IMG/VR virus record: IMGVR_UViG_3300044825_002439
Span: 1 to 32,874 of that record
Length of the DNA stretch: 32,874 bases
Origin: a virus
Strand: one strand, 5' to 3'
Position 1 is the stretch's first letter; every line of letters begins with the position of its first letter. Both the position numbers and the translations under genes were made by a program. The notes under the pieces are model-generated. The model made no database searches. It was not told where the DNA came from and saw nothing but the letters and a program-made list of their open reading frames with translations. Positions 1 to 32,874 of the stretch are shown in pieces.

Positions 1-1
1 C

Positions 2-85
2 GTGGATGACCTCGCGTTCCTGTCGAAGCGTCGCAAGCGCGACCTCAACCTGATTCTCCAAGCCGGAGCCGCCTCGGGAAACTGA
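2..85 (+). CDS. Tail assembly chaperone (lambda G-like), C-terminal end only
   Basis: Only the last 27 codons are in the window; the gene begins upstream. The visible end is basic then hydrophobic (SKRRKRDLNLILQAG). No fold can be recognised from this piece. The assignment rests on position: it directly precedes a T-like reading frame and then the tape measure gene, the order G, T, H in lambda. It also ends in a -1 slippery heptamer directly before its TGA stop. In lambda, G and the frameshift product GT are chaperones that coat the tape measure protein during tail assembly and are absent from the virion. Confidence 0.65.
   Translation: MDDLAFLSKRRKRDLNLILQAGAASGN
76..82 (+). promoter_or_regulatory. 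Programmed -1 ribosomal frameshift site (GGGAAAC)
   Basis: The last two sense codons of the upstream gene are GGA AAC, preceded by a G, which gives the heptamer G GGA AAC in the X XXY YYZ register. The TGA stop follows at once. The -1 frame is open from position 10 and runs through LTGRQIL into the downstream frame, so a slip would fuse the two proteins. Lambda uses the closely related GGGAAAG at the same place between G and T. The register and frame are read directly; use in vivo is inferred. Confidence 0.75.
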
Positions 86-102
86 CGGGGCGCCAAATTC
101 TC

Positions 103-417
103 ATGATGGATTTGGCGCCGATGATCGGCTGCACGGTGCGCGAGCTTGGTGAGCGCATGAGCGAGCGCGAGCTTCGTGACTGGGGCCGGTACGTCCAGCA
201 GAAGGGGCTGCCGATGCAGCGTCTGGAGTACCTGCTCGCCCGGATCCTTCTGATCCTCGACCTTGTGCACATGCAGAAACCGGGGACCGAAGGAAGTCTC
301 GCGGACTACTTGCCCGGAGCCAAACCAGTTACTAACCGCGACCGCGTTGGGCGATCTATGCGCGATGCCTTTGGCGGTGGTGGCGTCGTGATCAAGCGGA
401 GGAAACGTGGCGGGTAA
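103..417 (+). CDS. Tail assembly protein T-like, probably made as a G-T frameshift extension
   Basis: Product of 104 residues from the first ATG. The motif GCTVRELGERMSERELRDWG resembles the start of lambda gpT/DUF4035 proteins (a T-V-x-E-x2-x-x-M-S core). The gene is 17 nt past the stop of the upstream frame and lies in its -1 frame. No good Shine-Dalgarno precedes the ATG at 103, so the main product is probably the fusion made at the slippery site at 76-82, adding LTGRQIL before MMDL. The C-terminus is glycine-rich and basic (GGGGVVIKRRKRGG). The frame overlaps the tape measure start by 11 nt. The T domain is thought to recruit the major tail protein while the G domain binds the tape measure. 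Confidence 0.75.
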   Translation: MMDLAPMIGCTVRELGERMSERELRDWGRYVQQKGLPMQRLEYLLARILLILDLVHMQKPGTEGSLADYLPGAKPVTNRDRVGRSMRDAFGGGGVVIKRRKRGG

Positions 418-2539
418 CGTACTTGGCGCGCTTCTCGTCAAGCTGGGGCTCGATGCTGCCGAGTTCACCTCGGGGCTGACGAAGGCCCAGTACCAGGCAC
501 AGCAGTTCGCGCGCGGATTTGGTCGCGATGTCGACTCCCTGAAGAACACCATCCGGGGCGTCGCCGGCGCGGTTGGCGGCTTGTACCTCGGCGACGTGTT
601 CCTTCAGAACGCGAAGTCGATCATCGCCGAGGCCGAGGCGCTCAACGACCTTGCCGACTCGACGGGAGCAAGCGTCAAGGAGCTATCCGCTCTCAGGAAT
701 CAGGCCTACATCGCTGGCACGGACATCGGGACGCTGCAGACGGCCCTGAACAAGCTCTCCGCGGGCATGGCGGGGACCGACGAGGAAACCTCCAAGGCCA
801 AGGATGCCCTCAAGGCGTTGGGCATCACGACGCGCGACCCCGCGCAGGCGTTTCAAGAGATCGCGCAGAAGCTCTCGACATACGAGGACGGCGTCAACAA
901 GGTCGGCATCGCGGTCGCCCTGTTCGGCAAGTCGGGGGCCTCGCTTCTGCCGATCCTGAAGGACATCGCCGAGCTCCAGGACGTTGGCGCGACCGTCACG
1001 AAGCAACAGGCTGATGCCGCTGAGAATCTCGGCAAGGAATATCGCCGCCTGACGGTTGAAGCCACGGCATTCAAGGACATCCTGCTTTCAGGGGTGGTGC
1101 CTGCACTGGCCGACACCATCAAGGCTTTCCGCATCGCTCAGGGTCAGGGGTCCGGATTCTTCCAGTCCCTCGATTACGCGCTTCGCGGGCAGGGAGAGAT
1201 CTCCGAGAACATCGTCACGCTCGAGCGCAACATCGCGTCCCTCACGGACCGCCTCGAAGCATACAAGGCCACGACCTCGTCATCGAAGCCCGCCTTCGCC
1301 GGCGAGGTGGCGGCGATGACCGCTGAGATCGAGAAGGCAAAGCGCGCGCTCACGACACTGAAGGCAATCCAGGGGCCGAAGGAGATGGACTTTGGCCCGC
1401 CGGTGCTGAAGGGGCAGGCGCCCAGTGGCTTCGGTGGGGCGAAGGAATCGAAGGCTGCCAAGGAACAGATCAGCGACGCCGAGCGGTACATCAAGTCTCT
1501 GAAAGACCAAGTCGAGAAGACGCTCGACCTCACGGCGGCAGAGCAGGTGCTTCGCGAGGTACAGGACGGCCGGCTCGAGAAGGCCACACGCAAACAGATC
1601 GACCAGGCGCTTGCGTACGCCCAAGAGATCGACGCGGCGAAGGAAGTGGAGACGTGGCTCAAGGATCTGGAGAAGCGGTACGACGATGAAGCCAAGGCGA
1701 TCGAAAGGTCTAATCAGGAACGTGGCAAGCGAGTCGACGCACTTCTAGATGAGGCGGAACAGATAGTCCGGGCCAATGAAGATCTGCGCGACGAGATCGC
1801 CATCATCGTTGGCGGGGAGGGCGTTCGGGACGCGCTCGAACAGCAGCGGTTGGACAACGCCATCGCGATCAAGGAAGAGGCGCTGGCCATGGCCGAGTTG
1901 GACCCGCTTCGGCAATCGGAAGCCGAGGCGCTCCGCATTCAGATCAACTTGCTACGCGAGAGGGCTGGTCTACTTGGCGGCCGATCGTTCGCGAAGCAGT
2001 TGGCCGAGGAGGCAAGGACGCTGCAGGACGTCAAGAACATGCTCAGTGACACGTTCGCCGACGCGTTCACGGACTTTGCCACGGGCGCGAAGTCGGCAAA
2101 GGAAGCGTTCGCGGACTTTGCTAACAGCATATCGAGGCAGATCGCGCGCATTGCGGCACAGAACCTGGCCAACGCCATCTTCGGCGGCAACAACAGCGCG
2201 GGGCCCGACATCTTCGGCGTGCTCGCGAAGATTCTCGGCGGTGGATCTGCAGGCCCCGGGGGAACGCCAGGGATCATACCTGGAGATATTCCAGCGTTTG
2301 CCACCGGCGGGATGCCGAGCAGTGGCTTCGCGCTGGTTGGCGAGAGGGGACCGGAGCTAGTCCAGTTCCGCGGCGGAGAGCGCGTGTACTCCCACGGCGA
2401 AAGCCGCGCGATGCTGGGTGACCGCACGATCAACCAACAGATCAATGTGACGGTCCCCAACACGTCTAGCCGACCGTCGGTGCAACAGATGACCCGGCGC
2501 GCTCTCGAGCAGCTTCGTACCGGCGCACGGAGGCTCTGA
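407..2539 (+). CDS. Tail tape measure protein
   Basis: Product of 710 residues. It sets tail length and is packed inside the tail tube. The N-terminus (VLGALLVKLGLDAAEFTSGL) is the typical start of lambda-family tape measure proteins. Long helical, charged coiled-coil stretches fill about residues 270-540. The C-terminal third holds the conserved block around QTLQDVKNMLSDTFADAFTDFATG, followed by the glycine-rich segment FATGGMPSSGFALVGERGPE, common near the end of such proteins. The start is GTG with GGAGG 5 nt upstream (397-401). At 710 residues it would predict a fairly short siphovirus-type tail. It lies between the chaperone pair and the distal tail gene, the standard order. Confidence 0.95.
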   Translation: MAGNVLGALLVKLGLDAAEFTSGLTKAQYQAQQFARGFGRDVDSLKNTIRGVAGAVGGLYLGDVFLQNAKSIIAEAEALNDLADSTGASVKELSALRNQAYIAGTDIGTLQTALNKLSAGMAGTDEETSKAKDALKALGITTRDPAQAFQEIAQKLSTYEDGVNKVGIAVALFGKSGASLLPILKDIAELQDVGATVTKQQADAAENLGKEYRRLTVEATAFKDILLSGVVPALADTIKAFRIAQGQGSGFFQSLDYALRGQGEISENIVTLERNIASLTDRLEAYKATTSSSKPAFAGEVAAMTAEIEKAKRALTTLKAIQGPKEMDFGPPVLKGQAPSGFGGAKESKAAKEQISDAERYIKSLKDQVEKTLDLTAAEQVLREVQDGRLEKATRKQIDQALAYAQEIDAAKEVETWLKDLEKRYDDEAKAIERSNQERGKRVDALLDEAEQIVRANEDLRDEIAIIVGGEGVRDALEQQRLDNAIAIKEEALAMAELDPLRQSEAEALRIQINLLRERAGLLGGRSFAKQLAEEARTLQDVKNMLSDTFADAFTDFATGAKSAKEAFADFANSISRQIARIAAQNLANAIFGGNNSAGPDIFGVLAKILGGGSAGPGGTPGIIPGDIPAFATGGMPSSGFALVGERGPELVQFRGGERVYSHGESRAMLGDRTINQQINVTVPNTSSRPSVQQMTRRALEQLRTGARRL

Positions 2540-3141
2540 TGGCCACCGACTTCATTGAAGAGCGGTTCCCCCCCCTGATCTCGAGAGGCGCGGTAGGTGG
2601 ACTGCGTTGGCCGTTGAATCGCATCCGCCTACAGAGTGGATTCGTACACCGCTATCCCAAGGCCGATCAGCCCGAGGGTAGTTGGGAAGTAAGCCATGTC
2701 GCTCGGCGGCATAACGCGTTCGAGGTAGTGCGCAACTTCTGGATGATCACGAACGGCGGCGCCAAGGGGTTTCGGTTCAAGGATTGGACCGACTTCAAGG
2801 TGACAGCCGCCACCTGCGCGCTTGTCGCCATCGACTCGACGCACAGTCAGTTGGCGAGGCGCTACGGATTCGGCGCGGAGACGTTCGACCGCACGCTTCA
2901 GAAGATCGTCGCCAACACGTTCGTCCCGACTGGCGGCAGTGGGCTGACGTTGGACTACAACACGGGGATCCTGACGCACGGCTCTGGTAGCGCGCCGTCT
3001 GCGTTCCGCTGCGAGTTCGACTGCCCCTGCATCTTCGGCACCGACGAGATGCGCGGCGAGCTGATCGACCGGGACCATGGTGAAGATGAGACCTTCATCC
3101 AGGGCTGGTCGAACATCCCCATAGAGCTGATCAGGGTATGA
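2539..3141 (+). CDS. Distal tail protein, DUF2460 family
   Basis: Product of 200 residues. The opening FIEERFPPLISRGAVGG and the block VVRNFWMITNGGAKGFRFKDW are characteristic of DUF2460/TIGR02217 proteins. In the Rhodobacter gene transfer agent the member of this family (gp12) forms the distal ring joining tail tube and baseplate. The C-terminal part contains the typical CEFDCPCIFGTDEM element. It starts at the last base of the tape measure stop (TGATG), so translation is probably coupled. The full family length appears intact. Confidence 0.9.
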   Translation: MATDFIEERFPPLISRGAVGGLRWPLNRIRLQSGFVHRYPKADQPEGSWEVSHVARRHNAFEVVRNFWMITNGGAKGFRFKDWTDFKVTAATCALVAIDSTHSQLARRYGFGAETFDRTLQKIVANTFVPTGGSGLTLDYNTGILTHGSGSAPSAFRCEFDCPCIFGTDEMRGELIDRDHGEDETFIQGWSNIPIELIRV

Positions 3142-3142
3142 C

Positions 3143-4009
3143 GTGCTGACGATCAGTTCCGATCATCAATCGGCGCTCGACAGCGGCCGGACCCCGTATT
3201 GGTGGCTCATGAGGGTGTGGCTGACCGATGGTACTGACCTCGCGCTTTGCGGGGGAAATCGGAACCTAACCGTCGGAGCGATTGAGTACGTGGCGGGCGC
3301 GGCGCCGGATGCTTCAGACATTGAGTTCATGGCAACGATCGAGGTGTCGAATCTTGACATCGAAGGCCCGCTGGCGAGCACATCCATCACTGCTGCGGAA
3401 CTGCGTATCGGTAGGTGGGACAACGCGAAGATTCTGCTGTCCCTTGCGAATCCTGAGCATCCTGAGTATGGAGCCATCCCGATTCAGAAGGGCTGGCTGG
3501 GCAAAGTATGGGAGGACGACACAAAGTTCCGCGCAGAGTTTCGCTCGCTGAAGTCCGCGTTCAAAGCAGTGATCGTCGAGAACGTGATCAGCACGTGCCT
3601 AGCTACTCTGGGTGACGCGCGTTGCAAGGTGGTATTTGATGGGTCGCCCACGCTTGTAGTTACAGGCACGGTCGATGAGATCGATACCGACAACGTCACG
3701 ATTCACGACGAGACGCGGACGGAACCGCCGCACCCAAGCGGGACCTCCTACTTCATCGGCGGCAAGCTGACGTGGCTCACGGGCGCCAACGCCGGCCTGT
3801 CGATGGAGATCCGCGAGGCGACCGAGGGCGTCATTCAGCTTGGCCTGGCCATGCCCTATGAGGTCCTGGCGGGCGACACCTACCAGCTCACGCCGGGGTG
3901 CTCGAAGTTGGTCGGGGACTGCAAGGCGACGTTCGACAACATCGTCAACTTCCGCGGGTTCCCGCACCTCGGAGGTAACAACCTTCTCGTGCAGCAGGGG
4001 CGGAAGTGA
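3143..4009 (+). CDS. Tail hub/baseplate protein, DUF2163 with phage BR0599 C-terminus
   Basis: Product of 288 residues. The N-terminal part (residues about 5-160) matches the DUF2163 style, and the C-terminus (TPGCSKLVGDC, then FDNIVNFRGFPHLGG) is the signature of the BR0599 phage tail domain. In gene transfer agents the equivalent (gp13) is the hub that carries an iron-sulphur cluster; cysteines are present in the segment from ISTCLATLGDARCK to CSKLVGDC. Start is GTG, 1 nt after the upstream stop. The 3' end overlaps the next gene by 4 nt (GTGA). Confidence 0.9.
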   Translation: MLTISSDHQSALDSGRTPYWWLMRVWLTDGTDLALCGGNRNLTVGAIEYVAGAAPDASDIEFMATIEVSNLDIEGPLASTSITAAELRIGRWDNAKILLSLANPEHPEYGAIPIQKGWLGKVWEDDTKFRAEFRSLKSAFKAVIVENVISTCLATLGDARCKVVFDGSPTLVVTGTVDEIDTDNVTIHDETRTEPPHPSGTSYFIGGKLTWLTGANAGLSMEIREATEGVIQLGLAMPYEVLAGDTYQLTPGCSKLVGDCKATFDNIVNFRGFPHLGGNNLLVQQGRK

Positions 4010-4040
4010 GTCTCGGCACCGTTCTCGGTGTTGCCGGCGC
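4006..4040 (+). repeat. Copy 1 of a 35-bp imperfect direct repeat at gene starts
   Basis: Matches 4536-4570 at about 31 of 35 positions. Both copies begin at a GTG start codon and encode MSLGTVLG followed by a small hydrophobic residue run. The similarity stops after about 12 codons. Confidence 0.8.
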
Positions 4041-4539
4041 TGCCCTGGGTGGGTACTTCGGTGCGCGGGTGCTGACGCGCGCCGAGGTCATTGCCGACGC
4101 GCATGCGTGGTACGGCGGCTACCCCGGCGGCCCTGGCCCCTTCACGCCGTACGTCCACCAGCAGCGCAAGCAGCACGTCGGGACCGACTGCATTGGCATC
4201 GTGGGCGGCATCGCGCGCGACCGCGGACACGCCGACGGCATCGCGTGGGAGCGCGATCCCGAGGCCCACACGTACGGCAAGACGCCGGAGCCGCGCAAGC
4301 TCGTGGCCTTGGCTGACAAGTACCTCGAGCGGATTCGCGTCTCCGAGATTCAGCCGGCCGACGTGGTGATGATCCTCGTTGAGAAGGACCCGCAGCACTT
4401 CGCCATCGTGGTCGAGGTGGAGCCGCAGCCGTACATCATCCACGCGTCGAACATGACGGGCTTCGTTATCAAGACGCGGCTCGACGAGCACTGGCGCAAG
4501 CGGGTGCTGCGCGCCTATCGCTACCGGGGCATTCAGTGA
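4006..4539 (+). CDS. Tail-associated NlpC/P60-family cell wall peptidase
   Basis: Product of 177 residues. The catalytic cysteine lies in GTDCIGIVGGIARDRGHA (about Cys62), the usual (G)xDCxGL motif, and the catalytic histidine is probably in HFAIVVEV. Members of this family (gp14 of gene transfer agents) sit in the tail hub and open peptidoglycan during DNA delivery. The family domain normally begins at about RAEVIADAHAWYGG (residue 25). The first 24 residues, MSLGTVLGVAGAALGGYFGA, are an extra hydrophobic leader almost identical to the start of the next gene. GTG start, overlapping the previous stop by 4 nt. Confidence 0.9.
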   Translation: MSLGTVLGVAGAALGGYFGARVLTRAEVIADAHAWYGGYPGGPGPFTPYVHQQRKQHVGTDCIGIVGGIARDRGHADGIAWERDPEAHTYGKTPEPRKLVALADKYLERIRVSEIQPADVVMILVEKDPQHFAIVVEVEPQPYIIHASNMTGFVIKTRLDEHWRKRVLRAYRYRGIQ

Positions 4540-4570
4540 GCCTCGGCACCGTCCTCGGCTTTGCCGGCGC
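4536..4570 (+). repeat. Copy 2 of a 35-bp imperfect direct repeat at gene starts
   Basis: Partner of 4006-4040; encodes MSLGTVLG at the start of the tip protein gene. Confidence 0.8.
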
Positions 4571-7500
4571 CGTCATCGGCAACGCGATCCTGCCTGGCAT
4601 TGGCGGCACGATCGGGATGATGGCCGGCACGCTGCTCGGCAACCTCCTGGACCCGCCGAAGTACGAGGCCGTCAAGCCGCAGATGCAGGGCGTGCAAACC
4701 GCCCAATACGGATCGCCGATCCCAATCCTGTTCGGCACGGACTGCTTCACGGGCACGGTCATCTGGCAGAAGTACCCCTTCACCGAGCACGGCGAGAAGT
4801 CCGGCGGCAAGAACACGTCCCCGTCGGTCTCGTCGAAGACGTACAGCACCTCGTTCGCGGTCCTTCTCTGCGTAGGCGAGATCGACCACATCGTCAAGAT
4901 CTACGCCGACGGTCGGTTGTGGTGGCCGAACGAGGATGGTGAAACTCCGTTCACCGTCTACAACGGCGACGAGGAGCAGCTCCCCGATCCGACGATGGAG
5001 GCCGAGCTCGGCGCGGGCAACGTGCCCGGCTATCGGGGCTGGGCGTACGTCGTGTTCACGGAGTTGATGCTCAAGGACTTCGGCGAGCGCATCCCGCAGT
5101 TGAAGTTCGTGGTGGCGATGAAGGGGACAACGAACGGCCCCGTGTCCCAAGTCTCGTACAACGAGGACAGCGAGTGGCCCGTCGGCGTCAAGATCGACTC
5201 ATGGACCACCGACTGGTCTGCGTCCCAGACGCTGCCCGATCCGACGACGTCCATCACCGAGGACTACTACTACATCGAAGTCTCGCCCTACGCGCACCGT
5301 AATACCTCGGTGGGAACGTACGTCTATGCCGACGGCTCGACGGTGAAGCTGTGGCAGGACTGGACGCCACCGGACGCCATGCTCGCCATTGGCGCGGTCG
5401 GTCCGGTGAAGGGCTTGGGCGCGGCCATCACGCCGTTGGCGGCGGCGGACTTCCTCGCGGATGCTGGTGTCGAGCATGGCCGTTATTGCCACGCCTGCGC
5501 GCTCTCCGCTGACGGCCGGATACTCATCGCGCTCACGTCGGACAGCAACGACTACCTGGACCCGTGTCAGCAGTGGCACCGCATCATCGACGGTGTCGTA
5601 GAGGCAGAGGGGACCATCGACCTTCTGGGCGGAGGTGAGCTTCTCGAACGCCTCTCGTTCGGCGTGTGCAACCGGGCGGGCATCGGGGCGGCGTCCGCCG
5701 GTCCGTTGATGGTCGGCTCGACCGTTGAGAACAACGGCAAGTGGATCTGGACGGTGAATCTCGGGACGTGGGGCGTTCACGCGCCAGACTTCCCCTCGCC
5801 GCCCAACCCCTTGACGATGCGCCTGCTCGAGATAGGCGACGACAACGTCCTGCGGCAATACATCGTCGATCCGGAGTGGCAGAGCTACGGCGGGCCGCAG
5901 CTTACGACCGGCAGTACCTGCCTCATGTCCACGGAGGACGGGTACTGCGGCGTGATCATGGCCGATCACCCGGGGAACGAGGTCACGAACTCGACCGCGC
6001 TGTACACGCGCATCGGCGGTGTGGCTGTGACGAGCCTAGCGGACGTGATCAACCGCATCACCGCGGACACGCCGCTCGACCCGTCCGAGTCCAATACGTC
6101 GCTGTGCGAGCCGATCCTCATCGAAGGCGGCCGGGTGACCGGGCAGATGGAAGCGGGGAATGCGCTCCAGCCCTGGCGGCAGGCGTACTTCGTAGACGCG
6201 ACCGACGGGGCCGTGGTGCGGTGGGTGCCGCGCGGCCGGGATGTGGTGGGCACCTTCCCGCTGGCGGACCTCGCGGCGCGGCCGGATGGCGATGCCCCGG
6301 CGGCCATCATCGAGCGCGATCGCAAGACGCCGATCGAGCTCGCGCGGCGCGTGACGGTGACGTTCACGGATCCGACCTTCGACTATCAGGAGGGCGCGGT
6401 CGCCTCCGACGAGCGCCAGGTCGGAGAGGCGAAGTCCGATACCACGGTGAATCTTGCCATCGTGCTACCGCCCACGAAGGCGAAGCAGGTTGCAAAGACC
6501 CTCCTGTGGCAGGACCACCAAGGGCAGGTCGGACGTACTTGGTACACCTCGTTCAAGTACCTCCGCTTCGAGCCGACCGACGTGGTCTCGCACCCGGACG
6601 GCAAGGACGTGCGCATCGACAACAAGCGCATCCTGGCCAACAACATCATCGAGTTTTCCGGGGTCGAGACCGGTGGCCGTACGTACGTCGATTCCGAATC
6701 GGAGGTGTCCGAGGGATCGGTCCTACCGCCGCAGACCCCGCCCGCGGGGAAGGCGGACGCGAAGCTGGTCCTGCTCGACATTCCCTTGCGCAGCGACGGG
6801 GACAGCGACTACGCGATCAAGGCGGCGGTCGGGCCGTCGGTCCCCGGGAAGAAGTTCACCGGCGCCACCATCCTGATGTCGGTGGACGCCGGCGCGACCT
6901 GGAGCGAGGTGGCGGCGATCTCGGATGCGTCGACCATGGGCGCCACCACGACCGTGCTGGCTGCGTGGGCTGATGGCTACCGTATCGACTATGTGAGCCG
7001 CGTTCGCGTCGAGCTCGACGACCCCGAGGATGTGCTGGTGTCGGTCTCCGAGGACGGGCTCTACAACGGCGCGAACCTGTGCCTGATCGGCGCGGAGGTT
7101 TTGCAGTTCATGACCGCCGACCTGATCGAGGCCGGCGTGTACGAGCTCTCAGGGCTCATGCGCGGGCGCAAGGGCACCGAGCAAGCGACCGGGCACGGCG
7201 AGGGCGAGCAGTTCGTCATGCTCGACACCTGCATCGAGATTCCCCTGACGTCGGCGGATCTGGGCGTGGAGCGGCAGTACAAGGCCGTGGCCACCGGCAA
7301 GACCGTCGCCAGTGCGACGACCGTCAGTTTCACGAACTCTGGCGTGGCCATGCGCTGCTACGCGCCAGGCCCCGTGACGGGGGGCGCGGACGGCGATGGT
7401 GACGTCCAGGTCGATGCCATCCGCCGCACGCGCCGCGGCGGGGAGTGGCAGCCGTTCGTCGATGTCCCCTTGGGAGAGACCACCGAGAAGTACGCGTGGG

Positions 7501-8141
7501 AGATCTGGAACAGCGCGTACACCGAGTGCGCGCGCACCGCCGAGACGACGACGCCGACCCTGGCCTATACCAGCGCGCAACAGACGAGCGACTTCGGGGC
7601 AGAGCAGGAGTGGGTCTACGGTCGTGTGGCGCAGGTCGGAACGATCGGCGCGGGCATGTTCCAGCGCTTCAGGGTCCGGGGCGCGGGCTCGACCGAGGAT
7701 GACCCTGTAACGCCGGTGCCGCCGTACATCACCTGGCCCACGCAGCCGACCCCCCCGACCCCGAGCGGGCCCACGCCGAGCGTCGACTACACGATCACCG
7801 AGGACAGCAACAACCTCCGCACGACGAACTTCGAGATCGGCCAACGGCTCGTCTTCAAGTTCACGACCCCGGCCTCGCCTGCGATCACCAGCGGCTACAT
7901 CGGCATCGCCGAGTACCAGGATCCGACCTACTTCCGCAGCGCGAAGCTCTCAACCGATGCCAAGGGCCTGAGCGTCGTGGCTGAGGCCGGCGGGACGGCG
8001 GTCTACCTGGGGTTCGGCGCACTGGCCGCGGCCACCGACTACTACATCACGCTCGAGACGGCTTACGGGTTCGGCAACCCGAGCGGCGCGATCGGCGCGC
8101 CGTGCGACGTGATCGTCTACATCAGCGGAGTCTGGACATGA
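4536..8141 (+). CDS. Tail tip / host-specificity protein (J-like, gene transfer agent gp15-like)
   Basis: Product of 1201 residues, the largest in the window. The N-terminus is a glycine-rich hydrophobic stretch (GNAILPGIGGTIGMMAGTLLG) and then a hub-like region. The middle (around RDRKTPIELARRVTVTFTDP and ASDERQVGEAKSDTTVNLAI, residues about 590-690) matches the phage-tail_3 domain of tip proteins. The block ELSGLMRGRKGTEQATGHGEG (about 870) is typical of the domain before the receptor-facing part. A proline-rich linker (PPYITWPTQPTPPTPSGPTPS) leads to a C-terminal beta domain of about 120 residues that may bind the receptor. The gene overlaps its neighbours by 4 nt on both sides. It sits at the tail tip and carries host range. 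Confidence 0.9.
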   Translation: MSLGTVLGFAGAVIGNAILPGIGGTIGMMAGTLLGNLLDPPKYEAVKPQMQGVQTAQYGSPIPILFGTDCFTGTVIWQKYPFTEHGEKSGGKNTSPSVSSKTYSTSFAVLLCVGEIDHIVKIYADGRLWWPNEDGETPFTVYNGDEEQLPDPTMEAELGAGNVPGYRGWAYVVFTELMLKDFGERIPQLKFVVAMKGTTNGPVSQVSYNEDSEWPVGVKIDSWTTDWSASQTLPDPTTSITEDYYYIEVSPYAHRNTSVGTYVYADGSTVKLWQDWTPPDAMLAIGAVGPVKGLGAAITPLAAADFLADAGVEHGRYCHACALSADGRILIALTSDSNDYLDPCQQWHRIIDGVVEAEGTIDLLGGGELLERLSFGVCNRAGIGAASAGPLMVGSTVENNGKWIWTVNLGTWGVHAPDFPSPPNPLTMRLLEIGDDNVLRQYIVDPEWQSYGGPQLTTGSTCLMSTEDGYCGVIMADHPGNEVTNSTALYTRIGGVAVTSLADVINRITADTPLDPSESNTSLCEPILIEGGRVTGQMEAGNALQPWRQAYFVDATDGAVVRWVPRGRDVVGTFPLADLAARPDGDAPAAIIERDRKTPIELARRVTVTFTDPTFDYQEGAVASDERQVGEAKSDTTVNLAIVLPPTKAKQVAKTLLWQDHQGQVGRTWYTSFKYLRFEPTDVVSHPDGKDVRIDNKRILANNIIEFSGVETGGRTYVDSESEVSEGSVLPPQTPPAGKADAKLVLLDIPLRSDGDSDYAIKAAVGPSVPGKKFTGATILMSVDAGATWSEVAAISDASTMGATTTVLAAWADGYRIDYVSRVRVELDDPEDVLVSVSEDGLYNGANLCLIGAEVLQFMTADLIEAGVYELSGLMRGRKGTEQATGHGEGEQFVMLDTCIEIPLTSADLGVERQYKAVATGKTVASATTVSFTNSGVAMRCYAPGPVTGGADGDGDVQVDAIRRTRRGGEWQPFVDVPLGETTEKYAWEIWNSAYTECARTAETTTPTLAYTSAQQTSDFGAEQEWVYGRVAQVGTIGAGMFQRFRVRGAGSTEDDPVTPVPPYITWPTQPTPPTPSGPTPSVDYTITEDSNNLRTTNFEIGQRLVFKFTTPASPAITSGYIGIAEYQDPTYFRSAKLSTDAKGLSVVAEAGGTAVYLGFGALAAATDYYITLETAYGFGNPSGAIGAPCDVIVYISGVWT

Positions 8142-9469
8142 CAGCGTCAATCGATCTCGTAAACGAGGCTTCCGCGCAGAAGGCGGGGCAGGTCAACAAG
8201 CTCTTCGCGGCGGCGTGGCCGTCGATGGTCCTGGGCATGCGCAGCGCCACGGGGCTGACTCTCAACCTCTTCGGTGGCAAGTGGATGGTTGGCGGAGACA
8301 CGCCGACCGAGATCGACGACGTCGCGCTGCTTCTGGACGACGCGTCGACCTGCTACGTCTACATCGACGGCAGCGGGGTCGTGGACTTCGACACGTCCCC
8401 TCCGAGCGGCTGGCCGGGGCCTGTGACCGGCAAGACCGCGCTCTGGGAGGTGGTGACCTCCGGCGGGGCCATCACCGGCACGCCGATCGACTGGCGCTGC
8501 ATGGGCGGCGGAACCGGCGGCGGTGGTGGGGGTTCGTCCGGCATCGCCATCAATGCCCAGACCGGCACCTCGTACACGGTCCAGACGAGCGACTCCGACA
8601 AGCTCATCACGTTCTCCAACGCCGGCGCGATCGCGGTGACGCTGCCGCAAGCGACCAGCTCGTTCGCCGCCCCATTCGCCTTCGAGGCGAAGAACATCGG
8701 GGTCGGTGCGGTGACCATCACTCCGACGACCTCGACGATCGAGGGTGCGACCACGCTGGTCCTGACGACGGGGCAGGCGGCACAGATCGTCTCCGACGGG
8801 ACGAATTGGCGCGTGGGCCTGCGCTCAACGCGCGTCGGCGTGAACGCGCAGACCGGGACGTCCTACACGTACCTGTCCGGCGACAACGACCTGTTGGTGA
8901 CGCACACGAACTCTTCCGCCATCGCGGGCACGCTCCCGCAGGCGACGGGCGCGTTCGGCAATGGCTGGCAGGTCTGGGTGCAGAACCGCGGGGCGGGCCG
9001 GCTGACGATCACGCCTACGACGTCGACCATTGACGGCGCGGCGACGCTGGTGCTCACGCAGAACCAGGGCGCGCTGATCCGCAGCGACGGCACGAACTAC
9101 TACACGGCGCGCAACACGGTGGTCCCGAAGGTCGTGCAGGTCATGGTGACTGACCAATCCACGACCATCACGACCGGCACGGCGAAGATGACGTGGCGCA
9201 TGCCGTTCGCGATGATCGTGACGGAGACCCGCGCCTTCCTGAAGACGGTCAGCAGCTCGGGCAATCCGGCGATCGACATCAACGAGGCCGGCGCGTCCAT
9301 CTTCTCGACGACGCTGACGATCGACGCCAGCGAGAAGACCTCAGTCACCGCGGCCACGCCCGCGGTCATCTCGGACGCCTCCCTTGCCGACGACGCGGAG
9401 ATGACCGCGGACATCGACACGGCCGGGACTGGCGCGGTGGGCCTCGGGCTCTCGCTCATCGGGTTCTGA
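8138..9469 (+). CDS. Tail fibre-like protein with two tandem beta repeats
   Basis: Product of 443 residues from ATG 8138, which overlaps the previous stop (ATGA). A longer in-frame opening exists upstream but falls inside the tip protein gene, so I reject it. Residues 1-120 form a unit ending in a glycine-only hinge (GGGTGGGGGGSSG). Then come two copies of a module of about 90 residues: residues 139-225 and 236-322. Both carry NAQTGTSYT, LPQAT, TITPTTSTI(E/D)GA and SDGTN. The last 120 residues (from VVPKVVQVMV) are a separate beta-rich, alanine/threonine-rich end. It probably forms a trimeric fibre or tip attachment. No chaperone motif was seen. Confidence 0.75.
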   Translation: MTASIDLVNEASAQKAGQVNKLFAAAWPSMVLGMRSATGLTLNLFGGKWMVGGDTPTEIDDVALLLDDASTCYVYIDGSGVVDFDTSPPSGWPGPVTGKTALWEVVTSGGAITGTPIDWRCMGGGTGGGGGGSSGIAINAQTGTSYTVQTSDSDKLITFSNAGAIAVTLPQATSSFAAPFAFEAKNIGVGAVTITPTTSTIEGATTLVLTTGQAAQIVSDGTNWRVGLRSTRVGVNAQTGTSYTYLSGDNDLLVTHTNSSAIAGTLPQATGAFGNGWQVWVQNRGAGRLTITPTTSTIDGAATLVLTQNQGALIRSDGTNYYTARNTVVPKVVQVMVTDQSTTITTGTAKMTWRMPFAMIVTETRAFLKTVSSSGNPAIDINEAGASIFSTTLTIDASEKTSVTAATPAVISDASLADDAEMTADIDTAGTGAVGLGLSLIGF

Positions 9470-9471
9470 TC

Positions 9472-10254
9472 ATGGTGATCCGGCCCGACCAGTTGAACAC
9501 GCGAGACCTGGCGCGGTACAGCGGGCGCGCGCTCGGGCCGAAGTACCAACGCGGCTTCATTCTCGACTCTTCGAAGGCGAACATCGGCGGCGGGATACCC
9601 GACCCCCACTTCGCCAACACGGTCCTGCTTTGCCACGCCGACGGCAGCAACGGCTCGACCACGTTCACGAATGTGGTTCAGGCCCTTGGGCGCGGCAACA
9701 CGATCACTGCCGCGGGCACGGCCGCGGTCAGCACTACGGCTCCGCTCTTCGGCACGGGAGCGATGAATGCGGGCACGGGGGGCGGTTCGAGTGCCGCGAG
9801 CGCGGACTACGCCCTCTCGAACACGCTGACCGTGGAGATCGCGTGTCGCACGTCGACGCCTTCCGCGACGATGGTCCTGCTCGACACGCGCATCAACGGC
9901 GACCCGAATAAGGGATGGGTCATCAACACCGCCGGCGGGGCGTTCGTTGTCTACATCGCCGAAGGTGGCTTGTTCACCGCGATAATGACCGCGGGCACGG
10001 TTGCCACGAACACGTACCAGCGCATTGCGTGGTCGCAGAACGCGGGCAGCCACAAGCTCTTCGTTGATGGCACGCAGGTCGCCACCTACGCGCCGACCCT
10101 GACGTTCACGGCCTCGGTGCCGGTTCGCATTGGCTACTCCTACCTCGGCACGGTGCCGTGGGTGGGCTACCTCGACGAAGTGCGGATTACCAAAGGCGTG
10201 TGTCGCTACACCGGGGCTTACACGCCAGATGTGGCTGCCTTCCCGGATGCTTAA
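9472..10254 (+). CDS. Tail protein with concanavalin/LamG-like C-terminal domain
   Basis: Product of 260 residues from ATG 9472, 2 nt after the previous stop. The first 50 residues (RPDQLNTRDLARYSGRALGP) look like a virion anchoring segment. From HFANTVLLCHADGSNGST the sequence follows the LamG/Laminin_G_3 jelly-roll pattern: DYALSNTLTVEIACRT, HKLFVDGTQVATY, VRIGYSYLG and GYLDEVRITKGVCRYTGAYTP. Such domains bind sugars and are common at the end of phage tail adhesins. Together with the preceding fibre gene it forms the receptor-binding set. Confidence 0.8.
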   Translation: MVIRPDQLNTRDLARYSGRALGPKYQRGFILDSSKANIGGGIPDPHFANTVLLCHADGSNGSTTFTNVVQALGRGNTITAAGTAAVSTTAPLFGTGAMNAGTGGGSSAASADYALSNTLTVEIACRTSTPSATMVLLDTRINGDPNKGWVINTAGGAFVVYIAEGGLFTAIMTAGTVATNTYQRIAWSQNAGSHKLFVDGTQVATYAPTLTFTASVPVRIGYSYLGTVPWVGYLDEVRITKGVCRYTGAYTPDVAAFPDA

Positions 10255-10277
10255 CGACGCGATGCCGCGCGAGACCC

Positions 10278-10679
10278 ATGACCGACACCACCTACAACGG
10301 ACCGGAGCGCCGCATGGCAGACGACGAACCGAAGCAACGAAGCCTGTGGAGGGAGATCGTCGGCACGATGATCGGCAGCATCCCGCTCGCCTTGACCGTG
10401 CTCGCATGGGGCGTTTCCATCGAGACGCGTTTCACACGACACGACGGAAAGATCGAGGTGCTGGAGAAGGCGAATGATGCGCAGGACATCCGCGTAAAGG
10501 ACATGGAGACTGCGATCACGCGGAAGCTTGAGCGCATGGACGGCAAGCTCGACCGAATCATTGAGAAGCAGATTCCGCCGCCGGTCGCGGTTGGGCCGGG
10601 TGTATGGCGCGAGCGGCAGCGGCCCGCCAATCCTACGCGGCCGGGTGACTGGCGAGACGGGCGCGAGGTCAACCGGTGA
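10278..10679 (+). CDS. Small membrane protein with coiled coil, lysis-module neighbour
   Basis: Product of 133 residues from ATG 10278. An alternative start at ATG 10314 has the better ribosome site (GGAG, 6 nt upstream) and would give MADDEPKQ; the longer form keeps the TYNGPERR opening. One transmembrane segment (VGTMIGSIPLALTVLAWGVSI, about 46-66) is followed by a charged helix likely to form a coiled coil (HDGKIEVLEKANDAQDIRVKDMETAITRKLERMDGKLD) and a proline/arginine tail. The layout resembles accessory proteins found beside phage lysis genes, but I cannot name a family. The gene lies between the tail genes and the endolysin. Confidence 0.75.
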   Translation: MTDTTYNGPERRMADDEPKQRSLWREIVGTMIGSIPLALTVLAWGVSIETRFTRHDGKIEVLEKANDAQDIRVKDMETAITRKLERMDGKLDRIIEKQIPPPVAVGPGVWRERQRPANPTRPGDWRDGREVNR

Positions 10680-10810
10680 AGTACGACTACGACACCGAGG
10701 ACGAGGCGCGTGGTGATGGGTGGAAGTTCACAGCGCTGGTGGCGGGGTGCTGTCTTGCGGGGATTGTGCTGGTGATGGTGGGGGCGGCTGTCGTGAGGCA
10801 CATGCTGTGA
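10676..10810 (+). CDS. 44-residue single-pass membrane protein, possible holin or lysis accessory
   Basis: GTG start overlapping the upstream stop by 4 nt (GTGA). The stop overlaps the endolysin start in the same way. The acidic N-terminus (MKYDYDTEDEARGDGWK) is followed by one hydrophobic helix (FTALVAGCCLAGIVLVMVGAAVV) and a short basic end (RHML). The charge pattern and the place directly before the endolysin suggest a pinholin-like or antiholin role, but nothing more specific can be read. It is too short for most gene finders. Confidence 0.75.
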   Translation: MKYDYDTEDEARGDGWKFTALVAGCCLAGIVLVMVGAAVVRHML

Positions 10811-12141
10811 TTCTCACCCGCGAGCAAGTCCAGCGCCTCACCGGCGACGCCGACCGGTGGACGGACGCGCTCAACAACGCCATCCAGCGGTGGAACATCA
10901 GCACGGCCGACCGGCTGGCGATGTTCCTGGCTCAGTGCGCGCACGAGAGCGGTGGCTTCAAGCTTCTTGTCGAGAACCTCCGCTACTCGAAAGAGGCGCT
11001 CGTCAAGACGTGGCCGACGCGGTTCACCGCCGAGGACGCCGCAAGGATGGAGTACGACGAGCGCGCCATTGCCGAGCGCGCCTACGGTGGCCGCATGGGC
11101 AACGCCATGGAGGGCCTTGGCGACGGCTACCGCTTCCGGGGGCGAGGAATCATCCAGCTCACCGGGCGCGACAACTACACCCGCTGCGGCCAGGCCATCG
11201 GCCTCGACCTCGCGGCCCACCCGGAGATGCTCGAGCAGCCGCTGTGGGCGGCCGTCTCCGCGGGCTGGTTCTGGGCGACCAACGGCTGCAACGAGCTCGC
11301 CGACAAGGGCGACTACCTCGCCGTCACGAAGCGCATCAACGGCGGCACCAACGGGCTGCAGGACCGCGAGACGTGGCTCGCCACGGTGCGGACGGTTCTC
11401 GGTCCCACCCGTCCCGGCGGCGCGCCGACCCCCACCCCGCAACAGCCGGCGGTCGCCGGTCAACCGCTTCAACCGAAGGAGAATCGTATGGGCGGACTCG
11501 CCGCGGCCGGGCTGATCGGCCAATTGCTGCAAACGGTGCTTCAGGCCGCGTCGCCGGTCCTGCAAGCGAAGGTCGAGAAGGCGGCGGCCAAGGTCACTGA
11601 CGAGGCCGGCGCGAAGATGTTCGCGGAGGGGCTGATGGGCGTGGCGTCGCAGATGGGGCTTGGAACGCCCATCCAGGCCGCGGCCGCGCTCACAGCGGGC
11701 ACTCCGGAGGCGCAGGTCAAGCTCGCGCAGTTCGAGCAGGCCGCGAGCGTGAAGCTCGACGAGATGGCGCCGTTCTTCGACCAGATCGCGAAACTGGAGC
11801 AGGCGGCGTGGGCGGCGACGGAGGACTCGAAGGACCGCGCGGCCGTGCGCAACGATAATCCGAACGGCTGGAAGGCGCGCTTCGAGCAGTTGAAGCACAC
11901 GCAGCAGACGAGCTCGGCGGCGCTCATCGGCGTCATCGGGCTGGCGATCATCGTGGCGCTGATCAAGCAGGACATGCCGGGCGAGGGAATCATGGTCCTC
12001 GTGACGGCGCTGGTGATGGCCAACGTCAACACGCTGCGCGACATCGCGGGCTACCTGTGGGGCGGGGTGTTCAAGAGCGGCGCCGCGGCCGAGGCCGAGG
12101 AAGAGGTGCGCGCGCGCCGCAACCAAGGAGCGAAGCAATGA
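10807..12141 (+). CDS. GH19-type endolysin fused to a holin-like membrane domain
   Basis: Product of 444 residues from GTG 10807. Residues 1-210 are a glycoside hydrolase family 19 (chitinase-class) lysozyme: catalytic Glu47 in QCAHESGGF, then YRFRGRGIIQLTGRDNY and AVSAGWFWATNGCNELAD. A proline-rich linker (APTPTPQQPAVAGQP) follows. From Met228 the protein becomes a holin-like domain: alanine-rich helices, then two membrane segments (SSAALIGVIGLAIIVALI and IMVLVTALVMANVNTLRDIAGYLWG) and a charged tail. A strong internal ribosome site precedes codon 228, so two products are likely. Endolysins of this class cut peptidoglycan; a natural in-frame join to a holin is unusual. Confidence 0.85.
   Translation: MILTREQVQRLTGDADRWTDALNNAIQRWNISTADRLAMFLAQCAHESGGFKLLVENLRYSKEALVKTWPTRFTAEDAARMEYDERAIAERAYGGRMGNAMEGLGDGYRFRGRGIIQLTGRDNYTRCGQAIGLDLAAHPEMLEQPLWAAVSAGWFWATNGCNELADKGDYLAVTKRINGGTNGLQDRETWLATVRTVLGPTRPGGAPTPTPQQPAVAGQPLQPKENRMGGLAAAGLIGQLLQTVLQAASPVLQAKVEKAAAKVTDEAGAKMFAEGLMGVASQMGLGTPIQAAAALTAGTPEAQVKLAQFEQAASVKLDEMAPFFDQIAKLEQAAWAATEDSKDRAAVRNDNPNGWKARFEQLKHTQQTSSAALIGVIGLAIIVALIKQDMPGEGIMVLVTALVMANVNTLRDIAGYLWGGVFKSGAAAEAEEEVRARRNQGAKQ
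11476..11481 (+). promoter_or_regulatory. Internal ribosome binding site AAGGAG within the endolysin gene
   Basis: AAGGAG is followed by a 6-nt spacer and ATG at 11488, in frame with the endolysin. This is the best Shine-Dalgarno match in the lysis region and lies exactly at the domain boundary. Confidence 0.75.
11488..12141 (+). CDS. Holin-like protein from internal in-frame start
   Basis: Predicted 217-residue product beginning MGGLAAAGLIGQLLQTVLQA, identical to the C-terminal part of the endolysin fusion. It has an amphipathic N-terminal helix, a long helical cytoplasmic region (KVEKAAAKVTDEAGAKMF, then SVKLDEMAPFFDQIAKLEQAAW), and two transmembrane helices, giving a 3-helix holin-like topology of the kind seen in gene transfer agents. 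The separate start is inferred from AAGGAG at ideal spacing. If used, free holin and lysin-tethered holin would come from one gene. An alternative is that a stop codon was lost between two ancestral genes. Confidence 0.65.
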   Translation: MGGLAAAGLIGQLLQTVLQAASPVLQAKVEKAAAKVTDEAGAKMFAEGLMGVASQMGLGTPIQAAAALTAGTPEAQVKLAQFEQAASVKLDEMAPFFDQIAKLEQAAWAATEDSKDRAAVRNDNPNGWKARFEQLKHTQQTSSAALIGVIGLAIIVALIKQDMPGEGIMVLVTALVMANVNTLRDIAGYLWGGVFKSGAAAEAEEEVRARRNQGAKQ

Positions 12142-12701
12142 AACTGACCATCACCCTATCTCCCATCGAGGAAGCGAACCTCCGCGCGTGGGTGCAGTGG
12201 TACCAGCAGCACCCGGAGGCGGTGGGCAAGCCCTCGGGCGCGTGGAACGGCGGCAAGCCGGATTACCAGACCCGCGTGGTGCTCGAGGAGCAGACCCGGG
12301 AGCGCTACGACGAGATCGCGGCGCAGTTCGCTGGCGGCGGCTCGCCGCAGCCGGTGCCGCCAGTGGGCGAGATCCCTTGGCCGGCGGGTTTCCAACTTGC
12401 GCCAGAACCTCTCGTCCCGGGCGACGTTGGCGTGCGCCAGTTGACCTTCCGCCCGGGCGTGGTGGAGTGGTACGTCGCGCCGCGTGCGGGCCGTGCGGGC
12501 TGCTCGGAGACTGGCGGTGGTGCGGCGGAAGTGTGGTGCGGCATCAGCGACCAGAAGGGCGTCTTGCGCCCGGAGCCGCTGACCAAGCGCGGTGCCGGCG
12601 GCGTCGACTACACCGCCGTGCCGGAAGGCTGGGTCGTGATGATGTTCTGCCCGCACATCACCGAGAACCGGCCCGGGCGGTACGACCTCGCGTTGCCGTG
12701 A
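12138..12701 (+). CDS. Unknown phage protein downstream of the lysis gene
   Basis: Product of 187 residues from ATG 12138, overlapping the previous stop (ATGA) with AAGGAG 7 nt upstream. I do not recognise the family. The first 65 residues are helical (SPIEEANLRAWVQWYQQHPEAVG, TRVVLEEQTRERYDEIAAQF). A proline linker follows, then a beta-rich C-terminal half with repeated tryptophans and three cysteines (VEWYVAPRAGRAGCSETGG, EVWCGISDQ, VVMMFCPHITENRPGRYDL). No signal peptide or membrane segment. The sequence pattern would fit a small structural or decorating protein. Expression with the lysis genes points to a late function. Confidence 0.75.
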   Translation: MKLTITLSPIEEANLRAWVQWYQQHPEAVGKPSGAWNGGKPDYQTRVVLEEQTRERYDEIAAQFAGGGSPQPVPPVGEIPWPAGFQLAPEPLVPGDVGVRQLTFRPGVVEWYVAPRAGRAGCSETGGGAAEVWCGISDQKGVLRPEPLTKRGAGGVDYTAVPEGWVVMMFCPHITENRPGRYDLALP

Positions 12702-12916
12702 CCATCGACACCTCCCGCCAGCGCGTCGACGGCGTATCGCTGGACCTGTTCCTCTACGACTTCTCCGAGCAGAGGGTGGTGACGATCCGGCCGACGCTGG
12801 AGCAGCAGCAGGACCCGCGGTTCATCGCCTTCCGGGAGTGGTTCCGCGAGGTGAATCAGGCGGCGATACGCGCGGAGATTCTCGCCAAGGGGCCGGGGAA
12901 CGTGACGTTCTTTTGA
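12698..12916 (+). CDS. Small unknown protein, last gene of the late operon
   Basis: Product of 72 residues from GTG 12698, coupled to the preceding stop (GTGA). Sequence MTIDTSRQRVDGVSLDLFLY, then an acidic/aromatic region (DPRFIAFREWFREVNQAAIRAEILAKGPGNVTFF). No known motif. It is the last plus-strand gene before the convergent early operon. Confidence 0.65.
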   Translation: MTIDTSRQRVDGVSLDLFLYDFSEQRVVTIRPTLEQQQDPRFIAFREWFREVNQAAIRAEILAKGPGNVTFF

Positions 12917-13088
12917 GGTTGCGACGCGCTATCCGATTCGAACGGATGATGACCGTAGCTTTCCATCGGCCAGACATACGCACTTTTGCGGCTATTGTCT
13001 CCGCGCGTTGGCTTCGTCCTGACCGCCGGGAACGTGCCCCGACGGCATCTCGCCCAAACGCATCGCAAGCGGTAGTGTAGCGCTTCGC
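12917..13088. other. Convergent intergenic region with tRNA T-arm-like hairpin and a weak dyad
   Basis: No gene seen. On the minus strand 12947-12931 reads as a perfect T-arm: 5-bp stem ATCCG/CGGAT and the loop TTCGAAT with the G53-C61 closing pair. It is followed by 7 bases (AGCGCGT) that pair 6 of 7 with ACGCGCG about 80 nt upstream. No normal D-arm or anticodon arm can be drawn, so it is not an intact tRNA. A weak dyad (CGCAT, AAGCG ... CGCTT, ATGCG) at 13059-13095 has an asymmetric bulge and no U-run. The late and early operons converge here, so a terminator is expected, but I see no convincing one. Confidence 0.5.
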
Positions 13089-13364
13089 TTATGCGACGCG
13101 CTGCTTTAGGATCGCAAGGGCGGCCGGGTTCCCGATGATCCGTTCATGGCCGAAGCCAGCTTCGGCGCCGATGAACAGCACGTAGTTCTCCTCCCCGAAG
13201 AAATCTCGGAGCCACGCATTCATCGAGCCCTCGAACCCCGGCGAGCAGAGACCCGGCCGGAGCTGCACACGCGGTCGCTTCGCCGGAATGTGCGGGCTCG
13301 AGTAGACGCGGATGCCCATGAGGTCGAGCGCGGCGCTCATACGCAGGTCGTCGTTCATCTTCAT
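13089..13364 (-). CDS. Unknown early protein, last gene of the leftward operon
   Basis: Product of 91 residues starting MKMNDDLRMSAALDLMGIRV, with GGAGG 7 nt upstream of the ATG. It overlaps the stop of the gene before it (ATGA). No known domain. The centre is rich in proline and arginine (SPHIPAKRPRVQLRPGLCSPGFEG) and is followed by a hydrophobic/aromatic stretch (WLRDFFGEENYVLFIGAEAGFG). Being at the far 3' end of the operon it probably depends on antitermination for full expression. Confidence 0.7.
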   Translation of the reverse strand: MKMNDDLRMSAALDLMGIRVYSSPHIPAKRPRVQLRPGLCSPGFEGSMNAWLRDFFGEENYVLFIGAEAGFGHERIIGNPAALAILKQRVA

Positions 13365-13555
13365 CTCTTTGCCTCCCTCGCCTTCTGCATCGCATCCTCG
13401 TCCGGGAACGGTTCGTCAGGCGGCACGAGGCGCCCGACGTACTTCGCGAACGGCACGAAGGCGACTTCGCCGATGCTACCCTCGCAATGTTGCAGTACCA
13501 CCACACTCCGAAATGCGGGGTCAAATCGCCGCGTTCGCAGCCTCGCTCGCCTCAT
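13361..13555 (-). CDS. Small unknown early protein
   Basis: Product of 64 residues (MRRARLRTRRFDPAFRSVVV...). GGAGA lies 8 nt upstream of the ATG. The arginine-rich start is followed by a hydrophobic segment (SVVVLQHCEGSIGEVAFVPFAKYVG). The C-terminus DEDAMQKAREAKR resembles the ends of two other genes in this stretch (PRKMQDAMKRATEKRR and PRKMQEAITKARQRR), each followed by an ATGA overlap with the next start. No function can be given. Confidence 0.6.
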   Translation of the reverse strand: MRRARLRTRRFDPAFRSVVVLQHCEGSIGEVAFVPFAKYVGRLVPPDEPFPDEDAMQKAREAKR

Positions 13556-13617
13556 CGTCTTTTCTCCGTGGCTCGCTTCATCGCATCCTGCATCTTCCTC
13601 GGCACCTTGTCGCGCAA
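13552..13617 (-). pseudogene. Gene 3'-end remnant (…PRKMQDAMKRATEKRR)
   Basis: An open stretch of 21 codons ends in TGA overlapping the next ATG. It has no ribosome site and is closed upstream by a stop near 13666. Its peptide aligns with the C-terminus of the gene at 14093-14407 (RLPRKMQEAITKARQRR), including the final ATGA junction. I read it as the surviving tail of a related gene whose 5' part was lost when the gene at 13635-14096 came in. Confidence 0.55.
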
Positions 13618-13634
13618 GGCGAGCCGCTCGGCTG

Positions 13635-14096
13635 CTACTCGGCGTCGAACTTGCCGCTCTTGAGGTCAGATAGAAATTGCCTCGCGTTGGTGAGGTAGCG
13701 TGTCAGCCGTTCGCTTGGACCAAGTGCAGCCACCTCCTCAAGATCGCCGGCGTCTTGGAAGTCGCTCACGGCGTGGTGTAACTCCTCCTCACTGACGCCG
13801 AGCATCCTAGCCATAGCCCTTACGGTTGTTGTCGCCGATGCAGCGGCAACGGCGCTTACGAATTCGTCGAGTAGCGAACTCTCTACGTAAGGACCGTCGG
13901 TTATGACGCTAAGCCCACCAGTAACGCCCCACAACCCTCTGGCTTTTTCGCTAACATCCAACCAATCTTCGGAGCCGTCGCACATTCTTGTCTCAAAGGC
14001 GGACAGTGCGTCAACGTCGTTCTCAACTTCGTTGGCGGTGCCGAGCCTATCGAAGAAGGCGTCGGGCAGGTTTTCCCAAGGCTTATCTACGTTCAT
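13635..14096 (-). CDS. Unknown acidic protein, probable inserted cargo gene
   Basis: Product of 153 residues (MNVDKPWENLPDAFFDRLGT...), acidic and helical. A possible HTH-like helix pair lies near TVRAMARMLGVSEEELHHAVSDF, but this is weak. Codon choice looks less GC-biased than in the neighbours (many AAC, GTT, TCT and CTT codons). The gene is bracketed by homologous 3' ends of a second gene family (13552-13617 and 14093-14160), which suggests it entered as a unit. The start ATG overlaps the stop of the gene upstream. Candidates include a defence, exclusion or immunity protein, but the sequence does not say. Confidence 0.75.
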   Translation of the reverse strand: MNVDKPWENLPDAFFDRLGTANEVENDVDALSAFETRMCDGSEDWLDVSEKARGLWGVTGGLSVITDGPYVESSLLDEFVSAVAAASATTTVRAMARMLGVSEEELHHAVSDFQDAGDLEEVAALGPSERLTRYLTNARQFLSDLKSGKFDAE

Positions 14097-14407
14097 CGTC
14101 TTTGCCTCGCCTTCGTGATGGCTTCCTGCATCTTGCGCGGCAGCCGGTCGAAGTTGTCGCTCTCCGGCAGAACCACGGCCTCGCGTGCCTCGTTCTCCAC
14201 CCGGTTGCGCTCAATCCCTTCCTCTACCGCATCCACGTCTCCTGCCTCACGCACGAAAGCGAAGCCGTTGGGGCCGCGCTGGATGAGGCCGAGGTCCAAG
14301 AGGCGGGGAAACGCTCCGTAACGCACCGGCGCCGCCCCTCCCGCTGCGTGGGCGTCGTAGAGGTCCGTCAGCGCTCGGCGCTCGGGGAGGGTGAAGCGGA
14401 AGGTCAT
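14093..14407 (-). CDS. Small winged-helix-like early protein
   Basis: Product of 104 residues from the ATG at 14407, overlapping the stop of the upstream gene. The pattern FTLPERRALTDLYDAHAAGG, YGAFPRLLDLGLIQR, then GPNGFAFVREAG looks like a winged-helix domain (helix, recognition helix ending in LGLI, beta wing). The C-terminal 50 residues are charged and end in LPRKMQEAITKARQRR. No family can be named. An RNA- or DNA-binding role is a guess based on the fold pattern only. Confidence 0.7.
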   Translation of the reverse strand: MTFRFTLPERRALTDLYDAHAAGGAAPVRYGAFPRLLDLGLIQRGPNGFAFVREAGDVDAVEEGIERNRVENEAREAVVLPESDNFDRLPRKMQEAITKARQRR

Positions 14408-14799
14408 GCTTTGGCCACGCACAGCGCGAGCGCTCGTTGCGATCCATTGACGGTGCCGTTCGCCAAGAACGCCTTCGCCGCGGCCTCGCATGCTGCCTTG
14501 TTGCTGAACTCGGCCGAGGAAAGCGCCGAAACGCCGTAGGACAGGTAACCGAACAACAGGATGTAGATGGCGCGTTCTTGCGTGGAGGGCTCTGGCCGGG
14601 TGGGCGTGGGCGGTAATTCGAAAACCCGCGAGAACTCGATCCAGTAGTTGCAGCCGTGGCAGATCGTATAGAACTGCTGCACGTCGTCGATCTCCAGCAT
14701 GTCCATGTTGCAGTCGCGGTCCTTGGACTGAAAGCCACGCAACGGCCGCGCACACTGCGGGCATGCCATGGCGAAGTTCACGTTGTCGAACAGTCCCAT
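14404..14799 (-). CDS. Zinc-ribbon protein with hydrophobic C-terminal segment
   Basis: Product of 131 residues with AAGGAGG upstream of the ATG. Cysteine pairs at 13/16 (CPQC) and 47/50 (CHGC) make a probable zinc ribbon. A proline-rich linker (LPPTPTRPEPS) leads to a hydrophobic helix (AIYILLFGYLSYGVSALSSA) and an alanine-rich end. Similar small zinc-ribbon proteins are frequent in phage early regions; their targets are mostly unknown. Confidence 0.75.
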   Translation of the reverse strand: MGLFDNVNFAMACPQCARPLRGFQSKDRDCNMDMLEIDDVQQFYTICHGCNYWIEFSRVFELPPTPTRPEPSTQERAIYILLFGYLSYGVSALSSAEFSNKAACEAAAKAFLANGTVNGSQRALALCVAKA

Positions 14800-15132
14800 C
14801 TACGCCTCCTTGGCTGCGGGCGGGGTGGCGAGGGCGGCCTTCAGACGCTCGATCTGCCGCAACAGGCCCGTCACTACTGCGCGCACCTCCTTGGCGGACC
14901 AGCAACCGTCCGGCGCCCCTCCGGGCAGCGCGCGAATCTCCGGGATGCCGTCGAGCGAATGATGGAAGTGCCCCGCCCAGTCGTAGCTGCGGATGAGCCG
15001 CCGCCGCATGTCGTCCGGGTCCATGCTCGCTACTTGCAAGACCCAGTCCTGCGTGACGTGCGGGCACCGCCGCGCGATCTCCTGCAACTCAGCGACGGTT
15101 CGCAGGTACCGCGCCTCATCGTTACCGGGCAT
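14800..15132 (-). CDS. Unknown early protein
   Basis: Product of 110 residues (MPGNDEARYLRTVAELQEIARRCP...). AAGGAG lies 8-9 nt upstream of the ATG. Helical throughout; no signal peptide or recognised motif. The gene begins inside the last codons of its upstream neighbour (11-nt overlap) and ends directly before the next ribosome site. Confidence 0.7.
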   Translation of the reverse strand: MPGNDEARYLRTVAELQEIARRCPHVTQDWVLQVASMDPDDMRRRLIRSYDWAGHFHHSLDGIPEIRALPGGAPDGCWSAKEVRAVVTGLLRQIERLKAALATPPAAKEA

Positions 15133-15397
15133 CAGGGGGCTCCTTGGGGGTCGTCGGTTGCAGGTTGCGCAGGCGCACCGGCCTCAGATTGGCAACGGCG
15201 GCTTCCTCCGCCGCGATCTGCTCCGGTGTCGCGGGCAGCCAGAACGCGGGCAGCACCATCGAACCGGCGATGCCGTACACGCAGCAGCCGCGCTTGCATG
15301 TCTTGACCACCTGCGGGGCGTCGCCGAACCGATACTTGGCCTGCACCCATGCGTCGCGCGGCGGCGGTTCCTCGCGCCAAATCGTCCATGCCGTCAT
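15122..15397 (-). CDS. Small unknown early protein with cysteine cluster
   Basis: Product of 91 residues (MTAWTIWREEPPPRDAWVQAKYRFGD...). Three close cysteines (KTCKRGCCVYG) are followed by a hydrophobic stretch (IAGSMVLPAFWLPAT). The start ATG overlaps the preceding stop (ATGA). No family recognised. Confidence 0.7.
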   Translation of the reverse strand: MTAWTIWREEPPPRDAWVQAKYRFGDAPQVVKTCKRGCCVYGIAGSMVLPAFWLPATPEQIAAEEAAVANLRPVRLRNLQPTTPKEPPDAR

Positions 15398-15627
15398 GGC
15401 TCAGGGCTCTCCTTGGGGGTGGCGCGCGACTCGTACCGGATGCGTGTCCAGATGTCAGCCAGTTGGGCCTCAATGCTGGTGGGTGCTCGCGTGCAGCTCG
15501 GCAGCAGGTGCCAGACCGTGCAATCGCCTAGGTACTGCTCGCGTTGCGTGCGGAACAGCCAATCGCGCCGGTCGACGGTAATGATCATGTCGCCGTCGCT
15601 CGCGTTCTCGTGCGAAACGTATCTCAT
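15394..15627 (-). CDS. Small unknown early protein
   Basis: Product of 77 residues starting MRYVSHENASDGDMIITVDR. I place the start at 15627, where a purine-rich ribosome site (GAGGAGAGAGGG) precedes ATG. A longer in-frame opening upstream runs through the neighbouring gene and has poor composition. This start and its ribosome site lie in a 43-bp sequence that is repeated exactly before the YspA-like gene. No known domain. Confidence 0.7.
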   Translation of the reverse strand: MRYVSHENASDGDMIITVDRRDWLFRTQREQYLGDCTVWHLLPSCTRAPTSIEAQLADIWTRIRYESRATPKESPEP

Positions 15628-15665
15628 CCCTCTCTCCTCTCGCGTCCGCGCGTCATGGCGCGGGG
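15623..15665 (-). repeat. 43-bp perfect direct repeat, copy 1 (gene end / RBS / gene start)
   Basis: Identical to 17012-17054. Here it spans the last codons and stop of the gene at 15653-15922 (CCC GCG CCA TGA), the ribosome site and the ATG of the next gene. Confidence 0.95.
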
Positions 15666-15922
15666 CTCGGAAATGCCGCTTCGTATTCGCGGAGGGCGGC
15701 AATCGCGCTGTCGATGGCGTTCTCCGGCCCAAGATGCGACCAGCCGCGATACTCGCCGGAGTCGTCCACGCCATAGATGCCATGCAGACCCCACCCGGGT
15801 CCGATGGAGCCGTCCGGCTGGCGCACGCGGTCATGCTTGCGCAGTACGCCGCGATCAATGAGCATCGCCAGTAGGAAGCGGTAACGCTCGCTCTCCGTGC
15901 AAACAGGTGGCAGGCCGCTCAT
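15653..15922 (-). CDS. Unknown early protein (ERYRFL family-like)
   Basis: Product of 89 residues starting MSGLPPVCTESERYRFLLAM at the ATG that overlaps the methyltransferase stop. The ESERYRFL start and the NAIDSAIAALREYEAA end resemble a loose family of small phage proteins with a D/E-xRYRxL opening and a DxAI helix, seen again in the gene at 23839-24150. Function unknown. Confidence 0.7.
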   Translation of the reverse strand: MSGLPPVCTESERYRFLLAMLIDRGVLRKHDRVRQPDGSIGPGWGLHGIYGVDDSGEYRGWSHLGPENAIDSAIAALREYEAAFPSPAP

Positions 15923-16488
15923 GGGGCGGCGCTCACGGTCACGTCTGACTCGACCTCGTTGCCCCACGCGTGCCAACGCGCGCGACGACGACGCGCGAAC
16001 ATTTCGAGATACGGGCCGGGGCTTACGTGCTCGACGACGGAATAGAACTCGTCCGGCTTGGCGGAGTGTCGCGGCTTGCCGCGCTCGTCGTAGGGTCGCT
16101 TCCAGTTAAACCATGTCCCGCCGATCTTGTTCGTGTGCGGGAGCTTCCCGCGCCGGCAGAACAAGCAGAACTCCGTGTTGATGCCGTAGGCGCCGCCCAG
16201 TCCACCGCCCATGAGCGCCTTGGCCCACACAAGCGTGGTGCTGTACTCGAAGCCCCACGCGCGCGCCACGTCGAAGGCATCGCGCAGATACCCGTTCGTC
16301 GTCCAAAGGTAGAGGTGCGCTGCGGGCGCGGCCGGCACCTGCAGCGCGGCGATCTCGGCAACTGTCATCGTTGGATACGGCAGCGGTCGGGATGCGCCGG
16401 TCGCATCGCCAAAGCCTTCGCGTCCGACCAACGGCCCTGCCGTCGTTTGCCAGGGCGGGTCTGCGACGATGGTTGCGTAGTCGCTCAA
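15919..16488 (-). CDS. MT-A70-family adenine methyltransferase
   Basis: Product of 189 residues using a TTG start that overlaps the preceding TGA. The catalytic motif DPPW is at residues 10-13, close to the N-terminus as usual for phage MT-A70 enzymes. The SAM-binding and C-terminal blocks AHLYLWTTNGYLRDAFDVARAWGF, KPDEFYSVVEHVSPGPYLEMFARR and WHAWGNEV are complete. The likely reaction is N6-methylation of adenine in phage DNA, protecting it from host restriction or marking it for regulation. No cognate restriction enzyme is nearby, so it is an orphan enzyme. RNA as substrate cannot be excluded from sequence alone. Confidence 0.92.
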   Translation of the reverse strand: MSDYATIVADPPWQTTAGPLVGREGFGDATGASRPLPYPTMTVAEIAALQVPAAPAAHLYLWTTNGYLRDAFDVARAWGFEYSTTLVWAKALMGGGLGGAYGINTEFCLFCRRGKLPHTNKIGGTWFNWKRPYDERGKPRHSAKPDEFYSVVEHVSPGPYLEMFARRRRARWHAWGNEVESDVTVSAAP

Positions 16489-16604
16489 CTGACACCCCGC
16501 ATGGCGCGTGACGCTGCGCGGTCCTCGAACCAGTGGCGCGAGAAACCCGGACGGAATGGTCCGCGCCCCTCGTCATCCTGCACGCGATAGACAGATACGC
16601 TCAC
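16485..16604 (-). CDS. 39-residue protein, probable shortened YRVxDxxGRGPFRPGF-type phage protein
   Basis: GTG start overlapping the TGA of a remnant upstream; its stop overlaps the TTG of the methyltransferase gene. Sequence MSVSVYRVQDDEGRGPFRPG, then FSRHWFEDRAASRAMRGVS. The YRVQD-GRGPFRPGFS opening is familiar from longer phage proteins of unknown role, so this copy may be cut short at its C-terminus. Codon coupling on both sides argues it is still translated. Confidence 0.55.
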   Translation of the reverse strand: MSVSVYRVQDDEGRGPFRPGFSRHWFEDRAASRAMRGVS

Positions 16605-16642
16605 GTCGCCCCCATCTCGTCGGCGGTGAGGAAGGCGCTCAT
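16601..16642 (-). pseudogene. N-terminal remnant of a DUF4326 gene (13 codons)
   Basis: ATG to TGA encodes MSAFLTADEMGAT. The first 11 residues and the underlying DNA are identical to the start of the DUF4326 gene at 19604-20002. After the repeat ends the frame closes within two codons. It is either a scar left by replacement of a former second DUF4326 gene or a tiny leader peptide. Confidence 0.6.
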
Positions 16643-16650
16643 GGGGTGGC
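16609..16650 (-). repeat. 42-bp perfect direct repeat, copy 1
   Basis: Identical to 19969-20010, exactly 3360 bp apart. It covers the end of the upstream gene, the start codon and the first 11 codons of the DUF4326-type frame. Confidence 0.95.
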
Positions 16651-17016
16651 GCTCATGAGGTCAATGACCGGGACGCCAGTGACGAGCGCGGCACCAACCA
16701 TGTGCGATGTCCCTTTGCCGCCGGGGAAAGCAATCACCAAGTCCGGCATGCCGTGGCGCAACATTTCCAGGTTCCGGATCGGCCCGGCACGCTTGCCGTG
16801 CTTCTGCCAGTCGGCGTGAAACTCGTCGGTATGTACGCGGCGATCCTTTGCCCACTCCCATGCCAGCATGTCAGCGCCGCGCGCCATGCCCGTGATGATC
16901 GCCTTGATGGCCGAGTTCTTGTCGTGGCTGTCGAGCACGGCGTAGAGCCAATCCTTGTCGCGGTCGCCGGGCTTGTATTCCGGCATCACCAGCAAGCAGG
17001 CGATCCGTAGGCTCAT
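16639..17016 (-). CDS. YspA/DUF2493-type SLOG-fold protein
   Basis: Product of 125 residues. The segment ITGMARGADMLAWEWAKDRR, then the acidic/aromatic HADWQKHGKRAGPIRNLEML and DLVIAFPGGKGT are the diagnostic blocks of the YspA-related SLOG family (DUF2493). Such proteins are predicted to bind nucleotides or nucleotide-derived signals and are common in phages, with no settled function. The usual G-x-R-x-F opening is changed here to LLVMPEYKPGDRDKDW. The start ATG lies in a 43-bp repeat with a strong purine-rich ribosome site. Confidence 0.85.
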   Translation of the reverse strand: MSLRIACLLVMPEYKPGDRDKDWLYAVLDSHDKNSAIKAIITGMARGADMLAWEWAKDRRVHTDEFHADWQKHGKRAGPIRNLEMLRHGMPDLVIAFPGGKGTSHMVGAALVTGVPVIDLMSATP

Positions 17017-17054
17017 CCCTCTCTCCTCTCGCGTCCGCGCGTCATGGCGCGGGG
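17012..17054 (-). repeat. 43-bp perfect direct repeat, copy 2
   Basis: Identical to 15623-15665. Here the gene-end part (CCC GCG CCA TGA) is no longer attached to a gene: it lies after the stop of the gene at 17059-17394, so it is a vestigial gene end. Confidence 0.95.
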
Positions 17055-17058
17055 GTGG

Positions 17059-17394
17059 CTACTTGTCCTCATTCGTCGGCGGCGTGCTGTATCGCTTGGT
17101 GTCATAGGCACGCGCCAGAGAGTCTTGCGTGTCGCTCTCGCGCGCCGTCAGCGGGATGCCGCTGAAAGCGAAGTGCACGGGGCCGCGCACGGCGCAGGCG
17201 ACCTCAATAGCATCGCGACAGGCTTGGCTCAACCCGGCGCCGTCGGAGATCCGCACATGGACCTCGGAGACGCTTACGAAGCCGACCGGCAAGATGGGCG
17301 CCCGGCGCGGCGGCATGGGCGGAGCCTTCGGACAGTCGACGGTTGAGTGGTACGGCTGGGCGCCGCAGTGCGGGCAATAGACGGGCTGGACCAC
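17059..17394 (-). CDS. Small zinc-ribbon-like early protein
   Basis: Product of 111 residues, GTG start preceded by a GGAGGAGGAG ribosome site. The N-terminus contains a likely zinc knuckle (YCPHCGAQPYHSTVDCP). The rest is beta-rich (ILPVGFVSVSEVHVRISDGAG, VHFAFSGIPLTA). No family recognised. Confidence 0.7.
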   Translation of the reverse strand: MVQPVYCPHCGAQPYHSTVDCPKAPPMPPRRAPILPVGFVSVSEVHVRISDGAGLSQACRDAIEVACAVRGPVHFAFSGIPLTARESDTQDSLARAYDTKRYSTPPTNEDK

Positions 17395-17409
17395 TACTAC
17401 TCCTCCTCC

Positions 17410-17736
17410 TCATTGATGGGTGAGCGGACCGGCCTTGATACCGGCTTGGGGCGCGTGATTGCCATCGGCGCTCACGGCCGGGACTTGCCCGGAGCCATCC
17501 CCGACACGTGAGGCGGGTTGGCTTTGCCCCGCCGATGCCGCACGTCCTTCCGTGCTGCCGCTCGTTGAAAGTTTCACCAGCGCCGCGCGCGTCTGCGGCC
17601 ATCTAGGCGATTCGAAATAGTGTCGCGCGTCGATGCTCACGTTGCCTCGCCGGTGAACGCGGACGTACTTCGACAGGCGAACGGTGCCGTCCAGCCAGTC
17701 CGCTACTCGGTCGAGCATCTCGGCGACCGTCAGCAT
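17410..17736 (-). CDS. Unknown early protein with disordered C-terminus
   Basis: Product of 108 residues. The first 50 residues (MLTVAEMLDRVADWLDGTVR, LSKYVRVHRRGNVSIDARHYF) are folded-looking, the remainder is rich in Ser, Gly, Ala and Gln (TSGSTEGRAASAGQSQPASR) and probably unstructured. It is the first gene after the integrase and a 123-nt gap. No Shine-Dalgarno is evident; a 16-bp palindrome abuts the ATG instead. Confidence 0.6.
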   Translation of the reverse strand: MLTVAEMLDRVADWLDGTVRLSKYVRVHRRGNVSIDARHYFESPRWPQTRAALVKLSTSGSTEGRAASAGQSQPASRVGDGSGQVPAVSADGNHAPQAGIKAGPLTHQ

Positions 17737-17737
17737 C

Positions 17738-17753
17738 GGATTAGTACCAATCC
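17738..17753. promoter_or_regulatory. 16-bp near-palindrome abutting a start codon
   Basis: GGATT-AGTACC-AATCC, with GTAC at its centre and one mismatched pair. It ends 1 nt before the ATG of the gene at 17410-17736. It could be an operator, part of an attachment site, or an RNA hairpin in place of a ribosome site. Confidence 0.45.
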
Positions 17754-17779
17754 GTGGCCCAATGAGCCCACCGGAGCCA

Positions 17780-17807
17780 CCCCAAGCCGACCGCGGTCAC
17801 TCTGGGG
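17780..17807. other. 28-bp dyad next to the integrase gene, candidate attP core
   Basis: Arms CCCCA ... TGGGG flank a perfect 10-bp centre GACCGCGGTC, all sharing one symmetry axis (17793.5); 10 of 14 half-site positions are symmetric. It lies 53 bp past the integrase stop in a 123-bp gap without genes. Large serine integrases bind imperfectly symmetric attP sites of about 50 bp, often next to int. The symmetric central GC is unusual, since most attP cores are asymmetric. An operator is the alternative. Confidence 0.45.
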
Positions 17808-17859
17808 GATGCGCGTAGCCTTAGAGCAGAGCGGGTTCAATCGCCTGCCCTCTCATGGC

Positions 17860-19476
17860 CTAGGCAACCAGTAGCCGGGTCAGGTTGCGAGTCCCCGCAA
17901 CCATTCCCAGAGATTCGCCACCGACGGCCAGCAGCATCCGTTCCGACGAGTCCTCGAATTCCGCGAACATCGCCCCATCCTCCCGGGCGACGCGGACTTC
18001 CCCAAGTGCCGCGCGCAACGAGTCTCGCGCCCGGGCGACCGAATCCTGCCGCAGCGCTGCCGCCAGATCGGCCGCCAGTTCGCGCGCGCGGGCCTTGATG
18101 ACCGCGTGGTGCACCGTCACCCCTCCCGATGCCTTGCGGGCGCGTCTGGCCTGTCCGAGTGCCGATTCCGACGCCCGCAGGCGTTCAGCCAGGGCGGGCG
18201 AGATGCCGACGGCTGCGATCGCATCCGTGAGCCGCGCGACCTCCGCCTCGAGCTCGCGCACGCCGACCTCCGTTGCCACGCCGCGGGCCTGTTCCTTTGC
18301 GATCGCAGCCGCCATCTCCACGGCCCGGCGCTCGATCGTGGCAAGCGTGGCCGGAGCCAGAAGCACGCTCTCGAGGTGGCCGAGCAGCGTGCGTTCCATG
18401 GCGTCCCGCCGTACGTAGACGCCCGGGCACACGGCCGCGCCGCGGTCCTTCCTGGCCGCGCATCCGTACATCGTGGTGTTCACCGCGATCATGGCGCCGC
18501 CGCAGAGCCCGCAGCGCAGGATCCCGCCAAGCAGACTGCTTGGAGCGTTGCCCCGGCCCTTGGTGCCACCGAGTCGTCGCGGTGACGCCATGCGGGCGCG
18601 CACCGCCTGCCAAGCCGAATTCTCGAGAATGCGCAGGGTCGGCCGATCGACGATTCGCCAATCCTCCCGCGGGCGCTCGAAGCGCTGCCGCTGGCCGGTG
18701 TCAGGGTCCTTGACCCAGTGCGAGCGGTTCCATACGTAGCGACCGACGTACAGCTCGTTGTTCAGGATGCCGGAGCCCTTCGCGGGGGAGCCGTAGAGCG
18801 CCGACACCGACCATGTGCGGCCGCGCGGTCCGGCCACCCGGCGAGCGTTCAGGTCGTGGGCGATCGCCTGGCAGGACTCCCCGGCGCCATAGCGCGCGAA
18901 CACTTCCCGCACGATCGCAGCCTGTTCGGGGACGACCTCGAGCGCGTGGCCGATCGGCTCGCCGCGGTGGTCGTAGCCGACGACGGCCGACCGATACCCG
19001 AACGACAGCCCGCCCGCGTGGTACCCGCGCGCCACCTGGCCATCGAGCCCGCGGTGCGTGAGGTGCGCCATGTCGTCGCGGTACTTCTCATTCATCGCGC
19101 CGTGCACCATGCGCAGCAGCTTCCGGCTTCCGCCCGCGTTGCTGTCGTACCCATCTGCGCAGCCGATGATGCGCACGCCGCGATGCTCGAGGCGGCGAAT
19201 CACCATCTCGCCATCTACCCCATCTCGAGACAGCCGGGAAAGCGACTCCACGAACAGCACCTCGAATCGGCCTGCCAGCAGCGCCTTGCCGCCGTCGCGG
19301 TCGGAGACGCGCACGCCGCCCGATACGGCGCTGTCCGAGAACACCTCGCCAATCTCGAGTTGCATGCGGGTCGCCTGCGCACGGCACACGCGCACCTGAT
19401 CCTCGATCGAGGTGTCGGACTGCTTGTCCGTGCTGTAGCGCGCGTATGCCGCGGCGAGGGGCTTGCGATTGGTCAC
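17860..19476 (-). CDS. Large serine recombinase (phage integrase)
   Basis: Product of 538 residues. Catalytic Ser15 lies in YARYSTDKQSD; the resolvase core continues through FVESLSRLSRDGVDGEMVIRRLE (arginines at about 81 and 84). The recombinase domain spans about 155-300 (GYHAGGLSFGYR to GILNNELYVGRYVWNRSHW). A zinc ribbon follows (Cys322, Cys325, Cys339, Cys350), then a coiled coil (about 380-445) with a Val/Ala-rich helical end. It joins attP to attB for lysogeny, and excises with a directionality factor not identified here. The start ATG overlaps the stop of the 44-residue gene upstream, so it belongs to the leftward early operon. Confidence 0.95.
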   Translation of the reverse strand: MTNRKPLAAAYARYSTDKQSDTSIEDQVRVCRAQATRMQLEIGEVFSDSAVSGGVRVSDRDGGKALLAGRFEVLFVESLSRLSRDGVDGEMVIRRLEHRGVRIIGCADGYDSNAGGSRKLLRMVHGAMNEKYRDDMAHLTHRGLDGQVARGYHAGGLSFGYRSAVVGYDHRGEPIGHALEVVPEQAAIVREVFARYGAGESCQAIAHDLNARRVAGPRGRTWSVSALYGSPAKGSGILNNELYVGRYVWNRSHWVKDPDTGQRQRFERPREDWRIVDRPTLRILENSAWQAVRARMASPRRLGGTKGRGNAPSSLLGGILRCGLCGGAMIAVNTTMYGCAARKDRGAAVCPGVYVRRDAMERTLLGHLESVLLAPATLATIERRAVEMAAAIAKEQARGVATEVGVRELEAEVARLTDAIAAVGISPALAERLRASESALGQARRARKASGGVTVHHAVIKARARELAADLAAALRQDSVARARDSLRAALGEVRVAREDGAMFAEFEDSSERMLLAVGGESLGMVAGTRNLTRLLVA

Positions 19477-19607
19477 GGCTCAACTTCCTCCGGCTCGGGG
19501 GTCGGCAAGTGTTCGGGAGCCGGAGGGCGGGCGTCAAGCGAACGAGCGTCCAGCGCGGCCCGGGCAGCAAGCGCGGCGATCTGCTCCATGAGGGGGCTGA
19601 GGTTCAC
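19473..19607 (-). CDS. 44-residue protein directly upstream of the integrase
   Basis: GTG start overlapping the DUF4326 stop (GTGA); its stop overlaps the integrase ATG (ATGA). Sequence begins MNLSPLMEQIAALAARAALD, a short amphipathic helix, then a proline/glutamate tail (PPAPEHLPTPEPEEVEP). Tight coupling to the integrase makes a recombination accessory role possible, for example a directionality factor, but no HTH is visible. Confidence 0.6.
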   Translation of the reverse strand: MNLSPLMEQIAALAARAALDARSLDARPPAPEHLPTPEPEEVEP

Positions 19608-20002
19608 GAGTTCGCGATCTCCAGCAGCACGTCGGCGTGGCACGGCTCGCCCGGCTTGCACCAGCAGGCGAGGTTCTTGCCGCGAAGGTCGGCCTTGATC
19701 CATGCCCGCCGTTCGATGCCGCCCACGCGCGATTGCAGGCGCATGGTGTCGCGGTAGACGCGCTCGGCCAAGGCGTTCGGCATGTGCGCCACCCACGCGG
19801 GCGACCAGCCTGTGCCGAGAATCGCGTTGCGGTAGAGCCCGACCGCCTGCTCGCGCCCAAAGGTGGCGACGTCAAACGGATTCCCGAATCGAGTGGGCCG
19901 CGCCACGCTCACGGTATTGGCGGGCAACCGCCAACCCTTCGCGCGCGAAAGCTGCACCCGGATCGGCACCCCCATCTCGTCGGCGGTGAGGAAGGCGCTC
20001 AT
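19604..20002 (-). CDS. DUF4326 family protein
   Basis: Product of 132 residues from ATG 20002. The defining blocks are PANTVSVARPTRFGNPF and LRGKNLACWCKPGEPCHADVLL, the latter with a CWC-x4-CHAD cysteine/histidine cluster. The family is common in phages and mobile elements; its biochemical role is not established. The first 11 codons lie in a 42-bp repeat found again at 16609-16650. The stop overlaps the next GTG. Confidence 0.88.
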   Translation of the reverse strand: MSAFLTADEMGVPIRVQLSRAKGWRLPANTVSVARPTRFGNPFDVATFGREQAVGLYRNAILGTGWSPAWVAHMPNALAERVYRDTMRLQSRVGGIERRAWIKADLRGKNLACWCKPGEPCHADVLLEIANS

Positions 20003-20010
20003 GGGGTGGC
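19969..20010 (-). repeat. 42-bp perfect direct repeat, copy 2
   Basis: Identical to 16609-16650; contains the start of the intact DUF4326 gene. Confidence 0.95.
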
Positions 20011-20273
20011 TACTCCGATCCGCTCTGAGCTTTGCCGCGAACCAGGCGCGGCACGCCGGGAGCCGGCGGCGACTCGATGACCTCCGGCACGAAGCCGGTC
20101 CCCCGGTCAGACCCACGCGCGCGCATGAAATCCACTTCGACCTTCGCCGTGTTGACGATGGTCTGCGCGATGTCGCTGACGGCCTTCGCCTTCTCAACGT
20201 CCATCTTCCCGGCCTTCAGGTCGTCGAGCGCGTCAAACAAGTGCTCACGCAGCGTTTCTATGTTTCGTGCCAT
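20010..20273 (-). CDS. Small helical phage protein (MARNIETLREHLFDAL type)
   Basis: Product of 87 residues. MARNIETLREHLFDALDDLK followed by VEKAKAVSDIAQTIVNTAKVEVDFMR is a pattern met often in phage early regions, of unknown function. The last 35 residues are a Pro/Gly/Ser-rich tail. AGAGG lies 7 nt upstream of the ATG. The gene overlaps the end of the HNH gene upstream by 29 nt. Confidence 0.75.
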   Translation of the reverse strand: MARNIETLREHLFDALDDLKAGKMDVEKAKAVSDIAQTIVNTAKVEVDFMRARGSDRGTGFVPEVIESPPAPGVPRLVRGKAQSGSE

Positions 20274-21021
20274 CGCGGTTCCTCTTGTTGATCTGCCGAT
20301 TGAGAGCGCCTACGAGCTGCGCGGCGAGCGCGACTTCCTTGGGGTAGTTGTGGATCGTGTTGGCCCGCATGAGGTCGGCGCGGGTCGCTAGGTAAAGGTT
20401 GTCGATCTGGCAGTCGTGCGGGTCACCGTTGCGAAACCGGACGGCCATGCCCTTGGGAATCGGGCCGCGCTCGCGCTCCCACGTCCAACGGGACAGCGGT
20501 TCCCAGCCGCGCAGGCCATCGCGCACCTTGATGTCGAGCACGCCGTCACTGCTGACGCGAAGCGCGCCGATCGCCTGCCTGTTGGGCGGGATCGTCCCGC
20601 GCGTGAAGCGCGTCTCGTGGCTGCGCCCGCCAGAGTCCCATGCCTTGCCCTTGTTCCACGGCACCAGCCCTTTGGCGAACCGCGTACCCATGCCTTTGAC
20701 GCCATCCAGGCGGTGGGCGTCGGGGCTTGCGAGGTAGGCGGCGGTCTTGCGAAGGCCGCGCAGGCTCGCCATTGCGTAGACCGATTTCAAGGCGCGCCCA
20801 AGATCCTTGGCGATCGCGTCCGTGCGCTCGTGTGGGTAACGGGCGTCGAGTGCAGCATATTCGGCCGGCGACCAAAATTTACGCTTCATCGAAGTCTTAG
20901 GTGGCGTTACCACCACGACGAGGCCACCGTGGTGCGTGGAGTTCAACGGATGTCTCGCTTGAGTCTTGGAGACTCCGGCCGTGTGGACTGAGGTTTTCCG
21001 CTGTTCGGTAGATAGGGTCAT
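20245..21021 (-). CDS. HNH-type DNA-binding/endonuclease protein
   Basis: Product of 258 residues from ATG 21021 (GGAG 5-6 nt upstream). A start at ATG 20889 (MKRKFWSPAEY) is possible but lacks a ribosome site. Residues about 45-100 (SPAEYAALDARYPHERTDAI, GRALKSVYAMASLRGL) form an HTH-like segment. The HNH part runs from WEPLSRWTWERERGPIPKGM to CQIDNLYLATRADLMRANTI. The usual catalytic His-His before the GD is VRFRNGD here, as in a phage subgroup of HNH proteins, so nuclease activity is uncertain. It ends LVGALNRQINKRNR. Could be a homing-type enzyme. Confidence 0.82.
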   Translation of the reverse strand: MTLSTEQRKTSVHTAGVSKTQARHPLNSTHHGGLVVVVTPPKTSMKRKFWSPAEYAALDARYPHERTDAIAKDLGRALKSVYAMASLRGLRKTAAYLASPDAHRLDGVKGMGTRFAKGLVPWNKGKAWDSGGRSHETRFTRGTIPPNRQAIGALRVSSDGVLDIKVRDGLRGWEPLSRWTWERERGPIPKGMAVRFRNGDPHDCQIDNLYLATRADLMRANTIHNYPKEVALAAQLVGALNRQINKRNRDGTKHRNAA

Positions 21022-21034
21022 GGTTTCTCCGTGT

Positions 21035-21610
21035 TCAGGCGGCGGCGAGCAGGGCGCCATACTGGTCGGCAAGCGCTTCGGCGATGCCCGAATAGGTCCG
21101 ACTGCGTTCGCGGGCACGCTCCGGACTTGGCGCCATCCGGTGGACACGCGCCTCGCGCCCCTCAACCACGAGCGTTGGCCGCAGCTTGGGTAGCCCCTTG
21201 AGCCACAGGCACGTCGCCTTGGTCTCGGGATGGCCGAACTGCCACGGCTGGATTACCTGGTCCGGCTTGCGGAACAGGCTGCTGATGACCGATACCGGAT
21301 GCTCGAAACAGACCTTGGGGATGTGGTCACAGGCCCGCCACGCGCGCAGCCACAGGGCATTGGAGGCGTAGTAGCGGCCGTCCATCTTCTTGGCCTCGAA
21401 GTGCCGTGCGCCGCTTACCGAGCTGTCCGTGCAGGGGATATGCACGATGGCGAGATCCCACGGGTAGTCGAGCACATCGAACAGGTCGCCTTGGTAGTGC
21501 GGACCGGGCCTCTCGGAGGGCTGGAGGTCGCAGGACAGGGCTTCGTGCCCGCGCGCCAAGAAGGCGTCACGGACGGTGCCGCTGAGCTCGCAGCCAATCA
21601 GCACCCTCAC
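21035..21610 (-). CDS. C5-cytosine methyltransferase-like phage protein
   Basis: Product of 191 residues. The N-terminus MRVLIGCELSGTVRDAFLAR is the SAM-binding start, and HIPCTDSS contains the Pro-Cys of C5 methyltransferases. FEHPVSVISSLFRKPDQVIQ and WQFGHPETKATCLWLKGLP are conserved in this phage family, and it is much shorter than a full C5 enzyme because the target recognition domain is absent. It probably modifies cytosine or has become a DNA mimic/regulator. It is encoded one gene from an HNH protein but no restriction subunit is present. Confidence 0.8.
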   Translation of the reverse strand: MRVLIGCELSGTVRDAFLARGHEALSCDLQPSERPGPHYQGDLFDVLDYPWDLAIVHIPCTDSSVSGARHFEAKKMDGRYYASNALWLRAWRACDHIPKVCFEHPVSVISSLFRKPDQVIQPWQFGHPETKATCLWLKGLPKLRPTLVVEGREARVHRMAPSPERARERSRTYSGIAEALADQYGALLAAA

Positions 21611-22113
21611 CGCTCCCCCTCAGCCGATTGAGCCGCGTCGATGGCGGCGTCTACTGGCGCGTCTTTGAGCGCCATCCACGAGGCATGCGCGGCAGGCCAT
21701 TGCTCGGCCATCCGCCGGTCGATTTCGGCCTCCGTCATGAACGGGAAGCCCATGCGGTAGAACTCGTGGCGGACCTTCCCGTACAGCAGCAGCGCATCTT
21801 TTCTAAGCGCCGCGATGGTGTCAGCGGAGTAGAGGGGCGACTCAAGCAGCGCGGCGGCTTCTTCGCATGCCTGACGCGAGACGAGAACCATGACGCCATC
21901 CTCGTCGGCTTGTTCGTAGGCACGCAACGCCGCCACAAGCTCCGGAGGCCCCCTCTCCGCGTCCGCGCTCACGAGCGGTCTCCGCGCAGACCTCGCGGTG
22001 CTGGCGCGCCACACTTCCCAATCAAGGTCTGCCAGCACGCGCCACTTCTTGCTGTTGGGATCGGCCTCGTGCTTCTTGACCCACCACGCCTCGAAACTCT
22101 GGCGCTCGCTCAT
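21607..22113 (-). CDS. Unknown early protein, FEAWW family
   Basis: Product of 168 residues. The N-terminal MSERQSFEAWWVKKHEADPN and ADLDWEVWRAS pattern is frequent in small phage proteins and is shared with the gene at 23028-23615 (EFETWWDERGF, YAWIAWHDAR). The remaining two thirds are helical (PELVAALRAYEQADEDGVMV, IAALRKDALLLYGKVRHEFY). No function can be stated. The ATG overlaps the stop of a 35-codon gene and the stop overlaps the next start. Confidence 0.75.
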   Translation of the reverse strand: MSERQSFEAWWVKKHEADPNSKKWRVLADLDWEVWRASTARSARRPLVSADAERGPPELVAALRAYEQADEDGVMVLVSRQACEEAAALLESPLYSADTIAALRKDALLLYGKVRHEFYRMGFPFMTEAEIDRRMAEQWPAAHASWMALKDAPVDAAIDAAQSAEGER

Positions 22114-22217
22114 TTCGCTCCCTTGATCGCAACAGCGACCTCGCGCACTGCTCGCTCAACGCCATGAAGCGCGAGCGAGACGACGACTGCCAGAAAGAAG
22201 ATCATCAGGCTCCGCAT
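22110..22217 (-). CDS. 35-residue membrane peptide
   Basis: ATG 22217 to a TGA overlapping the next ATG. Sequence MRSLMIFFLAVVVSLALHGV followed by an amphipathic basic end (ERAVREVAVAIKGAK). One hydrophobic helix, N-in charge pattern unclear. It sits in the chain of overlapping early genes, so it is likely translated. No family. Confidence 0.6.
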   Translation of the reverse strand: MRSLMIFFLAVVVSLALHGVERAVREVAVAIKGAK

Positions 22218-22230
22218 GCCACCCCCGCGC

Positions 22231-23031
22231 TCACGACCGGGCCTCTCCGAGTTCGGCACGTTGCCGAGCCCGCATGCGGACGCGCGCGGCTCTGGCGCAG
22301 ATGCGACACTCGCGGCACTTCCCTTGACGGACCATGCGCGTGTTCTCCGGGGTGAATTCGTGGCCGTGGATGCAATGCGTCTTGCGGCTATTGATGGTCG
22401 TGGAGGGGCGCAGGACGGCCGGGGCGGTAAGCCGCATGTGTGCAGGATTGCAGCAATGGCTGGTGCCGCACGCGAGTTCGATCTGGCGACCGCCGAGGAT
22501 CGGGTAGCACTCCAACTCGAACAGCATGCGGCGTACCTTGTCTAGCCGGTTCGCCTCCCAGACCGGGCCGTGTTGCGTCGGCAGGTCCCCGCGCCACCGC
22601 CAGCAACCGTTGGCGGCCTTGTCCATCTGGTCGTCCAGCTTGGCGTAACGCGCGCTGGTGCGGAGGCTCTTGCATTTGCGGCAGGTTCGCTCGCCCGTCT
22701 CCGGATGGGCATAGGTGTTGGCCTCGTCCAACGGATGCCCGCGATCGCAGTGCGTCTTGATGGCGTTGAGGGCGGGCGGACTGATGCCGCGAAGGGTGTT
22801 CTCCGCGCTCGTCACCGCCTCCAGGTGGTCTGGGTTGCAGCAACCCGGATTGCGGCACAGATGGTCAATGACCAATCCCGGTGGAATCGGCCCTTTGGCA
22901 GCCTCGTAGGTCACGCGGTGGACGCCGACGCCACCGCTGGTACGGCCGTAGCCCTTGGCGTGTGTGCCGAGCCACTTCCAGCAGCCATCGCTCTTGACGA
23001 TGCGGCTGAGGATTTCCGGAGGTAGGTTCAC
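22231..23031 (-). CDS. Double HNH protein with two Cys/His zinc modules
   Basis: Product of 266 residues, GTG start overlapping the previous TGA. Two related units follow each other. Unit 1 (about 7-120): GCWKWLG, VHRVTYEAAKGPIPPGLVID, HLCRNPGCCNPDHL, then KTHCDRGHPL and CRKC. Unit 2 (about 143-245): GCWRWRG, ELACGTSHCCNPAHM, then KTHCIHGHEF and CRECRIC. Unit 1 keeps the VIDH catalytic motif; unit 2 has lost it (QIELACG). It likely binds DNA through both halves and cuts with one. A homing or packaging-related nuclease is possible. Confidence 0.85.
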   Translation of the reverse strand: MNLPPEILSRIVKSDGCWKWLGTHAKGYGRTSGGVGVHRVTYEAAKGPIPPGLVIDHLCRNPGCCNPDHLEAVTSAENTLRGISPPALNAIKTHCDRGHPLDEANTYAHPETGERTCRKCKSLRTSARYAKLDDQMDKAANGCWRWRGDLPTQHGPVWEANRLDKVRRMLFELECYPILGGRQIELACGTSHCCNPAHMRLTAPAVLRPSTTINSRKTHCIHGHEFTPENTRMVRQGKCRECRICARAARVRMRARQRAELGEARS

Positions 23032-23615
23032 GCCCCCTCCCTCGAGAGTTCGGCAAGGGCGGCGTCGATCTCTTCGAGCATGACAGCGCAGCAAGAGGTG
23101 GAAACTTGCTGCTCCCGCCACTTCCGCAGCGCCGCCACCACCTTAGACGGTTGCGCGGGCGGGGCCGTGGACGTGACGCCGCGCGAAATGGGAACCGTGC
23201 CACCAGCCCGAGTGAGCGCGGCAGGGTCGGCATCGGTGGCGCGCCACAACAGCGCATCCCCCGCTGGCGTCTGTGCGCTCACTGGGACGGCGAGGGCGCG
23301 TTTGCGGCAGAAGCACCATTCGCACTCTTCGCCGAAGCGGGTCGTGCCGCTGTTGTCGCAGGACGGGCACTTGGCGGCTTCCAAGAGGCGACGAATGTAA
23401 TCGCCGTCACCCCTCTCGTCCGTGGGTGCGCGAACAGGGGCGCGGCGGCGTGCGTCGTGCCACGCTATCCATGCATATTGGGTGGCGCGGCTGACGTAGC
23501 AATCGCGGTCGCGGTGGTGCCGTTGGAGGGCGCCTACCTCGAATCCGCGCTCGTCCCACCACGTCTCGAACTCCTCCTGCAATTGCGTGTCGCTCAACCT
23601 CGCGGCTTCACTCAT
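23028..23615 (-). CDS. Unknown zinc-ribbon early protein, FETWW family
   Basis: Product of 195 residues starting MSEAARLSDTQLQEEFETWW. The N-terminal part shares the FExWW/W-x-A-W pattern with the gene at 21607-22113. A four-cysteine zinc ribbon is at about residues 83-101 (CPSCDNSGTTRFGEECEWC). The C-terminal helix contains a Cys-Cys pair (STSCCAVMLEEIDAALAEL). The ATG overlaps the stop of the upstream gene. Confidence 0.75.
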   Translation of the reverse strand: MSEAARLSDTQLQEEFETWWDERGFEVGALQRHHRDRDCYVSRATQYAWIAWHDARRRAPVRAPTDERGDGDYIRRLLEAAKCPSCDNSGTTRFGEECEWCFCRKRALAVPVSAQTPAGDALLWRATDADPAALTRAGGTVPISRGVTSTAPPAQPSKVVAALRKWREQQVSTSCCAVMLEEIDAALAELSREGA

Positions 23616-23839
23616 GGGCGCTCCCCGATAGCGGCGACTACGTACTCGGCTCCACGACACACGTGCGTCATCGCGGCGCGTTGCTCGTCGGTAATCGAGG
23701 AATGGCGCTCGCGGCGCATCAGAATCCCGAACGCATCAATGCGCTCTGGCGGCGGCCAACTCAATCCGAGCGCCGCACACGGTTGCCGCACCGTGCCGTG
23801 GTCGAAGCGCAGCACCACGAAGTCATCGTCGTATGTCAT
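23612..23839 (-). CDS. Small unknown early protein
   Basis: Product of 75 residues starting MTYDDDFVVLRFDHGTVRQP. The ATG shares one base with the upstream stop (TGATG); a GTG one codon earlier is an alternative start. C-terminal part HSSITDEQRAAMTHVCRGAE is helical. No motif recognised. Confidence 0.7.
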   Translation of the reverse strand: MTYDDDFVVLRFDHGTVRQPCAALGLSWPPPERIDAFGILMRRERHSSITDEQRAAMTHVCRGAEYVVAAIGERP

Positions 23840-24150
23840 CACTTCTCCCCGATAGCGGTGTGCGAAGCAATGGCAGCATCCACGGCCGCGTCAAGGTCGT
23901 TCAGCGCGCCACGCTCCATCAGCCACGTTGTGTCGAACACGTCGCGCGGGGACAGCAGCCCGTCACGAACGAACCGATACCTCTCCGCATCTCTCGCCCC
24001 TGCTTCGGCGGCGGCGATGAGCGTGCGAAGGTCGGCCGCCAACTCGCGGTCGCTGTCTGTGCCGGCGCTACTCATGCGGGCAAGCACCGCCAACGTCTTG
24101 CGTACACGTTCCACCGCCGCCTGCAGCTCGGCTCGCTCTACTGCGGTCAT
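23839..24150 (-). CDS. Unknown early protein (ERYRFV family-like)
   Basis: Product of 103 residues from ATG 24150, overlapping the DUF551 stop. A helical N-terminus (MTAVERAELQAAVERVRKTL) is followed by DAERYRFVRDGLLSPRDVFD and a final helix DLDAAVDAAIASHTAIGEK. The RYRF-VRD and DxAxDxAI pattern is common in phage genomes and recurs in the gene at 15653-15922. Function unknown. Confidence 0.75.
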   Translation of the reverse strand: MTAVERAELQAAVERVRKTLAVLARMSSAGTDSDRELAADLRTLIAAAEAGARDAERYRFVRDGLLSPRDVFDTTWLMERGALNDLDAAVDAAIASHTAIGEK

Positions 24151-24347
24151 GGGGCCTCCGGAAGTCGCATCCAGTGCGTAGGTTCGGCGTCGAACGTGTC
24201 CATGCCATCGTTCGCGCGCTGCCACTCGATGCCGTTGGGGCCGAAGAGCATGTGGCCGATGTCAAACGGAACGTGCTCGCCCCAGTACAGCAGAACATCT
24301 TCGTCCTCGGGCGGCATCTGCGACTCGACGCTGACCCAGTCGCTCAT
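24147..24347 (-). CDS. DUF551-like protein
   Basis: Product of 66 residues. SDWVSVESQMPPEDEDVLLY, then W, and the ending EPTHWMRLPEAP give the W-x-P-V-L-x(n)-THWMPLPxxP outline of DUF551 phage proteins. Their role is unknown. Both ends overlap neighbouring genes by 4 nt. Confidence 0.82.
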   Translation of the reverse strand: MSDWVSVESQMPPEDEDVLLYWGEHVPFDIGHMLFGPNGIEWQRANDGMDTFDAEPTHWMRLPEAP

Positions 24348-24589
24348 GCGGCGGCCTGCTTCTTCTTCAAGCGCGCGATCTGCTCTTCAAGGCGCTCGAT
24401 CTTCATCGTCAGCGGGTCTTGCTCGTCGTTCAGACGGATGATGTGCCGGTGCTGTTCCTCGATCTTCGCCTCAAGCTTCTCCACGTCGGCAAGCCATTTC
24501 CGGCGAGTGGCGTCGAGCGCGAGCCAGATCCGCTCCCTATCTTCGCGGAGCCAACGCTCCATGTGAGTCTCTTTGACCTCTTCGCTCAT
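24344..24589 (-). CDS. Coiled-coil early protein
   Basis: Product of 81 residues starting MSEEVKETHMERWLREDRER at ATG 24589, with AGGAG 6 nt upstream; an ATG two codons earlier has no usable spacing. Nearly the whole chain is a charged helix with heptad spacing (LADVEKLEAKIEEQHRHIIR, MKIERLEEQIARLKKKQ). It probably forms a dimer or binds another helical protein. The ribosome site overlaps the nicotinamidase stop. Confidence 0.75.
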   Translation of the reverse strand: MSEEVKETHMERWLREDRERIWLALDATRRKWLADVEKLEAKIEEQHRHIIRLNDEQDPLTMKIERLEEQIARLKKKQAAA

Positions 24590-24598
24590 CCCCATCTC

Positions 24599-24616
24599 CT
24601 ATTGAACAGACGGCAA
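24599..24616 (-). repeat. 18-bp perfect direct repeat, left border of the nicotinamidase/radical SAM pair
   Basis: CTATTGAACAGACGGCAA, identical to 26053-26070. Here it encodes the last residues LPSVQ and the stop of the nicotinamidase. Confidence 0.9.
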
Positions 24617-25096
24617 TACCGAGCGGCACAGATGTTCCAGCACCGTCACGCGGTAGCCGAGTTGTCGCGCCGCCTCCGCCGTGGCTTCTACGCAGAAGTC
24701 GCGCGCGAGCCCGCACACCTCTATCTCGGTCACGTGCCTCGACCGCAGATACCGGTGGAGATCGGGGTTGTCGAAGCCGGAGTATTCCTCGCGAGCGGCG
24801 TCGCGGCCCTTGTCGAAGCACGGCCAGCCGAGAAGTTGCGCCATCGCGTTAATGCCGGGTTGCAGCTCGAATCCGCGCGTTTCCTGAACGCAATGCGCTG
24901 GCCACGGACCGCCTTGCTCGGCAAAGCTCTTGTGGTCGGCCGGGTGCGCGTCGGCGGTGAAGGCGACCACCTCGCGGGCCTCTCCAGCCTCGCGCAGCCG
25001 ATCCTGAATCGGCCCCACAATCTCTTGCGCGCCCTTGACCGCGAGCGACCCTGTGATGAAGTCGTTCTGCATGTCCACCACGATCAGCGCCTTCAT
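24599..25096 (-). CDS. pncA: Nicotinamidase (PncA-type isochorismatase fold), C-terminally shortened
   Basis: Product of 165 residues. The catalytic triad is complete: Asp8 (VVDMQNDF), Lys96 (CFDKGRD) and Cys135 (ARDFCVEA). The metal ligands are Asp49, His51, His55 and His68 (FTADAHPADHKSF, WPAHCVQ), with numbering close to the mycobacterial enzyme. It turns nicotinamide into nicotinate, feeding NAD synthesis. The chain stops at LCRSVLPSVQ, about 20-25 residues before the family's usual end, and the stop lies in an 18-bp repeat that bounds the cassette. The start overlaps the radical SAM stop. A role in restoring NAD after NADase-type defence is possible but inferred. Confidence 0.9.
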   Translation of the reverse strand: MKALIVVDMQNDFITGSLAVKGAQEIVGPIQDRLREAGEAREVVAFTADAHPADHKSFAEQGGPWPAHCVQETRGFELQPGINAMAQLLGWPCFDKGRDAAREEYSGFDNPDLHRYLRSRHVTEIEVCGLARDFCVEATAEAARQLGYRVTVLEHLCRSVLPSVQ

Positions 25097-26040
25097 GACG
25101 CAAGCGCCACAATCGGCACATGGACCTTGGCCTTGCCGCGACCGATGCTGGGCTTCGCGTGCTCCGGATGCTCGCGCATCCACTCCTGCACGAACCACAG
25201 TTGCCCGCAGCCGCCGCCAATCGTGTCCTGTCCCGCGGGATCGAACATGCGCGTGTCGTAGCCGCGCTCGACCAGCTTAGACGCGAAGTCAGAGGCGAGG
25301 TTGCGCTGGTGCTCGTTGGTGGACGGCAGCCATTCCTGCTGCTCGCAGATCACGCTGACGGTGGCGCACCAGTACCGAGGATCGAACAGCGCCAGGATGC
25401 GGTCGGCGTCTTCCGGCGACGAATTGCGGTCGTGCGCGCAGTAGTTGAAGAACGGCTTGCGGCCCGTCGCGGCACGCCAGCGCAGACCTTGCTCCGCGAT
25501 CTCCTGCAGGTTCAGCTTCGCCTTGAACGGGATAAGGGCATCGCGGGCGGCGTCGGTCGATTCGTGGACCGAGAATTGCAGGCCAACCGTGGGCACCTCC
25601 ACGCTCACCTCGATGACCGATTGGTAGTCGACGCGCGGGCCACTGGTGCTGATGAGCAGCGCAGCCTTCGGATACAGCCGGTGCAGCTCGCGGATGGCCG
25701 GACCAAGCGCTCTCATGGTGAGCATCGGCTCGCCCATGCTCATGAACATGATCTGCAGCCGCCCCATCGTGGCCGGATCGACTCCGGTATCGTCGACGCA
25801 CCGCACCGCCTGCGCCACGATCTCGTCGGCCGCCAGACTGCGCACGAAGTAGTCGCCGCTGCCGCAGAACCGGCAACCGATCGGACACCCGGACTGCGTG
25901 GAGCAGCAAATCACCGTGCGCGTCTGGAAGTCGGGGTACTTGTACAACACCGACTCCACCACACAGCCCGGCTTCTCGAAGATGTACTTCGACACGTTCG
26001 ACTTCTCGTCAGCAATCACCCGAACAGAATCCCAGGTCAT
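25093..26040 (-). CDS. RlmN/Cfr-like radical SAM methyltransferase, compact form
   Basis: Product of 315 residues from ATG 26040 with GAGGGGG 6 nt upstream. The [4Fe-4S] motif is Cys52, Cys56, Cys59 (GCPIGCRFCGSG). The blocks MFMSMGEPML (about 98-107), LLISTSG, and FSVHESTDAARDALIPF follow RlmN. Cys278 in DTIGGGCGQLWF matches the cysteine that is methylated and attacks the adenine in RlmN/Cfr. The N-terminal RNA-recognition domain of about 90 residues is missing and a short basic C-terminal tail is added. Expected chemistry is C2 or C8 methylation of an adenine in rRNA, tRNA or another nucleic acid. The target here is unknown. Confidence 0.88.
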   Translation of the reverse strand: MTWDSVRVIADEKSNVSKYIFEKPGCVVESVLYKYPDFQTRTVICCSTQSGCPIGCRFCGSGDYFVRSLAADEIVAQAVRCVDDTGVDPATMGRLQIMFMSMGEPMLTMRALGPAIRELHRLYPKAALLISTSGPRVDYQSVIEVSVEVPTVGLQFSVHESTDAARDALIPFKAKLNLQEIAEQGLRWRAATGRKPFFNYCAHDRNSSPEDADRILALFDPRYWCATVSVICEQQEWLPSTNEHQRNLASDFASKLVERGYDTRMFDPAGQDTIGGGCGQLWFVQEWMREHPEHAKPSIGRGKAKVHVPIVALAS

Positions 26041-26152
26041 GATCAACCCCCTCTATTGAACAGACGGCAACAACCCCACTACCCACCTCACCAAAAGCTA
26101 CGAACAGAAGACCTCCTAACACCGCAGCAACGAAGAGCAAGAGTGGCTTCAT
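26009..26152 (-). CDS. 47-residue membrane peptide overlapping the radical SAM gene
   Basis: ATG 26152 overlaps the DUF1364 stop (ATGA). Sequence MKPLLLFVAAVLGGLLFVAF, a hydrophobic segment, then GEVGSGVVAVCSIEGVDHDL and a cysteine-containing end. The C-terminal third runs through the 18-bp repeat and 32 nt into the radical SAM gene. The original C-terminus was therefore probably replaced when the cassette arrived. It may be a small signal-peptide-like or membrane protein. Confidence 0.6.
   Translation of the reverse strand: MKPLLLFVAAVLGGLLFVAFGEVGSGVVAVCSIEGVDHDLGFCSGDC
26053..26070 (-). repeat. 18-bp perfect direct repeat, right border of the nicotinamidase/radical SAM pair
   Basis: Identical to 24599-24616. 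It lies just upstream of the radical SAM ribosome site, inside the 47-residue membrane peptide frame. In another frame it again reads LPSVQ-stop. Confidence 0.9.
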
Positions 26153-26442
26153 AGGCGCAGCTCCCCGGCCGCGAGCTTCTCGGCCACGCGCACCATGGTC
26201 CGCGGGTACCACTCGCGGAACAGGTCGATGCAGCGGTTGCGGTCCTTCCGCCCCGCGTCGTAGGCGTGGTGGCAGTTTGCGCAGAGGTAATTGCCGAGCA
26301 GGTCGTGACTCTTGATGCTCGCGCCCTTGCCGTGCATCGACTCGTTGCTGTGCGCCCAGACGACCGTGCCGTCACAGGCCCCGCAGTTGACGCAGGACTC
26401 GCCGTTGGCGGACTGCCGGAGAGCCTCGGAGCGATGGTTCAT
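26149..26442 (-). CDS. DUF1364 HNH-like phage protein
   Basis: Product of 97 residues from ATG 26442. The family outline is clear: CVNCGACDGTVVWAHSNE, GKGASIKSHDLLGNYLCANC and HHAYDAGRKDR, a zinc-binding treble-clef/HNH arrangement with C-x2-C and C-x2-CH. DUF1364 proteins occur in lambdoid phages near recombination genes and are thought to bind or cut branched or other DNA. Here it lies four genes downstream of the annealase. Start and stop overlap neighbours. Confidence 0.85.
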   Translation of the reverse strand: MNHRSEALRQSANGESCVNCGACDGTVVWAHSNESMHGKGASIKSHDLLGNYLCANCHHAYDAGRKDRNRCIDLFREWYPRTMVRVAEKLAAGELRL

Positions 26443-26666
26443 GCCGCGTCCCTGTACTTGATCGCCGCCTGCACGCGAGACTCCGCGCCGATGCGCTGGA
26501 ACAGGTCCGCCAGGTGCACCTTGACCGTCCCGACCGAGGCGCCCATGGCGCGCGCGATCTGCTTGTTCGTCATGCCGGTGGCGACCAGCGCCCACGCCTC
26601 GCGCTGGCGGCGGGTGATCGGCAGCGTGCGCGGGTCGCGCGGAGTGCGGGGGATGCGCGTGGTCAT
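26439..26666 (-). CDS. Free-standing LuxR/GerE-type HTH protein
   Basis: Product of 75 residues. Almost the entire protein is the GerE-type four-helix DNA-binding domain: ITRRQREAWALVATGMTNKQ, IARAMGASVGTVKVHLADLF and QRIGAESRVQAAIK. There is no receiver or autoinducer domain, so it would bind DNA constitutively or compete with host LuxR/NarL-type regulators. It is encoded between the exonuclease and DUF1364 genes and overlaps both. Confidence 0.88.
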   Translation of the reverse strand: MTTRIPRTPRDPRTLPITRRQREAWALVATGMTNKQIARAMGASVGTVKVHLADLFQRIGAESRVQAAIKYRDAA

Positions 26667-27271
26667 GCCGCGGCCGTCGTGAACTGCTCGAAGAGTGCGT
26701 CCACTTCGGCGAGGAAGGCCCGTGCCGCCGCTTCGATGTTGGCGATGGCCTCCTCGTCCCGCTCCAGGCGGCGGATGAACGTCTTGCCGCTCTCCGGGGA
26801 GTAGGCGCAGAAGTCCACCCACTGCCGGCCGGTGATGGCAAGCTGGGTATTGAGCTGCGGGAGATGGTCCTCGGGGATGACACCGCCGAGGGTCCAGGTA
26901 ACGAACGTCGCGATCTGCGGTACCTTGAACTCGGCCAGCCCATCGGGGCCGACGAAGGCGTCTGGCGTGCCGCCGAAGAAGTCGATGCGCGGATGGATGA
27001 TGAGGCGGGCGGGGCCGCAGAGGGTCCCGGTGGTGGCCTCGTATGCCTTCCGGGCGTTCGGCTCCTCGTCCAAGCCCCGTTGCATGGCCGGCGTGACGTA
27101 GTGGTCCACGGCGCGGCCGTAGGCGCGCTCCGCCACGAGCTCGATCTTGTACTTGCGGCGGGCCTCGGATTCCTTGCCGCTCTTGAGGTAGTCGAGGGCG
27201 TCTTTCATCCTGCTTGCCGTGAGCAGGCCCTGGCGCTCGACCGTCCAGCCGGGAGAGGATTGGAGCGTCAT
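26663..27271 (-). CDS. YqaJ-type (lambda Exo-like) recombination exonuclease
   Basis: Product of 202 residues from ATG 27271. Catalytic PD-(D/E)XK residues: Asp104 in GTPDAFV, Glu114 and Lys116 in LAEFKVP. A supporting helix follows (LPQLNTQLAITGRQWVDFCAYSP). The enzyme degrades the 5' strand of double-stranded DNA ends and hands the 3' tail to an annealing protein. Its start overlaps the stop of the ERF annealase gene, the usual two-component phage recombination pair. Confidence 0.92.
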   Translation of the reverse strand: MTLQSSPGWTVERQGLLTASRMKDALDYLKSGKESEARRKYKIELVAERAYGRAVDHYVTPAMQRGLDEEPNARKAYEATTGTLCGPARLIIHPRIDFFGGTPDAFVGPDGLAEFKVPQIATFVTWTLGGVIPEDHLPQLNTQLAITGRQWVDFCAYSPESGKTFIRRLERDEEAIANIEAAARAFLAEVDALFEQFTTAAA

Positions 27272-27879
27272 GCCGGCACCTTCGTCGGCGTGCCGTCGGC
27301 CTTCGCTGCCGCTTCCTTGAGCGAATCCAGGTGGTCTGCAAGCTCGACGCGCAGAGACCTGCCGGCGCTCTTCCACGCCTCTTCGAGTGGCTTGGTGCCT
27401 TCGAGGGCTTTGGCCCGCAGGCTTTCCAGCACCGTCACGGCATCGGCCGACAGCGGCGGCGGGTCGGGCGTGATTCGACCCTCTTCGTTCTCCCCCGTCT
27501 CGAGCATGAGCAGCTTGAGAACGGCGTACTTGGTGGCGTAGGAGATCGCCTTGCCGGGGGCCTTGTCGCCGTAGTCGTCGGCGTGCGCGTCGAGCCGGAT
27601 GGTGATCTTGTCGGCCGGCTCGTCCATGTTGATGAAGTCCACCTCGAAGGTGCCTTCGTACCGCATGGCGGGATTGCCGCTCTTCGACTTGCGGCCGGTG
27701 TCGAGCATCACGCCGGAGACGACGCGAGGCGAGATGACGATGCCCGCCTCTACGAAATGCGGGCGCACCACGGCGGTGACCATGTCGTGGGTCACGGCCA
27801 TGTAGTTCTCGACCTGCTTGTCCTTCCGGACGTAAGCCACGGCCTGCATGACCTTGTGAACGCGCTGGTAGATGTTCAT
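27268..27879 (-). CDS. erf: ERF-family single-strand annealing protein
   Basis: Product of 203 residues from ATG 27879, where GGAGG gives a strong ribosome site. A GTG at 27936 would add 19 residues but has no such site. MNIYQRVHKVMQAVAYVRKD and the block GKAISYATKYAVLKLLMLET are typical of ERF proteins (P22 Erf type). They form rings on single-stranded DNA and promote annealing during phage recombination and genome circularisation. It works with the exonuclease encoded directly downstream. Confidence 0.9.
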   Translation of the reverse strand: MNIYQRVHKVMQAVAYVRKDKQVENYMAVTHDMVTAVVRPHFVEAGIVISPRVVSGVMLDTGRKSKSGNPAMRYEGTFEVDFINMDEPADKITIRLDAHADDYGDKAPGKAISYATKYAVLKLLMLETGENEEGRITPDPPPLSADAVTVLESLRAKALEGTKPLEEAWKSAGRSLRVELADHLDSLKEAAAKADGTPTKVPA

Positions 27880-27928
27880 GCCTTCCTCCAATTCGTCGGC
27901 CGCGTCGGTGAGGCGGCCGTGTTCGTGA

Positions 27929-28108
27929 CTAGCCACGCAGCGCCGCCTCTCGGGCTTCTGCGGCGCGGTCTCGGTATAGCTGGCCCACCGACCTCGAAGC
28001 CGTGTTCGGGTGCCGTCCGTGGGCGATCTGCGTGCGCTTGTCGATGGCCTTGTAGAGCTTGCGCAAGGAGGCAGCGCACATCGCTTCGATGGTGGGCGAG
28101 AGGGTCAC
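27929..28108 (-). CDS. Small unknown early protein
   Basis: Product of 59 residues, GTG start overlapping the previous TGA (GTGA). Sequence MTLSPTIEAMCAASLRKLYK, basic helix, then RTQIAHGRHPNTASRSVGQLYRDRAAEAREAALRG. The basic character may suit nucleic acid binding. No family. Confidence 0.65.
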   Translation of the reverse strand: MTLSPTIEAMCAASLRKLYKAIDKRTQIAHGRHPNTASRSVGQLYRDRAAEAREAALRG

Positions 28109-28326
28109 GCGGCGCCCGGTAGCGACCGCCACTTCGCCGGCGCGCGGTTGGTGTCGAGCAGCCAAATGGACCCGCTCGGACGTGACTGCATCCAGTGCAC
28201 CGCCGCGAGCCACTTGCGCTGCATTTCGGCGCTGTCGGGGTATGCGATGGCGGCGCGGTCAAGCGTCACCGGGATGAGCGCGGGCGCCTTGGGGGCGACG
28301 GCGCGGAGCTTGCGGGTGGCGGTCAT
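28105..28326 (-). CDS. Small unknown early protein
   Basis: Product of 73 residues (MTATRKLRAVAPKAPALIPV, then MQRKWLAAVHWMQSRPSGSI and WLLDTNRAPAKWRSLPGAA). Basic N-terminus and a tryptophan-rich centre. The pattern W-x-x-A-V-x-W-x-R in a short protein is familiar from phage early operons, but I cannot name it. Both ends overlap neighbours. Confidence 0.7.
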   Translation of the reverse strand: MTATRKLRAVAPKAPALIPVTLDRAAIAYPDSAEMQRKWLAAVHWMQSRPSGSIWLLDTNRAPAKWRSLPGAA

Positions 28327-28658
28327 TTCTTCACCGCCGACAGGATTTCCTTGAGCGCCCAGTACTCGGGGTTAACCAGCGCGGTCACGGCGAAGTAGAC
28401 GTTGGCGCCAGCGATAACGAAGGCGATGATTGCCGCCGCCCCGCAGAACAGCACCAAGCCGTCTTCACCTGAGTCGTTCTTGATCAACCAGCGCGCGGCC
28501 CATGCGGAGAGGATGGACACAACCAGGAAGAACACGGCCCAAAAGCAATCGGCCACGCCTGAAATGGCCGCTTGTTTTACAAGCACGCCCCACAGGTATT
28601 GCGTGGTGGTGCCGAGCTTCGCGGCAAGCGTTTCGAGGAACGGCGTCAGTTCATTCAT
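28323..28658 (-). CDS. Two-pass membrane protein
   Basis: Product of 111 residues from ATG 28658 with GGAG 6 nt upstream. After a soluble helix (MNELTPFLETLAAKLGTTTQ) come hydrophobic segments FWAVFFLVVSILSAWAARWL and GLVLFCGAAAIIAFVIAGAN extending through VYFAVTALV. It belongs to a run of small membrane proteins in this part of the operon. No family recognised. Confidence 0.72.
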   Translation of the reverse strand: MNELTPFLETLAAKLGTTTQYLWGVLVKQAAISGVADCFWAVFFLVVSILSAWAARWLIKNDSGEDGLVLFCGAAAIIAFVIAGANVYFAVTALVNPEYWALKEILSAVKK

Positions 28659-28776
28659 GGAAAACTCCAAGGGCAGCAAGCGTCAGCGCCACCGCGCCAA
28701 TCGCAACGATGGCCGGGAACACGATCTTGTGTCCGATGTCGCCCCACCAGGCGTAGGGGTCGCGGCGGGGCGTCAT
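28651..28776 (-). CDS. 41-residue single-pass membrane protein
   Basis: ATG 28776 overlaps the upstream stop; the gene ends 8 nt into the next gene. Sequence MTPRRDPYAWWGDIGHKIVF followed by a hydrophobic helix PAIVAIGAVALTLAALGVFHE. Positive-inside pattern suggests a cytoplasmic N-terminus. Confidence 0.65.
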   Translation of the reverse strand: MTPRRDPYAWWGDIGHKIVFPAIVAIGAVALTLAALGVFHE

Positions 28777-29054
28777 TTGGCGCGCTCCGAGAGCATGGCG
28801 TCGGCGAAGGCGTATGCGCCGCGCGCAACCTGCCTGTGGTTCTCGTACACGGTCGGCTTGCTGTTCAGCGATTCCTCGGTGGACAACTCCATCTTCCCGA
28901 TAATTGCCGCCATCGCTTGCGCGGCGAAGTAGTCGCGCAGCGTCATGCCGCCCTCGGAGTAAACGCTGGTCAATGCGCCGCCGTGTCCCGCCCATTCGCT
29001 GTACTCGGACCGGACCTCGGGGAAGGCGCTTCCGCCGTTGTCTCGCTCGTTCAT
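28773..29054 (-). CDS. Widespread phage protein with MTLRDYFAAQAM motif
   Basis: Product of 93 residues starting MNERDNGGSAFPEVRSEYSE. The central GGMTLRDYFAAQAMAAIIGK and the ending YAFADAMLSERAK define a small protein seen in very many temperate phages, with no assigned biochemical role. Start and stop overlap neighbouring genes. Confidence 0.82.
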   Translation of the reverse strand: MNERDNGGSAFPEVRSEYSEWAGHGGALTSVYSEGGMTLRDYFAAQAMAAIIGKMELSTEESLNSKPTVYENHRQVARGAYAFADAMLSERAK

Positions 29055-29350
29055 GCCGCCTCCGCTAGGTTCTGGCATCCCCGCGCCACGGCCAGCACAT
29101 CAAGCGCGTGCTGCAGGCCCTGGGCGGGAATCCACGTTTCGCCAATGACGACGTGCCAGTCCGTGTGGTTGCCCATGCGCGTCTCGACGATGCAGTCGCC
29201 TACGTAGTCGGGGTCGCACTTGCGGAACGTCCCGGTACGCTCGTCGATGTTCGCGATGAGGTTGTCGATTACGCGGTGGGCGCGGTTCTCCGCGAGGCAG
29301 TGCGTGACGTCGAGGGCCTCGTAGTAGCGGCCGGGAGGGCGGCGGATCAT
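29051..29350 (-). CDS. Unknown early protein
   Basis: Product of 99 residues from ATG 29350 (MIRRPPGRYYEALDVTHCLA...). Later segments TGTFRKCDPDYVGDCIVETR and HVVIGETWIPAQGLQHALDV look like a small alpha/beta fold. No signature residues that I can place. The ATG overlaps the upstream stop (ATGA). Confidence 0.7.
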   Translation of the reverse strand: MIRRPPGRYYEALDVTHCLAENRAHRVIDNLIANIDERTGTFRKCDPDYVGDCIVETRMGNHTDWHVVIGETWIPAQGLQHALDVLAVARGCQNLAEAA

Positions 29351-29508
29351 GAGCGCCCCCAAAGCCCGGCGAGGTAGACAGTCAGGATGCCCATGCCGCT
29401 CCAGTAGACCTTGGCGAAGAACTCGCTCCAGTCATTGCGCACCCATGCGTAGAGCACGACGGCAGTCACGAGGGTGACCCATGCGAGGAACATCTGCGGG
29501 CCGCTCAC
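29347..29508 (-). CDS. 53-residue two-pass membrane protein
   Basis: GTG start overlapping the upstream TGA. Two hydrophobic helices: MFLAWVTLVTAVVLYAWV and VYWSGMGILTVYLAGLW, separated by RNDWSEFFAK. Upstream in-frame codons lie inside the neighbouring gene and I exclude them. Confidence 0.65.
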   Translation of the reverse strand: MSGPQMFLAWVTLVTAVVLYAWVRNDWSEFFAKVYWSGMGILTVYLAGLWGRS

Positions 29509-29651
29509 GGCTGCAGCCTCCGATAGACCCACCAGCACAGCCCCATCGCCGCCAGCCAGCACAGCGCGAACAGGGGCATGCCGCGGTACATCCACACGAG
29601 GAAGTCCACGAACAGCAGCAGCTGCGCGAGGACGAAGGGGAGGGCGGTCAC
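29505..29651 (-). CDS. 48-residue two-pass membrane protein
   Basis: GTG 29651, 1 nt after the upstream stop. Sequence MTALPFVLAQLLLFVDFLVW, short MYRG turn, then MPLFALCWLAAMGLCWWVYRRLQP. Two helices with a basic C-terminus. It is adjacent to the 53-residue membrane protein and may work with it as a pair. Confidence 0.65.
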   Translation of the reverse strand: MTALPFVLAQLLLFVDFLVWMYRGMPLFALCWLAAMGLCWWVYRRLQP

Positions 29652-29652
29652 G

Positions 29653-29925
29653 TCAATCCACGCACGAGAATTCACGCGAGCACGACGACCGCCCCGCGCA
29701 CTTCTCCGGATGCAGGCAGTGCCGCGCGTGAGGTACGCCGTGCCACTCGCCAACGATTTCGCGCACCATCTCGCGGGACTTCTCGGAGAGGTGGGCGAGT
29801 TGGCCGGTAGTGAGGAAGGCCGACAGCGCGCCGATGGCCTTCGCTCCGGCGACCGTCTGCCGGCGAATCACCGGGTCAATCGGAGGCGCTTCGAGGGTGG
29901 GGATGGTGGGCATGGCGGCGCTCAC
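29653..29925 (-). CDS. Small unknown early protein with Cys/His-rich end
   Basis: Product of 90 residues, GTG start overlapping the upstream TGA; ATG 29913 is an alternative. The middle is helical (VIRRQTVAGAKAIGALSAFL, EKSREMVREIVGEWHG). The end HARHCLHPEKCAGRSSCSREFSC holds four cysteines and three histidines and may bind zinc. Confidence 0.7.
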   Translation of the reverse strand: MSAAMPTIPTLEAPPIDPVIRRQTVAGAKAIGALSAFLTTGQLAHLSEKSREMVREIVGEWHGVPHARHCLHPEKCAGRSSCSREFSCVD

Positions 29926-30437
29926 GAGTCGAATCCGAACACCATGCGGACTTCGCCGTGTTCGTCTTTGAGGCGACGAATCTCGCCGAGGAAGTAGTCG
30001 AACTGGCTCGCAGGTGCGAACCACTCGACGCGTACGTAGGTCGACGCTGGCGTCACCGCCTCCGGCGATTCCGCGATGACTACGTTCGGGCCGCTGGCAC
30101 CTTGGCAGTACTCCCGCGGAGCCGATACGCCATCCCATGCATCGAACACGTCACGCGAGACCAGCCCGGAATAGGGCACGTTGCTCGGCAGCGGCGCGTC
30201 GAGGATCTCGTCGGCCGTCAAGCAGGAGAACGTGTGGTCGCCGAGGTCGTCGTTCTCGCGTGGGAAGCCTGCGGGCAGGCCGCGCGGCTGGCGGATAGGG
30301 GTGATGCCGAATCGGTTCCGCGCTCCTGCGAGCCAAGCAAACAACTCGTAGTCGCGGTCCCCTTCGTAGAAGCTGTGCACATCGACCCATGTGCCGCTGC
30401 GCCGTGCCTGGAACAACGCGTGAATGTCACAGCCCAT
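29922..30437 (-). CDS. Conserved phage protein (MGCDIH family), first gene of the leftward operon
   Basis: Product of 171 residues with a GGAGGAG ribosome site. MGCDIHALFQARRSGTWVDV, then GDRDYELFAWLAGARNRFGI, PRGLPAGFPRE and GDHTFSCLTADEI mark a widespread phage/bacterial protein family whose members start MGCDIH. No function has been assigned to my knowledge. As first gene after the left promoter it is likely one of the earliest and most expressed products. Confidence 0.85.
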   Translation of the reverse strand: MGCDIHALFQARRSGTWVDVHSFYEGDRDYELFAWLAGARNRFGITPIRQPRGLPAGFPRENDDLGDHTFSCLTADEILDAPLPSNVPYSGLVSRDVFDAWDGVSAPREYCQGASGPNVVIAESPEAVTPASTYVRVEWFAPASQFDYFLGEIRRLKDEHGEVRMVFGFDS

Positions 30438-30576
30438 CTGCTCCTCCGTGTCGTCGGTTGCCCCGTCCTACCGGCCCCATCGCCCTTAGCCACCAGCGCG
30501 AGGCTGGCTTTACGCGGTCGGACGGGTGAGGCGCCTTGCTCGGGGCGCGCTACCGAATGGGTGGCGCGTGAGGAGA
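30438..30576 (-). promoter_or_regulatory. Structured leader of the left operon, possible antitermination site
   Basis: About 130 nt lie between the predicted start of transcription (near 30570) and the first gene. The leader holds a 5-bp hairpin CCAGC/GCTGG with a 5-nt loop (30493-30507). Around it a 7-bp long-range stem, CCCGTCC/GGACGGG, can form. A 17-kb operon would need antitermination, and a boxB-like hairpin here would be in the right place, but I see no clear boxA. Confidence 0.4.
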
Positions 30577-30606
30577 ATCCTATGCCAAGTGAAACTTGGC
30601 TGTCAA
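30577..30606 (-). promoter_or_regulatory. Left early promoter (PL-like)
   Basis: On the minus strand: -35 TTGACA (30606-30601), 18-bp spacer, -10 TAGGAT (30582-30577). An operator fills the spacer. The design is the same as the right promoter at 32117-32146, including the shared CTTGTTGAC just upstream. Confidence 0.8.
30583..30601. promoter_or_regulatory. Operator OL1
   Basis: TGCCAAGT-GAA-ACTTGGCT, 19 bp with 8-bp arms, the outer pair mismatched. On the minus strand it matches OR1 at 17 of 19 positions. It sits between -35 and -10 of the left promoter, so a bound repressor would block RNA polymerase. Confidence 0.85.
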
Positions 30607-30622
30607 CAAGAAAAACTTGGCA
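30604..30622. promoter_or_regulatory. Operator OL2 (one weak half)
   Basis: The core CAAG-N5-CTTG is kept, with a full right half ACTTGGCA. The centre is 21 bp, two helical turns, from OL1. Confidence 0.65.
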
Positions 30623-30674
30623 TGGGAGTCACGCCGTTTTCGCGGATTTGCACGAGCCGACGAACGGTAGGCGT

Positions 30675-30698
30675 GAAAAAGGCCGCCCAAGGCGGCCT
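30675..30698 (-). terminator. Intrinsic terminator of the immunity operon
   Basis: On the minus strand: perfect 8-bp stem AGGCCGCC/GGCGGCCT with a 3-nt loop, followed directly by a T-run. It lies 21 nt past the stop of the last immunity-operon gene and just before the left promoter. Confidence 0.92.
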
Positions 30699-30718
30699 GT
30701 GCGGGAGGGGCGGGCGCC

Positions 30719-30910
30719 CTACTTCCGTCTGAGGTCTGGCAGGCGGTTGTCCAGCAGGGCGTTCGTTGTCTGCTGCTCAGTGATGAGCCGATCGAGGCGC
30801 CGGTTGGTGCCGAGGATGATGAAAGGCAGGAAGATCCACACGATGACCATGATCACGAAGATCACCGTCAGCGCGAGGAAGAGGATTGCGTAGCCTTCGC
30901 CGCCCATCAT
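30719..30910 (-). CDS. 63-residue membrane protein in the repressor operon
   Basis: ATG 30910 overlaps the lipoprotein stop. One long hydrophobic helix (YAILFLALTVIFVIMVIVWI, then FLPFIILG) and a charged cytoplasmic helix (TNRRLDRLITEQQTTNALLD). It is the last gene of the repressor transcript and is followed by a strong terminator. Expression from a prophage together with the lipoprotein would make it a candidate membrane-based superinfection exclusion factor, comparable in position to lambda rexB. Confidence 0.75.
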   Translation of the reverse strand: MMGGEGYAILFLALTVIFVIMVIVWIFLPFIILGTNRRLDRLITEQQTTNALLDNRLPDLRRK

Positions 30911-31602
30911 CGCAGCACCCTGCATCCATCGACTTCGCAACGAATCGCCAGCGTGACACCGCTCGAGCACGCGGCAGCGAACATCTCGCTCCCGGCACCC
31001 TTGCTTGTCATGACGACCTGAGGCTGCCCGCAGTCGCTTACCTTGGCGACGCCCTCAGCTTGGATGAGGTACTTGGACTCGGCCTTCATGCCGGCCACGC
31101 TGGGGGCCGCGGATGGCGTGCTCATGGGCGCGCTCACCGGGATCGCCGCTGCCGTCGCTACAGGGAGGGGGGAGGGCGCTGCTGCGGTCGGCGCGGACTG
31201 CATCGGTGCCGGCGCTGCTGCGGGAGCGGTTGCGGTCTGTGTGTTGACCGCGTGCGTGCACTTTTTCATGATCGCCGCCTGCTCAACTGCGTCGTACTCA
31301 CCCTTGAGGCGCCCGTACTCCGCTTCCTGCTGCTTCGTGCCGCCGAGCGCGAAGAGTACGGGCCAGAAGATCAGAAGTCCAACTGCCATGATCCCGGCGT
31401 CATTCATCGCTGCTTCGTCTAGGCGACCACCCAAGGCCACGACGCGCGTCTGAATCCGCGAAGCCTCCGCAGCCAGGGCGGGGCAATCGTATACAGCGTA
31501 TTGATTGGGTGAGACGTACGTCGTCGAGATGTTCTTCGAGGACGTTGCGCAGCCCGCCAATGCGACGGACACGAGTACGGCAACAGCCCGCTTTGCGAGC
31601 AT
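30907..31602 (-). CDS. Lipoprotein in the repressor operon, candidate exclusion factor
   Basis: Product of 231 residues from ATG 31602 with GGGAGGG upstream. The signal MLAKRAVAVLVSVALAGCATSS carries a lipobox with Cys19, so it is probably an outer-membrane lipoprotein. Then come a conserved-looking domain (YVSPNQYAVYDCPALAAEAS to GLLIFWPVLFALGGTKQQEA and EYGRLKGEYDAVEQAAIMKKC), an Ala/Pro/Thr linker of about 50 residues, and a C-terminal beta domain of about 65 residues with three cysteines. The first domain resembles chromosomal lipoproteins of unknown role. Its place after the repressor suggests expression in lysogens. Confidence 0.85.
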   Translation of the reverse strand: MLAKRAVAVLVSVALAGCATSSKNISTTYVSPNQYAVYDCPALAAEASRIQTRVVALGGRLDEAAMNDAGIMAVGLLIFWPVLFALGGTKQQEAEYGRLKGEYDAVEQAAIMKKCTHAVNTQTATAPAAAPAPMQSAPTAAAPSPLPVATAAAIPVSAPMSTPSAAPSVAGMKAESKYLIQAEGVAKVSDCGQPQVVMTSKGAGSEMFAAACSSGVTLAIRCEVDGCRVLR

Positions 31603-31633
31603 GGCGGAACCCTCCCCTGAGCGCCATCGGATG

Positions 31634-32065
31634 CTACTGAGTGCCTGAACCTCGCGCCTTGCCAAACGGGCTCTCAACCCCCGGCTGACCAAACTCCTCA
31701 AGCAGCTCTACGGCGCGCCGGCGCAGCGCCTGCTTTGCCCATTCCTTTTTGAGCCCGCGGTACGCGCGCAGTAGGGCGAGCTCGTCTTCGTCGGTGACGT
31801 GTTCACCACTCACGGCCGGCAGGATTGGTTGCTTGTCCTTCTCGTATCTCAGGTCGGACGGTGTCACGCCGATCATCTTCGCCAGCCGCTTCAGGTTCTC
31901 GTCCCTCGCCACGATCTCCCCTTTTCGCCACAAGCGTACTGTTTCTCGGGATACCCCCAGTTCATCAATGATGTCCTGAATGGTCACGCCCGACCGCTTC
32001 ATGCCAGCGCGCACAGCGGCACCGAAGTGCTCGTTGGTTATCCGTTCTTCGTTGGCCGCGGGCAT
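31634..32065 (-). CDS. Phage repressor (CI-like), short form without peptidase domain
   Basis: Product of 143 residues from ATG 32065. I chose this start because the predicted repressor promoter begins transcription only about 10 nt upstream; longer starts at 32143 and 32176 lie in or beyond the operators. The HTH is FGAAVRAGMKRSGVTIQDII, DELGVSRETVRLWRKGEI. The C-terminal half (TDEDELALLRAYRGLKKEWA, QALRRRAVELLEEFGQ) is helical, likely for dimerisation. No S24/LexA-like self-cleavage domain is present, so induction may not use RecA-driven cleavage. It should bind the TGCCAAGT operators and may activate its own promoter from OR2. Confidence 0.85.
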   Translation of the reverse strand: MPAANEERITNEHFGAAVRAGMKRSGVTIQDIIDELGVSRETVRLWRKGEIVARDENLKRLAKMIGVTPSDLRYEKDKQPILPAVSGEHVTDEDELALLRAYRGLKKEWAKQALRRRAVELLEEFGQPGVESPFGKARGSGTQ

Positions 32066-32076
32066 ACCCGTAAGCC

Positions 32077-32095
32077 TGCCAACATTAGCTTGGGT
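32077..32095. promoter_or_regulatory. Operator OR3
   Basis: TGCCAAC-ATTAG-CTTGGGT, 24 bp centre to centre from OR2. It covers the -10 region of the repressor promoter. Confidence 0.65.
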
Positions 32096-32110
32096 TGTCA
32101 GCGCAAGCAA
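32082..32110 (-). promoter_or_regulatory. Repressor maintenance promoter (PRM-like)
   Basis: On the minus strand: TTGCTT (32110-32105), 17-bp spacer, TAATGT (32087-32082). Each box matches only about half the consensus, as expected for a promoter that needs activation. The -35 box overlaps OR2 and the -10 box overlaps OR3, as in lambda. Transcription would start near 32075, about 10 nt before the repressor ATG. Confidence 0.55.
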
Positions 32111-32119
32111 ATCTTGTTG
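32101..32119. promoter_or_regulatory. Operator OR2
   Basis: Core CAAG-N5-CTTG (32104-32116) with poor outer arms, so weaker than OR1. Centre 23 bp from OR1 and 24 bp from OR3. Confidence 0.6.
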
Positions 32120-32146
32120 ACGATGCCAAGTTTCATTTGGCATGAT
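32117..32146 (+). promoter_or_regulatory. Right early promoter (PR-like)
   Basis: -35 TTGACG (32117-32122), 18-bp spacer holding OR1, -10 CATGAT (32141-32146). The predicted start of transcription is near 32153, at or next to the ATG at 32154. Confidence 0.75.
32124..32142. promoter_or_regulatory. Operator OR1
   Basis: TGCCAAGT-TTC-ATTTGGCA, 7 of 8 arm positions paired. It lies between -35 and -10 of the right promoter. Confidence 0.85.
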
Positions 32147-32153
32147 AGGGGGT

Positions 32154-32381
32154 ATGTCGTCTGACTCCGAAATCATTAAGGACGCTCTTGAGAGGGGCGG
32201 AGGGGTCAGTGCCGTTGCGAAGGCGCTGAAGCTGACTGACGAGGCCGTGCGCCTGTGGCGCGCTCGCGGAAAGGTCCCCGCCGGGCGAGTGGTCGAGCTT
32301 GAGAGGTTGACCGGAGTGCCGCGCGAAGACCTCCGCCCCGACCTCTACCGTCGCCAACCCGAAGGCGCGAAGGCCGCATGA
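32154..32381 (+). CDS. Cro/YdaS-like regulator, probably leaderless
   Basis: Product of 75 residues from ATG 32154. ATG 32142 is possible but lies in the -10/operator region. The single HTH domain IIKDALERGGGVSAVAKALK, LTDEAVRLWRARGKVPAGRV, VELERLTGVPREDLRPDLY is typical of YdaS/Cro-like proteins that open the rightward operon. The recognition helix (EAVRLWR) resembles that of the repressor (ETVRLWR), which fits binding of the same operators. The purine run before the ATG is only 1-2 nt away, and transcription should start at about the ATG, so the message is probably leaderless. Confidence 0.82.
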   Translation: MSSDSEIIKDALERGGGVSAVAKALKLTDEAVRLWRARGKVPAGRVVELERLTGVPREDLRPDLYRRQPEGAKAA

Positions 32382-32827
32382 GCGCGCGCAAGCCCGCCAA
32401 GCTGCCGAGCAAGGTCTCCGTCTCGTTCACCGAGGGCGGCAACTTCCCGCCGAAGCGCAAGCCTGCCGCGAAGGGCGCCAGAACGGTCCGCGAGATAGAT
32501 GCGGCCGTGCGGAAGCTGGAGCGCGCCGACGCGGCCAAGCGGCGCACGCTCGGCGAGCATGACGCGCGAATCGTCGGCGCGTTGACCGTGGCGTTCGAGG
32601 CCGTCGAAATGCAGCGCGATTCAGAGCGGGGGCGCGCCATGCGCTTTCGCAACGGCCTTCCCCCCTTGCCCACCAACAGCACGCCGCGGTCTTCCTCCTC
32701 CGCCGCGTCTTCGGGCACCGCGCTCGAAAGGGCGCGGATCTTCTGCTCGCGGTGTATTTCATTCGTCATGCACCCAGTCTCTTTTTTTACCCGCAAGAAG
32801 TCACCCCTCGCGTCCCCTCGGAATTAG
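32378..32827 (+). CDS. Unknown early protein of the rightward operon
   Basis: Product of 149 residues, ATG overlapping the previous stop (ATGA). The first 95 residues look genuine: a basic start (MSARKPAKLPSKVSVSFTEG), a Lys/Pro stretch, and a charged helix (VREIDAAVRKLERADAAKRR to VGALTVAFEAVEMQRDSERG). The last 50 residues are serine- and arginine-rich with an odd composition, so a frameshift or a shorter true product cannot be excluded. A competing minus-strand frame starts at MTNEIHREQKIRALSSAVPE near 32770. Confidence 0.6.
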   Translation: MSARKPAKLPSKVSVSFTEGGNFPPKRKPAAKGARTVREIDAAVRKLERADAAKRRTLGEHDARIVGALTVAFEAVEMQRDSERGRAMRFRNGLPPLPTNSTPRSSSSAASSGTALERARIFCSRCISFVMHPVSFFTRKKSPLASPRN

Positions 32828-32839
32828 GAGAGAACGAAC

Positions 32840-32874
32840 GTGCGCCTGTTTTACGAGGACGAATTCGAAGCCAT
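32840..32874 (+). CDS. Start of a rightward early gene (regulatory phage protein), cut by window end
   Basis: GTG at 32840 with AGGAG 9-10 nt upstream; 11 codons are visible (MRLFYEDEFEA). This opening resembles small phage proteins encoded shortly after Cro whose N-terminus reads F-x-x-E-F-x-A-L, thought to be CII-like regulators, but only 11 residues can be seen. Confidence 0.45.
   Translation, partial: MRLFYEDEFEA

Follow-up and report, generated by a model that had tools for sequence, protein, structure and literature searches.

Two adjacent genes of a phage, one for a nicotinamidase and one for an RlmN-like radical SAM protein, lie between two copies of an 18-bp sequence. How did the pair join the genome, and what would it do for the phage? 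RlmN is a dual-specificity C2-methyltransferase of 23S A2503 and tRNA A37, and phage NAD+ salvage is known to counter NAD-depleting immunity. An earlier note on this DNA described the pair as a recently acquired unit that joins NAD salvage to nucleic acid methylation and is bounded by a direct repeat unlikely to be due to chance. We followed up these claims in the window, an IMG/VR viral record of 32,874 bp.

The plus strand of the record carries tail and lysis genes. The minus strand encodes a large serine integrase, a RecE-like exonuclease and an Erf-like annealing protein (26663..27936, PHROG 149 and 155), HNH nucleases, and methyltransferases. With integrase, recombination, tail, and lysis genes together, the record reads as a temperate phage. 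Phage DNA collections held no near relative of it, and relatives sought via the exonuclease and the tail protein were distant ones only, plus one near-identical 7-kb fragment. That contig (L168, IMGVR_UViG_3300047557_002896) comes from another sample, encodes tail-gene proteins 99-100% identical to those of the phage, and ends short of the two-gene unit. For the first 25 kb, the sole near DNA match in the phage collection is a 77-bp segment (19614-19690) that shares 82% identity with DUF4326 genes from Bobi, Brusacoram, and other Mycobacterium phages.

The 18-bp word TTGCCGTCTGTTCAATAG (minus strand) occurs in exact copies at 24599-24616 and 26053-26070, so the same 18 bp does indeed flank the nicotinamidase/RlmN-like pair at both borders. 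No further copy with up to 3 mismatches was found across the 32,874-bp record. Reading along the minus strand, the order is a 47-aa ORF, the right 18-mer, a ribosome-binding site, the RlmN-like gene (25093-26040), the nicotinamidase gene (24599-25096), the left 18-mer, a ribosome-binding site, and g38; the two genes of the pair overlap by ATGA. Both copies of the repeat are gene leaders directly 5′ of a Shine-Dalgarno site, a feature that had been overlooked, and they are in register with the start codons, 12 and 9 nt upstream. The left, downstream copy is the leader of g38 (24344..24589, minus strand), which encodes an 81-aa coiled-coil-like protein with a weak SlyX-like match. The last three bases of this copy are the TAG of the nicotinamidase, which bears out the claim that the repeat provides the stop codon. 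The right, upstream copy is the leader of the RlmN-like gene and lies, as had been described, within the tail of the 47-aa ORF (MKPLLLFVAAVLGGLLFVAF..., 26009..26152, minus strand, read from the sequence), which overlaps the RlmN-like start. This ORF had no match in family searches and is possibly a membrane peptide; in a conceptual empty site, it would extend further beyond the joint. The nicotinamidase and g38 share a reading frame (24344-25096), and all that separates them is a few codons plus the TAG that the repeat supplies. We also considered the 18-mer as a promoter; by eye, neither copy has a -10 hexamer at the correct spacing.

Could such a repeat arise by chance? Among the exact direct repeats of the record, it ranks third in length at 18 bp, behind repeats of 43 bp and 42 bp. 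A repeat of at least 18 bp was present in 5 of 100 Markov-1 sequences, so length alone is borderline, at most moderately unusual; for this AT-rich 18-mer itself, the Markov expectation is 1e-7 copies per strand. Position is more telling. Six pairs of leaders in this phage share at least 12 bp in register, against none in each of 7 control offsets, and the position of the leader repeats is not due to chance. The claim that chance is unlikely thus stands by virtue of position, in register upstream of starts, rather than length. The main pairs are g19/g22 (43 bp), g38/g40 (18 bp), g34/g35 (14 bp), and g17/g18 (12 bp). At both g19 and g22, the 43-bp exact repeat (15623-15665 and 17012-17054, minus strand) makes up the leader together with the start codon, and it bounds g22, a type II/MT-A70-like methyltransferase gene, and g20. 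The 14-bp repeat, found by repeat and leader comparison, bounds g35 (23621..23858, minus strand). With several pair-specific leader repeats in the phage, the 18-bp repeat is less special than the earlier note supposed.

The 42-bp exact repeat (16609-16650 and 19969-20010) is of another kind. Here the opening codons of g27 (MSAFLTADEMG) recur as a copy before the type II/MT-A70-like methyltransferase gene at 15919-16488, in a frame that reaches a stop after 12 codons. We therefore ruled it out as a leader pair: it is a copy of a gene start followed by a stop.

What are the leader repeats? Cluster K mycobacteriophages carry start-associated sequences, short repeats directly upstream of gene starts (PMC3203893). 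By analogy, the repeats of this phage could be regulatory or translation-initiation elements copied for co-regulation, an explanation that is silent on cassette insertion. Such elements are known in phages (PMC3203893), and every pair lies in register just 5′ of a ribosome-binding site, as one would expect. However, every leader pair has its own sequence, with no motif common to all pairs, and the 18-mer has two copies even at 3 mismatches, whereas start-associated sequences have many. Nor would co-regulation explain why the nicotinamidase is truncated at the repeat. We consider this explanation rather unlikely. The repeats form no single shared intergenic family, at least not clearly, and their differences from pair to pair argue that leaders were duplicated time and again as units of one to three genes joined the genome, rather than that the leaders have a regulatory motif in common. 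At least two other units are bounded by a leader repeat of their own (43 and 14 bp, with 12 bp in a fourth), which points to a general mode of insertion. The 18-bp repeat looks like a scar of this leader-duplicating mode rather than a mark of this particular cargo. Pair-specific leader repeats would then let one read how mosaic phage genomes take up small gene cargo.

In the reading we prefer, leader duplication, the 18-bp repeat would be the leader of the downstream gene, duplicated as the unit was joined in, and the joint would have swapped the C terminus of the nicotinamidase for the TAG of that leader. Because other units in the phage bear similar marks with other sequences, leader-to-leader recombination is the likely route, perhaps via the phage's own exonuclease and annealing protein, which are possible agents of short-homology recombination. 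An exact search for the 18-mer in 2.9 million viral contigs gave no match, and at up to 3 mismatches, 1.6 Mb of collected loci gave one unrelated match. An empty site with a single 18-mer was not found, and among the relatives found, none spans the site, so the insertion itself is something we infer. Within this phage type, we likewise found no relative that carries both genes. The G+C content (64-65%) and third-position G+C of the pair agree with those of the neighboring genes. With this composition, and no relative with an empty site found, the proposal that the unit was acquired recently is not supported.

The nicotinamidase (24599..25096, minus strand) is a PncA-like protein of 165 aa with an isochorismatase fold (PF00857, 5e-28). 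Its best PDB match is the Pyrococcus pyrazinamidase/nicotinamidase 1ilw (8e-30). Against the NCBIfam model PRK11609.1, it scores 103.4 bits, under the cut-off of 174, as do other phage and mobile nicotinamidases. Its C terminus is the shortest of 66 sequences: beyond the last aligned position, it has no residues, while all 65 relatives have at least 15. The truncation that had been put at 20 to 25 residues is thus real. Is this protein dead? One could argue that the nicotinamidase was broken on arrival and that selection acts on the RlmN-like gene alone, since the missing C-terminal segment is kept by all 65 relatives and solved nicotinamidase structures too run on beyond the last aligned residue. 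Against this, the frame is open and all invariant residues, namely, the catalytic Asp-Lys-Cys and the metal-binding Asp/His (D8, D49, H51, H68, K96, and C135), are retained, and the AF2 model is confident over the remaining fold (pLDDT 96). A decaying enzyme seems improbable to us.

The RlmN-like protein (25093..26040, minus strand) has 315 aa. In a full-length alignment of 61 rows, the CxxxCxxC motif (C52-x3-C56-x2-C59) is invariant, and so are C45 and C278, the equivalents of C118 and C355 of Escherichia coli RlmN; C355 was assigned by its motif (CGQL). The AF2 model (pLDDT 90.9) superposes on E. coli RlmN beginning with residue 78 of the latter (Z score of 29 over 276 residues, rmsd of 2.7); the N-terminal accessory RNA-binding domain is missing. 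Family members are about 293-339 aa long. The protein scores 89.5 bits against the TIGR00048 equivalog, whose cut-off is 290 bits. Nearly all of 28 host genomes searched have a separate RlmN, which scores 75-128 bits, while members of the RlmN-like family score 296-551. This protein is therefore a member of a distinct phage and mobile radical SAM family and not a host RlmN. The family is frequent in phages and rare in cellular genomes. We ruled out that it is a normal gene of Actinobacteria, as it was found in 1 of 396 Actinomycetota genomes and that one is the centre genome. The closest relatives are in genomes of Burkholderiales (Cupriavidus, 83% identity; Paraburkholderia, 78%).

About a fifth of the loci have tRNA genes near the RlmN-like gene. 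In the Stenotrophomonas phages ANB28 and BUCTxx99 (L201 and L205; 5992-6951), it is found inside a tRNA array, and in BUCTxx99, it is annotated as a "prohibitin family protein." In two other loci, an HNH endonuclease gene lies directly 3′ of the RlmN-like gene (L170, 5941-6585; L140, 4977-5552); the two endonucleases are 57% identical, and that of L170 carries a duplicate of the C-terminal tail of the RlmN-like protein. From the sequence, it is as if a homing endonuclease might target the 3′ end of the RlmN-like gene.

We then considered the neighbors of the family. Among 83 distinct RlmN-like clusters, the top recurrent neighbor families are NUDIX, NAMPT, and isochorismatase/nicotinamidase, with names confirmed by Pfam and NCBIfam; several neighbors at first called NAMPT turned out to be NAPRT in the family search. 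The NAD-salvage neighbors as a whole comprise NAMPT/NAPRT, NUDIX/NrtR, nicotinamidase, NMNAT, and NadE. NAMPT-type genes are present in 21 of 50 viral records with an RlmN-like gene. In 10 records, NAMPT is within 5 kb, versus an expectation of 2.2 if positions were random (0 of 20,000 simulations). Each of these 10 genes is upstream of the RlmN-like gene on the same strand. For records of at least 130 kb, NAMPT was found in 15 of 20, compared to 4 of 26 controls selected by ribonucleotide reductase (Fisher p = 7e-5); these controls are mostly T4-like phages, and none has the RlmN-like family. The NAD adjacency is spread patchily over the family tree: the 16 rows that show it need 15 changes, at least 10 of them forced by well-supported branches, which means that it formed or was lost many times.

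Several of these loci are independent operons that include PncA. Ornithinimicrobium has the order NAPRT-PncA-RlmN-like-NrtR (L184), and in Saccharibacteria, NUDIX-NAPRT-PncA adjoins the RlmN-like gene (L179). A 359-kb phage has NUDIX-NadE-RlmN-like-NMNAT-PncA (L107), and another phage has NAPRT-NUDIX-NMNAT-RlmN-like-NadA-PncA (L115). Vibrio phages have three consecutive genes, one PRPP-synthetase-like (ribose-phosphate diphosphokinase-like), one NAMPT-like, and the radical SAM gene; the first two could represent NARP1 (Adps/Namat) and not Prs/Nampt (PMC12774641).

The pairing of an RlmN-like gene with a nicotinamidase thus recurs in other genomes, and within this phage type, no second case was found. 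NAPRT/NAMPT, NUDIX, and tRNA genes were not found in the 32,874-bp record, which is possibly incomplete, and a PF04095 (NAMPT) profile search of it gave no match. NAD genes are absent from the vicinity of the two closest RlmN-like relatives and of most members found in temperate phages. A general linkage of phage nicotinamidases with RlmN-like genes was not found in 50 records, which gave 3 weak matches. For these reasons, the link to NAD rests on the family, and the gene pair of this phage is one instance of a family-level association. Of the earlier statement that the unit joins NAD salvage and nucleic acid methylation, the link itself holds for the family; nucleic acid methylation is suggested by the fold. 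A literature search, which was not exhaustive, found no paper that connects NAD salvage in phages to radical SAM or RlmN-like genes, and the recurrent association is apparently undescribed. This recurring pairing is a better finding than the repeat.

What might the two enzymes do together? Our main reading, to which we give a probability of about 0.45, is that the unit serves a temperate phage as an accessory module for NAD salvage, that it includes a class-A radical SAM partner, and that it was joined in via leader duplication. Going by family chemistry, the nicotinamidase would deamidate the nicotinamide released by NAD+-cleaving enzymes to nicotinate, and host NAPRT, NMNAT, and NadE would return nicotinate to NAD+. 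The partner, from a distinct mobile-element family, would be a radical SAM methyltransferase of class A (RlmN/Cfr type), most likely methylating C2 of adenosine in RNA. The first candidate substrate would be tRNA near the anticodon, because RlmN is a known methyltransferase of tRNA A37 and 23S A2503 (PMC5130265) and because some phages carry the gene among or close to tRNA genes. Both genes may travel together because they would help the phage survive host responses that are set off by infection, consume NAD+, and target translation, and the pair would keep NAD+ and translation running in infection. A search of a defence library with both genes of the pair gave no match. For the family at large, we suggest, tentatively and as a possibility on the unlikely side, that it acts in NAD+-restoring counter-defence operons, possibly methylating the adenine of NAD+ or a defence-targeted tRNA. 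If true, NAD salvage and adenine methylation would be connected in a way so far unrecognised. A methyltransferase family that recurs in NAD+ salvage operons would be a candidate for a missing component, and its substrate may be either RNA or a small molecule of the NAD type.

The more novel of these substrates would be the small molecule. The RlmN-like enzyme could act on the adenine of NAD+ or ADP-ribose, making, for example, a C2- or C8-methylated NAD that is poorly handled by host NADases. The loss of the N-terminal RNA-binding domain, a tight conserved core specific to the family, and the operon linkage with NAD synthesis are all in line with this idea. However, it is without precedent, RNA is the substrate of the known class-A radical SAM methylases, and the tRNA-array context in some phages fits it poorly. 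We regard it as very unlikely.

How does this module compare with known systems? Like start-associated sequences, the repeats of this phage are short and immediately 5′ of gene starts; unlike them, each is specific to one gene pair, while the start-associated sequences are one motif in many copies. The nicotinamidase shares with PncA the isochorismatase fold and every invariant residue, and differs in lacking the C-terminal segment found in every relative and in scoring below the PRK11609.1 cut-off. The RlmN-like protein has the fold, the CxxxCxxC cluster motif, and the equivalents of Cys118 and Cys355 in common with RlmN/Cfr, but it has no N-terminal domain, is 20-27% identical to them, coexists with a host RlmN, and is rare and mobile. 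As in the phage pathways of NAD+ reconstitution (NARP1 Adps/Namat; Nampt/NMNAT), NAD+ would be rebuilt from nicotinamide, and several RlmN-like genes adjoin PRPP-synthetase-like and NAMPT-like genes (PMC12774641). Unlike those pathways, this record has no NAMPT-like gene and encodes the deamidase step alone, so that host enzymes would be needed for the rest.
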